Notes under the pieces: generated by a model
Seen by the model: only the letters and a program-made list of their open reading frames with translations
What the model was told of the DNA's origin: nothing
Database searches by the model: none
Source: Candidatus Peribacteria bacterium
GTDB taxonomy: Bacteria > Patescibacteriota > Gracilibacteria > Peribacterales > Peribacteraceae
Length of the DNA stretch: 64,000 bases
NCBI GenBank assembly: GCA_023245865.1
Contig: JAHFJN010000001.1
Coordinates: 725,637 to 789,636, forward strand
Direction: 5' to 3'
Part shown: positions 1-64,000 of the stretch, piece after piece
Layout: each line of letters starts with the position of its first letter
Numbering within the stretch: the first letter of the stretch is position 1
Program-made: the position numbers and the translations under genes

Positions 1-216
1 CGGGGGTGACGGATGATAGTACTTCTTCGACGGAGAACATCGCAGGATGCAGCAGCGATATGGATAGTGACAATGATGGTATTGTGGACAGCCAGGACCC
101 GGATTGCACGGGGGTGACGGATGATAGTACTTCTTCGACGGAGAACATCGCAGGATGCAGCAGCGATATGGATAGTGACAATGATGGTATTGTGGACAGC
201 CAGGACCCGGATTGCA
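1..216. repeat. Perfect 108-bp tandem repeat, two copies, running off the left edge
   Basis: Bases 1-108 and 109-216 are identical, and a third copy begins at 217 but breaks off after about 12 bases into the stop codon. The period is 36 codons. Perfect identity, including third positions, points to recent expansion or ongoing homogenisation. The true copy number lies outside the window. Confidence 0.95.
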
Positions 217-233
217 CGGGGGTGACGGAATGA
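1..233 (+). CDS. C-terminal end of a tandem-repeat, calcium-binding-like surface protein (partial)
   Basis: The reading frame enters from the left edge (first whole codon at 3) and stops at TGA 231-233, so only the last 77 codons are seen. It encodes two identical 36-residue units followed by Val-Thr-Glu. Each unit holds DSDNDGIVDSQDPDC, an Asp-rich DxDxDGxxD pattern like thrombospondin type 3 or EF-hand-like calcium loops, plus two Cys that could form a disulfide. The linker half is Ser/Thr rich. This composition is typical of extracellular stalk or adhesin proteins, but no anchor or signal is visible here. It converges on the kinase gene with 4 bp between the stops. Function beyond a calcium-binding-like repeat is inference. 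Confidence 0.75.
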   Translation, partial: GVTDDSTSSTENIAGCSSDMDSDNDGIVDSQDPDCTGVTDDSTSSTENIAGCSSDMDSDNDGIVDSQDPDCTGVTE

Positions 234-237
234 TGCT

Positions 238-2352
238 TTATTCCTTCTGCACTGTCTTTTGAGCAGCTGCTTCCATGGTCTTTTTTACCTGTATGGACAA
301 ATTTTGCCCCATCGTTCTGAGCGATTCAATAAATTCAGACGGCTGCTTCGATGATGCGTGGGCGGGTGCATGAAATTCTTTACCTGCTCTCGTCTCCCAT
401 TTCTCATTCAAAGGCTGTGAGAGAATATACTTTGCAAACGATGCATCAGCTTGCATGCGAAGCAGGGATCCTCCTCCATCTATATGTTTGATCACAGGAA
501 GTAGGCGTAACGGTTCTGCTTCATTTGCATGGAAAAACTTTACCACTCCGTTGCGGTCGCGAAAGAAAGTCCCAATACGTAAGAAATAAACACGTGCTTC
601 CTCCTCGGAGAGATAACTATAGACAGCGGTCGATCCATTGATGCTCAACGCATCAAGATCTTTGTCCGTGAAAGAAAATACTTGCTTGAAAAAATCTCGA
701 TCGACGTAATGCACCGAGCCGCACCACTGCGAATTCCCATCGTGGTTTCTATAGGCGTGCACTCCGGTCGAAGCGGGCAACACAAGTTCCTGTTGCTCCC
801 CGGCAAAAAGCACAATGTCACCCGCGATTCCATCTTCCGCGGGACGAATCTTCATCTGCCCTCCTTGATCGAGCGGGATGACTTTGGGGGCTTCGGGTTC
901 GGGAGGTTTTGCGGAAACAACAGGTGCAGAAGGAAGAGACGGTGCGAGCTCTTCTTCTTTGCGAGAAAGTGCAAAGTACACACCGAGTCCGCTGGCAGCG
1001 ATGAGCCCCAGTACTTCCCTGCGCGACAATCTTTTCTTATCTGGATTGAAGAATTCGATCGTCTTGGTGAGCGCTGCTCCTTTGCGTACTGCGGCTTCGC
1101 CCGGGTACCCCATTTTCAGTGCATTGAGTAGATCAAGCGGTGATGCGTAGGTCGGGGCATACGGATCTTGCTTCAGCGTGGGCAACGGAGGCAAACGTAA
1201 CGGCTGATCGCGTTGCTCCTCTGCAATACCAGCACGCGCTCCGAAGAAATCTCTGACTGCACGCATCGACGGCCTCTCCAGAGCGTTGGGGTCGGTCATC
1301 TTTGCAAGAAATTGACCCAATGCAGCCTCTTCAAAAAGACGCGCGGACGGACGGGCCGCATACCCTTCCGAACGTAAATTTTCGAGGGTCGATCCCAAGT
1401 ACAACTCATACAATGTCACACCAAACGCCAATACGTCGCGCTGCGGGATGTGCACTTCATTCTGCGCGTCTATGAGATTCATGTAACCGGGGGTTCCGGT
1501 GAAGTGACCGGTCTGTGTCTTGCCGCTGAAGCTGCCTGAGGCTCCAAAGTCGATCAGAGCCACGGAACCATCGGCACAAACAATCAAATTATGGGGTTTC
1601 ACATCGCGATGAATCACCTCCAATTCTTCGTGCAGCACCATGAGTGTATGGGCAACGTACCTCGCAAAGGCATCCACAAGAGCGGCAGGAGGCGGGTTAC
1701 CATCGAGCGCCTGCAGAATCAAATTGGCATCACATCCATCCACGTATTTTGTGACATAGTACGGTTTACCCTCAATGTCACCTTCCGTCAGAAATTCCGG
1801 GACACGACCGCGGAGAGAAGGATTGCCATGCATGTCTTTGATCAATGCTATTTCCTTCATGAATTCTTTCCTCCATTTCTCCGCTTCCAAACTCTTCGCA
1901 ATGGCCGGGCCCGCGGGGATTTCACCCTTGCCATGAATCAAATACACCGAAGCACTGCCACCCGTCCCCATTTTCTTAATGATCGGATACTCACCCAAAA
2001 CAAACGGATAGGTTTGTATGCCATTTTCCGTTGCGTCGATTCGCTTGATAATTTCGTCAGCAGCGTACGCAGACCCGCCAAAATTTTGGGCGATCGTGAG
2101 GCGCAAACAATCGCGAATAGATTCAATTCCCTCGCCAACGTCCACAGGCTGTAAGTATTGCGACAGACCGACGCGCATCAGCACTTCCCTTGCCATGGCA
2201 TCGGGCCTGGCGATGATCGTTGATCGTTCGGAGGAACTGCTCACCTCCGTGGCTGTGGCGGTCCCGGCAGAGTCTCTCTGGTCGAGTTCCATAAGGGAAG
2301 TAAGTATGCCAAAAAAGGAGAAAAAGTCAACTGAATCGCTTTGTGAAGCCAA
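238..2352 (-). CDS. Membrane-anchored Ser/Thr protein kinase (PknB-type catalytic domain)
   Basis: This eukaryotic-like (Hanks) kinase has a glycine loop GTGGSASVY near residues 129-137, the ATP-binding Lys in AIAKS near 153, the catalytic loop HRDVKPHN at 248-255 and DFG at 268-270. After the kinase domain, a single hydrophobic segment (LGLIAASGLGVYFAL, about 450-465) is followed by roughly 240 residues I cannot assign. The topology suggests a cytoplasmic kinase with an external sensor or effector domain. The start used is TTG, 3 nt after the upstream stop; ATG at residue 21 (about 2292) is an alternative, and neither has a convincing ribosome site. It is the last gene of a leftward group with the GT-C and GT2 genes, which may link phosphorylation to glycan work (inference). 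Confidence 0.85.
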   Translation of the reverse strand: MASQSDSVDFFSFFGILTSLMELDQRDSAGTATATEVSSSSERSTIIARPDAMAREVLMRVGLSQYLQPVDVGEGIESIRDCLRLTIAQNFGGSAYAADEIIKRIDATENGIQTYPFVLGEYPIIKKMGTGGSASVYLIHGKGEIPAGPAIAKSLEAEKWRKEFMKEIALIKDMHGNPSLRGRVPEFLTEGDIEGKPYYVTKYVDGCDANLILQALDGNPPPAALVDAFARYVAHTLMVLHEELEVIHRDVKPHNLIVCADGSVALIDFGASGSFSGKTQTGHFTGTPGYMNLIDAQNEVHIPQRDVLAFGVTLYELYLGSTLENLRSEGYAARPSARLFEEAALGQFLAKMTDPNALERPSMRAVRDFFGARAGIAEEQRDQPLRLPPLPTLKQDPYAPTYASPLDLLNALKMGYPGEAAVRKGAALTKTIEFFNPDKKRLSRREVLGLIAASGLGVYFALSRKEEELAPSLPSAPVVSAKPPEPEAPKVIPLDQGGQMKIRPAEDGIAGDIVLFAGEQQELVLPASTGVHAYRNHDGNSQWCGSVHYVDRDFFKQVFSFTDKDLDALSINGSTAVYSYLSEEEARVYFLRIGTFFRDRNGVVKFFHANEAEPLRLLPVIKHIDGGGSLLRMQADASFAKYILSQPLNEKWETRAGKEFHAPAHASSKQPSEFIESLRTMGQNLSIQVKKTMEAAAQKTVQKE

Positions 2353-2355
2353 AAA

Positions 2356-3522
2356 TCACAGTTTTACCCATACTTCCACTGACACGCGAGGCATGCGTCG
2401 CCATTCTGATGGATTGATCTCCGGACATGCCTGCAGACACACGACCGCCTGCGCGATTGTGAGCAGTTCCGGATTGTAACGGCGGATTTCATCGCTGCTT
2501 TCGTACTGCCACTCATGACCGAAGGTACCGTTCATGAGGATCGGCCCTTGCTGATGCTCAGCGACTATCACGGAAAGGACATCGCGCGCGACGCTCGGCC
2601 CTGCATGGAACGGACGGAAGATGAGGAGCATCACGGAAAACGCGAGAGTGAGAAGGGCAAGACCCGTCGACGAAGCGCGCTGCTCGCGCACGAGCACGAA
2701 TGCCCCCGCAAGAAAGAGCGGTGTAAAGAGGATAGCGTAATAGTCGATGCGCGAGAGGAGAATAAACGCACATGTGAGAACGAAGGTAGCAATGAGCGGC
2801 CACGAGCGACTGCGAAGAATTCCCCACGTGCCGACGCAACTCAGAACGACGCTCCCGCCTGCCGCCCACAGACGCAGACTGTCCATCAAGCGAACCGAGA
2901 GGGCCTCTCCTGCGTTTTTTGCGCCGTGAATGAACATACTTTGGAGCGACAAGGGATTACTGAGGGAATAGATGAAGAGGACGAGCAGCGGGACACAGAA
3001 ATACAGCAGCGCACGCATGCGCGACGTGCGCTCTCTCAAAAGTGCGGCGAGCACCAGCGGCGAAAAGAGCACCGCCTGGTAGGCGGTCAGGAGCGAGCCA
3101 AGCCAGAAGAGCGCGATCAGTGCTGCGATGTGCGTGTGCTTTGTGTGCGTGCGCATGAGCAACCAGAGGAGCACGAGTTCCTGGAGAGCCGTGAGAACCG
3201 ACATCATGATGCTCCCCGCAATCCCAATGACCGCGGTATTGAGGAGCCACACGAGACAGAGGGAAATACGTGAGAGGCGCTTGAGATCCTTCGAGAGATC
3301 CCACACGAGCCAAACCGCCTGGACAGTGATGGTCGCAAACACCAATCGCCAGAAAAATTCCTGGCCCGACAGCCCGTCCAACGAACTCAGAATCGTGCGT
3401 GCGAGAGGCGGGTGCGGGTAGGGAATATCGAGCAGATACTTCGCCTCGTCGGTCCGGACCCCCATGCGGTATTGGAGGAAGGTCAAGAGGAGCGCGTAGA
3501 ATTCGAGAATCAATGCGTACAT
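2356..3522 (-). CDS. Polytopic GT-C glycosyltransferase (PMT/ArnT-like)
   Basis: This 388-residue protein is almost wholly hydrophobic, with around ten membrane segments. Residues 22-41 carry the GT-C signature: Asp-Glu in RTDEAKYL followed by PHPPL, as in PMT/ArnT-type enzymes that use polyprenyl-phosphate sugars outside the membrane. A short soluble tail (about the last 60 residues) follows. The chosen ATG (MYALIL) at 3522 overlaps the upstream GT2 stop by 13 nt; the longer open frame to 3654 has a non-hydrophobic, out-of-character N-terminus and is rejected. The adjacent DPM1-like GT2 probably makes its lipid-linked donor. Acceptor and sugar are unknown. Confidence 0.8.
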   Translation of the reverse strand: MYALILEFYALLLTFLQYRMGVRTDEAKYLLDIPYPHPPLARTILSSLDGLSGQEFFWRLVFATITVQAVWLVWDLSKDLKRLSRISLCLVWLLNTAVIGIAGSIMMSVLTALQELVLLWLLMRTHTKHTHIAALIALFWLGSLLTAYQAVLFSPLVLAALLRERTSRMRALLYFCVPLLVLFIYSLSNPLSLQSMFIHGAKNAGEALSVRLMDSLRLWAAGGSVVLSCVGTWGILRSRSWPLIATFVLTCAFILLSRIDYYAILFTPLFLAGAFVLVREQRASSTGLALLTLAFSVMLLIFRPFHAGPSVARDVLSVIVAEHQQGPILMNGTFGHEWQYESSDEIRRYNPELLTIAQAVVCLQACPEINPSEWRRMPRVSVEVWVKL

Positions 3523-4505
3523 GGGGACGGGTTGGGCGCGACGTAGAAAATCTGGAAACAGCGGGCGGGATCGACGCCACGTTTGTGGACCTGATGGAGA
3601 ATCTCGACCCGATCGGTCTGGACATTTTGGATGATGACATCGGACATCAACCATCCTTGTTTATCAGTCACTGTTTTGAGAGCAACTTCAGCAGAATGAC
3701 GGACGGTTGCGTCGCTATAGAGGAGACGCAGATGCCATGCGCGCCAACCGAACGTGAAGAGGAGAACGAGCGCAATGACCCAAAAGATCGGCGCTTGAAA
3801 ATGAACGAGGAGCGAGCGCAGGCGCAGCAGTGCGATCCGCATCAACTGCAATAAAAATTGCATCTCGATGAAGAGCGACAATTTGCTCTCCCCATGAAGG
3901 CGCATCGAAAACTTCAGGGGAACCTCCGCGATCACGATGGAACGCGGCAAGTGCGCGAGCACCTCGAGCAGGATTTTAAATCCGGTCGGGTGCAGGTGCG
4001 GCGCGAGCGGATGGTAGGCGGCCGCGCGGATTGCAAAAAATCCGCTCATCGGATCGGTGCTCTTCACGGGCGGGAGCGCATGCGCGAGATAGGTTGCAGT
4101 TTTGCTGAGAATTCGGCGGCCGCGCACCCACTCACCAACACTCCCGCCTGCTATGTAGCGCGATGCTACCGCAATCGTCGCTCCCCCCTCGATCGCTTTC
4201 GCAAGATCGAGCACAAGTTGCGGATCATGCTGCAAGTCGCTATCCATCACGACGAGAATATCGCCGTACGCCATCGCAAACCCTTCGACGACCGCGGAGG
4301 AAAGTCCGCGCCGACCGATTCTACGCAGAACCCGGATCGAGGAGTCACCATGCGCCAGATGCTGCGCCACTTCCCACGTGCGATCGGGAGAATCGTCATC
4401 GACGATGATCAGTTCATGCGGCATCGCAAGCACGGCCTTGAGGCGCCGGATCAGTTCAGGGAGGTTCTGCGCCTCGTTATAGGTGGGGAGGACAATGGAC
4501 AACAT
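3510..4505 (-). CDS. DPM1-like polyprenyl-phosphate glycosyltransferase (GT2) with a membrane tail
   Basis: The N-terminal 220 residues are a GT-A fold GT2: LPTYNEAQNL at the start, VDDDSPD near 35-41 and the metal-binding MDSDLQHD at 87-94. The family moves a hexose from a nucleotide sugar onto polyprenyl phosphate. A hydrophobic segment near 238-260 is followed by about 70 residues of unassigned soluble sequence, which is longer than simple DPM1. The ATG at 4505 has a TATTCT hexamer 6 nt upstream on its strand, so it is probably the first gene of the leftward group with the GT-C protein and the kinase. Confidence 0.85.
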   Translation of the reverse strand: MLSIVLPTYNEAQNLPELIRRLKAVLAMPHELIIVDDDSPDRTWEVAQHLAHGDSSIRVLRRIGRRGLSSAVVEGFAMAYGDILVVMDSDLQHDPQLVLDLAKAIEGGATIAVASRYIAGGSVGEWVRGRRILSKTATYLAHALPPVKSTDPMSGFFAIRAAAYHPLAPHLHPTGFKILLEVLAHLPRSIVIAEVPLKFSMRLHGESKLSLFIEMQFLLQLMRIALLRLRSLLVHFQAPIFWVIALVLLFTFGWRAWHLRLLYSDATVRHSAEVALKTVTDKQGWLMSDVIIQNVQTDRVEILHQVHKRGVDPARCFQIFYVAPNPSPCTH

Positions 4506-4511
4506 GACGAA

Positions 4512-4517
4512 AGAATA
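4512..4517 (-). promoter_or_regulatory. -10-like TATTCT, 6 nt from the start codon
   Basis: On the minus strand TATTCT (5 of 6 to TATAAT) lies 6 nt before ATG 4505. Transcription would start at or near the A of ATG, giving a leaderless mRNA. Confidence 0.55.
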
Positions 4518-4558
4518 GCAGAATATCGGAGATCGGAGTACCAGTTCCCCCTTGTTCC

Positions 4559-4582
4559 GTTACTCTGTTATTCTGTTACTCT
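4559..4582. repeat. Three 8-bp tandem units (GTTACTCT/GTTATTCT)
   Basis: GTTACTCT, GTTATTCT, GTTACTCT occupy the short gap just before the epimerase start at 4591. The same units recur, in both orientations, upstream of rmlB and rmlA (55280-55349). Confidence 0.75.
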
Positions 4583-4590
4583 CATAGCAA

Positions 4591-5532
4591 ATGCGCATCC
4601 TCGTAACTGGATCATCGGGCACCATCGGCACCCGCCTCTGCGAACGGCTGCTTGCAGACGGCCATACGGTGATTGGGGCGGACTGGGAACCCTGCAAATG
4701 GAACAAAGAGATCGAGAACCTGCGCATTAATGTCGACCTGCGCGATCCTAAGCAACTGCATAGGTGTCATCCTGAGCCTGTCGAAGGACGCAATTCTCCA
4801 TTCGACCTCATCATTCACCTCGCCGCCAATGCTCGCGTCTACGAACTCGTGGAAAACCCGGAGCGCGCGATGGATAATTTTATCGACACCTTCAACATCC
4901 TAGAATTCGCACGTAAAAATGGCATCAAAAAAATGATGTTCGCATCCTCGCGCGAAACGTACGGCAATATCCATCTGCCTGCAGGACAAAAGTACAGCGA
5001 AGACAAAGCGCACTTCATGACGTGCGAGAGCCCTTACACCGCAAGCAAGATAGGAGGCGAAGCGCTCTTCGAAGCGTACAAGCGCTGCTACGGCATCGAA
5101 ACGATCATCTGGCGGTTCAGTAACGTCTACGGCATGTACGACGACTCCGTCCGCGTCGTTCCGCTCTACTTCCGCCAAGCGTCTGCCGGTGAAACGCTCA
5201 AAGTATTTGGCAAAGACAAATGTCTGGACTTCACCTACATCGATGACTGCGTGAACGGTATTGTTCTTGGCATCGACAAATGGGACACCGCGAAAAACGA
5301 CACCTACAACCTCGCCTACGGTGAAGGCACGACCATCCTCCACCTTGCAGAGCGCATGAAAGAGTTACTGAAGAGCTCTTCCCCGATCGAAATCGGCACC
5401 GCGCGCACCGGCGAAGTCACCCACTACATCGCAGATATTTCGAAGGCACAGAAGAAACTCGGCTACGCGCCCCAGACGCCCTTTGACCGAGGGATCGAGA
5501 AGGCAGTGGAGTGGTATAGGGCGAATACTTGA
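4591..5532 (+). CDS. NAD-dependent sugar epimerase/dehydratase (extended SDR)
   Basis: A 313-residue extended short-chain dehydrogenase of the UDP-glucose 4-epimerase type. It shows the NAD-binding GSSGTIG at 7-13, an acidic residue near 31 after the second strand, and the catalytic Tyr149-xxx-Lys153 (YTASK). The nucleotide-sugar substrate cannot be told from sequence. A REP-like element (4766-4791) is read in frame as roughly residues 59-67, between the third strand and the conserved HLAAN segment, and so forms an insertion in a surface loop. The start ATG follows an 8-bp tandem repeat. Confidence 0.85.
   Translation: MRILVTGSSGTIGTRLCERLLADGHTVIGADWEPCKWNKEIENLRINVDLRDPKQLHRCHPEPVEGRNSPFDLIIHLAANARVYELVENPERAMDNFIDTFNILEFARKNGIKKMMFASSRETYGNIHLPAGQKYSEDKAHFMTCESPYTASKIGGEALFEAYKRCYGIETIIWRFSNVYGMYDDSVRVVPLYFRQASAGETLKVFGKDKCLDFTYIDDCVNGIVLGIDKWDTAKNDTYNLAYGEGTTILHLAERMKELLKSSSPIEIGTARTGEVTHYIADISKAQKKLGYAPQTPFDRGIEKAVEWYRANT
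4766..4791 (+). repeat. REP-like hairpin, family A, in frame within the epimerase
   Basis: GTCAT-CCT-GAG then GTCGA-AGG-ACGC: the two 3-base arms (CCT and AGG) are complementary. The element is translated as HPEPVEGR without breaking the reading frame. Confidence 0.8.
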
Positions 5533-5539
5533 CAGACTA

Positions 5540-5567
5540 TTGACATGATGGGAAAGAGGACTACAGT
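5540..5567 (+). promoter_or_regulatory. Promoter: TTGACA, 16 bp, TACAGT
   Basis: A perfect -35 (5540-5545) and a -10 with 4 of 6 matches (5562-5567) are 16 bp apart. The -10 ends 8 nt before ATG 5576, so the transcript would have little or no leader. Confidence 0.6.
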
Positions 5568-5575
5568 CGGGCGCA

Positions 5576-6481
5576 ATGGCGGTTTCCAACCCACAGGAAA
5601 TAAACGATCTTGGCCTCAATACATATTACACCATTGCAGTGGAAACAGGCACTCAGGCAACGGAAACGCTCTTCTATCAACGTTGCATTGCTTGTCTGTC
5701 AAGAGACAGTCTCAATACCGATTCTGAAATGCAAGAGGCACAGGAGCTGGTGCGTATCTCACCAGAATTTTTGGACCATCGGTATACACCGTTCACACGC
5801 TTTGCAGCGGCAGCAATACTCACTAATGTTAAAAGGCTCCCGGAATCCGAAGAGGCCGTTCTATTACAATTGGCAGAAACAATCAAAAGCACGCGAGAAA
5901 GCAATGCGGATCTCATCAAATTCTCCGAGCTCTTCTTATGCGAGCATGGGGATCGAGATCACGTCGATGCAATCTTACAGAATGCGCGAAATGGCTCCAT
6001 CGATGACTTTGTTTTTTATGCCTGGAAGGGTATGAGGGCGCTTCCTGCGGATGAAATCTTCGAGCTTGTTCGAGAGATCTGGAAGAAGTCGCAGACAACG
6101 AAGATCGACATCCCGACTCTCCTGGATTTCTATCTGCGTGCGGCGCAGTTACTGATTGAACGATTGAAAGAACTGCACAAAGAAGATGGTAACACCGAAG
6201 CGGGCGAGGTAACGGCAACGCGCTATCGCACTGCGATCCGGAAGATCGACGAAGCCATGGAGCCGATTCCGTGTTCGCACAAAAATCGCGCACTGCTGAT
6301 GGATGCATTTGCCTCGCTATGCGTTGAAATGAAGAACAGTGATTTTGCTATTCTCAGCTTGGAGCGTGCGATAAAGATCGCACGGAAGATTCCTGACGGA
6401 GATACGAGTCTGCCTATCATTAGGCTACTGAGAGAGAGACTCGATAGTGTGAGGATGAATGATGATGCGGGAAATGTGTAG
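5576..6481 (+). CDS. Unknown alpha-helical protein, first of two tandem paralogs
   Basis: I do not recognise a named family. The 301 residues look soluble, are predicted by eye to be almost all helical, have no signal peptide, and show no catalytic motif; the spacing of helices suggests a TPR/HEAT-like solenoid. It is paralogous to the next gene: RLPESEEAVLLQLAETI matches QLPNDCEQGLLKIAQMH, VDAILQNA matches IEHILRNV, and the C-terminal ATRYRTAIRKIDEA block matches MLDYERAIERAFGE. It has its own promoter, and the start sits 8 nt from the -10. A role as a scaffold is only a guess. Confidence 0.7.
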   Translation: MAVSNPQEINDLGLNTYYTIAVETGTQATETLFYQRCIACLSRDSLNTDSEMQEAQELVRISPEFLDHRYTPFTRFAAAAILTNVKRLPESEEAVLLQLAETIKSTRESNADLIKFSELFLCEHGDRDHVDAILQNARNGSIDDFVFYAWKGMRALPADEIFELVREIWKKSQTTKIDIPTLLDFYLRAAQLLIERLKELHKEDGNTEAGEVTATRYRTAIRKIDEAMEPIPCSHKNRALLMDAFASLCVEMKNSDFAILSLERAIKIARKIPDGDTSLPIIRLLRERLDSVRMNDDAGNV

Positions 6482-6535
6482 AAGACGAAAACTACGCGTA
6501 GGCAGTGATCTTAGTCCCGGTATGTTGACAACATA

Positions 6536-6563
6536 TTGATTGTATTGAAAATAGATCTATAAT
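6536..6563 (+). promoter_or_regulatory. Promoter: TTGATT, 16 bp, TATAAT overlapping the annotated start codon
   Basis: TTGATT (6536-6541) and a perfect TATAAT (6558-6563) are 16 bp apart. The TATAAT shares its last two bases with ATG 6562, so RNA from it should begin near 6570. Met7 (6580) or Met9 (6586) may then be the real start. A second TTGACA lies at 6525-6530. Confidence 0.55.
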
Positions 6564-7521
6564 GGCTACGATACCAAAGATGCATATGCTGGCTGATGTG
6601 GAACAGTCGATACAAGCGTTGTGGGGCACACACTTAGTGTGGAAAGAAGAAAGAGACAAGGACGCAATGAACCTTGCCAGGGCAACCATTCAAAAGCATA
6701 TCGGGGCGCTGAGCGATGAGTGCGCTTTCATTACGCGTGGAATCCTCCTGGAAGCTGATGCATGCGCATCCACACAACATGCGGTCATTGAAGATTATTT
6801 CGATACGCACGCACCCCTCTTTCTACGTCAATATTCCGACGTTCGAGCGTATTTGCTTGCAGGAGATTTTCTGTACACAAGAAATCAACTACCAAATGAT
6901 TGTGAGCAGGGGCTACTGAAAATTGCGCAGATGCATGTGAATGAGAAGGATACTATGACAACCGTACTCGCACGAAGAACGATTTGTCGTTTTTCCGAAG
7001 ACGCAGAAGAAATCGAGCACATCCTAAGAAACGTACAAAAGAGCGGCAGCTCGAGGCAGTATGTCATTCTAGCGCACGCGGGCATTCCACATTTGCCCAC
7101 GCCAGCAGTGCGCGAAATTTCAGAATGCATTGTTGATTTTTCGCAAAGCGGAAGGGAACCGGAACAGAAGGCTCTCGCACGATTTTACGAGCGTGCCATC
7201 GACAGAATGATCAGTACGCTCATTGCTCTTAGGGAAGAGGCATCCCAACAACATCTTGAATCGACACCGATCATGCTTGACTACGAAAGGGCAATCGAGA
7301 GGGCATTCGGAGAAATATTGAGTTTGGAAGGAGTTGATAAAGAGCAGGCACTGGTTGCAGTGCATCTTGCACAATACGCACGCTGCGTTGGTGATAAAAC
7401 GGGGCTAAGAGAGTTTCTCAAACAAGGCAGAGAGCACGCAAAGTCTTTGAATCCGGACGATGGAGGATCGATTTTGTCTGCACTGCAAAAAATATCTGAT
7501 CCGCAGGGTGGAGGTGAGTAA
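6562..7521 (+). CDS. Unknown alpha-helical protein, second of two tandem paralogs
   Basis: A 319-residue soluble, helix-rich protein related to the preceding gene over most of its length, with about the same helix order but low identity, so the duplication is old. It has no signal peptide, membrane segment or catalytic motif that I can see. The start is doubtful: the best -10 (TATAAT) overlaps ATG 6562, and a transcript from it would favour Met7 (6580) or Met9 (6586). The 80-bp gap between the paralogs carries this separate promoter, so the two are probably transcribed independently. Confidence 0.7.
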   Translation: MATIPKMHMLADVEQSIQALWGTHLVWKEERDKDAMNLARATIQKHIGALSDECAFITRGILLEADACASTQHAVIEDYFDTHAPLFLRQYSDVRAYLLAGDFLYTRNQLPNDCEQGLLKIAQMHVNEKDTMTTVLARRTICRFSEDAEEIEHILRNVQKSGSSRQYVILAHAGIPHLPTPAVREISECIVDFSQSGREPEQKALARFYERAIDRMISTLIALREEASQQHLESTPIMLDYERAIERAFGEILSLEGVDKEQALVAVHLAQYARCVGDKTGLREFLKQGREHAKSLNPDDGGSILSALQKISDPQGGGE

Positions 7522-7526
7522 GTACG

Positions 7527-9092
7527 TCACTTTTTCTCCTCGTGATACACCATATCAATATTGACCTCCCATAAATTCGACTTATCCGTGACACCTGCAA
7601 GGATGTTATCGACCGCCATCATCGCCGTGAGCATGCTGTGATCTTGATTATTGTAACGGTGCATGCCGTTGCGACCGATGAGGAAGAGATTGGGGATTTC
7701 ATTCACATAATCACGCACGACCTGCAACTGATCGTAACTGCCGATGTACCCCGGGTAGGCTTTCGGCATCCGAAGCACGCACGCGTCGACGACGTCTTCT
7801 TTTTTGAGGAACCCGATCTTTTCCATTTCACTGATCCCGAGTGCGATCATGTCGCTGTCCGGCTTGACCCACAGATCCCCCCCTTCATTGACGAAGTACT
7901 CGAGGCCGATCCACACGTTATCACGCTCGTTGGCCACCATGTACGGGCTCCAGTTATTGAAGATCTGCACGCGACCGACGCGAACATCTCCCTCCTGAAT
8001 GTAGATCCAGTTATCGGGAACGCGCGCGGCGGGTTCCTTCTTTGCTTCTTGGACGTTGAGTTTTTTGAGCAGCAACCCGACGGTGAGAAAATCGCGGTAG
8101 TGGAGACCCTCCGCGACTTCGACGACCCGCGCGGGCGGATGCGGCGTCATCATGCCGATGAGGTGCTTGATCGGCATCGTCGAGAAAAAATAATCACAAT
8201 CAACGACGGTGCGTTCGCCCGTCACCGTATTTTCCAGCGTCGCCGCATACACCTTGCCCTCACGCAAATGTACGCCGCTGACCCGCGTCTGCATCCGGAC
8301 GTCCGCGCCACGCTCACGGATCTGCTCTGTCACCGTCTCCCACATTTGTCCGGGACCGAACTTGGGGTAGAAAAAGCGTGTGATCAAGCTCGTCTCGCGC
8401 TCGGCTTGGGCTTTTTGAAAGTCGCTGCTGAGCAGATCTTTCACTGCGTGCTCAACTGCACGACGCAGACTCAATCCCTTGACTCGCTGCGCACCCCAGT
8501 CCGCGCGAATATCCTTGCACGGCACGCCCCAGACTTTCTCGGTGTAGGCTTCAAAAAAAGTTTTGTAAAGGCGGTCGCCGAAGCGGTTGCGGTAAAAGGC
8601 ATCGAGGTATGTTTCATCGCGAATGGGAAAGATCTGCCGCCAGCAATAACTCATGCCGATCAGAAATGTATTGAGAAGCCCGAGCCTCCGCGCGACACTC
8701 AATGTGATCCCGATCGGGTACGGAAAGAAATGGCGATGATAGAAGATGCGGCTTAAGCGGGGCCGCTGGAGCATGACCGCATCCACTTTCTCAGGATCGG
8801 GGCCGCCGGGAGCGACATCGATTGCGTGGTCTTTTGCGGCGTCATCGGCTGCCGGTGCGCCCTGGATCGGGAGCATGTGGAACCACCAATCCATCACACG
8901 CTCGCTCTTACTAAAAAAACGATGCCCGCCAATGTCGATCCGGTTGCCCTTGTAGTTGTACGTCTGCGCTATCCCACCGATCGCATCCGTCTCTTCGCAG
9001 ACGATCACCTGAATTCCGCTGCGCGTGAGCAGTTCATACGCAGCCGTTAAGCCCGCGGGGCCGGCACCCGCAATGATGGCAAGCTTTGTCAT
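7527..9092 (-). CDS. FAD-dependent oxidoreductase, UDP-galactopyranose-mutase/protoporphyrinogen-oxidase-like
   Basis: 521 residues beginning with a dinucleotide-binding motif [12 protein letters not shown] (9-20), then an acidic strand end ([12 protein letters not shown]) and IGGHRFFSK, which together mark the amine-oxidase/UDP-galactopyranose mutase superfamily. Proteins of this type with GtrA and epimerase neighbours are common in glycan clusters. It is larger than classical Glf (about 390 residues), so a furanose-forming mutase reaction is possible but not shown. Its ATG overlaps the GtrA stop in ATGA (9089-9092), indicating translational coupling. It is the last gene of a three-gene leftward operon. 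Confidence 0.8.
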
Positions 9093-9493
9093 ACTTTTTT
9101 CTTGAACACAAAGCTGTGCGACAGGATGTAATTGATCACCGCACCGATCCCGATGGCGATCATCTTGGCAATGCGATACTCGACCCCAAGCGAGAAAAGC
9201 CCCGTGGAGATCGCGAAGTTGAGGATGATCGCGCCGCCGTAGACGAGCAGAAATTTACTGAGTTGTTTGCCGGTGTCCGTCTCGCGATTGCCGAATGTAA
9301 AACGCTTGTTCATGAAAAACACGAACAGCACCGCAAGGAGCGTGGAGCAAATGTACGAGACCGGAACAGACACGGCATAGCGTTCATGGAGCAATGTAGA
9401 CGTTCCGAGATCAATCACCGCGGCGATCCCGCCCGTCACGCAAAATTTGATCATCTGCGGAGCATGCCGGCGGAGGCGAACGGGGATCTTCAT
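9089..9493 (-). CDS. GtrA-family membrane protein
   Basis: 134 residues with four hydrophobic segments and the family start [17 protein letters not shown]; the tail ends in the Lys-rich KKKV. GtrA proteins are small four-helix proteins thought to help move polyprenyl-linked sugars across the membrane. The start is taken as ATG 9493 (MKIPVRL), which overlaps the upstream stop as ATGA (9490-9493); the longer frame to 9547 lies inside the neighbour and is rejected. Both of its ends are coupled by 4-nt overlaps. Confidence 0.85.
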
Positions 9494-10434
9494 AGCCCTT
9501 TCCATGCGTGGAATGTTTTTTGCAGTCCCTCGTGGAAGGGAGTCCATTGCATTTTCCGGAGCGCGGGGTGGAGTGGCAGCGTGGGGATGGTGCGACGAAT
9601 GAGTGCTTTACTTGCATCGAAACGAATGCGCACATCGGCCTTCACGAGATCGCGAATACTCTCGGCGAGCTCCTTCACGGTCACCACATCTTTGGAGGTG
9701 ATGTATTGGATGCCGTGCGCTCCCTCTTTCAGAAGAGTGAACACTGCTTCGATGAGATCCGCAATGTAGAGGAACGCACGCTCTTCGGATCCATCACCCC
9801 AAACATCGAGGATGTCCTCGGTGTCGCGGGTCTTCACCATGAGCGATGGAATCACATTCCCCTCCTCGGTGAACGTGTCGCGCGGGCCGTAGGCTCCGAC
9901 CGGTCGCACAATGAGCAGGCGAAACCCGCGTTGCCGTGCGGCCGTAAACCAGAGTGTCTCGCAGAGCGCTTTCCCGAGGACATAGCCGTCGACCTTGGGC
10001 TCTTGCGAGAGCGCAACGGAGTCCATCGAGGGCGGAACATTCGCAGTACTAAAGAAAGTTACCGGAATAGAGGGGTGTTCTTTGAGGCCCTCGAGCAGCG
10101 CCAATGTCATCCGCACGTTTTCGGTTAATACATCACTGCAACGCTTCTGGTGGTACGCCGTATTGCGGCGACAGCCCGCCAAGTGAAAGACTTCATCGAC
10201 GCCCTCCACGAGTTCCGTGCAGTACGCGGGGTCCCGCAGATCACCCTCGAGCCAATCGATCTCGGCTCTGCGAGTACTGAGTGCGCGGTAGTTTTCGGCG
10301 CGGATCGGCACGCGCACCTCCGCGCCCTCCGCAAGAAGCCGCTCGACCAAGTGACTGCCGATGAAGCCCGTTCCGCCTGTCACAAGGACTCGCCGACCCT
10401 TCCATGACTGCCGCATGCTTCGTGATTTACGCAT
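9490..10434 (-). CDS. NAD-dependent epimerase/dehydratase (extended SDR)
   Basis: 314 residues with GGTGFIG at 20-26 and a Tyr151-xxx-Lys155 catalytic pair (YVLGK). The usual Ser/Thr before the Tyr is represented in the FFSTANV strand. The product could be an epimerase, reductase or dehydratase acting on a nucleotide sugar; the sequence does not decide. The ATG at 10434 lies 6 nt after a TACACT hexamer on the minus strand, so this is probably the promoter-proximal gene of the operon with GtrA and the flavoprotein. Confidence 0.8.
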   Translation of the reverse strand: MRKSRSMRQSWKGRRVLVTGGTGFIGSHLVERLLAEGAEVRVPIRAENYRALSTRRAEIDWLEGDLRDPAYCTELVEGVDEVFHLAGCRRNTAYHQKRCSDVLTENVRMTLALLEGLKEHPSIPVTFFSTANVPPSMDSVALSQEPKVDGYVLGKALCETLWFTAARQRGFRLLIVRPVGAYGPRDTFTEEGNVIPSLMVKTRDTEDILDVWGDGSEERAFLYIADLIEAVFTLLKEGAHGIQYITSKDVVTVKELAESIRDLVKADVRIRFDASKALIRRTIPTLPLHPALRKMQWTPFHEGLQKTFHAWKGL

Positions 10435-10440
10435 GACCGG

Positions 10441-10446
10441 AGTGTA
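10441..10446 (-). promoter_or_regulatory. -10-like TACACT, 6 nt from the start codon
   Basis: TACACT (4 of 6) on the minus strand ends 6 nt before ATG 10434, the same spacing as at several other starts in the window. Confidence 0.4.
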
Positions 10447-10455
10447 GCAGGAAGG

Positions 10456-10902
10456 TCACACGTCCTGCGAACAATACGTATCGAGAGTCTGGAGAAAATG
10501 CTCATGCGCTTCCGTGATCTGCATCATAAGTTCATCCTGCTCATCGGTGATAATAATCGGCTGACAGCACTGAGGCTGCTCTCCTTTTGTAATGGCATCC
10601 AAGGCCTCCTCCGCTGATTGTGAGAAACATTGGTCGAGGGTACTTCGATATTTTCGACAGAGAGCAATCACAACTTCGAATGCTTGCACGACTTCAGGAT
10701 GATTCGGAAGCTGCGTTAGTTTTACTTTCGTCCCTAGAGTAAAACCTAGCATCTCTTCATCCTCTCGATTCATGGTCCTTTTCATTAATGAAACGGAATC
10801 ACCCTCCACTTCCCTGTGCAGAGGAAGTACTTCAAGTTCCTCGCAAATCGAGGCAGATACGGACCCCACACATGCGCCGCCGATTGCGAGACCATTTGCC
10901 AT
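10456..10902 (-). CDS. Small unknown protein (148 aa)
   Basis: No family is recognised. The start is set at ATG 10902 (MANGLAIGG), not the longer frame from 11037, because TATAGT lies exactly 6 nt upstream and the longer N-terminus would overlap the preceding gene by about 100 nt. The protein is acidic toward the C-terminus, contains a Cys-Cys pair (QCCQP) and several other Cys (CRKY, CFSQ, CSQDV), and lacks membrane segments. The preceding minus-strand gene ends 32 nt upstream. It is probably a soluble cytoplasmic protein; no function can be proposed. Confidence 0.6.
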   Translation of the reverse strand: MANGLAIGGACVGSVSASICEELEVLPLHREVEGDSVSLMKRTMNREDEEMLGFTLGTKVKLTQLPNHPEVVQAFEVVIALCRKYRSTLDQCFSQSAEEALDAITKGEQPQCCQPIIITDEQDELMMQITEAHEHFLQTLDTYCSQDV

Positions 10903-10908
10903 GTAAGA

Positions 10909-10914
10909 ACTATA
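10909..10914 (-). promoter_or_regulatory. -10-like TATAGT, 6 nt from the start codon
   Basis: TATAGT (5 of 6) on the minus strand with 6 nt to ATG 10902. It supports the shorter start of that gene and a separate transcript. Confidence 0.5.
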
Positions 10915-10934
10915 GCGTCGTCCCACGACTTCCG

Positions 10935-11303
10935 CTAACGTTGTTCGTTCAAGACTTCTTGCATACGCGACGGGCTCGTCGGGATAACCAAAACCGAATG
11001 CTTCAGGCGCCCAGAAAGCGTATCGCAAAGCGCACAAACTTGCCCATCAGTAACAGGAGATTTAATCTCGTGGGTCAGACCCGTGTTGTCAATCACAGTA
11101 AGAGTTTCATAGGGTCCTTCGCCTAAAATTGCGCCATTGAGCTCTTGTAAATTGTCTCGTACATGCAGCATGCGTTCTTCGATTTCGGACGAAGAGGATA
11201 GCCGAATACAGAGCGGCATCGTCCCCGGACCCAATTGGATACTTCCCACCTTCACATAGATACTTCCTAAATCTGGGTTCTTTGTTGAGGTATCGGAGGA
11301 CAT
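10935..11303 (-). CDS. Small unknown protein (122 aa)
   Basis: No family is recognised. The sequence is soluble, with a beta-rich N-terminal half (SIYVKVGSIQLG) and a single Cys pair near residue 93 (CALC). Two starts are possible: ATG 11312 directly abuts a TATACT hexamer, whereas ATG 11303 (MSSDTS) lies 9 nt beyond it and would be translated from a nearly leaderless mRNA, so 11303 is preferred. It precedes another small unknown gene on the same strand. A frameshifted single gene was considered and rejected because the second gene has its own -10 and start. Confidence 0.55.
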   Translation of the reverse strand: MSSDTSTKNPDLGSIYVKVGSIQLGPGTMPLCIRLSSSSEIEERMLHVRDNLQELNGAILGEGPYETLTVIDNTGLTHEIKSPVTDGQVCALCDTLSGRLKHSVLVIPTSPSRMQEVLNEQR

Positions 11304-11312
11304 ATTGACCAT

Positions 11313-11318
11313 AGTATA
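11313..11318 (-). promoter_or_regulatory. -10-like TATACT upstream of the small unknown gene
   Basis: TATACT on the minus strand (5 of 6) lies 9 nt before ATG 11303. Confidence 0.5.
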
Positions 11319-11326
11319 GCACCATC

Positions 11327-11358
11327 CCCTCTCCTCAATCCTCTCCCGCAGGGAGAGG
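11327..11358. repeat. CCCTC-type hairpin repeat, family B
   Basis: A CCTCTCCC...GGGAGAGG hairpin with an upstream CTCCTC stretch, in the gap between the divergent small gene and the dehydrogenase. Related copies lie at 14459, 57046 and 63540. Confidence 0.65.
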
Positions 11359-11366
11359 AAGAAGTG

Positions 11367-11372
11367 TAGAAT
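11367..11372 (+). promoter_or_regulatory. -10-like TAGAAT, 6 nt from the start codon
   Basis: TAGAAT (5 of 6) ends 6 nt before ATG 11379, consistent with a leaderless transcript for the dehydrogenase. Confidence 0.5.
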
Positions 11373-11378
11373 CTCCGC

Positions 11379-12617
11379 ATGCAAAAACCCGTCCTCTGTA
11401 TTGTCGGCTTGGGGTACGTGGGCCTCCCGTTGGCGCACGCGTTTGCCGCGAAGGGCTACGAAACGTACGGCTATGACATCAGCGCAAAGCGGATTGAGGA
11501 GCTAAAAGCAGGGCACGACCGGACGCTCGAACTGACATCGGAGCAATTAAGGGAAGCCGCAATTCATTTTAGCTCTGACCCCGTCGTGCTCGCGCGCGCA
11601 GACATCGTGATCATGGCGCTCCCCACCCCCGTCGACTCCGCGAACAATCCCGACATGACGATCTTGCTCGAAGCTACAAAAACGGTCGGACAGAATCTCA
11701 AAAAAGGCGCAATCGTCGTGTACGAATCGACCGTGTATCCGGGCGTCACGGAGGAACTCTGCGGACCGATCTTAGAAAAAGAATCCGGCCTCGTCTGTGG
11801 CAAAGATTTCACCCTCGGCTACAGCCCGGAACGCATCAACCCGGGCGACAAAAAACACACCGTCGCGACGATCATCAAAATTGTCGCGGGGCAAGATGCA
11901 AAAACGGCTCATCAATTGTGCGAACTGTACGGATCCATCGTCGAGGCAGGCATCCACCCTGCACCTTCGATCAAGGTGGCAGAGATGGCGAAGGCCATCG
12001 AGAATGCGCAGCGCGATCTCAATATCGCCTATATGAACGAAGTAGCGATGCTCTGTCATAAATTGGGGTTGCGAACGAGTGACGTGCTCGCGGCAGCCGG
12101 AACGAAGTGGAATTTTTTGCCGTTTCGCCCGGGGCTCGTCGGCGGGCACTGCATCGGGGTTGATCCGTATTACCTGGTAGAAAAAGCGCGGCAGCTCGGC
12201 CTGCACACGCACGTGATCAGCGCGGGGCGCAGCATCAATGACGGCATGGCGGCATTCATTGCAGAGGAAGTGCTTGCGAGGCTCAAGGATCCGAAAGTCG
12301 CACGCGTGCTCGTGCTCGGCTTAACATTTAAAGAAGATGTTCCCGACACCCGTAACAGCAAAGTGCAGGATGTGATTGGGGTGCTCGAGAAAGCGGGCGT
12401 GATAGTGGAAAAGCACGATCCGTTCGTGGCAAACGGCGTAGTCCCCAAGGGCCCGTTCGATGCACTCCTTCTCCTCGTCGCACATAAAGAATACCGCGCG
12501 ATGCCGCTCACGGAAATCTTGCATAACGTGAAGCCCGGCGGGCTTGTGTATGATCTGAAGGCTGTGCTCGTTGGTGACGCTGTCGAAGAGGCGGGATATA
12601 CGTACCTTTCTTTATAA
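11379..12617 (+). CDS. UDP-N-acetylhexosamine 6-dehydrogenase (TviB/WbpO/WbpA type)
   Basis: 412 residues with the three-domain layout of UDP-sugar 6-dehydrogenases: NAD-binding GLGYVGLPLA at 10-19, GYSPERINPGD near 147-157, and the catalytic Cys258 in GGHCIGVDPYYL. KWNFLPFRPGLVGGHC is typical of enzymes acting on UDP-GlcNAc or UDP-GalNAc rather than UDP-glucose. It oxidises C6 twice with NAD+ to give a UDP-HexNAc uronic acid. With the Gfo/Idh, DegT, hexapeptide acetyltransferase and WecB-like genes elsewhere in the window it could open a route to a diacetamido uronic acid (inference). GT genes follow closely. Confidence 0.9.
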   Translation: MQKPVLCIVGLGYVGLPLAHAFAAKGYETYGYDISAKRIEELKAGHDRTLELTSEQLREAAIHFSSDPVVLARADIVIMALPTPVDSANNPDMTILLEATKTVGQNLKKGAIVVYESTVYPGVTEELCGPILEKESGLVCGKDFTLGYSPERINPGDKKHTVATIIKIVAGQDAKTAHQLCELYGSIVEAGIHPAPSIKVAEMAKAIENAQRDLNIAYMNEVAMLCHKLGLRTSDVLAAAGTKWNFLPFRPGLVGGHCIGVDPYYLVEKARQLGLHTHVISAGRSINDGMAAFIAEEVLARLKDPKVARVLVLGLTFKEDVPDTRNSKVQDVIGVLEKAGVIVEKHDPFVANGVVPKGPFDALLLLVAHKEYRAMPLTEILHNVKPGGLVYDLKAVLVGDAVEEAGYTYLSL

Positions 12618-12621
12618 TAGT

Positions 12622-13767
12622 ATGAAAAAACGTGTCATCCTGAGCACAGTCGAAGGGTCGACACGTTTTTTGGTGCTTGTTTTTCTCACGGCGATTCTCG
12701 GCTTTTTCCTGCTCCTGAACATCCACCCCTACGGCAATAACATCACCGCTCTCTTTCACCTCGATCAAACCACGGCGGAGACGCTTGGGGTGCCGAAGGG
12801 ATTTATAGTGCTCACGGTCCCCGGCTATGACGGCGAGCAGTACTACGAAATCGCGCGCTCTCTCCCGCATGTCATTGATAGTCCGACGATTGCGTACTCG
12901 TACCAACGGTTTTTGCTGCCGCTCGCCGCACACCTCCTTGCGTTCGGACACATCACACTCCTGCCATGGGCGTTCCTCATCATCAACGTGGGATCGCTGC
13001 TACTCATGGCGTGGCTGATGCTGCGCCGTGAGGTAAAACCACTCTATGTTTTTGCGCTTGCGCTCTCGCCTGCCGCCCTCATCGCGCTGCATTTCAACTT
13101 GGCAGAGCCGCTGAGCTTGCTGCTGCTGACGGCGTTTTTGTTACGTGGTTCGTACACAAAAAAACACATTGATAGGATTGATATCCTCCTCCTCTCGCTC
13201 CTCGTGCTCTCCCGCGAGATCAACATTGTCTTCGTTGCAGTGCTGCTCGCATATTTTTTCTTCAAAAAACAGTGGCGAAATGCTTTGTTGCTCGTAATAC
13301 CCGTTTGCTCGTTTCTGGCTCTGCATGGACTCATCTATGCGATGTTTCACGAAATTCCGTTTCTCTGGAGCACGGGCAAGCACACGCTCCCGCTATTAGC
13401 TCCATGGAATGTGCTGATCGGGGCGCGCGGATACAACGTCTACACACTGTCTTCGATCGCGCTGCTCCTCGGATTTGTCGTGCCCGCACTCCTCTGGGTG
13501 GGACTCGAAATAAAACGGCGCGGATGGGAATTTTTGACGCTCGGAAGTTTTGTTTTTCTCCTCCTCATGCTCTCTATGGCTCCCGACATCTGGGGATCGA
13601 TCACCAGTATCGGCCGTGTGATCACTCCCGTGTATCCGCTGACCGTGCTCGCGCTCGCGAAGCGCGATACCGCAGGGGCACGCATGATCACCGTCTCGAT
13701 TCTGCTCCTCGGACTCGGAATCGGGTTCGGGTTAGGATTGATCCATCATCCGTATAGCCTTTCTTAA
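12622..13767 (+). CDS. Polytopic membrane protein, probable GT-C glycosyltransferase
   Basis: 381 residues with about nine to ten hydrophobic segments. PGYDGEQYYEIAR near residue 80 resembles the acidic first-loop motif of GT-C enzymes (D-x-x-x-Y). The start ATG 12622 (MKKR) is 4 nt after the dehydrogenase stop and 3 nt after a TATAAT that overlaps that stop. A family A REP element begins almost directly after the start and encodes about residues 5-14 (VILSTVEGST), just ahead of the first membrane segment. It lies between the dehydrogenase and a DPM1-like GT2 that may supply its lipid-linked donor. Sugar and acceptor are unknown. Confidence 0.7.
   Translation: MKKRVILSTVEGSTRFLVLVFLTAILGFFLLLNIHPYGNNITALFHLDQTTAETLGVPKGFIVLTVPGYDGEQYYEIARSLPHVIDSPTIAYSYQRFLLPLAAHLLAFGHITLLPWAFLIINVGSLLLMAWLMLRREVKPLYVFALALSPAALIALHFNLAEPLSLLLLTAFLLRGSYTKKHIDRIDILLLSLLVLSREINIVFVAVLLAYFFFKKQWRNALLLVIPVCSFLALHGLIYAMFHEIPFLWSTGKHTLPLLAPWNVLIGARGYNVYTLSSIALLLGFVVPALLWVGLEIKRRGWEFLTLGSFVFLLLMLSMAPDIWGSITSIGRVITPVYPLTVLALAKRDTAGARMITVSILLLGLGIGFGLGLIHHPYSLS
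12631..12665 (+). repeat. REP-like hairpin, family A, at the N-terminus of a membrane GT
   Basis: GTCAT-CCT-GAG and GTCGA-AGG-GTCG, flanked by inverted CGTGTC...GACACG. It is read in frame immediately after the first codons of the gene at 12622. Confidence 0.8.
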
Positions 13768-13774
13768 AAACGTC

Positions 13775-14458
13775 ATGCAACATGAACTCTCCATCATCGT
13801 GCCCGTCTACAACGAAGCCGCAACCGTCGCTTCGATTATGGATGCAATCACGCATAGTTGCCCTGACGCCCAGATCATCTACGTCGATGATGGAAGCTCG
13901 GACGATTCGCTCGCGATTTTACACGCGCACGCGCGACCGACGGATATCGTCCTCACAAAATCAAACGGCGGGAAGGGGTCTGCGATCCGACTCGGCCTCG
14001 CGCAAGCAAACGGTACCTACACCGTGATTCAAGACGCGGATCTTGAGTATGACCCGCGCGAGATCCATCTGCTGCTTGATGCCGCACGAGAGCATCCGGG
14101 CTCTGCGATCTTCGGGTCGCGGTTCTTCCAAGGAAAAACGCCCCACATCTACTGGCGGTTCCTGCTCGGCAACAAAACACTGACGGGATTTTTGAATCTG
14201 CTCTTCGGGAGTTCCCTCACCGACAGTTACACCTGCTACAAATTACTCCCAACGGATGTGTTTCGGGGACTTCACCTCACAAGTAACGGGTTTGAGCTGG
14301 AGGCGGAGATCGCCGCCAAATGCCTGAAACGGGGCATCGGCATCCACGAAGTCCCGATCAGTTACCGCCCACGCACGATCGAGCAAGGGAAAAAGATCGG
14401 ATGGAAAGATGCTATCAAGGGACTCTTGATGATGGTGAAAGTGAAAATACGAAAATAG
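13775..14458 (+). CDS. DPM1/GtrB-like GT2 glycosyltransferase
   Basis: 227 residues with SIIVPVYNEAATV at the start, YVDDGSSDDS near 35-44, GGKGSAIRLG near 65-74 and the metal-binding QDADLEYDP near 87-95. The C-terminus (FELEAEIAAKC, VPISYRPR) is the usual DPM1-type ending, with no membrane segments. The family transfers a sugar from a nucleotide donor to polyprenyl phosphate at the inner membrane face. It is 7 nt downstream of the GT-C gene, so donor making and use may be coupled. It ends 4 bp from a convergent gene, inside a B-type hairpin repeat. Confidence 0.85.
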   Translation: MQHELSIIVPVYNEAATVASIMDAITHSCPDAQIIYVDDGSSDDSLAILHAHARPTDIVLTKSNGGKGSAIRLGLAQANGTYTVIQDADLEYDPREIHLLLDAAREHPGSAIFGSRFFQGKTPHIYWRFLLGNKTLTGFLNLLFGSSLTDSYTCYKLLPTDVFRGLHLTSNGFELEAEIAAKCLKRGIGIHEVPISYRPRTIEQGKKIGWKDAIKGLLMMVKVKIRK

Positions 14459-14492
14459 CCCCTCACCCTAACCCTCTCCCGCGGGGAGAGGG
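14459..14492. terminator. CCCTCACCC-type hairpin between convergent genes, possible bidirectional terminator
   Basis: CCCTCACCCTAACCC leads into a CTCTCCCG/CGGGGAGAG hairpin. It sits exactly where a rightward GT2 and a leftward GT-C gene meet and also encodes the last residues of the latter. A run of A follows on the plus strand (T on the minus transcript is less clear), so terminator function is an inference. It belongs to repeat family B. Confidence 0.5.
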
Positions 14493-15740
14493 AAGAAAAT
14501 AAAGAACAACTCTCTCATATCCAACCGCCGCCAAAACCACATACGTAAAAATACTCGGCACGAGATACCGCGGCATTGCGTAGGTGAGACTGAGGACTCC
14601 GATGGTGTACCCCATGATCGTGAAGACGAGCGCGAACTCGCGCCTGCGTTGGAAGATGGTGGGCAAAGAAAAAAGAATACCAATGTAGAGCGTAAGCGAA
14701 CCGAGGGAGGTCAAGATGTTGTACCCCCGCCCCCAATAGTCGCTGTTTGGCAGATGCAACTCGATCAATTCCCACACAGAATTTTGGAGATAGTTCGGGA
14801 AATTTCGCAGAATCTTCTGCTGGCTGTCACGGATGATGATGCCATCGGCCGGAATACCTTTGAATCCCTCCGGCCACTTGCTGTGCCACACGGCATTGAA
14901 GTTACAATAGGGCGAAACGTCTGACCAATCCCGCGTGATGTACTCGGCTCTGAGGCATCTTCCAAAATCCATTCCTGTGAGGTGCTCTGACCATTCCCCG
15001 CGCACGTACCACTGCAGCGCCGAGCGGTAGCACCCGACCAGACACGGGCGATGTTGATAGTAGGTATTACGAAGGCCCCAGGGCGCAAGGACGGCGTAGG
15101 AAATCGCGACGATGCAGAGCACTTTCTTGATGGGCAATCGCAGATACCAACCGAGCGGCAGCAAGAAAAATGGAAAGAGAACGTAGCCCGCAAACGTGAG
15201 CATCAGGAATCCGAGGGGTATTCCCGCGATGGCAGCATCGCGCCAGCGTTTGGTCCGCTCGAACATGAAAAACTGCGCGCAGAAAAATAAGAAAAGAATC
15301 AAACTCAGTCCCTCACGGTTGAACGAGAAAATCGCCCGAAACGCGGAGGGTAGTATAAAGAGCAATGCCAAACAGACGATCGCCGTGGAATCATTCGTAC
15401 GGAGTTTTAGTTCTTTTGCGAAAAGTATCACCGCACCTGCATACAGAAGTGCCTGCACGGTGAAAAGTGCCGGGCCGTTCCCCTCACCAAAGATTGCGTA
15501 CACGATCGCAAGCCAGATACTCATTCCCGGTTCACGCTCAAAGGCCAGATGCAGCCCTCCATCGAAAGAATACGTGCCATGATGAAGCAGCGACAGCGCG
15601 CCGGCATGATACTGCGCGGCATCGCCGCCCGTCACATGCGTCCAATCGAAGTGCGGCAGGACAAAAAGGAAGGTGAGCGCGAAGAGAATGCTAAAGACCG
15701 CAAGGAGCCAAGGAACCGCCCGATAAAACGTGACTGCCAT
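14463..15740 (-). CDS. Polytopic GT-C glycosyltransferase (PMT/ArnT-like)
   Basis: 425 residues with about ten membrane segments. The first external loop has [16 protein letters not shown], matching the D-x-x-x-Y pattern of GT-C enzymes, and a long soluble loop in the middle is Cys- and Trp-rich ([14 protein letters not shown]). The family uses lipid-phosphate sugars on the outer face. The last ten residues ([10 protein letters not shown]) are encoded by a dispersed B-type hairpin repeat, so the natural C-terminus has been replaced or extended by the repeat. The start at 15740 is 29 bp from the divergent gmd gene. Confidence 0.75.
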
Positions 15741-15757
15741 GCGCCAAAGGATACCGC

Positions 15758-15763
15758 TATACT
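15758..15763 (+). promoter_or_regulatory. -10 TATACT, 6 nt from the gmd start
   Basis: TATACT (5 of 6) ends 6 nt before ATG 15770. On the other strand a weaker TATCCT lies about 7 nt before the start at 15740. Confidence 0.6.
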
Positions 15764-15769
15764 CGCCCT

Positions 15770-16816
15770 ATGTCCTCCATAAAGAAAGCACTGATTACCG
15801 GCATCACGGGGCAGGACGGTTCGTACCTGGCCGAACTGCTGCTTCAAAAAGGCTACGAGGTCCACGGGATCATCCGGCGTTCAAGCACGATTGTGAAGAC
15901 GCGCCTCGATCATTTGTACCAAGATTTCCATACGAAGGGCGTGAAGTTACTCCTGCATTATGGGGACTTAAGTGACGGCAGCAATCTCAACCGCTTGCTG
16001 CAGAGCATTCAACCGTCGGAAATTTATCACTTGGGCGCGCAGAGTCACGTGCGGGTCAGTTTCGACATCCCGGAGTACACGGGCGACGTGACGGGCATGG
16101 GGACGCTCCGGCTACTCGAGGCGCTGCGGGACACAGCACTTCCCGTCCGACTCTATAACGCAGCATCCAGTGAAATGTTTGGGAATGCCCCCGAGCTTCC
16201 GATCACCGAAAAAACGCCGTTTCGCCCCTGCTCGCCGTACGCGATCTCGAAAGTGTTTTCGTACTGGATGACCGTGAACTACCGAGAGAGTTACGGACTT
16301 TTCGCATGTAATGGCATCCTCTTCAACCATGAATCCCCGCGCAGAGGTGAAACCTTCGTCACTCGTAAAATTTCCCGCGCATTCGCACGGATCAACAAAG
16401 GACTGGAAGATGTACTCTTTCTTGGAAATCTCGACGCCAAACGCGACTGGGGATACGCACCAGAATACGTCGAAGGGATGTGGCGGATGCTGCAGGCGGA
16501 CACACCCGATGATTACATTCTTGCCACGGGTGAAACCCACACCGTCCGAGAGTTTACCGAATTGACCGCAAAGTTTTTCGGCTACGATCTTTCGTGGGAA
16601 GGATCCGGCGCAGAAGAAATCGGGAAAGATCGAGCGAGTGGGAACGTGCTCGTGCGTATCGACCCGCGCTACTTCCGCCCGACGGAAGTAAACGTCCTGC
16701 TCGGTGATGCCACAAAAGCAAAGAAAACGCTTGGATGGGAACCGACGGTGAAATTTGCAGAGCTCGTAGAGATCATGGCGAAGGCGGAGGCGGATAGCAT
16801 CGAAATCACCTCTTAA
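15770..16816 (+). CDS. gmd: GDP-mannose 4,6-dehydratase
   Basis: 348 residues. The enzyme converts GDP-D-mannose to GDP-4-keto-6-deoxy-D-mannose. Family marks are the NADP-binding [14 protein letters not shown] at about 10-23, [26 protein letters not shown] containing the catalytic Ser/Glu region, SPYAISKVF with the Tyr-xxx-Lys pair, and [16 protein letters not shown], the signature of Gmd. Length agrees with known Gmd enzymes. The next step, GDP-fucose synthase, is the convergent gene, so both products meet although transcription is opposed. The two stop codons share the tetranucleotide TTAA (16813-16816). Confidence 0.95.
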
Positions 16817-17742
16817 CGGTGCTGCAAAAACCACTGTACGGATTCACGAATTCCCTGTTCCAGAGAAATCGTCGCACGGAACCCAAATTCTTTTTCTGCT
16901 CGTGATACATCGAGACAACGTTTCGGTTGTCCGTTTGGGAGCGACGTGTCCCACACGATTGTTCCCTGAAACCCGGTTTCTCGCGCAATGAGGACTGCCA
17001 AATTCCTCACCGCAATCTCCTGTCCAGAACCGAGATTCACGGGTTCAGGACTGTCGTAATTCTCTGTCGCAAGAACGATACCCCGCGCAGCATCGTCGGC
17101 ATGCAAAAATTCACGGGTCGGCGAGCCATCGCCCCAGAGCGTGACAGATGACGCGCCTCTTTCGCGAGCCTCGATGAATTTACGAATCAGACCGGGGATC
17201 ACATGAGATGACTCGGGATCAAAATTATCGCCCGGCCCGTAGAGATTCACGAGCAAGAGATGGATCGCGTGAAACCCATACTGCTCCCGGTACGCATTGC
17301 CCTGCACGAGGAGCATCTTCTTCGCCATGCCATAGGGTGCGTTCACATGTTCCGGATAACCGCTCCAGAGATCTGCTTCACGAAAGGGCAACACAATGTG
17401 TTCGGGGTACGCACAAACTGTACCGATGCCGATGAATTTTTTGACACCCGCGCGCCACGCCTCATGAAGCGCATGGGTACCGATGAGAATGTTGTCGTAG
17501 AAAAATTCCGCAGGATGTTCCCGGGTGTCTTTGATGCCCCCTACCTTGCTGGCGCAGTGAATGACGATGTCCGGCCGAAGATCAGCGTACATCGCCTGCG
17601 CCGCGCGTTGGTCTCGTACATCGTACTCGCTGCTGCGAGGAGTTAAGAGCTCACGCACCCAGGGCAGCTGTTCGAGCCGCGCATGGACATGCGAGCCGAG
17701 AAGTCCTGATGCACCGGTGAGAAGAACGCGCGCCGATTCCAT
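16813..17742 (-). CDS. fcl: GDP-L-fucose synthase (3,5-epimerase/4-reductase)
   Basis: 309 residues from ATG 17742 (MESARVLL), preferred over a TTG four codons upstream. It turns GDP-4-keto-6-deoxymannose into GDP-L-fucose with NADPH. Visible marks are [20 protein letters not shown], the GTVCAYPE strand carrying the Ser/Cys region, [10 protein letters not shown] (Tyr-xxx-Lys) and [20 protein letters not shown], the last a strong fucose-synthase signature. It completes the pathway begun by gmd. A leftward glycosyltransferase gene lies 44 bp upstream. Confidence 0.93.
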
Positions 17743-17786
17743 GTGTCTATCCAATCACAAACGCGAAAGGAAAGGAAGGCAAGCCC

Positions 17787-19823
17787 TCACCGTCGACATA
17801 CATAGGAAAGAAAAAGAGGATTGAAGAGTATGGCACGTACTCGAAGGAACAGTGCCCCCCAGGGCGAATGTTGCTTGGCATATCGCGAGAGCGTCCAGAG
17901 ATAATCGGACACGCTGTCACGTATCTGCTGTCGGTCACGCAATGTCAAAGATCGAGAACACATGAACGCCCTCGCCAGACGACCGCAGAGAGACGCTGCA
18001 CCACTGATCTGTTGCCTCGACATATGTTGGGTTCCCTGGAGAGGAAGTCTCAGAGCTTCAATCACATGCACCGGAATCGCACACTGAAGAAGATCGGATG
18101 CTCGTTCCTGTATGACCGCAAGCACGGTCTGTTCCTGTTCGCTCTGATGGCTCGACGTAAAGTTACCCTGCCACACACGATAGCGTGCGAGCACCACAGG
18201 CAAATTCGCCAGATCGCAGATGCGGCTCAGGCGTTCCCAAAAATCATAATCCTCGGATGCCGTTTCGCGAAGCCAACCGACTTTCTCTCCAAGATCTCGC
18301 CGCACCATCACGGAACAGGCGGCAATGGGATTTCTGAAAAACATCGACCACGCAATGAACGCAGAGGAGGACGGATGCGTCAAGATCCCACGGAGCTTGC
18401 TTTCTTCATCGATCAGTTCCACCCAACTTCCGACGAGTCCTATACCGGGATGTTCTTGTAAATAATTCACTTCCGTCCAGAGTCGCTGCGGCAGACTTAC
18501 ATCATCGGCACCCATGAATGCAATGAACGGCGCTCGCGCAAGATGAAAGGCGGCATTGAAAGCCTCCACTTTTCCCCGATTCTTTGGAAAGCGATGGATG
18601 ACGATCCGAGCATCGCGGGCGGCGAATTCAGCGAGAATCGCAGGGGTGGTGTCGGTCGAGCCGTCATCCACAATGATGAATTCAAAATCTTGGAATGTTT
18701 GAGCAAGGATACTCTCGATGGTCTCACACAAGAATCGATCTCCGTTATAGACCGCCATCCCAACGCTCACAAGTGGGCGATCGACCGTGATCGTGATCTC
18801 CCGCGTCGTTCCCGTGGCAACTTTTCCCGCAAGCACATCCTCCGGGTCAGGAACCTCAAAACCCATCCGTTGGAACAGATCACAGAAACGATGGACATAG
18901 GTGTGCTCTCGCATCGTCCGCGCGTAACCCGCCTGCGCGATCGCGGCCCGTTCCTCTTCATGCGCAAGATAGTAACGAACCTGCTCGACAAGCTCCTTGG
19001 TGGAACGAAATACCGCAACATCGCGTCCTTTTTCATAATATTCGTGAAGCGCCGGCGCATCACCCGTCAGTAAAAACCCTCCGCATGCGGGAACCTCGAG
19101 CAGGCGTCCTTTGATCTGCTTTGGGAACGTGAGGTGGAACCACCCACGCCACCCGGGGCGGACAGAGGTATCGGAAAAGTTCAAATTGATGCGGCTCTGC
19201 CCAAAAACGCGAATCATTTCTTCTTGAGAAAGTCTGCCACCCTCCCAACCGCGGCCCCATGTCCGTATGTTGATCCCCGCTTCCTGCAAAGCCTTCACCG
19301 CTTCCCGTCGCTTACCATGAGGCTGCCCGACAAAGGTGACATCGTAGGCGGGAGGTTGAGAACTCCTATGATAGAGAAAGGGGTTACAAGCCCAACGCAC
19401 GTACGCAACATTCCTTGCCCCCAGTCGTTGATATTTGGCAACCATCGGAAGGTCCACCGTCAGAATCCAATCAAAGCAGCGTACCCACTTTCGGGAAAAA
19501 TTCTTGAAGCGAAACACGTCATCGCAGAACCAGTTGCATGTCACCGTATCCGTTTCCTCCGTGATGTGTCGCATGACATCTTTATCAATTTCATTTTTAT
19601 AGAGGACGCAGAAAAGAATATCGGGCTTCTCTTCATCGACCACTTCGCGCAGCATTTGATTCATACGCGCGCGCCCGTGCTGCTTCAGGAGTGTTGCAAA
19701 ATCGAAGTAGAGCACCTCAGAGCCCATTCGCAGAAACGTATCGTAGAAATTAAAATGCTCGTTACTGAGTCCCTGCAGAGGAACTCCGTAATCATGCTTC
19801 ATGACAACGTAGAGGATTTTCAT
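17787..19823 (-). CDS. Two-domain glycosyltransferase: CgeB-like N-terminus fused to GT2
   Basis: 678 residues. The first 330 or so resemble CgeB-type GT-B proteins (CNWFCDDVFRFKNF, DVTFVGQPHGKRREA, GRLLEVPACGGFLLTGD, then a C-terminal strand-helix series). From about 350, RPLVSVGMAVYNGDRFL starts a canonical GT2 domain with IIVDDGSTDTT, NRGKVEAFN and the metal site FMGADD. The last 100 residues are helical and unassigned. Two catalytic domains would let one protein add two successive sugars; this is inference. Its start overlaps the ABC exporter stop in ATGA (19820-19823), so both are coupled. Confidence 0.8.
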   Translation of the reverse strand: MKILYVVMKHDYGVPLQGLSNEHFNFYDTFLRMGSEVLYFDFATLLKQHGRARMNQMLREVVDEEKPDILFCVLYKNEIDKDVMRHITEETDTVTCNWFCDDVFRFKNFSRKWVRCFDWILTVDLPMVAKYQRLGARNVAYVRWACNPFLYHRSSQPPAYDVTFVGQPHGKRREAVKALQEAGINIRTWGRGWEGGRLSQEEMIRVFGQSRINLNFSDTSVRPGWRGWFHLTFPKQIKGRLLEVPACGGFLLTGDAPALHEYYEKGRDVAVFRSTKELVEQVRYYLAHEEERAAIAQAGYARTMREHTYVHRFCDLFQRMGFEVPDPEDVLAGKVATGTTREITITVDRPLVSVGMAVYNGDRFLCETIESILAQTFQDFEFIIVDDGSTDTTPAILAEFAARDARIVIHRFPKNRGKVEAFNAAFHLARAPFIAFMGADDVSLPQRLWTEVNYLQEHPGIGLVGSWVELIDEESKLRGILTHPSSSAFIAWSMFFRNPIAACSVMVRRDLGEKVGWLRETASEDYDFWERLSRICDLANLPVVLARYRVWQGNFTSSHQSEQEQTVLAVIQERASDLLQCAIPVHVIEALRLPLQGTQHMSRQQISGAASLCGRLARAFMCSRSLTLRDRQQIRDSVSDYLWTLSRYAKQHSPWGALFLRVRAILFNPLFLSYVCRR

Positions 19824-21628
19824 GAGAATCTTTGCGCTTCCCAGAGCGCATGGAAGGCTCCTTTTTTCGCGAGTAATTCTTCGAGCGTCCCTTGTTCGAC
19901 GGATCTACCCTCTTCGATCACGACGATCCGATCCGCATGTTTGATAGTGGAGAGCCGGTGCGCGATCACGATCGCGGTCTTGCCCTTAATGACGCGGTCG
20001 ATCGCAGTCTGAATGAGCGCCTCCGTCTGGCTATCGAGCGAGCTCGTCGCCTCGTCGAGGACCAGAATGTCCGCACCTTTGAGCAGTGCTCTCGCGATCG
20101 ACACACGCTGCTTTTCACCTCCCGAAAGCTGCACGCCGCGATCACCGATGAGCGTATCAAGTCCCTGCGGAAGTTTTGCAATGAAATCGGCGAGTGACGC
20201 CTCCTCGACCGCAGCGTTGATCAGAGCATCGGATGCCTCGGGGACGCCGTAGGCGATGTTACTGCGGATGGTATCGTTGAAGAGAAGCGTGTCTTGGCTG
20301 ACGAGCGCCAAATGCGACCGCAGCGACCCCAGCTCAAAATCGCGAATATCGGTGCTGTCGATAAAGAGCATCCCGGGAGCACAATCGTAGTAGCGCATCA
20401 GAACATTCACGAGTGTTGTTTTCCCCGCACCCGTCGGTCCGACGATCGCGGTAAGGCTGCCCTTCGGGATCGTAAGATGGACGTCCGAGAGCGCAGTGCG
20501 CCCATCGGGATAGCTGAATTGAAAGTGACGAAACTCGATCGCATTTTGTAGACCTACGAAGGGACGCACGCCCGAGGGGACGATGTATTTGTCGGTATCC
20601 TCGAAGATATCCAGAATCTCGCCGATCGGCCCCGAGGCGGTCGCTACCTGCGACCTCCACATCGTGAGCGTGCTGAATTTCACGGCCGAGTTGAGCACAA
20701 GGTAGAAGTAGACGACGAGCGACGATATGCCGAGAGACTCCGCGCCGAGCACAAAGAGAATGACGGCGAATAAACAGAGCATCGCGACGAGTGTCTCGAG
20801 TTCATTGATCGGATTCACGAGATGATTGAACCTGCTCGCATGAAACCAGTGTCGCGAGAGCTCGTTACTCACGGTCGTGAAACGATCCTTCTCACGCTGC
20901 TCAGTCCCGTAGGCAAGCACGAGCGGGATCGCCGAGAGCACTTCCATGATCTTTTTCTGGAGTGACTTGGAGGACTGCGCGATTCGTCCTGAGATACTGC
21001 GAATGCGCGCGATGATGCGCGCGACCGACACGTGTAACAGTACGAAGAGTGGCAACGCAAAGAGCGTGAGCTTCCACGAGATTGTGCACATGATGATCAA
21101 GTACATCGTCAGCGAAAAGATCTGGTTGATGATCCGGTCGAGCCCGATGAACGGGTTCATACTGAGCTCGGTGAAGGTCGTGAGCACGGTGCTGTGATGC
21201 CCGACGGTGGACCGATCGAAGAAGAGTTTTCCAAACTGGAGATACCGCTCGAAGAGTCGTTTACGCAGATGATGGGCGGTGCGGTACGCGACATAGGACA
21301 TGCTGACGATCGAGATGTACCGGAAGAGATTCTTCAGCAGTACCGCTGCGACGAAGAGCCCGAGCGTGAGCCAGAGAAGTGCTTGGGGCGTTTCTGACCA
21401 CGCCTCCGGGAGACGTGCAAGGAGAACATCCGCATGCGGCAGCGTTTTTAATGCCGTAAAATCGTGAACAAATACCGCGCGCACGAGCGGCAGCAGCAGG
21501 ACAACACTCAAGCCTTCGAAGGTCGCCGCCACAATCGAGAGCATTCCCGGCGCAATGAAGTACGCGGGCTTCATCCCCGCGCGCTTCACGAGGAGGCGCA
21601 GTTTCGAGACGGAGGAGGCATTGTCCAT
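19820..21628 (-). CDS. ABC transporter, fused membrane and ATPase domains (MsbA/PglK-like exporter)
   Basis: 602 residues: six membrane helices in the first 330, then an ATPase with Walker A GPTGAGKTT, signature LSGGEKQR, Walker B ILVLDEATSS and the switch His in IVIAHRLSTI. Such half-transporters dimerise and flip lipid A or lipid-linked oligosaccharides. In this cluster, with no Wzx-type flippase seen in the window, it is the best candidate for moving lipid-linked glycan (inference). The start ATG 21628 lies 6 nt after TATACT on its strand; the CgeB-GT2 gene follows by a 4-nt overlap. Confidence 0.88.
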   Translation of the reverse strand: MDNASSVSKLRLLVKRAGMKPAYFIAPGMLSIVAATFEGLSVVLLLPLVRAVFVHDFTALKTLPHADVLLARLPEAWSETPQALLWLTLGLFVAAVLLKNLFRYISIVSMSYVAYRTAHHLRKRLFERYLQFGKLFFDRSTVGHHSTVLTTFTELSMNPFIGLDRIINQIFSLTMYLIIMCTISWKLTLFALPLFVLLHVSVARIIARIRSISGRIAQSSKSLQKKIMEVLSAIPLVLAYGTEQREKDRFTTVSNELSRHWFHASRFNHLVNPINELETLVAMLCLFAVILFVLGAESLGISSLVVYFYLVLNSAVKFSTLTMWRSQVATASGPIGEILDIFEDTDKYIVPSGVRPFVGLQNAIEFRHFQFSYPDGRTALSDVHLTIPKGSLTAIVGPTGAGKTTLVNVLMRYYDCAPGMLFIDSTDIRDFELGSLRSHLALVSQDTLLFNDTIRSNIAYGVPEASDALINAAVEEASLADFIAKLPQGLDTLIGDRGVQLSGGEKQRVSIARALLKGADILVLDEATSSLDSQTEALIQTAIDRVIKGKTAIVIAHRLSTIKHADRIVVIEEGRSVEQGTLEELLAKKGAFHALWEAQRFS

Positions 21629-21634
21629 AGGGGG

Positions 21635-21640
21635 AGTATA
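21635..21640 (-). promoter_or_regulatory. -10 TATACT, 6 nt from the ABC transporter start
   Basis: TATACT on the minus strand (5 of 6) ends 6 nt before ATG 21628, implying a leaderless mRNA. Confidence 0.6.
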
Positions 21641-21645
21641 CGTGA

Positions 21646-21651
21646 TAGACT
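21646..21651 (+). promoter_or_regulatory. -10-like TAGACT, 6 nt from the start codon
   Basis: TAGACT (4 of 6) ends 6 nt before ATG 21658. Only 5 bp separates it from the opposing -10, so the two divergent promoters must compete or overlap. Confidence 0.45.
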
Positions 21652-21657
21652 GGGCAT

Positions 21658-23214
21658 ATGCGATACGTTCTCCTCGTTGCCGCGGTCATACTCGGCGCGA
21701 AAATTGCCTTCCTGCTCCTAAGCCCGGTGCTCGGACTCGCCACGACCACGTGGATCATCGACGACGCATTCATCGAGATGGCAGTCGCTCGCAATATCGC
21801 CATGGGTCACGGATTCACGTACGACTTTGTGCACGCGACGACCGGTTCACCCTTCCTCTGGACGTACCTCCTCGCGATCAACTTCGCACTCTTCAGTAAA
21901 GCGCTCGCGATCAAGGCATCATTGATTCTTTCCAGTGTCTTTGCGGCCGCTTCGACGATCGTCGTCTTTGTCATCGCAAAACAAGTAACGAACAACCGGG
22001 GAGCCGCATGGATCGCCTTCCTGCTCGCGACCTTCACGGGAAATGCCTTCTTCGAGGCGATGAACGGCATGGACACCGCGATCTTCACGTTCTTCGTGCT
22101 CATGAGCGTAGGAGCGACTCTGGGTATCGGTATTCCCAAACGCGCTTCTCCTTTCGTGCGCGGTCTGCTCATCGGACTTTGGACGGGGCTCTCGATGACG
22201 GTGCGCGGCGACGGCATCTTCATCGGCTTTGCAATCGGCTGCATGCTCCTCTGGCAGTGGCTTCGCGCTCAAGACAAGCGAGACGCCGCGCGCGTTCTTG
22301 CAGGATTTGCACTGCTTTCGGTCCTGGGCTTTGGCGTGCTCACGATGTGGCAGCTTGTGCGCACGGGCTCGCCGATGCTTGCCAATCAAGTCGGGCGCCG
22401 CGAGCTTGCGCTCGCGCTCCATAATTTTTCATTCGATCATTTCTCGCTCCTGAAATACCTCAAGATCGTCGGATGGAACGTGTTTCAGTTGGAGCATTTG
22501 ATGAGTGTCGCCGCGGGATCGTCGCTTCTCTGCATCATCGCTCTCTGTTACGCCTTCACGAAAAAAGAAACTCGAAGCTTGAGCATCATCACCCTGCTCT
22601 ATACTGCGACTTTTTTTGCAACCCTCGTCGCCTACCAGTGGTACTTCCCCGACTTCCACGGACTGCGCTACGTCAATCCAGCGGTGCACCTCTTTAGCAT
22701 TCTCATCGCGGCGCTTCTCACGCATCTCTTTACCGACCGCAGCCGCAAAGTAATACTCACGTTTATCACTGCCGCAATCATCATCCTCTCTCAGTACCGC
22801 TTCTACGATCTTGCGGTCCATATGCCGTGGGCAAAAAGCATGAGCATGATTGCGCGACCAAGCGCAACGCAAATCGATGCCTGGCAAAAACCCGTTGAAT
22901 GGGTGAAAGCTCATCTGCCCAAGGCCAGCATTCTCGGTGTGCGCGATCACGGGCGAATCGCACTTTTTTCAGAATTACCCATCCAAGATCTCGCCGGCAA
23001 CATCGACCCGAACGTTCCGAAGATGATCAAGAAGCCAAATGGCGGCACGTTGCTCCGTGAATATTTTAAAACGCGCCACGTGACGCATCTGTTTTTGATT
23101 CCGCCGACCGTACGCAATGACTTCATCTATCAAGTGATTTATAAAGCGTTCACATTGAAAAAAATTCCGGAGGCGTCGACGGATACTGCGGTGTTGTATC
23201 AGATTGTGTGGTGA
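21658..23214 (+). CDS. Polytopic GT-C glycosyltransferase
   Basis: 518 residues with about eleven membrane segments. The first external loop reads WIIDDAFIEMAVARNI, then GHGFTYDF, which fits the Asp-Asp GT-C motif of bacterial PMT-like enzymes. The final 130 residues form a soluble domain containing GVRDHGRIALFS. It should use a polyprenyl-linked sugar outside the membrane. The ATG lies 6 nt after a TAGACT hexamer, and the asnB-like gene begins 1 nt after its stop, so the two are co-transcribed. Confidence 0.78.
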   Translation: MRYVLLVAAVILGAKIAFLLLSPVLGLATTTWIIDDAFIEMAVARNIAMGHGFTYDFVHATTGSPFLWTYLLAINFALFSKALAIKASLILSSVFAAASTIVVFVIAKQVTNNRGAAWIAFLLATFTGNAFFEAMNGMDTAIFTFFVLMSVGATLGIGIPKRASPFVRGLLIGLWTGLSMTVRGDGIFIGFAIGCMLLWQWLRAQDKRDAARVLAGFALLSVLGFGVLTMWQLVRTGSPMLANQVGRRELALALHNFSFDHFSLLKYLKIVGWNVFQLEHLMSVAAGSSLLCIIALCYAFTKKETRSLSIITLLYTATFFATLVAYQWYFPDFHGLRYVNPAVHLFSILIAALLTHLFTDRSRKVILTFITAAIIILSQYRFYDLAVHMPWAKSMSMIARPSATQIDAWQKPVEWVKAHLPKASILGVRDHGRIALFSELPIQDLAGNIDPNVPKMIKKPNGGTLLREYFKTRHVTHLFLIPPTVRNDFIYQVIYKAFTLKKIPEASTDTAVLYQIVW

Positions 23215-23215
23215 T

Positions 23216-25048
23216 ATGTGCGGCATTGCAGCATTCAGCGGCGAAGATCGGGGGAAAATCGAACGGATGACGCACGCACTCGTGCATCGCGGCCCTGATG
23301 GCAATGCTGTTTTTGTGGGGGGCGGCATCTCGCTCGGGCACGCGCGCCTCGCGATTTTGGATCCGACACCTGCCGGCGACCAACCGATGTGGAACGAAGA
23401 CCATACGGTCGTGATCGTCTACAACGGCGAGATCTTTAACTTTAAAGAACTGCGCGAACGGTACCGATTACAGTGCCGCACCGGCACGGACACGGAGGTG
23501 CTTCTGAAACTCTACGAAGCGGAAGGGACGCGCTTTGTAAGCAAGCTTCTTGGGATGTTCGCCTTCGCGCTCTACGACACGCGCACAAAAACGTGGTTGC
23601 TCGCACGCGATAGCAGCGGCATCAAGCCGCTCTTCCTCAGTTACCCAAACGGGCAATTGCACTGCGCCTCGGAGATGCGTGCGCTCATGCAAGCACTCCC
23701 GAAAAAACCCGCTCTCAACATGCGTAGCGTAAGTCAGTACCTGCGCCTGCAGTATGTCCCTGGACCACAAACACTCTGCGAAGGGATCGAATCGCTCCCG
23801 CCCGGAACCCTGCTCACATGGCGTGACGGTCAGGAACATCGGCAATCGTTTGCCCCAAGCGTGCCCGCGGCGGCATATGCATCACCGGAAAAATTTCGTG
23901 AAAGTTTCCCCGCGCTCATGGACACAGTTGTGCGTGATCACCTTGTTTCCGACAAACCGGTAGGAATTTTCTTAAGCGGCGGGATGGACAGCTCGATCGT
24001 GCTGCATCATATGTCCAAGCACGCAAAAAAACCCTTGAAAACATTCACGGTCCGCTTCGAAGCATCAGAAGCGGAAGGCGCGGCGCGCTTCAATACCGAC
24101 GCCGACCTTGCGAAACTCACCGCCGGACACTACGGCACGGAGCACCGCGAACTCTTTCTCACGGCGGAGCTCTATAGAGAACACTACAAAGAGGTGGCGC
24201 GCGCACTCGATCAGCCGAACGCCGACAGCGTGTCGGTTGCGCAATTTCTGCTCGCGCGCGAGGCGAAAAAACATGTCGACGTTGTTCTCAATGGCAGCGG
24301 CGGCGACGAGCTCTTCGGCGGCTACCCGCGCTATCGCATCGCACGGATTCTCCAAGCAATGCACCTGATTCCGGGTGTTGCCCGCGGCGCTCTCGCTCGG
24401 CTCGCCGGGCAGCCAAGTGACGTGCTGCGGATGAGTCCGGGGCCGCTTCTTGCCGAGCGCCTGCTCGCGCGTCCGATTGAAGAAATTCGCGCAGTTGCAA
24501 AAAGCAATTGGTTCGATCCATTGGCAACGACGATGCTCTTCACGGAGCGCTTCGCTTCCGTGTGTCATGGTGAGCTCGTCGAACCACATGACGCCGTCCG
24601 CTCCTTCATGGAATTCGATCGCCACCTCTGGCTCGTTGATGAATCGCTGCGACTCACGGACGCAACGACAATGGGCTCGGGTCTTGAGTGCCGCGTCCCC
24701 TTCCTTGATCCGCGGATCATCGCAGCATCGCACGCAACAAAAAGTGAATGGCACGTGACGCTGCGTCGCACAAAAGCCCTGCTCAAAGAAACATATAAAG
24801 GAATCCTGCCCGACCACCTCTTCTCACTCGCGAAAGCAAGTTTCTACCCACCGCTTGCGAAGTGGATCCGGCGCGAGTGCGCGCCGCTCGTCGAAGACAT
24901 GCTTGAAAGTGCACGCATGCAAGAACTCTTCGATACCAGGAAACTGCGTGATCTCTTTGAAGCCCATAAGCAGGGCGAATACCACCTTCATATCTTGAGC
25001 AGCCTGATCCAACTGAACGCATGGCTTGAGACGGTGTATGACGCATGA
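23216..25048 (+). CDS. asnB: Glutamine-dependent asparagine-synthase-like amidotransferase
   Basis: 610 residues from ATG 23216, which places the nucleophile Cys at position 2 (MCGIAAFSG). Upstream in-frame starts would bury this Cys and are rejected. The N-terminal glutaminase half shows HRGPDG and YNGEIFN; the synthetase half has the PP-loop LSGGMDSS near 253-260 and a substrate motif GSGGDELFGGY. In glycan clusters such enzymes can amidate uronic acids or modify the glycan instead of making free asparagine, which would suit the predicted uronic-acid pathway (inference). A family A REP at 24564 is read in frame as about residues 450-459. Confidence 0.85.
   Translation: MCGIAAFSGEDRGKIERMTHALVHRGPDGNAVFVGGGISLGHARLAILDPTPAGDQPMWNEDHTVVIVYNGEIFNFKELRERYRLQCRTGTDTEVLLKLYEAEGTRFVSKLLGMFAFALYDTRTKTWLLARDSSGIKPLFLSYPNGQLHCASEMRALMQALPKKPALNMRSVSQYLRLQYVPGPQTLCEGIESLPPGTLLTWRDGQEHRQSFAPSVPAAAYASPEKFRESFPALMDTVVRDHLVSDKPVGIFLSGGMDSSIVLHHMSKHAKKPLKTFTVRFEASEAEGAARFNTDADLAKLTAGHYGTEHRELFLTAELYREHYKEVARALDQPNADSVSVAQFLLAREAKKHVDVVLNGSGGDELFGGYPRYRIARILQAMHLIPGVARGALARLAGQPSDVLRMSPGPLLAERLLARPIEEIRAVAKSNWFDPLATTMLFTERFASVCHGELVEPHDAVRSFMEFDRHLWLVDESLRLTDATTMGSGLECRVPFLDPRIIAASHATKSEWHVTLRRTKALLKETYKGILPDHLFSLAKASFYPPLAKWIRRECAPLVEDMLESARMQELFDTRKLRDLFEAHKQGEYHLHILSSLIQLNAWLETVYDA
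24564..24592 (+). repeat. REP-like hairpin, family A (GGT/ACC variant), in frame within asnB
   Basis: GTCAT-GGT-GAG and GTCGA-ACC-ACATGAC: the variable arm is GGT/ACC instead of CCT/AGG. It is read as CHGELVEPHD within the synthetase half. Confidence 0.8.
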
Positions 25049-25050
25049 GG

Positions 25051-25056
25051 TATACT
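25051..25056 (+). promoter_or_regulatory. -10 TATACT, 6 nt from the start codon
   Basis: TATACT ends 6 nt before ATG 25063 and begins just after the asnB stop. A TTGAGA at 25026-25031 could serve as -35 (19-bp spacing). It supports ATG 25063 over the frame start at 25045. Confidence 0.55.
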
Positions 25057-25062
25057 TGGGTC

Positions 25063-26202
25063 ATGCACATTCTCTTTATCACCGAGAGCATAGAGCCTCG
25101 TAGCGGCTGGGGAACCTACAGCCTGAACACTATTGAGGAAATGTCGCGGAGACATCATAAGATTACGCTACTGACGCATGCACGCGCACCATTACCGGGT
25201 CTGCCCGGCGCGCTCAAAATGCTCTCTTCGCCGTTTGCGATACTGCGAGCCGCATGGACAATTTCCCTGACCATTCGTGCAGATCGGCCCGACATCATCC
25301 ACTTCCTCGTAGAACCCTACGCGCTTGCGATGCCACTCGTAGGGTGGATGTGTAAAACTCCACCCTGGGTGATGAACCTCCACGGCACATACAGCGTCCT
25401 GCCATTCCTTCAATGGAAAACGCGGTGGCTTGCTGCTCATGCATGGCGGCAGTGCGGCGGATTTTTGATCTGCAGTCAGTTCACACGCTCGCGCGCACTT
25501 GCAGCCGCACAAAAAACAGATCTAAAGGCGGCAGAACGAATCGAAAACGTCGGGCGGATGTTTCGGCTGGGGATTGCACAAAATAACGTCATGGTGAGAA
25601 ATGTCATCCTGAGCACGGTCGAAGGACGCACAAACCACACCATCCTCTTCGTCGGCGGCGTGAAGCCGCGCAAGGGCGTGCAGGAAATTCTCGATGCATG
25701 TGTGCAGTATCGCGAGCAGACACACACGCCCTTTCACCTTCACATTGTCGGCACGTTTGATCCCGAGGAACCGTACGTTCAGAAACTCTTCGCGTTCGTC
25801 GAAACATACGGACTCGCGGCAGAAGTCACCTTCCACGGAAAACTCTCCGCAGAGAAACTTGATGCGCTCTGGAGGCAAACCGATCTCTTCATGATGCTCA
25901 GTCGCGACGCTGACGCGCACTTCGAGGGCTTCGGTTTAGTGTTTTTGGAGGCAGCCGCTCGCGGTGTTCCCGTCATCGGTTCTCTGCACTCAGGATGTGC
26001 GGAAGCGATTGAGGAAGGCAAATCCGGCTACGCAGTGGAAGCCACAAATCCAGCCGCGGTTGCAGCGCGAATGCGAAATGTGTTGATGGAAAAACAAATC
26101 CGATCAGAAGACTGCCGCACGTGGGCAGCCAAGCACAGCCTCGCAGAGCAAGGCGAGGCGCAGGAGGAATGTTACAGGGCAGCGATCAGTCGAGAGTCGT
26201 GA
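25063..26202 (+). CDS. GT4-family glycosyltransferase
   Basis: 379 residues with a GT-B layout: an N-terminal Rossmann domain (HILFITESIEP, IHFLVEPYALA) and a C-terminal domain starting at ILFVGGVKPRKGVQEIL, with the donor-binding E-x7-E motif in EGFGLVFLEAAARG. The start ATG 25063 is chosen from the -10 spacing. A nested pair of REP elements (25588-25638) encodes about 17 residues exactly in the linker between the two domains, in frame, a site where extra sequence is tolerated. It overlaps the convergent SDR gene by 17 bp at its 3' end. Sugar unknown. Confidence 0.82.
   Translation: MHILFITESIEPRSGWGTYSLNTIEEMSRRHHKITLLTHARAPLPGLPGALKMLSSPFAILRAAWTISLTIRADRPDIIHFLVEPYALAMPLVGWMCKTPPWVMNLHGTYSVLPFLQWKTRWLAAHAWRQCGGFLICSQFTRSRALAAAQKTDLKAAERIENVGRMFRLGIAQNNVMVRNVILSTVEGRTNHTILFVGGVKPRKGVQEILDACVQYREQTHTPFHLHIVGTFDPEEPYVQKLFAFVETYGLAAEVTFHGKLSAEKLDALWRQTDLFMMLSRDADAHFEGFGLVFLEAAARGVPVIGSLHSGCAEAIEEGKSGYAVEATNPAAVAARMRNVLMEKQIRSEDCRTWAAKHSLAEQGEAQEECYRAAISRES
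25588..25638 (+). repeat. Nested pair of family A REP elements
   Basis: An outer half GTCAT-GGT-GAG (25588-25598) and its partner AA-ACC-AC (about 25632-25638) enclose a complete inner element GTCAT-CCT-GAG...GTCGA-AGG-ACGC (25603-25629). The arms pair within each element. The whole is translated in the GT4 interdomain linker. Confidence 0.7.
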
Positions 26203-26866
26203 TCCTAGTGACAATGCCATCCACAATCTGTACATCGCTCCCGTTTGGGGCATCCATCTCGCCCTGCAAATACTGCATGATCAGAGCTGCCACGACCTCC
26301 GGCTTCTGCTGACGATCACTGTTCTCTTTGCCAAAAAGCATCGTACGCATGTCGGTATTGACCCCTCCCGGCGACACGCTGATACAGGTAACGGTGCGCC
26401 CCGCCTCGCTGCACTCCCGTGCGACCGCTTGCGTGAGGCCACGTACCGCGAACTTCGATGCACTGTAGATCGAGAGTGTGGGATGCGCACGAGTCCCCGC
26501 ACGCGAGGCGATGTTGATGATCACCCCCTTCTTCTGTTTTTTCATCAGAGGAAGCGCAGCGTGCAGCACGTTGTAGACTCCTTTGACATTGGTATCCATA
26601 CATCGATCGAAATCCTCCTCGGAGGTGTCTTCAAGAAGTTTTGGCGACTCCGCCCATCCTGCGTTATTGACGAGAATGTCGATATGTCCGCGCCGGGCAT
26701 ATATATCGCAGATCCACGCATGCACGGACTCAAAGGATCGCACATCCACTTCTTCTTGCAATGGCGCCTCGACGATAAATCCTGCGGCGTGCAGCGCCTC
26801 AACAATGGCTTTGCCAAGGCCCTTGCTCCCTCCGGTCACGATGGCAACAGATTGCATGCGCTCCAT
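26186..26866 (-). CDS. Short-chain dehydrogenase/reductase (classical SDR)
   Basis: 226 residues from ATG 26866 (MERMQSV; ATG 26857 is also possible). Classical SDR marks are TGGSKGLGKA, DILVNNAGWAES, the catalytic Ser in INIASRAG, and Tyr-xxx-Lys in IYSASKFAV, followed by SPGGVNTDM. The substrate could be a sugar or acyl intermediate; the sequence does not decide. It ends by overlapping the rightward GT4 by 17 bp, and its start faces the C-methyltransferase 20 bp away. The long upstream extension of the open frame is antisense to that gene and is rejected. Confidence 0.82.
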   Translation of the reverse strand: MERMQSVAIVTGGSKGLGKAIVEALHAAGFIVEAPLQEEVDVRSFESVHAWICDIYARRGHIDILVNNAGWAESPKLLEDTSEEDFDRCMDTNVKGVYNVLHAALPLMKKQKKGVIINIASRAGTRAHPTLSIYSASKFAVRGLTQAVARECSEAGRTVTCISVSPGGVNTDMRTMLFGKENSDRQQKPEVVAALIMQYLQGEMDAPNGSDVQIVDGIVTRITTLD

Positions 26867-26874
26867 ACGCTGGG

Positions 26875-26880
26875 TACGAT
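26875..26880 (+). promoter_or_regulatory. -10-like TACGAT, 6 nt from the start codon
   Basis: TACGAT (4 of 6) ends 6 nt before ATG 26887. It is weak on its own but matches the spacing used elsewhere. Confidence 0.35.
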
Positions 26881-26886
26881 ACTCCC

Positions 26887-28185
26887 ATGCAGGCAGCCGT
26901 TGCCACTCAGGAAAAACCACCGGCTTTGAAGACCAAAGCACCCTACCCCGCAGGCTATTTTCGGGAGGATTGCCGCTTGTGTCATGCCAAGACCCTCGCA
27001 ACGTTTTTGGACTTCGGCATGCATCCGCACTCCGATGGCTTTGTGCCCGCTGCCGCTCTGAGAGATCCGGAACCGTTTTTCCCGCTGGCAACGGAGCTCT
27101 GCCTCACCTGTGGCCAGGTGCAGATCAACTACGTGGTGGATCCCCTCTACCTCTATGGACAGGAGTACCTCTACGATTCCACGATCACGGAGACCGGTCG
27201 GAAGCACTTCCGGGGCATGGCACACGATATCGTCGCAGCGTATGGCATTCCAAGCAGTGCGCTCGCGGTCGACATCGGTTCCAACGTGGGACTTCTGCTC
27301 TCGGGATTTCGTGACGAAGGAATGCGGGTCCAGGGCGTCGATCCGACCCCGCGCATGACCGCAATCGCGATCCAAAACGGCATCGATACGATCACGGAAT
27401 GTTTTTCATCGGATGTCGCGATGCGAATTAAAGCCGAAAAAGGCCAAGCGGCCGTCATCACCGGCACGAACGTCATTGCACACATCGATGATCTGGATGA
27501 TCTCATGAAAGGGATCGATATCCTTCTCGATGAAGAGGGAATTTTCGTGATCGAGGCGCCGTACCTCGCGGATCTCGTCGCACACACGGAGTACGACACG
27601 ATCTACCATCAACACCTCTCGTACTTTTCCGTGACTCCTCTCCATCGATTCTTCGCACGCTTCGCTATGGAGATCATTGATGTCGTGCGCACGACGATTC
27701 ATGGAGGCAGCATCCGGATCTTTGTCTCGCGGAGGGGCATTCGACCGGTCCGGCCGGTCGTAGAGGAGATGATGCAAAGTGAACAGAGAGAACATCTGCA
27801 TTCCCTCGAACGCATGCAACAATTCGCGACGGACGTCTACGCAGAGCGACGCTCCTTGACGGCACTCCTCGTGAACTTAAAAAACAGCGGTGCGCGAATA
27901 GCCGGCGTCGGCGCGCCTGCCAAAGGTTCGACACTGCTCAATTTCTGCGGCATCACGAGCGCACTGTTGGATTTCATCACGGAAAAAAATACACTGAAAG
28001 TCGGACGCTTCACCCCCGGCACGCATATCGAAATCGTCACGGACGAGATGCTGCTCACGTCGATGCCGGAGTACGCTCTGATTTTGCCGTGGAATTTCGC
28101 ACCGGAGATCATGCGTAACCTCCAGGAATACAAAAACCGCGGCGGCAAGTTCATCATTCCGATCCCCCTTCCGCATATCGTATGA
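26887..28185 (+). CDS. SAM-dependent sugar C-methyltransferase (three-domain type)
   Basis: 432 residues with the domain order of dTDP-sugar C-methyltransferases: an N-terminal zinc-binding region (Cys29 and Cys32 in CRLC, then CLTC near 72-75), a SAM domain (VDIGSNVGLLL about 129-139) with catalytic-region EYDTIYHQHLSYFS, and a C-terminal Rossmann-like domain (GVGAPAKGSTLLNF). The family methylates C3 of 4-keto-6-deoxy sugars, for which RmlA and RmlB in this window could supply the precursor. It begins an unbroken rightward run of six genes, the next joined by ATGA (28182-28185). Confidence 0.85.
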   Translation: MQAAVATQEKPPALKTKAPYPAGYFREDCRLCHAKTLATFLDFGMHPHSDGFVPAAALRDPEPFFPLATELCLTCGQVQINYVVDPLYLYGQEYLYDSTITETGRKHFRGMAHDIVAAYGIPSSALAVDIGSNVGLLLSGFRDEGMRVQGVDPTPRMTAIAIQNGIDTITECFSSDVAMRIKAEKGQAAVITGTNVIAHIDDLDDLMKGIDILLDEEGIFVIEAPYLADLVAHTEYDTIYHQHLSYFSVTPLHRFFARFAMEIIDVVRTTIHGGSIRIFVSRRGIRPVRPVVEEMMQSEQREHLHSLERMQQFATDVYAERRSLTALLVNLKNSGARIAGVGAPAKGSTLLNFCGITSALLDFITEKNTLKVGRFTPGTHIEIVTDEMLLTSMPEYALILPWNFAPEIMRNLQEYKNRGGKFIIPIPLPHIV

Positions 28186-28568
28186 GAACTTTTGTCGAAC
28201 ACATCGAGCCGGCCTTCAAGGATGCGCGCGGCAGCATCATTGATGTGTTTACAGGCCAAACGCATCACACCGGGCTGATTACGTTCACGAAGGGTGCCGT
28301 TCGCGCAAATCACTACCATAAGCGCCAAACGCAGTACACTTACATCCTCAGTGGCACCGTGGAACTCGCCACTCGAGATGTTCGCACCCCTGATGCACCG
28401 GTCCAAACCTTTACGTTAGAGCCCGGTGACCTCGCTTTGATCCCCCCGTTCGATATCCACGCCTACCGGGCACTCAGTGACGCGAGCATGCTCTGCCTCA
28501 CCGATGTCCCCCGCAGCGGCACAGGGTATGAGGATGACACGTTCCGCGTGGAACCGCTGCTCGTATGA
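28182..28568 (+). CDS. Cupin-fold sugar isomerase/epimerase-like protein
   Basis: 128 residues forming a single cupin barrel: KDARGSIIDVF at the start, then ANHYHKRQTQYTYILSG (42-58) with the two His and a Glu/Gln pattern of cupins, and LEPGDLALIPPFDIHAY. It resembles WxcM/FdtA-type ketoisomerases or RmlC relatives that act on dTDP-4-keto sugars, but lacks enough length for classical RmlC. Translation is coupled on both sides by ATGA overlaps with the C-methyltransferase and a GT4. A tailoring step on a dTDP-sugar is the likely role (inference). Confidence 0.7.
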   Translation: MRTFVEHIEPAFKDARGSIIDVFTGQTHHTGLITFTKGAVRANHYHKRQTQYTYILSGTVELATRDVRTPDAPVQTFTLEPGDLALIPPFDIHAYRALSDASMLCLTDVPRSGTGYEDDTFRVEPLLV

Positions 28569-29680
28569 AAATCCTGCTCCTCAACGACGACTTGCCACCT
28601 CAGGGCCGAAGCAGCGTCGCACTCATCGTCGAAGAACTTGCGCACGCATTTCAAAAACGCGGGCACGGCGTCACAATCTTCACCGCTGCTTCTGTAACAT
28701 CACTCGAGGACGTCCTCAAGGATCTGCGCCCCGATGTTGTGCACGCACACAACATTCAGAATAACCTCGGGTACGGTGTGCTTGAGACCGCACGCGCGTT
28801 CACGGACAATATTTTCCTCACGCTCCACGATGTGATGAGCTTTTCGTACGGACGGATGAACACGACACGCTATTTGAACAACGGTGATGCGCGCTGGCGC
28901 ATCACCGATCATCTCCTTCGCGCAGGCCTGCGATACCGACCGTGGCGAAACGCACGGATACGATTTGCCCTACGCAATAACGTAAAACAGATATTCACCG
29001 TGAGTGAGGCATTGCAGCATGCGGCCGCACAAAATGGCATTCGCGAAACAGAGGTGCTCTATAACGGGATCGACATCGACGCATGGCAATCTTCCTCCGA
29101 CGCAATCGATCAATTCGTTTGCGAACATAAGCTTCAAAATCGAAAAACGATTCTGTTTGGTGGGCGACTGAGTATGGACAAGGGCGTTGTTCCCGCCCTT
29201 AAAGCATTGGAGACACTCCGCAAAACGATACCGAACGTCCTCCTGCTCGTCGTCGGAGATCCTGTGCGCTTCGAACAATTGATCAAAGAAGCGGGACAAG
29301 AAAAATTGCATGAGCACGTTCGCGTCCTTGGATGGCTCGATCGCACGGCAATGAAAACCGCGTGCGGTGCGAGCGACATAGTCACCACCCCCTCGCTCTG
29401 TCTTGATTGTTTTCCGACGCTGAACTTGGAAGCGATGGCGGTACGGAGGCCCGTCGTCGGAACGATCTTCGGCGGAACGCCGGAAGCGGTGGAGCACGGG
29501 GTGACAGGGTACGTGTGTGATCCGCGAAAGACCGAGGAATATACATCGCACCTCCTGCAATTGCTGCAAAATGATGCGCTTCGGCTCACAATGGGCCAAA
29601 AGGGATACGAGCGCGTACGCGAGAAATTTTCGCTCTCTCGCCAAGTCGACTTCTTGCTGGAATACTACGAAACGATATGA
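28565..29680 (+). CDS. GT4-family glycosyltransferase
   Basis: 371 residues, GT-B fold. The N-domain begins [16 protein letters not shown] and includes [11 protein letters not shown]; the C-domain begins [17 protein letters not shown], and the donor-binding region is [17 protein letters not shown], ending in [10 protein letters not shown]. No membrane segments. It would transfer a hexose from a nucleotide sugar to a growing lipid-linked glycan in the cytoplasm. It overlaps both neighbours by 4 nt, part of the 26887-32558 operon. Confidence 0.85.
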
Positions 29681-30723
29681 ATATCCTCGTGACCGGATCG
29701 GCTGGGCTCATCGGCTCCGAGGCCGTGAAATATTTCTGTGAGCGGGGCGACAGCGTGCACGGGATCGATAACAACATGCGGCAGTATTTCTTCGGCCCCG
29801 AGGCCTCGACCGATTGGAATCGCCGGCAACTCGAGACGCAGTTTAAAAATTACACGCACCACACGCTCGACATCCGCGACTTCGCGGCGCTGGAAACCCT
29901 CTTCAAAGCGAAGTCATTCGACGTCATCATCCACACCGCCGCGCAGCCGAGCCACGACTGGGCGGCAAAGGAACCACTGACGGATTTTGGCGTGAACGCG
30001 CAGGGAACGATGCACCTCCTCGAGCTCACGCGCCTGCACGCCCCCGAAGCAGTCTTTATTTTCACCTCCACGAACAAAGTGTACGGCGACCGTCCGAATG
30101 CGCTGCCTTTCGTTGAGATGGAAACCCGTTGGGAACTTCCCGCAGACCACCGATACTTTCCGGGCATCGACGAATCAATGAGTATCGATGCCTCGATCCA
30201 CAGCGTCTTTGGTGCATCCAAGGTTGCAGCCGATGTTATGGTCCAAGAATACGGGAAATACTTCGGACTCAAGACAGGCGTCTTTCGCGGTGGATGCCTC
30301 ACCGGCCCCTCCCACTCTGCGACGCGCCTGCACGGGTTCCTCGCATACCTGATGCGCTGCATCGCGCGCGGCGAACCGTACACAATTTGCGGCTACAAGG
30401 CCAAGCAAGTGCGCGACAACATCCATAGCGCTGATGTACTGAGCGCGTTTGCCGCGTTCATTGAAAACCCGCACCCTGGTGAAGCCTACAACATCGGCGG
30501 CACACGCTTCAGCAATATCTCCATGCTCGAGGCGATCACAAAGAGCGAGAAGTTGCTCGGGAAAAAGGCGCAGATCACCTTGAGTGAAACGGCCCGTATC
30601 GGGGATCATATCTGGTACATCAGCGACATGAGCAAATTCAAAACACACTATCCGAGCTGGAAGCAAACATACACTATCGACAGCATCATGGAGGAAATCG
30701 CGAGACTCGGGCATTTCGGGTAA
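29677..30723 (+). CDS. Extended SDR related to CDP-paratose 2-epimerase, Phe in place of the catalytic Tyr
   Basis: 348 residues with [10 protein letters not shown] at 7-16 and the tyvelose/CDP-paratose 2-epimerase-like [11 protein letters not shown]. The segment that should read Tyr-xxx-Lys is HSVFGASK, so residue 178 is Phe and only Lys182 is kept. The bases at 30208-30210 are TTT, so this is not a misread of a single ambiguous call. I recall related proteins with the same VFGASK form, which would make it a subfamily trait. Catalysis would then need another acid/base or only NAD-sugar binding. Coupled by ATGA to the upstream GT4. Confidence 0.75.
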
Positions 30724-30732
30724 TATCCTCGC

Positions 30733-31842
30733 ATGCATATTCTCGTCACCGGCGGCGCGGGCTTCATCGGCAGCTTCCTTGTGGACGCTCTGATCGAACG
30801 CGGGGAGACCGTGCGGATCCTCGATAACCTAGATCCCCAGGTCCATCCGAAAGGAAATCCCTCGTACCTGAATGCAAGCGCAGAGTTCATAGAGGGTGAC
30901 GTGCGCGATCTCGCGACCGTACAGAAAGCGCTCCAAGGCATCGACACCGTCTTTCACTGCGCGTCCGCGGTGGGAGTCGCACAATCACAGTACGAAATCA
31001 AACGTTATACCGATGTGAATGTCGGCGGCACCGCGAATCTGCTCCAGGCAATCATCGAGAAAGGCTCCACCGTTAAAAAAATCTTGCTCCCGACGAGCAT
31101 GACGAGTTACGGCGAAGGATGCTACGCGTGCAGCACGCACGGAATCGTGCGGCCGGGGCTGCGCGGCGAAGAACAATTACAGAAGCACGACTGGCAGCTC
31201 CATTGCCCTGTGTGTGACGCTGAATTGAAGCCCGTGCCAACACCGGAATCCGCAGAGCGAAGTTCGGGCACCATCTACGCACTCAGTAAAAACATGCAGG
31301 AGGACATGGTGATGAATATCGCACGCACGTACGGCATTGCTGCGACCGCCCTTCGCCTCTTCAATGTCTACGGACCTCGCCAGAGCCTCAGTAACCCCTA
31401 CACCGGCGTCACCGCGATCTTCCTTTCGCGCCTCAAAAATAACCAGCAACCGGTCGTCTACGAAGACGGCCTCCAATCGCGCGATTTTATCTCGGTACAC
31501 GATGTGGTGCGGGCGTTTCTGCTCGCACTCGACTCCGATAACGCTGCAAGTGAGGTGTGCAACATCGGAAGCGGCTCGATGACGAGTATCGCAGCGATTG
31601 CGCGCACGCTTGCGGAAGTTACAGGGAGCACGCTTGAACCCAAGATTACAGGGGAATTTCGCAAGAATGATGTCCGCCACTGCTTCGCGGATATCACAAA
31701 GGCGAAGACGCTCCTCGGATGGGAGCCACAGGTTTCCTTCGAAGCCGGCATGCGTGAACTTGCTGCTTGGAGTGAGCATGAAACAGCCGAAGATCACTTT
31801 GAGGCGGCGACGGAGCAACTAAAAAAACACCACCTCGCATGA
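30733..31842 (+). CDS. Extended SDR epimerase with a zinc-knuckle insertion
   Basis: 369 residues with GGAGFIGSFL at 7-16, the TSMTSYGEG strand and a Tyr-xxx-Lys pair in IYALSK. Between the strand and the Tyr an insertion carries Cys130-xx-Cys133 (CYAC) and Cys158-xx-Cys161 (CPVC), four Cys laid out like a zinc ribbon. The nucleotide-sugar substrate is unknown; the C-terminal tail (EHETAEDHFEAA) is acidic and charged. It starts 9 nt after the previous gene, and its stop overlaps the next start in ATGA. Confidence 0.8.
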   Translation: MHILVTGGAGFIGSFLVDALIERGETVRILDNLDPQVHPKGNPSYLNASAEFIEGDVRDLATVQKALQGIDTVFHCASAVGVAQSQYEIKRYTDVNVGGTANLLQAIIEKGSTVKKILLPTSMTSYGEGCYACSTHGIVRPGLRGEEQLQKHDWQLHCPVCDAELKPVPTPESAERSSGTIYALSKNMQEDMVMNIARTYGIAATALRLFNVYGPRQSLSNPYTGVTAIFLSRLKNNQQPVVYEDGLQSRDFISVHDVVRAFLLALDSDNAASEVCNIGSGSMTSIAAIARTLAEVTGSTLEPKITGEFRKNDVRHCFADITKAKTLLGWEPQVSFEAGMRELAAWSEHETAEDHFEAATEQLKKHHLA

Positions 31843-32558
31843 CGCTCAGCATCATCATCCCGGCCCACAACGAAGAGGAGCAGATTGCTGCAACCGTGAT
31901 AGGCGTGCTCACGCAGGTGCAGACCCCCGACCGTGAAGTGATCGTCGTCGCGGATCACTGCAGTGACCTCACGGAAACCATCGTCACGGAGATCGCACGT
32001 AATCATCCGGAACTGCGATTGATCAAAAACACCGACCGTCCCGGCAGCTTCAGCAATGCTATTATCACAGGCCTCCATGCTGCAACCGGTACGTTGGTCG
32101 TTCCCGTAATGGCCGACCACTGCGACGATCCGAGTGCAATTGATCGGATGGTGAAAGCAATGGAGGAACGCGGCGCCGACGTCGTCTGCGCTTCGCGGTA
32201 CATGCGAGGAGGTAAGAAAGTCGGCGGACCGTGGCTGCAGAATATTTTTTCACGGATCGTCTGCTATAGCCTGCGCATCTTCACCGGCATTCCCACGTGG
32301 GACTGCGCGAATTCGTACAAGATGTACCGCAGCTCGGTGCTACGCAGTCTTCGCTACGACATTCCGAACGCCGGCACGGAGTACTCGATGGCGCTGCTCT
32401 TCCGTGCGTATTTTCATGGCGCCAAAATCATCGAAATCCCGACGACCTGGACCGGCACGTCGATCCCAATCAATCAGGAATTAAAGATCCTCCGCCGCTT
32501 CCCGAATTACTGGTATTGGTACAGAAAAGCCCTGCGGTGGCTCAGGAGAGAGGAATAA
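31839..32558 (+). CDS. GT2 glycosyltransferase
   Basis: 239 residues with SIIIPAHNEEEQI at the start, VVADHCSD in place of the more usual VDDGS, and VMADHCDDPSA as the probable metal-binding site, followed by CASRYMRGGKKVGG typical of DPM1-like GT2 enzymes. The C-terminus has Trp/Tyr-rich FPNYWYWYRKALRWL, which may contact the membrane. It is the last gene of the run from 26887 and overlaps the convergent WecB-like gene by 17 bp. Confidence 0.82.
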   Translation: MTLSIIIPAHNEEEQIAATVIGVLTQVQTPDREVIVVADHCSDLTETIVTEIARNHPELRLIKNTDRPGSFSNAIITGLHAATGTLVVPVMADHCDDPSAIDRMVKAMEERGADVVCASRYMRGGKKVGGPWLQNIFSRIVCYSLRIFTGIPTWDCANSYKMYRSSVLRSLRYDIPNAGTEYSMALLFRAYFHGAKIIEIPTTWTGTSIPINQELKILRRFPNYWYWYRKALRWLRREE

Positions 32559-33630
32559 ACCGTCTTAGCACTTCCGCAATCCTCTCCCCCGCCCGGCCAT
32601 CCCACAGAAGGGGAACGGTGACCGGAGGAGTGTGGGGATTTTTGGCGAAGACGATGACAGCCTTACGATCGGATAGATTGTCCGGATCGATGAGGACATT
32701 GCTGCCGCTTACGATCGTACTCGGACGTTCGGTATTGCGACGGAGCGTGAAACAACGCTTCTGCAAATACACCGCCTCCTCCTGGATGCCGCCGGAGTCG
32801 GTGATGACGCAGGCGGATTCCTTCAGCATGCGCAAGAACGAAAGGTAGCCCAGTGGATTGATCAATCGAATACCCTCGGGCACGACGATGCCGAACTGAT
32901 CGAGCGATGCACGCAGGCGATGATGTGCGGGAAGAATAAGAGGCAGGGAAGCTGCGACCTCTCCAAGAAACGAGAGGACAGACCGGAGCGTCGCTTCGTC
33001 ATCGACATTGCTCGGACGGTGGAGCGTGACAACGCCAAATGGCTCTGAGAAGCTCATTGGCATCTGTTCTTTTTGAATGAGAGGCATCATCCGTACGAGC
33101 GTATCGATCATGGTGTTGCCGACCAGATGAATCTGCCCCTTCGCGACTTCGCTTTTCAAATGCTCCACCCCCGACTCTTCGGAGCAGAAGAGAAGATCGG
33201 CGAGTGCGTCGATTGCGATCCTGTTATGTTCCTCGGGCATGGAGAGATCGAACGAGCGGAGTCCCGCCTCGATGTGCGCGAGGGGGATGCCGAGTTTTTT
33301 TGCAGCGCGCGCGCCACCAACCGCACCATTGACATCGCCATAGACAAGTACGACATCAGGACAAATCTTTTGGAGAACGGGAAGCAGCGCATCCTCCGTC
33401 GCTTGGATCACAGCTTCACGATCAGAGCCCCCTTTGATCCCAAGATTATGATCCGGCTGTGGAATCGCAAGCTGCGTGAAAAAGATGTCGGAGAGGAGCG
33501 GATCGTAGTGTTGCCCTGTGTGGACGATCACGTGTGCGAAGTCATTCGGGTGCGCGGCCAGCGCATGATGCACCGCCGCAAGTTTCACGAAGTTTGGGCG
33601 AGCCGAGGCGATACTGAGAATCGTTTTCAT
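32542..33630 (-). CDS. wecB: UDP-N-acetylglucosamine 2-epimerase (non-hydrolysing, WecB/WbpI type)
   Basis: 362 residues from ATG 33630 (MKTILSIASARPNF), which overlaps the upstream stop in ATGA. Family residues are present: GQHYDPLLSD, VYGDVNGAV, AHIEAGLRSFD, MPEEHNRIAID, LHRPSNVDD and ITDSGGIQEEA. It inverts C2 of UDP-GlcNAc to UDP-ManNAc, or acts on a 2,3-diacetamido uronic acid as WbpI does; these paralogs are hard to separate by eye. The other genes for such a diacetamido uronic acid are in the window, favouring a WbpI-like role (inference). Confidence 0.85.
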   Translation of the reverse strand: MKTILSIASARPNFVKLAAVHHALAAHPNDFAHVIVHTGQHYDPLLSDIFFTQLAIPQPDHNLGIKGGSDREAVIQATEDALLPVLQKICPDVVLVYGDVNGAVGGARAAKKLGIPLAHIEAGLRSFDLSMPEEHNRIAIDALADLLFCSEESGVEHLKSEVAKGQIHLVGNTMIDTLVRMMPLIQKEQMPMSFSEPFGVVTLHRPSNVDDEATLRSVLSFLGEVAASLPLILPAHHRLRASLDQFGIVVPEGIRLINPLGYLSFLRMLKESACVITDSGGIQEEAVYLQKRCFTLRRNTERPSTIVSGSNVLIDPDNLSDRKAVIVFAKNPHTPPVTVPLLWDGRAGERIAEVLRRFIPLS

Positions 33631-34790
33631 GCTGCTTTGGAAAGGTACGCATTCAAGATTCGTTGCATCCGTGCTTGCCACGTATGATTCTCGACAAGTT
33701 TTCGCGCGCGCTGTGCGCGCGCTCGCGCCTCACTCTGGTGATCTTGTATCCAACGCAGTGCGGTCACCAGACTCTTTGGGTCACCGGGCCGACAGAAGAT
33801 CGCCGTTTCATCACTAAGGACATCGCGCACAGTCGGAAGATCCGAGGTCACGATCGGGCGTTCGGCCGCCATGTACTCAAACATCTTTAAGGGGGACATG
33901 TGGTGACGATAGTGCGGAACATCCGGAAACGGCATCGCGAGGATATCGCACGCACTGAGCGCGGCCGGCACGTCACCCCCCGGAATTTCACCGGTAAAAA
34001 GAACATCGTCTTTCGTGAGGCCAAGGGCGTGGGCGGCGGCTTCGTATTCTTTTCGATCGTTCTCGGGGCCTCCGACGATGAATCCGAAAAATGTTTGCTG
34101 ATCTTTCAGCTCTGCGAGTGCTTCGAGCAGTACCGTGACACCTTTATCCATCCCGAGGGTTTTGAGTCTGCCGACATAACCGACGATTTGACGCTGCGTT
34201 TGGATATGGAATTTCGCGCGCGCCTCCGCGGGGGTGGCTACGTTTTGAAAACGCTCGAGCGCGACGGCGTCCCCTTCTGCGATCACCTTGTCGGCATCCA
34301 CTCCCCATTCGATGAGTGTTTCGCGCATGGAAGAAGTGAGACAGGCAACAAGTGCGCACGCATTGCATTCGGTGACAAACCGTCTGCGCGAGGCGCGCGG
34401 GAGCTGATGGAGCTCAAGAATGACGGGAATACCGGTCACGAGCAGGGCGGAGAGAAGTGCAGGCGAGCGTGTGTAGATCACATCAAAGTTGCTCTGAACC
34501 AAGTGCGTTTTCAGATGCAACCGCATGAGGCCGTTCAATGTCCAGAGCCCAATCACTCCGGGAAGCCATGGAGATGCAATCGGATCGAAGTTCCCAAGAT
34601 GCATCAGACTGACCTCCTGCCTGGCGCCGTAGTACGTCCAATAATCTTCGGCAACGACATTCTTGCGATACGGTGCAAAGACCGTGACCTGATGGCCAAG
34701 GCTCACAAGGGCATCGGCAACGTGCGCAATCTGATGGCCGTGCGCGCGTTCGCTCGGCAGCCGGACGTTCGTGCAGTACGCTATTCTCAT
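33627..34790 (-). CDS. GT4-family glycosyltransferase
   Basis: 387 residues, GT-B fold. N-domain: AYCTNVRLPSERAHGHQI, DVIYTRSPALLSA; C-domain: IVGYVGRLKTLGMDKGV, GEIPGGDVPAALSACDIL, and the donor region SPLKMFEYMAAERPIVTSD with the E-x7-type pattern. No membrane segment. It is followed by the WecB-like gene with a 4-nt overlap and preceded 10 nt away by the methyltransferase. Sugar unknown. Confidence 0.85.
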   Translation of the reverse strand: MRIAYCTNVRLPSERAHGHQIAHVADALVSLGHQVTVFAPYRKNVVAEDYWTYYGARQEVSLMHLGNFDPIASPWLPGVIGLWTLNGLMRLHLKTHLVQSNFDVIYTRSPALLSALLVTGIPVILELHQLPRASRRRFVTECNACALVACLTSSMRETLIEWGVDADKVIAEGDAVALERFQNVATPAEARAKFHIQTQRQIVGYVGRLKTLGMDKGVTVLLEALAELKDQQTFFGFIVGGPENDRKEYEAAAHALGLTKDDVLFTGEIPGGDVPAALSACDILAMPFPDVPHYRHHMSPLKMFEYMAAERPIVTSDLPTVRDVLSDETAIFCRPGDPKSLVTALRWIQDHQSEARARAQRARKLVENHTWQARMQRILNAYLSKAA

Positions 34791-34800
34791 CTGCGCTATC

Positions 34801-35694
34801 TTACTTCTTTCTGGCCAGTACCTCCATCATGTCAAACAGGTTCAATTTGAACGGTATCTGGGAGATTCCAAGCATCCGGAAGATCTTTTGTGTGAAGGGC
34901 GCGAGGGCAGGGTGGAAATGCGCGAGCCGGCTCGCCCAGTAATCGAGCGTGAAGACGCGTGTGTAGTGGCGTGAGACTAGGACCTCAAATCCTTTCTGTT
35001 CGAGGAGCATCTTCATCGTGCGGCGAGAAAAATAGGTGAGGTGCAGCGGATTGATGCCCCACCAACGGGATTTGAGCAGTCGCGCGAGCAGTCCGTCGCA
35101 GTCGGGAGTGGTGATGTAGAGGAGCCCCCCGGGCGCAAGGAGCTCTGCCGCTCTCGCGATCGCTTCGGCCGGGTGCGGATCGTGTTCGATGTAGTCGAGC
35201 ATCGAGATCGCACTGCAAGAACCGTTTTCCCACGGCACGTCGTGCATCGTCCCTTCGTGGATTTGAAGCGCGCGCCCGCGCGCGAGCTTGACCGCCCAAC
35301 GTGAGAGATCGACCCCGCGACTCGTCCAACCGCGCGCGTTGGCCTCGAGCAGAAACAGTCCCGTCGCGCAGCCGACATCGAGCAGCACGCCTTTCTCTGT
35401 GGCGAAGCGTTCGATGAGGTCAAGCCCGCGATGAAACGTCAACCGCCGGCTCGCATTCTCCTGATCGTAGAGATCGTCCTCCATCGTTTCGTAGAGATGA
35501 TTGATGTCGGCGTCGGACAGGTGCCAGTCGGAAATCTGGAGCCCACAACGGTCACAGCGCCACAGATCCCAACAAGTCGCGAGGCGTTCCTCGGTGATCC
35601 GATAATTGAGAGGAACGTGATCCGTCGTCGCGTGCACTGTGAGATGCATCGTCGTCGGGCCGCAGATCAGACACACGGAAGGACTGGCAGGCAT
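34801..35694 (-). CDS. SAM-dependent methyltransferase with N-terminal zinc finger
   Basis: 297 residues from ATG 35694 (MPASPSVCLICG). Two Cys pairs at the N-terminus (CLIC and CDRC, about 30 residues apart) look like a zinc site common in methyltransferases of glycan clusters. The SAM motif is LLDVGCATGLFLLEA, followed by GVDLSRWAVKLA and ISMLDYIEHD. The C-terminus is helical and basic. It probably modifies a sugar or a lipid-linked intermediate. The longer frame to 35793 overlaps the preceding GT-C gene and is rejected. Member of the leftward group 32542-37331. Confidence 0.82.
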   Translation of the reverse strand: MPASPSVCLICGPTTMHLTVHATTDHVPLNYRITEERLATCWDLWRCDRCGLQISDWHLSDADINHLYETMEDDLYDQENASRRLTFHRGLDLIERFATEKGVLLDVGCATGLFLLEANARGWTSRGVDLSRWAVKLARGRALQIHEGTMHDVPWENGSCSAISMLDYIEHDPHPAEAIARAAELLAPGGLLYITTPDCDGLLARLLKSRWWGINPLHLTYFSRRTMKMLLEQKGFEVLVSRHYTRVFTLDYWASRLAHFHPALAPFTQKIFRMLGISQIPFKLNLFDMMEVLARKK

Positions 35695-35720
35695 GGGAGG
35701 ACGTGAGCATGCCAGCGCGG

Positions 35721-37331
35721 TCACAATGGCGCAACCCAGAGACTCCAGTCTGTGCCCCTCGATCGTAGCGTATACGAGGATGGAATATGCCACTCGGGAT
35801 GCAGACGTTCATTCCAAAGAATCAGATCGATGCCGTATTTTTTGAGGAAGGTCCGGGGGTGCTGCCGCACAGGCGCGCAGATCGCGGCAAACTGCGCTCG
35901 ACGGCGCTCGATCTCAGCAGAGTCCCCCGTCTCCACAACTTCGCGCGAAAGCCAGAGCAGATCGGGCCCCGCGGGACTGAACATTTCTGACAAGCAGTAG
36001 CGCTCCGCGTACTCTTCGTCACTGATCAGCAGATGCTTGATGTACGCAGTGTAGACAACGTCGTCATCGGTCCACGTCGTTACCATGTGCGCCGACGTTT
36101 TATCGGTGAGGACCGTCTGACGCACACCGTCATCGAGGTTATGCAGGGCGGGTGAAAGATGTTGAATGTTTCGGACGTAATACTCCCCACGGACGATATC
36201 CCAGACCGAGCGATAGTCCCAGAGTCCCGCAAGCAGGAAGATACTCGCGAGGCCGACGACTACAAAACGCAAGCTCCCCTTCTTCGCATGCGCGCACGCC
36301 CAGATCCCGATCAAGAGCGCCGCCAAGCAGACGAAAGGGTAGTAGTGGCTCGAGAACGTGAACCGTACGGCGTGAATGACGTTTTGGTACATGCAGACAA
36401 AAATTCCGAGGAGTGCGGCGAGCGGAAGCAACCACGATTGCTGCGATGAGCTGCCACTGCGGCGTACAAGGAGGATTGTAGAAAAAAGAAGTACCGTGAG
36501 GAGAATGGTCCGTGGAATCGATTCGATGGCGTGTGTGAGGACAATCGTACTTCGCAGTGCCGTCGCGGCGAAATTCGGATCCATCTTCGAGGAATGCAAC
36601 ATGTCGAGGAGGAATGGCAGCGAGATGAGCGATGTAAGAAAGAGCACGGAGCAAAGCGCAATTGTCTGCGCGCGCTTGCGCGTGGACCCGGGCACACTGA
36701 AGAGATGCAGAAGAAAGAAGATCGCAGTCGAAGCCCACACGAACGTCCACGACCAGAAGTACACAGCGGGAAGTACTCCGATGATCGCACCGCACACCAA
36801 CACCGGAATAAGTCGCGGTGATTGGTACGCCCATTGCAGTGTAAGAAGAGCCGCCACTGTGATCGGAATCGAGAGCGACATGTTGACGGGTTTCTGGAGA
36901 GGCCCCATGAACACAAGCAGGTACGCAGTCATCCCGACGATCGACCACCATTCCCCCATGCCGGATTTGCGCAGCAATCCGCAGAGTAAAAACACGATGC
37001 AGGGCGTCAAAAAAATCGTGAGGAGCATCATCACCTGCGGAGCTTTGAGGGTCGTCCACGAAAATGCGCCTCCGACGACTGTTTCCACAATCGCGGGCGG
37101 CCCGCCGATCGCAGGATGTTCTCCCCCGGTGACCCCGTTTCGCACTTCCCCCCATCGGTGGAGTAATGCCGCCTTCACCCGCGCGTGGTAGTGTCCGTCA
37201 TCGGTGGAAATGATCCGCAGAATTCTGGGGTGCTGCTCGCGTACGTCATTGGTGACGTACGATGCCCCGAAGAGGGTCGCGAGGAGACAATAGGCAAGGA
37301 GTTGAGTTGTCCAATAAGTACGTACCTGCAT
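35721..37331 (-). CDS. Polytopic GT-C-like membrane protein with soluble C-terminal domain (paralog of 39993)
   Basis: 536 residues: about eleven membrane segments, then a C-terminal soluble domain of roughly 150 residues. The first loop contains ISTDDGHYHARV, an Asp-Asp motif like GT-C enzymes. The C-terminal part matches the protein at 39993 closely: RQTVLTD, VTTWTDDDVVYT, LLISDEEYAERYC and SEMF correspond to the same words there. The ATG lies 9 nt after a TAGAAT hexamer on its strand, so it probably heads the leftward group of methyltransferase, GT4 and WecB-like genes. Likely a glycosyltransferase; not certain. Confidence 0.7.
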   Translation of the reverse strand: MQVRTYWTTQLLAYCLLATLFGASYVTNDVREQHPRILRIISTDDGHYHARVKAALLHRWGEVRNGVTGGEHPAIGGPPAIVETVVGGAFSWTTLKAPQVMMLLTIFLTPCIVFLLCGLLRKSGMGEWWSIVGMTAYLLVFMGPLQKPVNMSLSIPITVAALLTLQWAYQSPRLIPVLVCGAIIGVLPAVYFWSWTFVWASTAIFFLLHLFSVPGSTRKRAQTIALCSVLFLTSLISLPFLLDMLHSSKMDPNFAATALRSTIVLTHAIESIPRTILLTVLLFSTILLVRRSGSSSQQSWLLPLAALLGIFVCMYQNVIHAVRFTFSSHYYPFVCLAALLIGIWACAHAKKGSLRFVVVGLASIFLLAGLWDYRSVWDIVRGEYYVRNIQHLSPALHNLDDGVRQTVLTDKTSAHMVTTWTDDDVVYTAYIKHLLISDEEYAERYCLSEMFSPAGPDLLWLSREVVETGDSAEIERRRAQFAAICAPVRQHPRTFLKKYGIDLILWNERLHPEWHIPSSYTLRSRGTDWSLWVAPL

Positions 37332-37340
37332 ACAAACAGC

Positions 37341-37346
37341 ATTCTA
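37341..37346 (-). promoter_or_regulatory. -10-like TAGAAT, 9 nt from the start codon
   Basis: TAGAAT (5 of 6) on the minus strand precedes ATG 37331 by 9 nt. Confidence 0.45.
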
Positions 37347-37373
37347 CCACGTGTGAGTGTGAAATATTTTTGC

Positions 37374-37379
37374 TATCAT
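37374..37379 (+). promoter_or_regulatory. -10 TATCAT, 6 nt from the start codon
   Basis: TATCAT (5 of 6) ends 6 nt before ATG 37386 and supports this start over the much longer open frame from 37185, which is antisense to the neighbouring gene. Confidence 0.55.
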
Positions 37380-37385
37380 CACTCC

Positions 37386-38468
37386 ATGAAGCGCATTCTT
37401 GTCACAGGAGCAGGTGGCGCTGCCGCCACGAACTTCACGCGTTCCTTGCGACTCGTGAAGGATGAACAATTCCACCTCATCGGAGTAGACGCGGACAAAT
37501 ATTATTTGCAGAGGGCGGAGACAGACGAACGATATCTCATTCCCTTGTGCAGCGACCCGGATTATCTGCCCATAATCAATGACATTGTCCGTGAAACAGG
37601 GGCAGATTTACTCTTCGCACAACCGGATGCGGAAATTGAATGCATCAGCACCAATCGAGAACAGATCGCCTGTCGCGTGTTTCTTGCATCCAAGGAAACC
37701 GTGAAGATCTGCCAGAATAAATACCTATCGTTTGAAAAATGGAAACAGGCGGGATTACCCGTGCCCGATACGATGATGATCGACAATGAAAATGATCTAC
37801 ATAAGGCATTCCGGGAGTTCGGGCCAAAGATCTGGATTCGCGCCGTACAAGGATCCTTCGGTAAGGGGTCATTGCCCACCGACAATGTCGAACAAGCGAA
37901 AGCGTGGCTCGATTTCCAGAAAGGTTGGGGGAACTACTCTGCGGCGGTCTGTCTGCTTCCCGAATCCATTACGTGGCAATCAATCTGGAACAATGGTGAG
38001 CTCATCACCGCGCAGGGGCGCAAGCGTCTCTATTGGGAATTTGCCAACCGTGCACCCTCGGGCATTACCGGCCTCACGGGTACGGGGGTGACGATCAGCG
38101 ATCCTGTCCTTGACGAGCTTGCACAGAAAGCAATTCATGCCATCGACCCAGCGCCGCACGGCATCTTCAGTGTCGATATGACCTACGACGTGCGCGGTAC
38201 GCCGAACCCGACGGAGATCAATATCGGCCGATTCTTCACGACGCACCTCTTCTTCAGTGTGCTCGGTCTCAATATGCCGGCTATCTTCGTCAAGCTCGCA
38301 TTCGGAGAACCGCTCCCGGCGATGCCAAAAAAAATCAACCCGCTTCCCGAAGGCCTCGCATGGGTCCGCGGTATGGACATAGAGCCTGTCCTGACGTCTC
38401 TGAAGGACATCGAGAAAGAGGTTTTGGCGATGGAAAGCCGTCGCAATAGTCTCCGCGCGCGCTCATGA
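37386..38468 (+). CDS. ATP-grasp ligase-like enzyme
   Basis: 360 residues with a Rossmann-like N-domain (RILVTGAGGAAATNFTRSL), a lid region with SKETVKICQNKYLSFEKW and RAVQGSFGKGS, and a metal-binding strand FSVDMTYD...EINIGRF. This is the carbamoyl-phosphate-synthase-like ATP-grasp arrangement, in which ATP activates a carboxylate for attack by an amine. In a glycan cluster it could attach an amino acid to a sugar uronic acid or make an amide (inference). Its stop overlaps the following epimerase in ATGA (38465-38468). Confidence 0.75.
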   Translation: MKRILVTGAGGAAATNFTRSLRLVKDEQFHLIGVDADKYYLQRAETDERYLIPLCSDPDYLPIINDIVRETGADLLFAQPDAEIECISTNREQIACRVFLASKETVKICQNKYLSFEKWKQAGLPVPDTMMIDNENDLHKAFREFGPKIWIRAVQGSFGKGSLPTDNVEQAKAWLDFQKGWGNYSAAVCLLPESITWQSIWNNGELITAQGRKRLYWEFANRAPSGITGLTGTGVTISDPVLDELAQKAIHAIDPAPHGIFSVDMTYDVRGTPNPTEINIGRFFTTHLFFSVLGLNMPAIFVKLAFGEPLPAMPKKINPLPEGLAWVRGMDIEPVLTSLKDIEKEVLAMESRRNSLRARS

Positions 38469-39367
38469 ACATTCTTTTGACGGGAGCGACCGGCTTCATC
38501 GGAACGCACCTCTTGCCTTTGCTCAAGAGCAGCAATCACAATATCACTGCCGTCGTCCGGGCCGGGGCACAGCTGCCGCTCCCCTGCACCTTGGTGGAGG
38601 GGGATCTGTGCGACCACGCAGTGATCGACATGCTCCGCACACAAAGCGAAGGAGTCGAGACGGTGATTCATTTGGCAGCGACCATGCCTGCACATTCCGT
38701 GGCTTCGGAGAATACGGAGGAAATGATGCACGCAAACATTGTGAGCACGCGCAACCTCCTCACATCGCTCCCGAGGAGCCTCTGCCATATGATTCTTGCA
38801 AGCTCGATCGACGTCTACGGATCACCGCACGATTTGCCGATCCGAGAGAGTCATCCGATGCTTCCTGCAACAGCATATGCACAGTCAAAAATCGAAACGG
38901 AGCGACTCGCTCGCATACACTGTGAGGAGCGCAATATCCCTCTTACCATCCTGCGTTTCACGCATATCTATGGTCCGCAAGAACCTGCCATCAAAGCCAT
39001 TCCGCTCTTTGTGCGGAAGATCGCCGGGGGCCACGCACCGGTACTGTACGGAGACGGATCTGACCGACGCGACTACCTCTACGTCACCGACGCCGCCGAC
39101 GCCATCGTCTGTGCAATCGAACGAGTGCAGCATGACATCTTCAATATCGCGAGCGGTGTGAGTGTCACCCTGAAAGAAGTGGCTGAATTACTCATCGAGC
39201 TCAGCGGCAAATCGATGACGCCGCACTACGCAGAACGGCGGAAACAAAAAGTGGACATCGAACTGGACGTCAGTCATGCTCGTGTGTCGCTGAAGTTCTC
39301 AGCCGCTACGCCGCTGCGTCTGGGATTGGCTCAGACATACGCCTGGTACCTCGCACAGAAGCAATGA
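38465..39367 (+). CDS. NAD-dependent epimerase/dehydratase (extended SDR)
   Basis: 300 residues with GATGFIGTHLL at 7-17, the LASSIDVYG strand with the catalytic Ser and AYAQSKIETE with Tyr-xxx-Lys. VTLKEVAELLIELSG near the C-terminus is the usual epimerase substrate-binding helix. The nucleotide-sugar substrate is unknown. It sits between the ATP-grasp enzyme and a HAD phosphatase, each joined by a 4-nt ATGA overlap, so the three probably act in one pathway. Confidence 0.82.
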   Translation: MNILLTGATGFIGTHLLPLLKSSNHNITAVVRAGAQLPLPCTLVEGDLCDHAVIDMLRTQSEGVETVIHLAATMPAHSVASENTEEMMHANIVSTRNLLTSLPRSLCHMILASSIDVYGSPHDLPIRESHPMLPATAYAQSKIETERLARIHCEERNIPLTILRFTHIYGPQEPAIKAIPLFVRKIAGGHAPVLYGDGSDRRDYLYVTDAADAIVCAIERVQHDIFNIASGVSVTLKEVAELLIELSGKSMTPHYAERRKQKVDIELDVSHARVSLKFSAATPLRLGLAQTYAWYLAQKQ

Positions 39368-39987
39368 CCCTGTTCATAGATTTCGACGGCACGATCATCG
39401 ATGTTGCAAAGCGATACTACCGCCTGCATCTTCATTGTTTGCAAGAAACATCGAATGTTCTCTCTATGGATACGTACTGGGCATTAAAGCGTGAGCGCAT
39501 TTCGGAAGAATCGATTCTGCAAACGCACTACCCGAAACAAGATTTCACGTTCTATAACAAAAAAAGGATGGACTTGATCGAAGACCTCTCTTTCTTGCGA
39601 GATGACGAACTGTTACCGGGCGCACGCGAGACGCTGCGAACATTGCAGAAAAAACATACACTCATTCTGGCGACACTTCGCAAAAGAACCGACACGTTGC
39701 AACAACAAATCGATCTTCTGAATCTCCGATCATTGTTCCAATCAATCATTGTTCCGTCCTCACCTTCAAAAGCGGAACCCTGGAAAGCCAAGATGGAACT
39801 GCTGCAATCTTTTGCAAAAAAAGGAGATTGGATGATTGGCGATACAGAAGCGGACATTCGCGCAGGGCAGGAGCTCGGCCTCGTAACATGTGCGACACTG
39901 TCGGGAATTCGGTCGGCGTCGGAGCTTGCGAAGGCTCATCCGGATCACATGATTACAAGTATCGCAGATATTCCTGCATTGCTCTGA
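39364..39987 (+). CDS. HAD-superfamily phosphatase
   Basis: 207 residues with the HAD motifs in order: DFDGTIID (6-13, nucleophile Asp6 and acid Asp8), LATLRKR (motif II Thr), a Lys-rich PWKAKMELLQ (motif III) and MIGDTEADIRAG (motif IV). A helical cap of about 70 residues follows motif I. Such enzymes act on phosphorylated sugars or nucleotides. Translation is coupled to the epimerase by ATGA (39364-39367). It converges on the GT-C gene with 5 bp between stops. Confidence 0.85.
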   Translation: MTLFIDFDGTIIDVAKRYYRLHLHCLQETSNVLSMDTYWALKRERISEESILQTHYPKQDFTFYNKKRMDLIEDLSFLRDDELLPGARETLRTLQKKHTLILATLRKRTDTLQQQIDLLNLRSLFQSIIVPSSPSKAEPWKAKMELLQSFAKKGDWMIGDTEADIRAGQELGLVTCATLSGIRSASELAKAHPDHMITSIADIPALL

Positions 39988-39992
39988 AGGCT

Positions 39993-41591
39993 CTATTCCC
40001 GCGCTCTGCTCCAGAGCGTCCACCCGCTGCCGGTGCCAAGGGGGGCTAGATGCAAGGCGTTTTCATCGATCCGCCATAGAGGGCTCTCCAAATGATTCCA
40101 CAGAATGAAGTTCACCTGATATTTCTTCAAATACGCGAGAGGATCTTTTTTCACACGCGCGCAGGCTTCACGAAGCAGCTTCTGCTCGTAGGCAAGGTAG
40201 CTTTGCGATTGCAAGACGCGGTTGTACTCGAGCGAGAGGACGCGCGCAGGCAGAGGATTTGAGTCAAACATTGCACTCACGCAGAAGCGCTCGGCAAGTT
40301 CAGCATCCGAGATCAGGAGGAACCGCGCGTGGGTGGTGTAGACAATGCCATCATCCGTCCACGAGGTCACAATGCGCCCGGTCCGGGCATCCGTGAGTAC
40401 GGTCTGGCGCGGATATTTTTGCAAGAGACGGATCGCGGGCGCGAGGTGCTGATCGGCATAGTCCGCAGGCTGTGGGATGAGAAATCGATGCGCCGGAAAG
40501 TAATCACGCAGGCCCGCAAGCAGAAACACCGCTGCAATGCCGCCGATCAGCACGCGCCGCAGGAGCGGCGCCTGGTGCGTGAGCACAAACGCGCCCGCGA
40601 TCAAACTACTGATCAACAAGTGCGGGTAGAAGTGTGAACTGAACATCAAGATTTTTCCATGGAGCACGTTCTGGTGCATCGCGAGCAGGATCCCGAGCAG
40701 CAGCGCCGCGCATGCGCGATAGCTCCAGTATTGCTTGTATCGCCCCCAGAGCGAGAGAAAGAGAATGGTTTGTGTGAAGAGCAGCAGCGACCGCGGCCAC
40801 GATTCGGGGGTGCGCTGCAGCAGGAAACTCGCACGAACCATCACCTCGTCATAAAACGGCGCACGGGAGAGGAGGATGGTGTGGATGAAAAATGGCGCAG
40901 AGACGAGGATCGTAACCGCCGCGAGCAGGGCCACCATCTTCCACCGTGGTCGATGGAAGAGAATCATGCAGAAAGCCGTCGCCCAGACGTAGCACCAACT
41001 CCAAAAATACAGCGAGGGGAGAATCCCAAGCAGCGCCCCCGCGACCATTGCCCGCATCCACGTCGGATGTTTTGTGAAGAGGAAAAAAGTGAGGAGGGCC
41101 AGGACGGTCGGCACGAAGCTCCACCCCGGATGCATCACGCGACCGAAATTATCAAACAGTACCAAAAAAAGAATGAGCGTCATCCCCAAACTCCAGCGCG
41201 ATGAAAAATCCAAGAGACAAAAGAGCAGGAAGAAGAGACAAAACGAAACCATTATTGCAATGCCAGTCACAACGACCGCGAGCTCCGGCGCTTCAAGACC
41301 CGTCCATCTAAAGAGAAATGCAATCATGTGCTCCATCCCGGCGGTCTGCACGCCTTCGATGCCGGATCTTAACGGCGTGATCGCATTGTCCGCTTCCTCC
41401 AGGTGTCCTTTGAGCGCACGTTCAAGTCGGCTCTCGTAGTTCGCATAATCCTTATCGCGCGCGATTGTGAGCCCTTGGTACCGCGGCGAGAACGTGTGCT
41501 CGATGTAGGGAAGAACTGCTAGGAATCCCATCAGAAAGCCAAATCCAAGCACCATGAGGGCATCTCGTCTTGTGCATCGCGAAAGGGGCAT
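39993..41591 (-). CDS. Polytopic GT-C-like membrane protein with soluble C-terminal domain (paralog of 35721)
   Basis: 532 residues from ATG 41591 (MPLSRCTRRD); the frame continues upstream to 42128 but that part is antisense to the oxidoreductase. About eleven membrane segments are followed by a C-terminal domain of some 150 residues that matches the 35721 protein (RQTVLTDARTG, VTSWTDDGIVYT, LLISDAELAERFC, ILWNHLESPLW). Loop 1 has an acidic run (ARDKDYANYESR) instead of the Asp-Asp of its paralog. The start lies 6 nt after a TATACT shared symmetrically with the divergent gene. Likely a glycosyltransferase. Confidence 0.7.
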   Translation of the reverse strand: MPLSRCTRRDALMVLGFGFLMGFLAVLPYIEHTFSPRYQGLTIARDKDYANYESRLERALKGHLEEADNAITPLRSGIEGVQTAGMEHMIAFLFRWTGLEAPELAVVVTGIAIMVSFCLFFLLFCLLDFSSRWSLGMTLILFLVLFDNFGRVMHPGWSFVPTVLALLTFFLFTKHPTWMRAMVAGALLGILPSLYFWSWCYVWATAFCMILFHRPRWKMVALLAAVTILVSAPFFIHTILLSRAPFYDEVMVRASFLLQRTPESWPRSLLLFTQTILFLSLWGRYKQYWSYRACAALLLGILLAMHQNVLHGKILMFSSHFYPHLLISSLIAGAFVLTHQAPLLRRVLIGGIAAVFLLAGLRDYFPAHRFLIPQPADYADQHLAPAIRLLQKYPRQTVLTDARTGRIVTSWTDDGIVYTTHARFLLISDAELAERFCVSAMFDSNPLPARVLSLEYNRVLQSQSYLAYEQKLLREACARVKKDPLAYLKKYQVNFILWNHLESPLWRIDENALHLAPLGTGSGWTLWSRARE

Positions 41592-41597
41592 GGAGGA

Positions 41598-41605
41598 AGT
41601 ATACT
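41598..41605. promoter_or_regulatory. Symmetric AGTATACT serving as -10 for both divergent genes
   Basis: The octamer is its own reverse complement and contains TATACT on each strand. On the plus strand TATACT (41600-41605) ends 7 nt before ATG 41613; on the minus strand it ends 6 nt before ATG 41591. The whole intergenic gap is 21 bp, so both mRNAs would be leaderless. Confidence 0.65.
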
Positions 41606-41612
41606 GCAGCGG

Positions 41613-42629
41613 ATGAACACGTACACAGTCGGCATCATCGGACTCGGGCACTGGGGACCCAATCTCCTTCGTAACTTCACGGCGACCGAGGGGTGGAAGG
41701 TGAAGTACGGGTGTGACCTCAGTGACAAAAACTTGGAGAAGATGCGCATGCATTATCCATCCGTCACGTACACGAAGGACATGAACCTTCTCCTCAATGA
41801 CCCCGATCTCACTGCGATCGCAATCGCAACGCCGACGAATATGCACTTTTCGATCGCGAAGGCGGCGCTTGAGCACGGCAAGCATGTGCTCATCGAAAAG
41901 CCAATCACGGAGCATACGGCAGAGGCCGACGAACTGATTGCACTCGCGAAGAAAAAAAATCTCCACATCCTCGTCGATCACATCTTCGTCTTCTCCGGCG
42001 CGGTGAAAAAAATTCAGGATCTGGTTAGCAGCGGCGACCTCGGCAACCTCTACTATTTTGACTCCACACGCATCAACCTCGGGCGGATCCAAAAAGATGT
42101 CAACGTCCTCTGGGACCTCGCGATCCACGACCTTTCGATCCTCGGAACCATCTGGGACTTAACAACACTCCAGACGCTCTTCGCGCACGGGAGCCGCCAC
42201 TACGGCGCGCAGGAGGAGATCGGGCATCTGCACATGAGCTTCCGCGGCGGCTTCGAGGCGCACATCCATGTCAGCTGGCTCTCACCGGTGAAACTGCGCC
42301 AGACAATTATCGGCGGAACCAAGAAAATGATTCTGTTTGATGACACCGAGCCTTCGGAAAAAATCCGTATCTACGACACCGGCGTCCATCAGGAGGCGCT
42401 CGGAATGATCGGGCCCGCGGATCCGTTCTTTCCGGTCTACCGCACGGGCGATGTCCTCATTCCCAAAATCGACAACACCGAAGAGCTCCACAGCGAGACC
42501 GAACATTTTCATGCGGTGCTTGAGGGGACCGAAACCCCGCGCGTCCCGGGGGAGCAAGGCAGAAACATCCTCTATATTTTGGAGCAAGCGAACCGAAGCT
42601 TACAAGAAAAACGTCCGCTCACGTTTTGA
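41613..42629 (+). CDS. Gfo/Idh/MocA-family oxidoreductase (WbpB-like)
   Basis: 338 residues with NAD-binding GLGHWGPNLLRNF at 10-22, the family EKP in HVLIEKPITEH, and WDLAIHDLSIL with the catalytic-region Asp and His. Relatives in diacetamido uronic acid pathways (WbpB) oxidise C3 of a UDP-GlcNAc uronic acid before amination. The downstream DegT-type and acetyltransferase genes fit that order, so a WbpB-like role is inferred. The start is set by a leaderless-type -10. The next gene begins 6 nt after the stop. Confidence 0.82.
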   Translation: MNTYTVGIIGLGHWGPNLLRNFTATEGWKVKYGCDLSDKNLEKMRMHYPSVTYTKDMNLLLNDPDLTAIAIATPTNMHFSIAKAALEHGKHVLIEKPITEHTAEADELIALAKKKNLHILVDHIFVFSGAVKKIQDLVSSGDLGNLYYFDSTRINLGRIQKDVNVLWDLAIHDLSILGTIWDLTTLQTLFAHGSRHYGAQEEIGHLHMSFRGGFEAHIHVSWLSPVKLRQTIIGGTKKMILFDDTEPSEKIRIYDTGVHQEALGMIGPADPFFPVYRTGDVLIPKIDNTEELHSETEHFHAVLEGTETPRVPGEQGRNILYILEQANRSLQEKRPLTF

Positions 42630-42635
42630 TGCCCC

Positions 42636-43379
42636 ATGCTGCACGGAAAAAAAATCATCGTCGTGATGCCGGCCTATAACGCGAGGCACACACTCGAGGC
42701 GACGTACCGCGATATCCCGCATGACCTCGTCGACGAAGTGATCTTGGTTGATGACAGCAGCACCGACGATACCGCCGCGGTCGCGCGGCAGCTTGGCATT
42801 ACCACGATCGAACACACGAAAAACCGCGGCTACGGCGGCAACCAAAAAACCTGTTACCGCACCGCCCTTGCGCACGGCGCGGACGTCGTTGTCATGGTCC
42901 ACCCCGACTATCAGTACGACCCGCGCTTGATCCTCCCGATGGTGAGCATGATCATCGACGGCCCGTATGATGCCGTCATCGGTTCACGAATTCTGGGCGG
43001 CACCGCGCGGCGAGGCGGGATGCCGTTTTGGAAGTACGTCAGCAATCGCGTCCTCACGCTGATCCAAAATGCGCTCCTTGGCGCGAAGCTCTCGGAGTAC
43101 CACACGGGCTATCGCGCGTTTTCAGAGCATGTCCTTCGGGCACTGCCGCTCGAACAAAACTCCGAGGATTTCCTGTTTGATAATCAGATGCTCGCGCAGA
43201 TCCTCATGCGGGGCTTCCCCTTAGGGGAGGTCAGCTGCCCGACCAAGTACTTCCCCGAGGCAAGTTCGATCAATCTGCGACGCAGTATCCGCTATGGCCT
43301 TGGCGTCCTTTGGGTCTCTGTCCTCTATCGGCTCCATAAATGGCATTGGATCAACGCAAAGCTCTTTATGGTAGCATAG
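42636..43379 (+). CDS. DPM1-like GT2 glycosyltransferase
   Basis: 247 residues with [15 protein letters not shown] near the start, [11 protein letters not shown] near 35-45, [10 protein letters not shown] near 66-75 and [11 protein letters not shown] as the metal site, in which His replaces the usual first Asp of DxD but HPDxQYDP is common in this subgroup. It ends in an amphipathic [16 protein letters not shown]. The family usually glycosylates polyprenyl phosphate. It lies inside the amino-sugar cluster between the Gfo/Idh and the fusion enzyme. Confidence 0.83.
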
Positions 43380-43383
43380 GGAC

Positions 43384-44820
43384 ATGCCACCGTACGAACG
43401 CTACATCTCGAAGGATTGGGTGATTGAGGGGAGTTTTTTACGCCTCGACGACAAAGAGAAGGCGTGGGGAGAGATCGACGGGCGCATGCGCACTGCGGTG
43501 CGTAAAGCGCAGAAATCGGGCGCAGTCATCCGCTCTATGAAAGGCACGAAGGAGGACATCGCGGCATTCAGGGCATTTTGCCTCAACCCCGATGATATCC
43601 CGGCAATGCTCACCGATCGTTATCATCTGCGCTTCGCCTACATGAAGGATGAACTCGTCGCGGCGATCCTGCTCCAGGAAATCAACGACAAGCTCTTCAT
43701 GCTCTGCCACGCCTCAACTCCTGCCGCCAAGGACAGAGAGATCCCGAGCCTGCTCATCTGGAACACCGTCGAGGAATTCGCGGGGAAGCGTTTCCGGCAC
43801 CTCGATGTCGGCGCATCGTACCGAACGAGTCTGCAGAAGTTTTTCTCCGGCTGGGCGACTGCGCGCTATCCGATGATCATGAAACCGCCCGATCTCAAGC
43901 CCACTTTGATGCTGACGCCGTTTGACACGCAAGCGATGGATATGCCCGCTCCTCCCGTTGCATCGCAGATTACTGAGCAGGCACTCCAAGCGACATTCGC
44001 AGGAAAACCTTATACGTTTTTCCCACGCGCGATGTATGCGATCTTCACACTCGCAAAGTGGCTGCGCAATAAAAACATCGTCCGCGATGACGGGGAATTC
44101 TGGATCACGACAACGACCGATACGCACTATGTGTCTTCGTGTGTCACGTCCGCAATCGAGCAGTCGGCCAAGTGGTCGCGAACGTTAGGGCCCAAAACCC
44201 AGGCCATCTTTGTCATCCATGAATTCGGGTTCCCGCATCCGCGTCTCCAGGAACTTCGAGCAATCGCGGATGAACGCAAGATTCCCCTCATCGAAGACTG
44301 CGCGTACGGGTGGAGCACGACCGACATCGGGAGCATCGGGGACTTTGCCATCTACTCTCTCACCAAAAGCTTCCCCGTGCAGTTCGGGGGCTACCTCGTC
44401 GGAAAATCCTTCACCCCCGAGGAGCTCTGGCACGGGTACGGTTGCAGTGACGAAGGCAAACGCATCCACACGGAGCGGTGCCTCGCCCCGTGGCTGGGGC
44501 AGATCGAGGAATCAAAGAAACGCCGCCGCGAAAACTATGTTTGGTTCCAGGATCTCTTCGGAGTCGCGCGCACGTACTTCCCGCTGAACGATGGCGTCGA
44601 CCCAGGTGCGTTCGTCCTTACGGTAGAGAGTGAGGAGCGGATGGAAGAAGTGAGTGCATTCGTGCGTAGATTTGGGATCGAATGCGCCAACTACTGGAAA
44701 AACTCTGCTATCATGCTGCCCGTCCACCAGCGACTCACCCCTGCGCACCGTACATACATTGCGGGTGCGGTCCACGCGACCGAGCGCGCCTGGTGCGGCG
44801 TCCCCCACGCTCAGCCATGA
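43384..44820 (+). CDS. Fusion of a FemAB/GNAT-like acyltransferase domain with a DegT-like aminotransferase domain
   Basis: 478 residues. Residues 1-175 resemble FemAB/BioF2-like GNAT proteins: an early MRTAVRKAQKSGAVIRS helix, a region AYMKDELVAAILLQ, and FRHLDVGASYRTSLQKFF. Residues from about 220 follow the DegT/DnrJ/EryC1/StrS fold: IEDCAYGW supplies the Asp that binds the cofactor pyridine nitrogen, and IYSLTKSFP places Lys328 where these enzymes bind PLP. The usual Gly-rich region after the Lys is QFGGYLVG. The plausible reading is amination and N-acylation of a keto sugar by one polypeptide (inference). The domain limits are by eye. It overlaps the acetyltransferase gene by 4 nt. Confidence 0.72.
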   Translation: MPPYERYISKDWVIEGSFLRLDDKEKAWGEIDGRMRTAVRKAQKSGAVIRSMKGTKEDIAAFRAFCLNPDDIPAMLTDRYHLRFAYMKDELVAAILLQEINDKLFMLCHASTPAAKDREIPSLLIWNTVEEFAGKRFRHLDVGASYRTSLQKFFSGWATARYPMIMKPPDLKPTLMLTPFDTQAMDMPAPPVASQITEQALQATFAGKPYTFFPRAMYAIFTLAKWLRNKNIVRDDGEFWITTTTDTHYVSSCVTSAIEQSAKWSRTLGPKTQAIFVIHEFGFPHPRLQELRAIADERKIPLIEDCAYGWSTTDIGSIGDFAIYSLTKSFPVQFGGYLVGKSFTPEELWHGYGCSDEGKRIHTERCLAPWLGQIEESKKRRRENYVWFQDLFGVARTYFPLNDGVDPGAFVLTVESEERMEEVSAFVRRFGIECANYWKNSAIMLPVHQRLTPAHRTYIAGAVHATERAWCGVPHAQP

Positions 44821-45290
44821 TCACAGGTACCATCAACCTCGGCCAAAACGTCGACATCTCGCGCGAGGTGAGCTTGAACCACATTGTGACAGGCAAGAAC
44901 GGCAAGATCCGTGATTTCTCGATTCTGTTTGGATCGGAGTCAGCCCCGCTCACGATCGGCGACGATTTCTTCGTCGGCGTCCACTGCTACTTCAATGGCA
45001 TCGCCGGACTCACGATCGGGAGCCGCGTCACGATCGCGCACGGGTGCATGATCTTCACCGACTCCGGCCCGAATACTTCTCCAATCTTACAAAAAACATT
45101 CCCAATCGTCGCAAAACCGGTGAGCATAGGCGATGACGTCTGGATCGGCGCGGGCGCAATGATCCTCCCCGGCGTCACGATCGGTAATCGCAGTGTGATC
45201 GGAGCAGGAAGTGTCGTGAAAGACGATGTACCCGAGGGGACGGTGGTTGCGGGAGCACCCGCGAAGGAGATTTCGAAGATTCCGGCATGA
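44817..45290 (+). CDS. Hexapeptide-repeat (left-handed beta-helix) acetyltransferase
   Basis: 157 residues from ATG 44817, overlapping the fusion gene stop. The sequence is a row of hexapeptide turns (LTIGDDFFVG, LTIGSRVTIAHG, VSIGDDVWIGAGAMILPG, VTIGNRSVIGAGSVV) ending VPEGTVVAGAPAKEI, the standard finish of NodL/WbpD-type acetyltransferases. It would N- or O-acetylate a sugar with acetyl-CoA; the context with two DegT-type proteins suggests N-acetylation of a 3-amino group, as WbpD does. Next gene joined by ATGA. Confidence 0.88.
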   Translation: MITGTINLGQNVDISREVSLNHIVTGKNGKIRDFSILFGSESAPLTIGDDFFVGVHCYFNGIAGLTIGSRVTIAHGCMIFTDSGPNTSPILQKTFPIVAKPVSIGDDVWIGAGAMILPGVTIGNRSVIGAGSVVKDDVPEGTVVAGAPAKEISKIPA

Positions 45291-46375
45291 GCGTTCCCTT
45301 CCTCGATCTGCAGGCGCAGTACCAAAGTATCAAACCTGCGGTCACCGCCGCGATGCAGGAGGTGCTCGATACATCGACCTACGTCCTCGGGCCGAGCGTC
45401 GAGCGTTTCGAGAAAAATTTCGCACGCTCCTGCGGCACAGAGGAATGCATCGCACTGAATTCCGGCACCGCCGCACTCGCGCTCCTACTCCAGGCACACG
45501 GTATCGGGCAAGGCGATGAAGTGATCACGGTCGCAAACACCTTCTTTGCAACCGCCGAGGCGATCAGTGAAATCGGCGCTCTGCCCGTGCTCGTCGACTG
45601 CGAGGAAGCGACTGCGCTGATCGACCCGGACAAACTGGAAGCCGCGATCACCGCGCGCACCAAAGCAATCATCCCCGTCCACCTCTACGGCCAGCCCGCG
45701 GACATGGATCGAATCTCCGCGATCGCTCGCGCACACAATCTTCTTGTCTTCGAAGACGCCTGCCAAGCGCACGGCGCGCTCTACAAGGGCAAGCGGGCGG
45801 GGAGCCTCGGGGGTGGCGCCGCCTTCAGTTTTTACCCGGGCAAGAACCTCGGCGCCTACGGCGAAGGAGGTGCCGTCACGACGAATGACGCCGCGATTGC
45901 AAAAAAAATTCGAATCCTACGTGATCACGGCTCGCCCACGAAATATCATCACGACGTCGTCGGATGGAACGAGCGGATGGACGGGCTCCAGGGTGCGGTG
46001 CTCGATGTGAAACTCCCGAAGCTTGATACATGGAATGAATCGCGCCGCGCGCACGCCGCGCGCTACCGCGAACTCCTCCCCAAAAACATACAAACGATTG
46101 CGGACTCCCCCGGCAGCACCTCTGCGATGCACCTCTTCGTTATCCGCTCGCCTAACCGCGACGCCCTCCAGGAACGTTTGCAATCCCGCGGCATCCAAAC
46201 GGGGATCCACTACCCTGTCCCGATCCATCTTCAGCCCGCTTACCGCGATCGCGGCTGGAAGCAGGGCGACTTTCCGGTCGCAGAAATGCTCGCAAAGGAA
46301 ATCCTCTCCCTCCCGATGTTCCCCGAGCTCACCGACGCGCAGATCAAGGAAGTGTGTGAGGCAATCGTGATATAA
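45287..46375 (+). CDS. DegT/DnrJ/EryC1/StrS aminotransferase (WbpE-like)
   Basis: 362 residues of a PLP-dependent sugar aminotransferase. FLDLQAQYQSIKP opens the protein, ALNSGTAALALLL is the cofactor phosphate region, FEDACQAHGALY holds the Asp, and SFYPGKNLGAYGEGG carries Lys186 that forms the Schiff base. The family aminates keto sugars of UDP or dTDP type. Here it follows a Gfo/Idh and a hexapeptide acetyltransferase, the order of a 3-amino uronic acid pathway (WbpB, WbpE, WbpD). A TATAAT for the next gene overlaps its stop region. Confidence 0.9.
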   Translation: MSVPFLDLQAQYQSIKPAVTAAMQEVLDTSTYVLGPSVERFEKNFARSCGTEECIALNSGTAALALLLQAHGIGQGDEVITVANTFFATAEAISEIGALPVLVDCEEATALIDPDKLEAAITARTKAIIPVHLYGQPADMDRISAIARAHNLLVFEDACQAHGALYKGKRAGSLGGGAAFSFYPGKNLGAYGEGGAVTTNDAAIAKKIRILRDHGSPTKYHHDVVGWNERMDGLQGAVLDVKLPKLDTWNESRRAHAARYRELLPKNIQTIADSPGSTSAMHLFVIRSPNRDALQERLQSRGIQTGIHYPVPIHLQPAYRDRGWKQGDFPVAEMLAKEILSLPMFPELTDAQIKEVCEAIVI

Positions 46376-46376
46376 T
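46371..46376 (+). promoter_or_regulatory. -10 TATAAT, 7 nt from the start of the Cys-rich gene
   Basis: A perfect TATAAT (46371-46376) overlaps the aminotransferase stop codon region and ends 7 nt before ATG 46384, so the Cys-rich gene may have its own leaderless transcript. Confidence 0.6.
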
Positions 46377-46383
46377 CCACTGC

Positions 46384-48072
46384 ATGTTAAAAAACTGCGT
46401 TCAATGTTCGACATCTTTCGACTTCGGGGACGCCGAGAGAGCGTTTATGAAAAAAGTGCAATTCATTTTTGGAGAAACGACCGTTCATCTGGCGGAACCA
46501 ACACAATGCCCTCGCTGTCGAATGTTGATTCGTGTCAGTAACCGCAATGAGAATAATTTGTATCGAAATACTTCAGCCCAATCGGGGGAAAGCATCATTT
46601 CCATCTATGCCCCGGAACCTCTTTGGGGCAGCCCCTACAAAGTCTACACGCAGGAGCAATGGAATGCGGACACTTTCGATGCCACCACGTTCGGGTGCGA
46701 TGTGGATCTGGACAAGCCTTTTTTCGAGCAATTTTCGAGCCTGAGCAAGGTGGTCCCCCATATGGCTGTCGTCACGGTCTCCAATGAAAATTGTGATTAC
46801 ACGACCGGCACGGGCTACTGCAAAAACTGCTATCTTATTAATTCGTCCGAGCACTGCATCGATTGCTACTACGGGAAGCTCTACCAGAACTGCAACGACG
46901 TCACAGACTCCGCCTACATGTATGACAGCGAGCTCTGCTATGAGTGCTTCAGTATGCACGGCTGCACCCGATGCAGCTTTGTCTCTTTTAGCAAAAATAG
47001 TCACGATTGCATGTTTTCGGCAGATCTTCAGGGTTGTAAAAACTGTTTCCTTTGCGCCAATCTCTCGCAAAAGGAATATCATTTCAAAAACCAACCACTG
47101 TCAAAAGACGCATATGAGACAATGGTGAACGACGTACTCGGTTCGCATGCCACATTTGAATCGATGAAGCAGGAATACAGAGCACTCCTCGAAAGAAAGA
47201 TTTGGAAAGCCGCCAATATCATCCAATCTGAAGATTGTTCGGGAGACTACATCGAAAATTCGCGTCACTGCCATCACTGCTATGACATGACGGACAGTCA
47301 GGACTGCGGGTACGTGCAGGTCGGCGTGAACGCAAAGGATTGCTGGCATTGTTCGAACATATATCTGAAGCCGGAGCTCTGTTATGAGACACTCGGCACC
47401 ATCGAGGCCTACAACTGCGCCTACTGCCTTTACGTTTTCCATTCGCAAAATATGCTGTATTGCGAACACTGTTACAGCTGCCTTGATTGCTTCGGGTGCA
47501 GCGGACTTCGTCGCAAGCAATACTGCATTTTTAATAAGCAGTATGCAAAGGAAGAATATGTGAAGATCGTGCCGATGATCATTGAGAAGATGAAACTGCG
47601 TAAAGAATGGGGGCAATTCTTCCCTCCGAAGTTCTCCAGCTTCGGCTACAACGAATCGGTTGCCCAGGAGTACGCACCGATGACGAAGGAGGACGCAACG
47701 GCACTCGGATTTCTTTGGAGAGAGCAGCGCGACGAACCGCCAAACGTTTCACGCATCATCAGGGCCGAGGATTTGCCCGATCGGCTTGCGGATATCCCCG
47801 ACGAAGTCATCGATTGGGCGATTGCGTGTGAGGAGTCAGGCAGACCATTTCGCATCCTCAAGAAAGAATTGGAATTCTATCGAAGTCAGGGCATCCCTCT
47901 GCCACATCTACATCCCCCAGTTCGCTATAAGAAACGCATGAACATGCGAAACCCACGCACGCTGTATGAACGAACTTGCGCAAAATGCAATAATCCAATC
48001 ACAACTACATTCGCACCTAACCGACCTGAAATCGTCTATTGTGAAAAGTGTTATTTGAAAGAGGTGTACTAG
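46384..48072 (+). CDS. Very Cys-rich solenoid-like protein with terminal zinc ribbons, unknown function
   Basis: 562 residues with about 39 Cys by my count. The N-terminus (CVQC...CPRC) and C-terminus (CAKC...CEKC) each look like a zinc ribbon. Between them, two blocks (about residues 130-240 and 285-390) repeat CxxCY-type units every 10 to 20 residues (YCKNCY, HCIDCYY, LCYECF, GCTRCS, GCKNCFLC, HCHHCY, DCWHC, NCAYC, YCEHCYSCLDC), interrupted by a helical stretch. A third, Cys-poor region (about 400-520) has helical segments. The pattern suggests a metal-stabilised repeat solenoid. I recall similar proteins in CPR genomes but know no function. Its own -10 and the TrpR-like gene follow it. Confidence 0.7.
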   Translation: MLKNCVQCSTSFDFGDAERAFMKKVQFIFGETTVHLAEPTQCPRCRMLIRVSNRNENNLYRNTSAQSGESIISIYAPEPLWGSPYKVYTQEQWNADTFDATTFGCDVDLDKPFFEQFSSLSKVVPHMAVVTVSNENCDYTTGTGYCKNCYLINSSEHCIDCYYGKLYQNCNDVTDSAYMYDSELCYECFSMHGCTRCSFVSFSKNSHDCMFSADLQGCKNCFLCANLSQKEYHFKNQPLSKDAYETMVNDVLGSHATFESMKQEYRALLERKIWKAANIIQSEDCSGDYIENSRHCHHCYDMTDSQDCGYVQVGVNAKDCWHCSNIYLKPELCYETLGTIEAYNCAYCLYVFHSQNMLYCEHCYSCLDCFGCSGLRRKQYCIFNKQYAKEEYVKIVPMIIEKMKLRKEWGQFFPPKFSSFGYNESVAQEYAPMTKEDATALGFLWREQRDEPPNVSRIIRAEDLPDRLADIPDEVIDWAIACEESGRPFRILKKELEFYRSQGIPLPHLHPPVRYKKRMNMRNPRTLYERTCAKCNNPITTTFAPNRPEIVYCEKCYLKEVY

Positions 48073-48134
48073 ATCCACACTGCGCCCTTTCGGTGCTGAG
48101 CTTTTTTGTGCTGAAAAAATGGCGCTATTATGCA

Positions 48135-48162
48135 TTGCACTTCTACTTCCGTATTCTAGAAT
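48135..48162 (+). promoter_or_regulatory. Promoter of the TrpR-like gene, -10 inside the palindrome
   Basis: TTGCAC (48135-48140) and TAGAAT (48157-48162) are 16 bp apart. The -10 lies at the centre of the 28-bp palindrome and ends 8 nt before ATG 48171. Confidence 0.55.
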
Positions 48163-48171
48163 ACGGAAGTA
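48144..48171. promoter_or_regulatory. Perfect 28-bp palindrome ending at the TrpR-like start codon: probable operator
   Basis: Half site TACTTCCGTATTCT (48144-48157) is followed by its exact reverse complement with no spacer, and the last base is the A of ATG 48171. It covers the -10. Such symmetry at this position is what an autorepressor dimer would bind. Confidence 0.75.
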
Positions 48172-48611
48172 TGGCAGCAGGAAAGGTGAACCATCGCTTC
48201 CTCGGCAAGGACAAATTCGCAGATCTGGAGCGGGAGTTTGTCACCATCCTCAAACGTTCAGGGCGTGGAGACCATCTCACTCTAGTTATCCGCAATCTGC
48301 TCACCAAGAGCGAACGGATCATGGTGGGTCGACGCATACGAATTGCCAAGCGACTCATTGCGGGCAAAACCTATGAGACGATCCGCGCGGAATTGAACGT
48401 GGGGCTCGCGACGATCGCACGGGTAGATGCCTGGCTCTTTGCATCAATTCCCCACTACAAAGCACTCCTCCCGAAGCAAGATGAAACAGACCGAGAAGAT
48501 CACAGGGAATATGTCCCGCCAGAACCGTATTCCTTCGAAGCTCTTCGAAAGAAATATCCCGATAAGTTTCTCATTTTCAATCTCTTGCTCGATGGAGATA
48601 AGAAGAAATGA
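48171..48611 (+). CDS. TrpR-superfamily (YerC-like) DNA-binding protein
   Basis: 146 residues. Residues 40-90 (NLLTKSERIMVGRR, RIAKRLIAGKTYETIRAEL, GLATIARVDAWL) match the helix-turn-helix of TrpR/YerC-like regulators. The C-terminal 50 residues are charged and unassigned. The start at ATG 48171 is fixed by homology and by the promoter; the open frame upstream to 48048 lacks family character. It is flanked by near-identical palindromes (48144-48171 and 48618-48649), one over its own promoter, so self-repression is likely. The ligand is unknown. Confidence 0.82.
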   Translation: MAAGKVNHRFLGKDKFADLEREFVTILKRSGRGDHLTLVIRNLLTKSERIMVGRRIRIAKRLIAGKTYETIRAELNVGLATIARVDAWLFASIPHYKALLPKQDETDREDHREYVPPEPYSFEALRKKYPDKFLIFNLLLDGDKKK

Positions 48612-48617
48612 TTGCTT

Positions 48618-48649
48618 AATACTTCCGTATACTAGAATACGGAAGTATT
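48618..48649. promoter_or_regulatory. Second copy of the palindrome, 32 bp with one mismatched pair
   Basis: Half site AATACTTCCGTATACT (48618-48633) pairs with 48634-48649 except at one position. It shares the core of the 48144 palindrome and lies 6 nt after the TrpR-like stop, before the convergent GT2. It may be a second operator, a hairpin terminator, or both. Confidence 0.7.
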
Positions 48650-48664
48650 TGCCCGGAAAAATGA

Positions 48665-49450
48665 TCATGGCCGAATCCTCCACGTCAGCACCCACAGATA
48701 CCTTACTTGCTCCCAGAGGTTGCCAAACGGCAAACGCGGGCCGCGGCGCGGAATCAGGAACGTGAGCAGCCACGCCACGGTCATGCGCGTGATCGAGAAG
48801 AGATTGCGAAGCAGCACCCATTTGAACCAGCGCGTGAACCCGATCCCCGCGCGTGAGCGCGCTTCGATAATCAGGTAACGATCGTACTTCGCACGCAGGC
48901 TTTTGGCGGGTGCGAGCGGTACGGTCACGGGTACATCAAGAAAACCGATGTGCGCGTCCGGGATAATATCGAGACGCTCGTGGACGGGCTTGATGCATCC
49001 ACGCACGCTCGAGAGATGGAAGAGCCGCACATGATCCGAAACGCTGCGAGAAAACATCACCACTTCCCTGCCATCGAGCGAGAGCTTGCGTTTAACGAAA
49101 TACACGCCGGGTTTGCCTTGATCGATGATCGCACGGACGGAATCCAGAAGCGCCGGCGACGCCTCTTCATCGGCATCGACGCAGAGAATCCACGGATCCC
49201 GCGCGAGTGTGTAGCCTTCATTTCGCAGGCTCGAGAAGTCGATGATGTAACCGTGCGCATCGAGGTACGCGGGGTTCTGCGGGAACACACGCACGTTTGG
49301 CTGCTGCATCGCATACGAAACTGTTCCATCGGTGCTGCCGCCATCGAGCACGATGATGTCCTCGACCTCACGCATCGACGCAAAATAACGCGGCAGATTC
49401 TGCATGCTGTTTTTCGTGAGGAGCACGGTGCTGACAGAGAGAGTGTTCAT
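48665..49450 (-). CDS. GT2 glycosyltransferase (WaaE/KdtX-like)
   Basis: 261 residues with STVLLTKNSMQNLPRY, IIVLDGGSTDGT near 31-42, and CVDADEEASPALL as the DxD-type metal site, followed by KRKLSLDGREVV and HVRLFHLSSVRGCIKPVHE, a pattern of lipopolysaccharide-core-type GT2 enzymes. An amphipathic or weakly hydrophobic C-terminus (MTVAWLLTFLIP) may bind the membrane. Its ATG overlaps the upstream GT4 stop (49447-49450), so it is the last gene of the leftward run from 52687. Confidence 0.83.
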   Translation of the reverse strand: MNTLSVSTVLLTKNSMQNLPRYFASMREVEDIIVLDGGSTDGTVSYAMQQPNVRVFPQNPAYLDAHGYIIDFSSLRNEGYTLARDPWILCVDADEEASPALLDSVRAIIDQGKPGVYFVKRKLSLDGREVVMFSRSVSDHVRLFHLSSVRGCIKPVHERLDIIPDAHIGFLDVPVTVPLAPAKSLRAKYDRYLIIEARSRAGIGFTRWFKWVLLRNLFSITRMTVAWLLTFLIPRRGPRLPFGNLWEQVRYLWVLTWRIRP

Positions 49451-50472
49451 AGGCCGGGACGAATGTATGCATCCATTTTTTCGATCAAGGACGTGAGACT
49501 GTGACGCTCCGCGACGATGCCATACATCGTATCCGCATCGATCGGCGTGTGACCCTTATACCGTGCAATGAACGCCGCAACGGCCTCGGGCGTATCGGCT
49601 TCCGGAGCGGATGGTATCCCAATAGCTGCGGCATTACGTGCGGTCGTCACCGGATAACATCCGCAGGTCATCGCTTCAAGCATTGTCTTATCGATCGTCT
49701 CACTGGCCATATTCAGGATGAGACGGTGCGACGCATAGAGATCGGGGAGCAGGTGCGCGGCGGCAGTCCCATGGAAATGAATGCGATCACTCAGATCTAA
49801 ATCTGCGATGAGGTTTTTCAATTCTTGAACGTACGCGGGTTCAGCTTCGATGCCGTAGGTATCCCATGTGTAGGAATCAGGTAATACTGTCATCGCGCGA
49901 ATACAGATCTCCAGGCGTTTGCTGCGTGACAAACGGAACACACCGAGCAGGCGCTTGCCATCCGTCGTATGATTCTCTCTCTTTGGCCAATAGGACATAT
50001 CGATCCCGTGCCCCGTCACGATTTTTTTCGGTGACCCCTCGTACTGCGGCAGGCTCTGCGCTGTGGCGCAGAACATCCTCTTCGCGTACCGCCCGAGCAA
50101 CCATAATCCCGCCTGCATCTTGTAATGCGTGTACCAGAGATAGACGGGCGTGCGACGAGCAATGAAGATTGGCGCTCCGAGGAGGCCCCACACGGGCGAC
50201 ATGTGGATGAAAACGCGATCGTAGTCGAGGGAACACATGAGTTTCCAGAAATGAAGAATCTGCGCAATTTTGGAGATGTCGCGCTCTTTTCCCATCGAAT
50301 GAATTTCCAGTGGGGGCAGGTGCTGCATCCCCAGAAGTTGATGGATCTGCTCCGGTCGCGATTCCAAACACACGATCCGAACGTCATATCCTTTCTCGAG
50401 AAATCCTTTGACCCAGAGCGCACCAAAGGCATCTTGGCCGTGGAGTTTTTGGGTAATAAAAAGTAATTTCAT
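49447..50472 (-). CDS. GT4-family glycosyltransferase
   Basis: 341 residues, GT-B fold. The N-domain is FITQKLHGQDAFGAL and VFIHMSPVWGLLGAP; the C-domain begins LGVFRLSRSKRLEICI and carries the donor region ETIDKTMLEAMTCGCYP. The spacing between domains is short. It lies in the middle of five GT genes, coupled to each neighbour by 4-nt overlaps, presumably adding one sugar each to a common chain (inference). The acceptor is unknown. Confidence 0.84.
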   Translation of the reverse strand: MKLLFITQKLHGQDAFGALWVKGFLEKGYDVRIVCLESRPEQIHQLLGMQHLPPLEIHSMGKERDISKIAQILHFWKLMCSLDYDRVFIHMSPVWGLLGAPIFIARRTPVYLWYTHYKMQAGLWLLGRYAKRMFCATAQSLPQYEGSPKKIVTGHGIDMSYWPKRENHTTDGKRLLGVFRLSRSKRLEICIRAMTVLPDSYTWDTYGIEAEPAYVQELKNLIADLDLSDRIHFHGTAAAHLLPDLYASHRLILNMASETIDKTMLEAMTCGCYPVTTARNAAAIGIPSAPEADTPEAVAAFIARYKGHTPIDADTMYGIVAERHSLTSLIEKMDAYIRPGL

Positions 50473-51590
50473 GTGAAATTTTTGAGGAAATTGGCATAGT
50501 TCGCGATCAAACGCTTGCGCTCGAAACGTTCGAGAATTTTCCGAGCTTCGTTGCCGATGCGTTCACGCAGAAGATTGTCCCTGAGCAGCCGATCAATCTT
50601 GTCTGCGAGATCCTCCGGCGTTCCGGTCGTGAAGATTCCATTCACACCATCCTCGATCACTTCGGGCATCACTCCTACCTTTGTCGCAAGCACCGGCAAC
50701 CCCGCCGCCATCGCCTCAAGCGCGATACGCGGTCCGCCCTCGCTCTTCGAATTCATCACAAACACGCGCGCGGTTTGCAGCAATCGCAGCATCTCTTCCT
50801 GCGTGCTCACCCACCCGCGAAATTCCACGCGGTGTGCAACATCGAACGTACGCGCAAGCAATTCGTAGCGTTGCCGCTCGGGACCATCCCCAATAATGAG
50901 GAGTGTCGCAGAGGGCAATTTCTGGAGCGCCTTCAGGAGCTCGGGCAAACCTTTATTGGGGACTAAGCGTGCACAGAATGCAATGTCGTAATGCTTCATG
51001 GGGCTCTGCTCAAGCGCAGAGAACATGGCGTGATCGAGGTAAAAGGACGGTACGACCGAAACTTTCCGGGGCGCAACCCACCACGAGAGGAGCGTCGTCG
51101 CGGTCGCCTTACTCACCGTCCGTACGGCTGCAAATCCTGCGGTTTCAAGCGGGAGAATGATCCGCGTAAGAATGCGTCCGACATATTCCGTGAACGATGC
51201 AGCTATCGGATAGCCGACGAGATGATGGATTTCGAGGACCGCGGGAATACGCGTGCGCAGTCGCAGGAGCAGTGCTCCGATGCCATTGTAGAAAGGAGGA
51301 TACTCATGCACCGTAGTGACATCGTAGTGACACTGTCGTGACAGCTCTCCTCCCTTCTTCAAAATCCAGAGCGGCTGATACCAAAGCCCGCGCGGAGAGG
51401 GATGTAAAAAAACATTTCCAAATAGGCTAATCGCTAATCGCTTATCGCTCACCGCTACATAGGGGCAAATGATATCAATCCGATCCCAGTGCTTTGAAAA
51501 TTCCTCGAGCGTGTACCAGAAGGCTCCCCGCTTGCCGGCAAGCAGCGACCGATCGCCGCTGATCATAAGAAGATTGGAGGAAGGGGTCAT
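50469..51590 (-). CDS. GT4-family glycosyltransferase
   Basis: 373 residues, GT-B fold. N-domain: DIICPYVAV, YPPFYNGIGALLLRL; C-domain: YDIAFCARLVPNKGLPELLKA and NSKSEGGPRIALEAMAAGLPVLATK with the E-x7-E donor motif. A 4-unit heptamer tract (51426-51453) is read in frame as VSDKRLAISL in an N-domain loop near residues 46-55. Coupled by overlaps with the GT4 genes on both sides. Confidence 0.86.
   Translation of the reverse strand: MTPSSNLLMISGDRSLLAGKRGAFWYTLEEFSKHWDRIDIICPYVAVSDKRLAISLFGNVFLHPSPRGLWYQPLWILKKGGELSRQCHYDVTTVHEYPPFYNGIGALLLRLRTRIPAVLEIHHLVGYPIAASFTEYVGRILTRIILPLETAGFAAVRTVSKATATTLLSWWVAPRKVSVVPSFYLDHAMFSALEQSPMKHYDIAFCARLVPNKGLPELLKALQKLPSATLLIIGDGPERQRYELLARTFDVAHRVEFRGWVSTQEEMLRLLQTARVFVMNSKSEGGPRIALEAMAAGLPVLATKVGVMPEVIEDGVNGIFTTGTPEDLADKIDRLLRDNLLRERIGNEARKILERFERKRLIANYANFLKNFT
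51426..51453. repeat. Heptanucleotide tract, four units (GCTAATC type)
   Basis: GCTAATC, GCTAATC, GCTTATC, GCTCACC in tandem within a GT4 gene. Units of the same type recur at 56559 and 57752. Confidence 0.75.
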
Positions 51591-52687
51591 AGAAGGCTTC
51601 GAAAGAGTTCAACAGTCTCGTCACCGACTTTTTGCCAGTGACGCTCGGGGAGAGGCCGCGCAGAGCGCTCGGCAATGCTCTCATATCCACTCTCAACCTC
51701 CACGATCGCATGCACGATGTCCTGCGGAGATTCAAGTTTCCGCAATTGTGCAGCGTCGCTCAATGTATGGCTTAAACCCGTCTCCTCCGTGAGCAGAACT
51801 GGGAGTCCGTGACTTCGCGCCTCGAGCGCGGTATTGGGGCTCAGTTCTGTGTAGGAGGGAAGGACGAGGAGATCGTGCTCCAGAAATATCCGCTGCTTAT
51901 GCGCACCTTCTGCGGGGGGCAGAAACGTGACACGGTTCTCCAGATGCAACTGCGCCGTAAGATCGTGCAGGGTTTGTTCGAGCGGTCCGGAGCCAACAAA
52001 TGTCAGTGTCACACCGGGCAGATCCGGGAGCGCCATCAGGAGTGAACCGAGATTTTTAAACGGGACGTAGCGGCCAAGAGAAAGAAGTCGGAACGGATTG
52101 TGCTTACGGTGAAGCTGCGGGGTCCCGGCGGGCAGCGCGTTCTCGATCACACCATGTGCGGGGAGCCCCGTGTAAAAGCGCTCGAAGAGTTCTTCTTGAA
52201 ATCGCGTGGAGAAGACGATGTAGTCAAACGTCCTTAGGATGCCGTTCATGACACTCTTGAAAAGCGGCCGCGAAGCGTACCAATCTTTGAGACTCAAGCT
52301 CCCCCCGCGATCTGCATAGCGCTCCCACAGAAAATCTCCGCCGAGGCGAAGAATCTTGCGAGGATTTTTCACATGCGCGAGCCAGAGCGGCACGCCTATA
52401 CTCACCGAAGAGAAGGCATAGATGATATCGGCGCCGCGCGCATGAGTCCGAAGCGCCTGTGCGTACCTCCACCAACGCAGCATCGGCCCTCCCCGCATGC
52501 TGACGCGGATGACAGGCCACGGATCGTAGCTCGTAGCTCGTAGCTCGTAGCTCGTAGCTCGTGACTCATACGTCACAACAGCCACATCAATCCCTCGCCT
52601 GCTTAAATCCTCCGCAAGCGCATACGCGTACGTCGCAGGGCCTCCGATTTGAGGCGGATAAATCCCTGTGGCAAGCACAACCTTCAT
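51587..52687 (-). CDS. GT4-family glycosyltransferase with a heptamer-repeat insertion
   Basis: 366 residues. It starts KVVLATGIYPPQIGGPATYAYALAE; the C-domain has RLLSLGRYVPFKNLGSLL, and the donor region is SYTELSPNTALEARSHGLP. A perfect run of five TCGTAGC heptamers (52524-52558, minus strand reading) encodes SYELRATSYD in a loop of the N-domain near residues 43-55. Gain or loss of one unit would shift the frame and truncate the protein, so the gene could switch on and off (inference). The start lies 9 nt after TATACT and heads the five-gene leftward run. Confidence 0.84.
   Translation of the reverse strand: MKVVLATGIYPPQIGGPATYAYALAEDLSRRGIDVAVVTYESRATSYELRATSYDPWPVIRVSMRGGPMLRWWRYAQALRTHARGADIIYAFSSVSIGVPLWLAHVKNPRKILRLGGDFLWERYADRGGSLSLKDWYASRPLFKSVMNGILRTFDYIVFSTRFQEELFERFYTGLPAHGVIENALPAGTPQLHRKHNPFRLLSLGRYVPFKNLGSLLMALPDLPGVTLTFVGSGPLEQTLHDLTAQLHLENRVTFLPPAEGAHKQRIFLEHDLLVLPSYTELSPNTALEARSHGLPVLLTEETGLSHTLSDAAQLRKLESPQDIVHAIVEVESGYESIAERSARPLPERHWQKVGDETVELFRSLL
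52524..52558. repeat. Perfect heptanucleotide tandem repeat, five TCGTAGC units
   Basis: Five identical TCGTAGC copies followed by the variant TCGTGAC, within the coding region of a GT4 gene. A unit of 7 bp changes the reading frame with each single gain or loss. Confidence 0.9.
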
Positions 52688-52696
52688 AGACGACCC

Positions 52697-52702
52697 AGTA
52701 TA
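52697..52702 (-). promoter_or_regulatory. -10 TATACT, 9 nt from the start codon
   Basis: TATACT on the minus strand (5 of 6) ends 9 nt before ATG 52687. Confidence 0.5.
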
Positions 52703-52713
52703 GCGTAAAAAAC

Positions 52714-52760
52714 GTCATGGTGAGCCGTGTCATAGTGAGCCCGACGAACTACGAACCACG
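52714..52760. repeat. Nested pair of family A REP elements at a gene end
   Basis: Outer GTCAT-GGT-GAG (52714-52724) pairs with GA-ACC-ACG (52753-52760); inner GTCAT-AGT-GAG (52729-52739) pairs with CGA-ACT-ACG (52745-52753). The element spans the stop codon of the leftward gene ending at 52749 and encodes its last residues. Confidence 0.75.
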
Positions 52761-54284
52761 GCAATACACCATGATCGTCGGCCCGAGGCTCCGCGTCTGC
52801 CAAATCCAATACAAAGGCCACGATACTTCCGACCACAGAAACATACTTGCGGTGGTCGGGCGGGTGGCGGGGGCTATTGTTTGACAAAGATTCCATGACG
52901 GACCGGGCTTGATCGTGTTTTTCTCATCCGGCTGAACGACAAGCACATCGGCACGCGCTCGCTGCTCGAGCGGAAGATACGCCCTGGCATCGGGAAGATT
53001 GTGATCCAAGCCTTTGATGATGCGCTCACGCTCCATGCGCGGGGTCTGGATGCTCGCACGCGAGGGCGGTACGTCGAGGAAGTACCACGGGATCGATGTC
53101 ACGATCGGCCCCTTTGTGTGCGTCACCAGAAATGTTCGCGCAAGATCGTATGTATCAGGCCGGAGTCCCAAAACTGCGAAATGGAAATAAAGAACGATGA
53201 AGAAAAGGCAGAGCGGTAAATGAACAAAGCGCACACGCGCAAGGATAGGAGCGCCGAGAAGTGCCATGAGCGGCAGCATCGGCATGTAGAAACGATCCAC
53301 GGTCCCGGAATTGATCCCGAAGAAAATACTGAAGAGGAGAAGGTACCAGAGTACTCCATAGCACGGCTGTGGAAATTTTTTGCCGCGCATCATCGAGACG
53401 ATCGCCGCTAAAAAGAAGACGAGGAGAATGAATTCCCCGCCGACCATGAGCGTTGCAAGACTGATGAGTCCCCCAAGCCCAAACGGGTGCGTGTCAAAGT
53501 CCGCGTTCCCAAGACCCATCCCAAGGTGTAACGCCCGCCCGAGCAGCCCGCTCCAGACAAACGGATACCCGAGGACGGAGGTGAGCAGAACGTAGAGCCC
53601 TATCCAGAGCCATAAACGCGAATCTCTGAGACGCGAAAGATCGAGCGTGCCGCGCTTCGAAAGAAACGCCCACACAGGAAAGATCAAAGCGAAAAATCCG
53701 TTCTGGAGCGTGCAGAAGGCAAGGAGCGCCGCAAGGAATCCCATCCGATAACTGCGCAAGCTCAGAACAAATGTGAGCAATGTCATGAAGGTCACGAGCA
53801 CGTGCGGGCGCACCGCGCTTGTGAAGAGAAAAAAGAGCATGCTCGATCCAAGCAGTATCAGTGCATAGGCAGGGGAAATTGCAGGAAATAATTTTTTCGA
53901 TGCTCTGTGGAGGAGGACAAATGTTCCTGCTGCGGCGGCGAAGACAAGGAGCCGGCTTGCAAGGACGATCTCCAGTGGATGCAGTGCGAGGTACAGAGGA
54001 AGATCGGCAGTCGCATGAATGGATCCGTCGAGAAAGAGCATCGGCAGAACAAGGACATCCATCATTGCAAAAAGGAGGCAAGGAAGCAGCGGATATTTGC
54101 GAACTGTGAGCAGATAATCAAGGACCGTGCCGTGACGAACACTATCGAGGAATTGAAATCCATACGTGATGAGTTGCGTGTCGACCTGACGATTCTGCTT
54201 CAGTCCGTGGAAAAGAAATGCAAGCGCCGCGATGATGTACAGAGCAGACGCGAAGAAAAATGCGATGCGCGTGAAACCTTTCAT
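52749..54284 (-). CDS. Polytopic membrane protein, probable GT-C glycosyltransferase
   Basis: 511 residues from ATG 54284 (MKGFTRIAFF), which overlaps the rmlB stop by ATGA; the TTG six codons upstream is rejected. It has about eleven membrane segments and a soluble C-terminal domain of roughly 110 residues. The first loop (QNRQVDTQLITYGFQF) contains a single Asp that could be the GT-C base; the motif is weaker than in its neighbours. The final residues (YCRGS) and the stop fall in a nested REP. Probably a glycosyltransferase, possibly a polymerase. Confidence 0.65.
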   Translation of the reverse strand: MKGFTRIAFFFASALYIIAALAFLFHGLKQNRQVDTQLITYGFQFLDSVRHGTVLDYLLTVRKYPLLPCLLFAMMDVLVLPMLFLDGSIHATADLPLYLALHPLEIVLASRLLVFAAAAGTFVLLHRASKKLFPAISPAYALILLGSSMLFFLFTSAVRPHVLVTFMTLLTFVLSLRSYRMGFLAALLAFCTLQNGFFALIFPVWAFLSKRGTLDLSRLRDSRLWLWIGLYVLLTSVLGYPFVWSGLLGRALHLGMGLGNADFDTHPFGLGGLISLATLMVGGEFILLVFFLAAIVSMMRGKKFPQPCYGVLWYLLLFSIFFGINSGTVDRFYMPMLPLMALLGAPILARVRFVHLPLCLFFIVLYFHFAVLGLRPDTYDLARTFLVTHTKGPIVTSIPWYFLDVPPSRASIQTPRMERERIIKGLDHNLPDARAYLPLEQRARADVLVVQPDEKNTIKPGPSWNLCQTIAPATRPTTASMFLWSEVSWPLYWIWQTRSLGPTIMVYCRGS

Positions 54285-55273
54285 ACGCGGCTGCGGTACC
54301 AATCGATCGTGCGGGCGAGCCCTTCATCAAATGCAACCTGCGGCTTCCATCCGAGAGTGCGGATAGCAACCGAGTCAATGCAGTAGCGCCAATCGTGACC
54401 CTTGCGATCGGCTACAAAGGTAAGCAGCGACTCGGGTTTCCCAAGGATCTCAAGAATTTTTTTGGCGACGTCTATGTTCTGCCACTCGTTCCCTGCCGCG
54501 ATATTAAAGAAATTTTTTCCACGCGTGTCATCCCGAGTGATTTCGCTTCGCGAAATCGTATCGAGGGACAATGGCCGCTGTGTTTTTAAAATCATCTCCA
54601 ATGCATCACAGTGATCCGTCACGTACAACCAATCGCGTTTGTTTTTGCCCTCGGCATAGATCGGAACAGGTTGACCCAAAAGCGCATGACGGATCACCGT
54701 CGGAATGAATTTTTCGGCTGCCTGATGCGGGCCGTAATTATTTGTACAGCGCGTCACTGCGGCGTGAATGCCGTACGTGCGGATCGCCGCCATCACGAGC
54801 ATTTCGGCGGCTGCTTTACTTGCGGCATACGGCGAGCTAGGCCAGAGTGCGTCGCCGACAGTGCGCGGCGGATCGCTGTCTTCGATGTCACCGTACACTT
54901 CATCAGTGGAAATGTGGAGGAATCGAATGGTGGGATGTGCTTTGATCACCTCGATCAGATTCTGGACCCCGAGGATATTCGTGCGCAGAAACGGTGCACT
55001 GTCCACGATGCTGTTATCGACGTGCGACTCGGCGGCGAAATTCACGATCGTGTCGATGGCATGCTCCTCCACAAGTTTTGTCACGAGTGCAAAGTCACCG
55101 ATGTCGCCGCGTACGAACGTGATGGCATCCTTAATCGGATCAAGAAACGTTTTATCCGCCGCGTAGGTGAGGGCATCGAGGACTACCACAGAGTCAGCAG
55201 GTTGCTGCTGAACGTGCCGCAAAAGAAAATGCGAGCCGATAAACCCTGCGCCGCCGGTAACGAGAATGTTCAT
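54281..55273 (-). CDS. rmlB: dTDP-glucose 4,6-dehydratase
   Basis: 330 residues with the RmlB signatures: GGAGFIGSHFLL at 7-18, DALTYAAD, AAESHVDNSI, STDEVYGD (catalytic Asp/Glu), SPYAASKAAAE with Tyr-xxx-Lys, TRCTNNYGPHQAAEK. It makes dTDP-4-keto-6-deoxyglucose using NAD+. A family A REP with a longer loop (54527-54570) is read in frame as about 15 residues (SLDTISRSEITRDDTRG), placed after the conserved DHCDALEMIL helix, in a surface region. The ATG has TATTCT 6 nt upstream. rmlA is divergent across an 84-bp repeat-rich gap. Confidence 0.93.
   Translation of the reverse strand: MNILVTGGAGFIGSHFLLRHVQQQPADSVVVLDALTYAADKTFLDPIKDAITFVRGDIGDFALVTKLVEEHAIDTIVNFAAESHVDNSIVDSAPFLRTNILGVQNLIEVIKAHPTIRFLHISTDEVYGDIEDSDPPRTVGDALWPSSPYAASKAAAEMLVMAAIRTYGIHAAVTRCTNNYGPHQAAEKFIPTVIRHALLGQPVPIYAEGKNKRDWLYVTDHCDALEMILKTQRPLSLDTISRSEITRDDTRGKNFFNIAAGNEWQNIDVAKKILEILGKPESLLTFVADRKGHDWRYCIDSVAIRTLGWKPQVAFDEGLARTIDWYRSRV
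54527..54570 (+). repeat. REP-like hairpin, family A (CCC/GGG variant), in frame within rmlB
   Basis: GTCAT-CCC-GAG at one end and CGA-GGG-ACA at the other, with an inner perfect hairpin GATTTCGC-TTC-GCGAAATC. The variable arm is again complementary (CCC/GGG). Confidence 0.75.
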
Positions 55274-55279
55274 GGCTAC

Positions 55280-55285
55280 AGAATA
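55280..55285 (-). promoter_or_regulatory. -10-like TATTCT, 6 nt from the rmlB start
   Basis: TATTCT on the minus strand (5 of 6) ends 6 nt before ATG 55273. The hexamer is part of an 8-bp repeat unit. Confidence 0.55.
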
Positions 55286-55349
55286 ACAGAGATCGGAATA
55301 ACGGAGTAACAGAGACCCGTTATTCTGGTATTCTAATCTCCGTTACTCC
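55280..55349. repeat. Inverted 8-bp repeat cluster between rmlB and rmlA
   Basis: AGAATAAC/GTTATTCT, AATAACGG/CCGTTATT and GGAGTAAC/GTTACTCC are inverted pairs inside the divergent gap. The arms are the octamers seen at 4559-4582. It could form a cruciform or bind a regulator controlling both genes. Confidence 0.65.
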
Positions 55350-55357
55350 CATTTTCC

Positions 55358-56068
55358 ATGAAAGGAATCCTCATTTGCGGCGGCACGGGGTCGCGCTTAA
55401 AGCCCTTAACCGAAATCACGAATAAGAGCTTGCTCCCCGTCTACGACAAGCCCCTCATTCACTACCCTCTCGAAACGCTTCTTAAGGCGGGCATCCGCGA
55501 GATTGCGGTCGTCACGGGAAGCGAACATCTGGATCAGATCGCGGCGTACTTGGGGTCGGGCTCGAAGTTTGATTGTAAATTCGCATTCAAGGTACAGGAA
55601 CACCCGGGGGGCATCGCGGAGGCGCTCGGCCTTGCGGAAGAATTCGCCGCGGGCGAATCGGTCTGTGCGATCCTGGGGGACAATGTGTTTTTCGATGACC
55701 TCACGACCGTGATCAAAGGATTTAAGAGCGGGGCGCATGTATTTCTGAAATCTGTGGATGATCCCGAGCGATTTGGTGTCGCAGAGCTGCAGGATAATCG
55801 CGTCCTTTCCATTGAAGAAAAACCCAAAAAGCCGAGGAGTAACTTCGCCATCACCGGATGCTACCTCTACGACAACCGTTGCTTCGAATGCATCCGCACA
55901 ATGCATCCTTCCGCCCGCGGCGAACTCGAAATCACTGACGTTTCCAAGTGGTATTTGGGAAAAGGTGAACTTGCAGCAACCATCCTGGAACATGAATGGA
56001 TCGATGCCGGAACATTTGAGAGTTTGTTTGAGGCGGCAACTCTTGTCCGAAATCGGAGAAAAAAATAG
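55358..56068 (+). CDS. rmlA: Glucose-1-phosphate thymidylyltransferase-like nucleotidyltransferase (short form)
   Basis: 236 residues of the nucleotidyl-transferase fold, starting GILICGGTGSRLKPLTEITN with the Lys in TNKSLLPVYDKP, LGDNVFFDDL, and FAITGCYLYDN. The family makes dTDP-glucose from dTTP and glucose 1-phosphate; a length of 236 lacks the C-terminal extension of the 290-residue RmlA (allosteric region). It pairs with the divergent rmlB for a dTDP-4-keto-6-deoxyhexose. Ser replaces the usual Thr in GGxGTR. It ends 58 bp before a convergent GT4, with an AT palindrome between. Confidence 0.86.
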   Translation: MKGILICGGTGSRLKPLTEITNKSLLPVYDKPLIHYPLETLLKAGIREIAVVTGSEHLDQIAAYLGSGSKFDCKFAFKVQEHPGGIAEALGLAEEFAAGESVCAILGDNVFFDDLTTVIKGFKSGAHVFLKSVDDPERFGVAELQDNRVLSIEEKPKKPRSNFAITGCYLYDNRCFECIRTMHPSARGELEITDVSKWYLGKGELAATILEHEWIDAGTFESLFEAATLVRNRRKK

Positions 56069-56085
56069 CCCGTGTTTTTATACCC

Positions 56086-56107
56086 ATATATTCATTAATG
56101 AATATAT
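56086..56107. other. Perfect 22-bp AT-rich palindrome between convergent genes
   Basis: ATATATTCATT pairs exactly with AATGAATATAT with no spacer. It is the only strong signal in the 58-bp gap between rmlA and a leftward GT4. GC is almost absent, so a stable terminator hairpin is not obvious; a protein-binding site is an alternative. Confidence 0.6.
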
Positions 56108-56126
56108 TGCTATAGAACAATATTGA

Positions 56127-57215
56127 CTACTTTTGCCGATATAATTCAGCGTACTTTTTCGCAATCCCCTGCCAATCGTACTGCTTCGCATTATCAATGC
56201 CTGCTTGCACGAGAAGTGTGCGCAGAGTGGCATCGCTCAGAAGTTTCTGCATCGCGTCCGCGGCGGCGGACGCATCATCTACGGGAATGAGTATGCCCGT
56301 CACGCCATCCTCGACGATATCGGGGATACCGCCGACGTTCGTCGCAATGACCGCGCAGCCGGCGGCCTGCGCTTCCAGAAAGACATTCCCCAGTGCTTCA
56401 CTGCGCGGGAGTGCGCAAAAAATCTCCGCCTCCGCGTACTCACGGAAAAGTGCCTCACCATCGAGGCGGCCTAGGAAAGTAACCCGATTGAGCGATGAGC
56501 GGTCAGCGGTGAGCGACGAGCTCTGCGATCCATCGCCAACGATATGCAATTGAATATTGCTGTTCGCTAATCGCTTATCGCCAATCGCTTCTTCGAATGC
56601 AGTGAGCAACGTATCCACCCCTTTCATCTTCTCCAATCGCCCGACAAACAAAATTCTCCCCGGAACTTTTTGATATCTCTTGCGTGCCTCTTCAAACGCC
56701 GCAACGTGGATACCATTGGGAATACGAACAACATCATCTCTGCCAAATCTTTTTGCACGTTCGACAAGTACCGAACTGATCGCCGTCACACGGTCGGCGC
56801 TGCGGTGCATGAGGCCAAGCAGCAGTGACGTGTTGGTACTCTGGCAGGTGAGAATTGTCTTTGTGCGCGGGCAGAGGAGCTTGCAAAAGACCATCGCGAG
56901 CCCTGCGAAGGATTCGAGGACTGCGTGGATGATGACCCTTCGACTGTGCTCAGGGTGACACAATGACCGAACGGCAAACGGCGCAAGGAATGGGAACAAC
57001 CATTTATCGATCGGATGCCCGATGCCGATGCGAATCACATCGATTCCCTCTCCATTAGGGAGAGAACTAGGGTGAGGGGCGCGCCCGAGGCGCGCCGTCA
57101 CGATCGTGAAATCAAACTGATCCTTGAGAAGTTGCGGCACCTCCTCCGCACACGCCTCCGCCCCGCTGCGAAAGGGTGTCAGGAAGGCCGAGAGAATAAT
57201 GATGCGCGGTTTCAT
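56127..57215 (-). CDS. GT4-family glycosyltransferase rich in repeat-derived insertions
   Basis: 362 residues, GT-B fold. N-domain: IILSAFLTPFRSGAEACAEE and ILTCQSTNTSLLLGL; C-domain: GRILFVGRLEKMKGVDTLL, AEAEIFCALPRSEALGNVFLEAQAAGCAV with the donor motif. It carries four repeats in frame: a B hairpin (57046, read as HPSSLPNGEGID), an A-type REP (56934, CHPEHSRRV), and two heptamer tracts (56559, 56491, read as KRLANSNIQL and SSLTADRSSL). The insertions fall in predicted loops. Coupled to the next GT4 by ATGA (57212-57215). Confidence 0.85.
   Translation of the reverse strand: MKPRIIILSAFLTPFRSGAEACAEEVPQLLKDQFDFTIVTARLGRAPHPSSLPNGEGIDVIRIGIGHPIDKWLFPFLAPFAVRSLCHPEHSRRVIIHAVLESFAGLAMVFCKLLCPRTKTILTCQSTNTSLLLGLMHRSADRVTAISSVLVERAKRFGRDDVVRIPNGIHVAAFEEARKRYQKVPGRILFVGRLEKMKGVDTLLTAFEEAIGDKRLANSNIQLHIVGDGSQSSSLTADRSSLNRVTFLGRLDGEALFREYAEAEIFCALPRSEALGNVFLEAQAAGCAVIATNVGGIPDIVEDGVTGILIPVDDASAAADAMQKLLSDATLRTLLVQAGIDNAKQYDWQGIAKKYAELYRQK
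56491..56518. repeat. Heptanucleotide tract, four units (AGCGGTG type)
   Basis: AGCGATG, AGCGGTC, AGCGGTG, AGCGACG in tandem, in frame in a GT4 gene. The units are the reverse-orientation form of the tract at 57724. Confidence 0.75.
56559..56586. repeat. Heptanucleotide tract, four units (GCTAATC type)
   Basis: GCTGTTC, GCTAATC, GCTTATC, GCCAATC in tandem, in frame, about 40 bp from the AGCGGTG-type tract in the same gene. Confidence 0.75.
56934..56959 (-). repeat. REP-like hairpin, family A, in frame within a GT4 gene
   Basis: On the minus strand: GTCAC-CCT-GAG then GTCGA-AGG-GTC, with complementary arms. It is read as CHPEHSRRV. Confidence 0.75.
57046..57095 (-). repeat. Family B hairpin repeat with a second hairpin, in frame within a GT4 gene
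   Basis: CCCTCTCC...GGGAGAG hairpin, then GGTGAGGGG and a second perfect hairpin GGCGCGCC-CGA-GGCGCGCC. The second stem is different in sequence but like in place to that at 63540. Confidence 0.7.
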
Positions 57216-58378
57216 AGGTTCTGAAAAAAATCATGGTACTGCCGCCCCACCACCTCCCAACTGAACTTTTCTTCAATTCTTTTCCTTGCAGCATCGCCGA
57301 GTGCTCGTCTCTTTGCCGGATCTTCGATCAGGCGTTGCAGATGTGCCCTGAGTGCTTCGCGGTCGCCCGCCGGAAAGAGTAAGCCCGAGATTCCATTCTC
57401 GATGAGGAACGCATTGCCGCCGACTTCCGATGCGATGCACGCGCACCCGCTGGCCATTGCTTCCATCAGCGCATTACTGAGCCCCTCGCTGTGGCTCGGG
57501 AGGACAAAGATATCGGTGGAAGCGAGAATCGTGGGGATGTCCTCACGCAGCCCCAAAAATGAAATTTTGTCGCCGTACTGTCGTACGAGCGGATGATCAG
57601 GCTTGAACCATCCAACGACTTGCGCGTGAGCATTCGGATTATCATCTGTAATGGCAGTCGCCGCCGCCAAAAAATCATCGACGCCTTTCACGGATTCAAG
57701 GCGGCCAACGTACGTGATGACCAGTGAGCGGTGAGCGCTGAGCGGTGAGCGGCTAGCCGCTAATCGCTGTTCGCTATTCGCTTGCTGCCCATACGGCAGC
57801 GGATCAATGCCCGTTGGAATCACGCACGACTTACCTGCAATCCTCAGACGGCGCAGAAGTCTCGCTGGTTGCGGATGGAAAAAGACAATGCGGTCCGCTG
57901 CGAGCAGAATCAACCACCCCACGGTCCACGCATACACAATTGATGCCGCGCGAAAGAGCCGCGTGCGCCCCCACCATGTCATCCCCACAAGCGCATCGGT
58001 GAGGAGGATGACACGATGCCCCGTGAACCGCAGTGGCAGAACGCAGAGCGATGTCCAGAAGAGTACTTTATTGACCACAATAATGTCCGGCTTTTGTTTT
58101 TCGATGATTCTACGCACGAATCCCGTGAACCCAAACGCAATGCCATAGTTCCAGGGATCCGGTAAAAACACATCCGGCTTGCGATAGATCGTCAGCGTCT
58201 CACTCACTTGCTGCCCTCCTGCCCTGCTGCCTTCCTGCCCTTCCATCCTCCCCATACAAGCAACAACCACGCGATACCCCAGCCGCTGCCAGAGCTCGGC
58301 AAGTTTCACACTACTCACCATCCAACGATGGTTTTCCCGCCAGTAGGGACTGATCAGCAGAATTGTTTTCATGTTCAT
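57212..58378 (-). CDS. GT4-family glycosyltransferase with a 63-bp heptamer array in its linker
   Basis: 388 residues. N-domain: TILLISPYWRENHRWM and a region DIIVVNKVLFWTSL; C-domain: VITYVGRLESVKGVDDFL and LPSHSEGLSNALMEAMASGCAC with the donor motif. Nine heptamers (57724-57786) are read as about 21 residues lying exactly between the two domains. A second tract of four 8-bp units (58211-58242) is read as EGQEGSRAGG in an N-domain loop. A start two codons later (ATG, MKTIL) is possible. Coupled by overlaps to the DUF2304 and GT4 neighbours. Confidence 0.85.
   Translation of the reverse strand: MNMKTILLISPYWRENHRWMVSSVKLAELWQRLGYRVVVACMGRMEGQEGSRAGGQQVSETLTIYRKPDVFLPDPWNYGIAFGFTGFVRRIIEKQKPDIIVVNKVLFWTSLCVLPLRFTGHRVILLTDALVGMTWWGRTRLFRAASIVYAWTVGWLILLAADRIVFFHPQPARLLRRLRIAGKSCVIPTGIDPLPYGQQANSEQRLAASRSPLSAHRSLVITYVGRLESVKGVDDFLAAATAITDDNPNAHAQVVGWFKPDHPLVRQYGDKISFLGLREDIPTILASTDIFVLPSHSEGLSNALMEAMASGCACIASEVGGNAFLIENGISGLLFPAGDREALRAHLQRLIEDPAKRRALGDAARKRIEEKFSWEVVGRQYHDFFQNL
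57724..57786. repeat. Nine-unit heptanucleotide array with an inversion at its centre
   Basis: Four units of GTGAGCG type (57724-57751) are followed by five of GCTAATC type (57752-57786), which is the reverse-complement orientation of the first set. The junction GCGGCTAGCCGC (57749-57760) is a perfect 12-bp palindrome. Confidence 0.75.
58211..58242. repeat. Four 8-bp tandem units (CTGCCCTC type)
   Basis: CTGCCCTC, CTGCCCTG, CTGCCTTC, CTGCCCTT in tandem, in frame in the GT4 gene near its N-terminus. Confidence 0.7.
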
Positions 58379-58731
58379 TCTTTGGATTCTTTTCCGTTCA
58401 GCTCCGCCTCCTTCAATGCAAGCGCTCTCACCATCCGCGTTTGGCGCTGCTCCATTTCTTCCAGCCGCACTACTATGTAGAAGACCATGAAAAAGAGGAT
58501 GCCGATGCAGGTCACAAGCACCGCGGTGGCCTCACTCTTGATACCGCTGATGGTGGTCAAGTACGAAAGCAGGCTCGGGGAAAATGCGATCGCGCCGATA
58601 CTGCCCCAGAAGAACGTCCAGAGCAGCGCCTCCCAGATCGTCTTCTTCTGCCGCATGACAAGGTTCCACGCGTAGCTGATGGCGACGAGTGCGAGGACCG
58701 GGACGACGATTTGATAAGGAGTGAGGTTCAT
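58375..58731 (-). CDS. DUF2304-like small membrane protein
   Basis: 118 residues from ATG 58731 (MNLTPYQIV), overlapping the GT2 stop as ATGA. It has three hydrophobic segments (about 8-25, 38-58, 72-92) and a charged C-terminal helix (LEEMEQRQTRMVRALALKEA). This matches DUF2304-type proteins usually found next to DPM1-like GT2 genes, where they may help flip or use lipid-linked sugars; that role is not established. The longer frame to 58887 would overlap the GT2 and is rejected. Confidence 0.72.
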   Translation of the reverse strand: MNLTPYQIVVPVLALVAISYAWNLVMRQKKTIWEALLWTFFWGSIGAIAFSPSLLSYLTTISGIKSEATAVLVTCIGILFFMVFYIVVRLEEMEQRQTRMVRALALKEAELNGKESKE

Positions 58732-59411
58732 CGTAGAAAGGATCGTAGCAGAATTTTGAACGCCGTGCGCACGCCATTCGCGAAGGATTGGCCTTTGGCA
58801 AGGGTATACTCGGAATAGAGGACTTTGATGGGTACCTCGGCGATCCGCCACTTGTGCTGCACGCTCTCGCGGACGATCTCGGTGCAAAACTCAAACCCGC
58901 TCATGCGGAGATTGATTTCACGTACGGCGCGCGGCCCGAATGCCTTGAATCCGCACTGGCTGTCACTGACCCAGATTCCGGTCGCGAGAAAAGAGACGAT
59001 GTTGCCGATGCCGTTGAAGATGCGACGGATGAGAGGAATGCGGTTGCGGTGTTTGCCGCCCGCAGCGGCGCGGAAGCGATTGGCGAATACGACATCCGCA
59101 CGCCCCTCGGCAAGAGGCGCAAGGAGTAAAGGAATATCATGCGGGTCGTGTTGCTCGTCGGCATCCAATGTAATCACCCTATCCGCTCCCATTCGCCGCG
59201 CCGCCTCGATACCCGTCATCGTCGCAGCACCCGCACCGCTGTTATGCATGTGCCGCACCACACACGCGCCGGCGGCACGTGCGGCTTCGCCGGTCTCATC
59301 CGTCGACCCGTCGTCCACCACAAGCACGGCGTCCACATACTGCAACACAGATTTCACCACCCCCGCGATGCGCGATGCTTCATTGTAAGCGGGAATAACA
59401 GCGATCGTCAT
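58728..59411 (-). CDS. DPM1-like GT2 glycosyltransferase
   Basis: 227 residues with IAVIPAYNEASRIAG near the start, VVDDGSTDET near 34-43, GAGAATMTGI and ITLDADEQHDP (metal site) near 80-90, then ISDSQCGFKA-type VSDSQCGFKAF. The family makes polyprenyl-phosphate sugars. It is followed by the DUF2304 gene and preceded by the 931-residue membrane protein, all linked by 4-nt overlaps, a likely donor-synthesis and transfer unit. Confidence 0.86.
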   Translation of the reverse strand: MTIAVIPAYNEASRIAGVVKSVLQYVDAVLVVDDGSTDETGEAARAAGACVVRHMHNSGAGAATMTGIEAARRMGADRVITLDADEQHDPHDIPLLLAPLAEGRADVVFANRFRAAAGGKHRNRIPLIRRIFNGIGNIVSFLATGIWVSDSQCGFKAFGPRAVREINLRMSGFEFCTEIVRESVQHKWRIAEVPIKVLYSEYTLAKGQSFANGVRTAFKILLRSFLR

Positions 59412-62203
59412 GGCAATAGGATGTAGACAATTCCCGAGTCGGCATCATTGATGGGCGCCTGGAGCCCAAGGTTCGGCGTTTCCGCGAAGTCTCTGAACTC
59501 CTTCACCTTCTTATGGAGCGTGCCGTTTTGATCTTTCTCGATCGTGTCGGTGTTCGTATCGAAGATGATGCTGTTGAACCCGAGTGCCTGCAAACGCTTG
59601 AGCGTGAGCTGCGGATTTTTCTCCTGATTCAAGCACGTGAAGAAATTCAACTGATGATCCCCGAGCGGCAGCACCTCAAGATTGCGCGGAATAAAATATG
59701 GAATGAATGTTCCGATACGGTACGTGTACGGACGATCCGACTGGAACCTTTCCATCACGAGTGCACGGACGGTGTTGTAGTGCGACACGGTACGCTCAAG
59801 CATCGCCTCGGCGGACACGACCCCGAGCGGATACGTAAAAAGATTGCGCTGCTGCTCGGATTGCCAAAAACGATTCGCGTACGCGACGATCAGCGAGAGT
59901 GCGATCATCATCGCCGCCAACGTGCGGTTCGCATGATCCGGCGCACGGGCAACGAACGCCTCCAGGCCGACTGAGAGCCCGAGGAACATGCCGATGCCAT
60001 ACCACGGCACGCCATTGGCAAAGAAGATCCACTGCACAATCAAAAACACGGTCGAGGCAAACAACCATCGCAGCCACCTGCCTTCCTTCGACCAGAAAAA
60101 TGGCAGAAGCAGGAGAATGGGGAAGAGAAGCAATGCCGGCACGAGTGTCACGTAGTACCCGAACGAATCGCTGTTCATGACCGTGCGCCATGGCAGTGTC
60201 AGGTAGTGGCTCCAGCCGTCGCCCGTTCCCCAGTAGCGGTCCAACTCCTCCACTTTCGAGGTGGAGGTGCAAGCGGGGTGCTTGGGATTGATCTGCAATT
60301 CTTTCGGCAGCGTCCGCACGTCTTGGCCGTCACCGACAAATGTCTCGCCCGATGTCACAAACGACGGCGTGTACCTGTTCGGAGGCGAGAAGCGCAAATG
60401 CGGAAAGAGCGTTCCGTACTCAAGATTATTCGTCATCACCCACGGCGCGATGGTCAGGAGCATCGACCCGATGAAGATGCCGATCACGATCATCATGTGC
60501 CTGAGATGTAAGGGTCGCAGTCGAATCGCAAGTGCGACGGCGACAATACCGAGGATGAGAAAAGCAGAGAAAATGAGCATGACGGGCAGCGCATCGGGGT
60601 TACCGTACACACGCGCTGCGATCGCGGAGATCCCGAGCGTCCCTTGCTTCATGAACACGACGGCCGCAAGTGCGAGCGCCCCGATGTACCCTGTCCAGTG
60701 TAGGAGCGCCCCCACAAGCATCGTCCCCATCGCTGCGATCACCATCACGACCGTCACCTTCATCGAGAGTCCGAACCCACCAAAGATGCCCGCGAGCATC
60801 GCCTCGCGGTACGTGAGCGTTCGAGCTCCCTCCTCTTCTTCCGTTGGAAACAGCCCCTGGAAAAGCACGAGCATGCAGAGCGCACCCATCGTGAAGACCG
60901 CATTATCGACCTTCATATCCGCATACGAAAAATGTCCGACGAGCGGCAATGTGTAGTAGAGAAGTGCGGAGAGGATGCCCGCGCGCGGCCCGAGGAACGT
61001 GCGCCCGAATGCATACACACTTAAAGTTGCGAGCAGTCCCTCCGTCCAGTTGATCATGAGCGCATTGGTCGCGCCAAAGGGTTGTCCGTAGCCAAAGAGC
61101 AAAAACCCGAGCGACGTCAGAAATTCCCACTTGAATGTTCCGAGCGTCGGGATCGCAGTCCCGTAACTCACGAGCAGACGCGGTTGATTGAGGTAGACAC
61201 CAAGGTCGTCCCACCCGATCGGGAACGGGCGGATCACGGTGAGAAAATTGAACGCAAGATACGTAACGAGCAACCATCCGAGCACGAGTGCCGCGCCGTA
61301 CCATGCTCCATCGTACGTCCAACATGCATCAAAGAGAGCACGCAGCCAGTGGATCAGATGCTTGTAGCCAACACCAAGAATAAGGAGCAATAGAATCCAC
61401 CCCGCCGCCTGCGTATAGAGCCCGACCAAGGCAAGCAACCACAGTAGAGCGATCAATCCACACGCACCAAGGCCCACGGAGAAGACACATTCGAGCAGAG
61501 GGGTCCGCGCATGAATCCGAAGCAGTCGCAAAACCATGCGCCCGAGCGTGAGGAAGGTGAGTAGGTACAGCAGGATCATCACAAGCTGCGAGAGCACACG
61601 CGTGACGAAGGACTCCTGCATGCAGAGATAACTCATCGTGCTCACTTCGTTGCCCGAGCCCTCGAGGACACCTAGCACCTCCAGGCAGCCGCGCGCTTTG
61701 AGGGTGTCGTAATCGTTCGTGAGAGCGTTCAATGTCTCCTGGGTCGCCTTCGGATACACGGCGGAAGAAGGTTGATAGATCTGGCGATACGGTTGATCGC
61801 CATTGCTCCCCGTACTGATGATCGTAAAGAGCAGCCACAAACTTGCGACAAAGAGGAGCAGAAGTTTGAACGCACTGAATCGCAGACGAAACCGCGCCAC
61901 TCCGGATCGCGACCATTCGATACCGAGCAGCACAATGAAGAGTGCGACGCTCAGAATGCCATACCAAAGGTACGGAGCGGCGCGCCCGAGTGTATGCATG
62001 ATGGAAGGGAGCAGTGCATGCAGGCCCTGACAGAGCGTCCCTGCACCGTCGCACGCCGCAGTGATGGAATTGCGTGACCCCTCATCGAGCATCACCAGCT
62101 GATGCACGGGCAGCCCGACGTACGTGAGCGTGCTGTACCCGCCCCAGAGGAGAGCCACGCAAAAGAGGGAGATTTGCAGAATGAGGGTTGTGCGCTGATT
62201 CAC
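59408..62203 (-). CDS. Very large polytopic membrane protein, probable GT-C glycosyltransferase (931 aa)
   Basis: The start is taken as GTG 62203 (VNQRTTLILQ), 7 nt after TATACT on its strand; ATG 62224 overlaps that -10 and is less likely. It has around 18 hydrophobic segments. An Asp-Asp motif (FPIGWDDLGVYLNQPRLL) near residue 330 in a loop resembles GT-C enzymes. The extracellular part contains paired Cys regions (CDGAGTLCQG). The C-terminal 150 residues are soluble (LNFFTCLNQEKN, SIIFDTNTD). It heads the leftward run through GT2, DUF2304 and two GT4 genes. A polymerase role is possible. Confidence 0.62.
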   Translation of the reverse strand: MNQRTTLILQISLFCVALLWGGYSTLTYVGLPVHQLVMLDEGSRNSITAACDGAGTLCQGLHALLPSIMHTLGRAAPYLWYGILSVALFIVLLGIEWSRSGVARFRLRFSAFKLLLLFVASLWLLFTIISTGSNGDQPYRQIYQPSSAVYPKATQETLNALTNDYDTLKARGCLEVLGVLEGSGNEVSTMSYLCMQESFVTRVLSQLVMILLYLLTFLTLGRMVLRLLRIHARTPLLECVFSVGLGACGLIALLWLLALVGLYTQAAGWILLLLILGVGYKHLIHWLRALFDACWTYDGAWYGAALVLGWLLVTYLAFNFLTVIRPFPIGWDDLGVYLNQPRLLVSYGTAIPTLGTFKWEFLTSLGFLLFGYGQPFGATNALMINWTEGLLATLSVYAFGRTFLGPRAGILSALLYYTLPLVGHFSYADMKVDNAVFTMGALCMLVLFQGLFPTEEEEGARTLTYREAMLAGIFGGFGLSMKVTVVMVIAAMGTMLVGALLHWTGYIGALALAAVVFMKQGTLGISAIAARVYGNPDALPVMLIFSAFLILGIVAVALAIRLRPLHLRHMMIVIGIFIGSMLLTIAPWVMTNNLEYGTLFPHLRFSPPNRYTPSFVTSGETFVGDGQDVRTLPKELQINPKHPACTSTSKVEELDRYWGTGDGWSHYLTLPWRTVMNSDSFGYYVTLVPALLLFPILLLLPFFWSKEGRWLRWLFASTVFLIVQWIFFANGVPWYGIGMFLGLSVGLEAFVARAPDHANRTLAAMMIALSLIVAYANRFWQSEQQRNLFTYPLGVVSAEAMLERTVSHYNTVRALVMERFQSDRPYTYRIGTFIPYFIPRNLEVLPLGDHQLNFFTCLNQEKNPQLTLKRLQALGFNSIIFDTNTDTIEKDQNGTLHKKVKEFRDFAETPNLGLQAPINDADSGIVYILLP

Positions 62204-62210
62204 GAAAAAC

Positions 62211-62218
62211 AGTATACT
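62211..62218. promoter_or_regulatory. Second symmetric AGTATACT between divergent genes
   Basis: The octamer supplies TATACT on both strands. Minus: 7 nt to GTG 62203. Plus: TATACT (62213-62218) ends 10 nt before ATG 62229 of sufS. The gap is 25 bp. Confidence 0.55.
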
Positions 62219-62228
62219 CGGCATTCCG

Positions 62229-63428
62229 ATGCCCCTCAATGTCGCTTCCATCCGCCGGCAATTCCCCTTTCTCACGTCGCATGATGGCGCAACACCCTCC
62301 GTGTACCTCGACAGTGCCGCAACAACGCAGAAGCCGAAAGCAGTCCTCGATGCGATGCAGCATTTTTATGAGCATGACTGCGGCAACGTGCACCGGGGGA
62401 TGCATCGGCAGACCGAACGCGCGACGGATGCCTATGAAGCGGCACGCATTGCGGTGCAACACTTCATCAACGCAGCCCAAAGCGAAGAAATAATTTTTAC
62501 CAAAAATTGCACCGAGGCATTGAACCTCGTCGCACACAGCTGGGGACGCACATTTTTGAAAAGCGGCGACACCGTGGCGCTCTCCATCCTCGAGCATCAC
62601 AGTAACATCGTTCCGTGGTTGCAGCTTAAAGAAGAACGCAACATCGATATTCGATGGTTGGATCTCGACAACGTCGATCTCAGCGGCGTGAAACTCGTCT
62701 CGATCACGGGCTTAAGTAACGTGCTCGGGACCGCTCCCGATCTCCCCGCGATCATCGCGGCCGCGCACAGAGCCGGAGCACTCGTCTGCATCGATGCCGC
62801 GCAGATGGTCGGGCACTTCCCGATCGACGTCCAAGCGCTCGATTGTGATTTCCTCGCGTTCTCGGGCCATAAACTCTACGGACCGACCGGCATAGGCGTG
62901 CTCTACTGCAAACGAAAACTCTTGGAATCGATGCCGCCGTTTCTCGGCGGCGGTATGATGATCCGCGACGTCACGCAAGAGAGCTTCACGGCTGCCAACA
63001 TCCCCGCACGTTTCGAGGCGGGTACGCCGCCGATCGCAGAAGCGGTCGGACTCTCTGCTGCGATCGATTGGCTCACAGAGTTTCCGTGGAATGATCGCAC
63101 TCAGCACGAACAAAAATTACTGGCGACCGCACTCACCGCCTTGCAATCGATTGATGGCCTCACCATTCTCGGGCCGGATAATCCGAAGGATGTGCGGGGC
63201 TGCATCAGCTTCGTCCTGGACGGCGTCCACCCGCACGACCTCACGGAGCTTTTAGGCGAGCGCGGTTTCAGTCTTCGTGCCGGGCACCACTGTGCCCAGC
63301 CGCTCCATGAACACATAGGCATCGCTGCAAGCACCCGCCTGAGTGTTGGGATCTACAATACTGAGGAAGAAATCACATCGCTTGCATCTGCGATCAAGGA
63401 GTGCATGGTTCGACTACGCTCACCATGA
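62229..63428 (+). CDS. sufS: Cysteine desulfurase (SufS class)
   Basis: 399 residues of a PLP enzyme that takes sulfur from cysteine as a persulfide for Fe-S cluster assembly. Visible: YLDSAATTQKP, NVHRGMHRQTERATDAYE, SILEHHSNIVPW, CIDAAQMVGHF with the cofactor Asp, Lys215 in SGHKLYGPTGIG that binds PLP, and the catalytic Cys355 in GHHCAQPLHE. The RxGHHC form is that of SufS/CsdA, group II desulfurases. It is followed 55 bp later by sufU, so the pair likely forms a minimal Fe-S module. Confidence 0.93.
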   Translation: MPLNVASIRRQFPFLTSHDGATPSVYLDSAATTQKPKAVLDAMQHFYEHDCGNVHRGMHRQTERATDAYEAARIAVQHFINAAQSEEIIFTKNCTEALNLVAHSWGRTFLKSGDTVALSILEHHSNIVPWLQLKEERNIDIRWLDLDNVDLSGVKLVSITGLSNVLGTAPDLPAIIAAAHRAGALVCIDAAQMVGHFPIDVQALDCDFLAFSGHKLYGPTGIGVLYCKRKLLESMPPFLGGGMMIRDVTQESFTAANIPARFEAGTPPIAEAVGLSAAIDWLTEFPWNDRTQHEQKLLATALTALQSIDGLTILGPDNPKDVRGCISFVLDGVHPHDLTELLGERGFSLRAGHHCAQPLHEHIGIAASTRLSVGIYNTEEEITSLASAIKECMVRLRSP

Positions 63429-63442
63429 CATCTTTTCATCCT

Positions 63443-63478
63443 CTTATTCTTCTTACTCCTCTGGTTCTTCTTGCTCCT
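63443..63478. repeat. Four degenerate 9-bp units between sufS and sufU
   Basis: CTTATTCTT, CTTACTCCT, CTGGTTCTT, CTTGCTCCT in tandem, pyrimidine-rich on the plus strand, in the 55-bp gap between the two genes. Confidence 0.55.
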
Positions 63479-63483
63479 CTCAC

Positions 63484-63870
63484 ATGGATCTCTACGCCGA
63501 AAACATCCTCGATCACTACCATCACCCGCACCATAAACTCCCTCTCCCCTTGGGAGAGGGTTGGGGTGAGGGGCGCGTCGTACGCGAAGAAAAAAATGTC
63601 AGCTGCGGCGATAAACTTACAGTCGCCCTCCTGATTGAAGATAACCACCTCACCAACATCGCCTGGACCGGCGAAGGCTGCGCCATAAGCCAAGCCGCGA
63701 TGTCGATGCTGAGTGACGAGCTCATCGGAAAATCCCTCACAGAGATCAATGCCCTCACGCCTAAAACCATCCTCGCCCTCCTCAACGTCCCGATCGGCAC
63801 GCGTCGCATGAAGTGCGCGCTGCTTGGACTCGAGGCAGTGAAGAATGCGATAAGTATGTGGAGCCGCTGA
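63484..63870 (+). CDS. sufU: SufU/IscU-like Fe-S scaffold or sulfur acceptor
   Basis: 128 residues from ATG 63484 (MDLYAENILDHY, the usual SufU start). The three ligand Cys are kept: Cys41 in VSCGDKL (followed by Asp43), Cys66 in GEGCAISQAA and Cys111 in MKCALLGLEA. A B-type repeat (63540-63586) is read in frame as PLPLGEGWGEGRVV within the loop between the N-terminal helix and Cys41, so the loop is repeat-derived. The gene's last 12 bases overlap the antisense tRNA-Thr acceptor end. It pairs with sufS. Confidence 0.88.
   Translation: MDLYAENILDHYHHPHHKLPLPLGEGWGEGRVVREEKNVSCGDKLTVALLIEDNHLTNIAWTGEGCAISQAAMSMLSDELIGKSLTEINALTPKTILALLNVPIGTRRMKCALLGLEAVKNAISMWSR
63540..63586. repeat. Family B hairpin repeat in frame within sufU
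   Basis: CCCTCTCCCC-TT-GGGAGAGGG hairpin, then GGTGAGGGG and a second stem CGCGT-CGT-ACGCG. It matches 57046 in layout. Confidence 0.72.
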
Positions 63871-63933
63871 CCGGGATTGAACCGGTGACCTACACATTAC
63901 CATTGTGTTGCTCTACCACTGAGCTACAGCGGC
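63859..63933 (-). tRNA. tRNA-Thr (anticodon GGT), CCA encoded
   Basis: Minus-strand cloverleaf: acceptor GCCGCTG/CAGCGGC, D-arm GCTCAGTGGTAGAGC, anticodon stem ACACA/TGTGT with loop ATGGTAA giving anticodon GGT (codon ACC), and T-arm with GGTTCAATCCC. The CCA is encoded (63859-63861). The last 12 bases of sufU (63859-63870) are antisense to the 3' end. Confidence 0.92.
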
Positions 63934-63949
63934 GAATCGACGCTTGTGG

Positions 63950-63978
63950 ATCTTAAGTTTTTTTGAGCAGAAGTCCAA
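63950..63978 (-). promoter_or_regulatory. Possible tRNA-Thr promoter
   Basis: Minus strand: TTGGAC (63973-63978) and TAAGAT (63950-63955) are 17 bp apart, 16 bp upstream of the tRNA 5' end. Both hexamers are weak. Confidence 0.35.
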
Positions 63979-64000
63979 CATGAAAGACGCCACCTTCGGT

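Follow-up and report, generated by a model that had tools for sequence, protein, structure and literature searches.

Why does a gene for a TrpR-like protein stand between two nearly identical long palindromes, the second of which lies before the end of a convergent gene? The question is posed by a locus in the window, that is, the whole 64,000-nucleotide stretch of Candidatus Peribacteria DNA analysed here.

The window locus and its protein

Both palindromes are where the preliminary description placed them. The upstream one (48144–48171, no strand assigned, TACTTCCGTATTCTAGAATACGGAAGTA), a putative operator, is perfect, 28 bp long with 14-bp arms. It reaches the ATG of the TrpR-like gene (48171–48611, plus strand, 146 aa, stop codon 48609–48611), the A of the start codon being its final base. 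The downstream palindrome (48618–48649, no strand assigned, 32 bp, 16-bp arms with one mismatched pair) begins seven bases past the stop codon and ends 16 bases before the stop of the convergent downstream neighbour, a family-2 glycosyltransferase gene (48665–49450, minus strand). The upstream neighbour encodes a Cys-rich zinc-finger-like protein (46384–48072, plus strand). Both neighbours are outside the unit.

Aligned as direct repeats, the two palindromes are identical at 28 of 29 positions, and their centres differ by one base. The arm pattern matches twice in the window, at these palindromes and nowhere else, compared with zero expected (100 shuffled versions of the window gave none); thus a chance origin is excluded. 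We propose that the downstream palindrome, a near-copy of the upstream one, is the right edge of the unit.

The upstream palindrome was said to cover the −10. A promoter scan found no sigma-70-like promoter there, and the best hexamer, TATTAT (48126–48131, plus strand), identified by eye only and also missed by the scan, is situated 12 bp upstream of the palindrome. If this hexamer is the −10, the palindrome would form most of the 5′ leader. The downstream palindrome has no T-tract, and its suggested role as a terminator for the glycosyltransferase gene is unsupported; the latter, being convergent, cannot take it as its promoter either.

The encoded protein matches the Trp_repressor family (PF01371, 45.8 bits against the gathering score of 27, E 6e-12). 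The core occupies residues 22–103, and Trp repressors of known structure align with residues 22–97. However, the score is below the equivalog cut-off for TrpR (TIGR01321, 36.2 vs 67.25 bits) and the curated cut-off for YerC/YecD, that is, HisR (TIGR02531, 23.2 vs 42.2 bits). The structure model is of low confidence (pLDDT 61), and its best matches are all Trp repressors, none of them below E 0.01. The C-terminal extension YSFxxLRxKYPxxFLxFNLLL is common to several relatives. Trp_repressor is the sole domain found in the bracketed gene, with no HUH/Y1 nuclease, and the interval between the palindromes holds this gene only, with no recognisable transposase or recombinase. The statement that little is known of YerC-like proteins no longer holds: according to PMC9413887, YerC is HisR, an autoregulated histidine repressor of the TrpR family with lineage-specific 20-bp palindromes.

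There are six PF01371 genes in the genome. One of them (L004) scores above the YerC/YecD cut-off and another (L005) near but under the TrpR cut-off, and neither has palindromes. The window gene and loci L007, L008 and L009 are alike (38–48% identical to the window protein) and each carry a long palindrome with a sequence of its own. L007 has it on both sides, L008 upstream only, and L009 downstream, with a degenerate version upstream. The L009 palindrome contains ACTAGTAAACTAGT, which resembles the core of the E. coli trp operator, ACTAGTTAACTAGT.

Elsewhere in the window, a further AT-rich 26-bp palindrome, CCATATATTCATTAATGAATATATTG, with one mismatch, is found at 56084–56109, where a sugar-nucleotide transferase gene and a glycosyltransferase gene converge on an intergenic region. 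Possibly it is a solo palindrome that belongs to a different family of this type.

Recurrence across the Patescibacteria

A search covering 59 relatives yielded 11 with matches in a patchy distribution; when 380 Patescibacteria genomes were searched with a profile, 66 had matches, some with 4–6 copies. Palindromes were measured at 68 family loci from these 380 genomes and at 15 canonical TrpR/YerC-type controls. The upstream palindrome is present in 51 of the 68 relatives, in none of the 15 controls and in four of 271 background windows, the downstream one in 38 of 68 relatives and 0 of 15 controls, and the two repeat each other in 47 of 68 at the strict threshold, as do 7 of 400 cross-locus pairs, or in 54 of 68 by a lenient score; since the family loci are related by descent, these counts are not independent and the p-values overstate independence. 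The loss of palindromes from orthologs, named in the preliminary description as evidence against autoregulation, did not occur, and about a quarter of the relatives have no upstream palindrome at the threshold used. The palindromes of relatives are about 26–44 bp long and commonly flank the gene on both sides. An independent later scan added seven loci, every one with a direct pair. No relatives of the window protein were found by a scan of GTDB contigs, from which its own record may be left out, and a query with the Doudnabacteria subfamily found none among IMG/VR contigs. No description of a palindrome-bracketed TrpR-like arrangement was found in the open-access literature searched, a scope outside which most subscription journals fall.

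The palindromes differ from gene to gene, and the two copies at one gene agree. Read outward from the centre, the family half-site is GTAT-N3-AGTA, with two GTA boxes 8 bp apart. The centre is almost free between loci (about 0.2 bit of information at the two central positions), and the central bases differ between the two copies of one locus in only 5–7% of cases. In relatives, the palindrome is retained at the gene start while its sequence changes. The orthologs between PGK and enolase (L038, L042, L043) and those between KBL and YvcK (L047, L048, L062) each occupy the same place with different palindromes, changed at both ends. There is no more than a hint of co-variation between the recognition helix and the half-site (partial r 0.13, p 0.065, with overall similarity allowed for). 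By eye, HTI in the recognition helix accompanies TTGCA arms at five related Doudnabacteria loci. The kept position, the changing sequence and the lack of RNA-strand bias (see below) strongly favour autoregulation via the palindrome, as had been suggested from the window alone, at the level of sequence comparison; the position over the −10 is not supported. Promoter-like −10 sequences beside the family palindromes show no clear excess over shuffles.

Family-wide, the matched pairs are direct in 42 cases and inverted in 9, with three ties. The window pair scored as a tie because its palindromes are almost perfectly symmetric. Among the cases of clear orientation, direct pairs outnumber inverted ones 30:3 if the next gene downstream is co-oriented and 7:0 if it is convergent or opposed; thus the direction of the pair is not simply that of the next gene's promoter, and an account of the direct orientation by operators only fails at the convergent loci. 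DNA looping between the copies, also proposed in the preliminary description, was rejected, as their helical phasing gives no signal at 10–10.75 bp. L064 has the same palindrome as L060, L061 and L069, but in each of its two copies the asymmetric centre points the other way with respect to the gene, as would be seen after an inversion of the gene between its palindromes.

Like TrpR (TIGR01321/PF01371), the window protein has the TrpR core and fold and a palindromic site at its own gene; unlike TrpR, it has the C-terminal extension, and the long palindromes, commonly on both sides, vary in sequence between paralogs. It resembles HisR (YerC/YecD, TIGR02531) in belonging to the TrpR family and in the lineage-specific palindromes, the autoregulation of HisR being common. 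Unlike those of the window unit, the HisR sites are 20 bp long and lie at his genes, and bracketing is not mentioned in the accessible part of the source (PMC9413887).

Solo copies and edges of the unit

The genome-wide check for the half-site proposed in the preliminary description yielded exactly one additional copy of the window palindrome (L003) in the genome (1.1 Mb, 99.7% complete). It is situated in the convergent uvrB/purA intergenic region, with uvrB ending 22 bases before it and purA ending on its other side, away from promoters. The palindrome of L007 also has one exact solo copy (L098) in a convergent intergenic region, and no solo copies of the L008 or L009 palindromes were found in the genome at up to three mismatches. 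Since neither solo copy is at a promoter, a regulon is not supported in the source genome. A paralog of the Cys-rich zinc-finger-like gene (46384–48072) stands beside L098, possibly by chance.

Each palindrome has 1–3 copies in the source genome and at most nine elsewhere. The Doudnabacteria palindrome ACATTCATACA(GTCG)TGTATGAATGT has eight copies in each of the genomes G179 and G292, several of them directly upstream of ddl, thyA, tRNA-Arg and three related lipoprotein genes (names by inspection). In G292 (contig C17; L107, L110) three related lipoprotein genes follow in a row with the same palindrome before each, and two of them have a near-identical 23-bp stretch ahead of the palindrome. 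ACTGCAATAC-N6-GTATTGCAGT occurs nine times in G284, with exact arms in seven cases and two mismatches in the other two; the centre varies among the copies, which is what binding sites should show. In two genera (G284 and, with two mismatches, G108) the palindrome stands upstream of an AbrB-like gene, which is a small signal of a candidate conserved target. At L178 and L101, a single intergenic region contains, next to each other, the palindromes of two distinct TrpR-like paralogs from one genome.

The edges of the unit are clear in one pair, L011 and L012, from two genera. These two relatives of the window unit share 82% identity across 598 bp, the alignment running from the upstream palindrome to the last base of the downstream one, and the flanks are unrelated. 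Hence, as with an insertion sequence or transposon, a bounded unit is seen at unrelated sites. As for empty sites for L011 and L012 within the family, none could be assigned, the neighbours being too divergent to decide. Just outside the unit, L011 1201–1450 appears to contain the end of a nucleoside-transporter gene, possibly one broken at the insertion site.

The KBL–YvcK junction is occupied in G338, G292 and G268 and empty in G402 and G258. Thus occupancy varies within one genus, and gain and loss would look the same in these sequences. In a conserved Doudnabacteria cluster (by inspection, sugar-phosphate transferase, glycosyltransferases, MurG, patatin and MurC), the unit is at one junction in L163 and L170 and at another in L164, L166, L175 and L177. 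On the other hand, several units have unchanged neighbours across genera, hence the movement is not frequent.

Interpretation

We consider it probable that these genes belong to one family: each would encode a TrpR-like autoregulator, be flanked on either side by a copy of its own operator, and be relocated or exchanged as a palindrome–gene–palindrome unit. The comparison of loci itself shows the layout and its recurrence, the agreement of the two copies, the edges in one clear pair and the variable occupancy of junctions; from it we infer binding, autorepression and a role for the downstream copy, and also a mode of movement. The TrpR-like protein, probably a dimer, would bind its own palindrome, and further dimers might be stacked alongside on the same palindrome; tandem binding of the Trp repressor is on record in the title of PDB entry 1trr. 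Protein bound to the upstream copy would block expression of its own gene. In some genomes, the extra copies at other genes may place a small gene set under its control. The downstream copy may serve as the operator of a co-oriented next gene; if the neighbour is convergent, as in the window, it would most simply be the other edge of the relocated or exchanged unit.

An ordinary autoregulated repressor, with the upstream palindrome as its own operator, the downstream one as the operator or promoter of the next gene, and no mobile unit, is a rather unlikely reading, in spite of several facts that suit it. The neighbours are mostly co-oriented (34 (+,+) vs 2 (−,−)). At L060 and L061 the downstream copy immediately precedes a co-oriented gene for a surface protein, and in G292 further genes of that protein family have the same palindrome upstream. 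HisR is autoregulated in many genomes (PMC9413887). However, the window locus and about ten others keep the pair even with a convergent or opposed gene downstream and, in the clear cases, in direct orientation. Moreover, the L011/L012 homology edges coincide with both palindromes. The layout also invites comparison with the REP/RAYT systems of REP-associated tyrosine transposases: a gene is bracketed, solo palindromes are dispersed (up to 6–7 per genome here) and mostly intergenic, each gene has its own palindrome type, and palindromes of two families may stand side by side, as at L178 and L101. By this analogy, the palindromes would be dispersed repeats of the REP kind, and the TrpR-like gene would be their partner. 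Yet the REPs around a RAYT gene are inverted and usually number more than 100 copies (PMC2817692), whereas here the copies are direct and few and Trp_repressor takes the place of a HUH/Y1 nuclease, so that a REP-like origin seems improbable.

That a host site-specific recombinase acts on the palindromes as on lox or dif, the TrpR-like protein being cargo or an accessory factor, would agree with direct repeats having arms of about 11 bp and centres of 4–6 bp, mostly identical at both ends, as well as with the solo sites and the filled and empty junctions. However, the palindrome sequence changes by gene lineage, as expected if the site is read by the TrpR-like protein rather than by one host recombinase, the window centres differ by one base, and no circle or excised form was seen; we regard this reading as quite improbable. 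Least credible are RNA hairpins forming the leader and terminator of the TrpR-like mRNA. Both window palindrome regions have favourable RNA folds (z −3.0 and −5.5), and the repeats are in the sense orientation, but the arm mismatches lack RNA-strand bias, those able to form G-U pairs in the transcript being no more frequent than the others (14 G-T vs 14 A-C), a T-tract is missing at the downstream palindrome, and no credible Rfam family was found. A nuclease-free minimal mobile element, in which the TrpR-like protein would mark and pair the palindromes and host enzymes would cut and join, is an unlikely variant; if true, the ends with which a DNA-binding regulator spreads are its own operators.

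The preferred reading, that of autoregulators relocated or exchanged together with their operators, raises the question of how a unit changes its location without a recombinase of its own. If it is right, the Patescibacteria hold dozens of natural regulator–operator pairs, with the recognition site present twice beside each gene, so that it would become directly testable by what code TrpR-family proteins recognise DNA and how repressor and operator change jointly. It would also offer a way into the study of regulation in a phylum for which this subject is poorly known.
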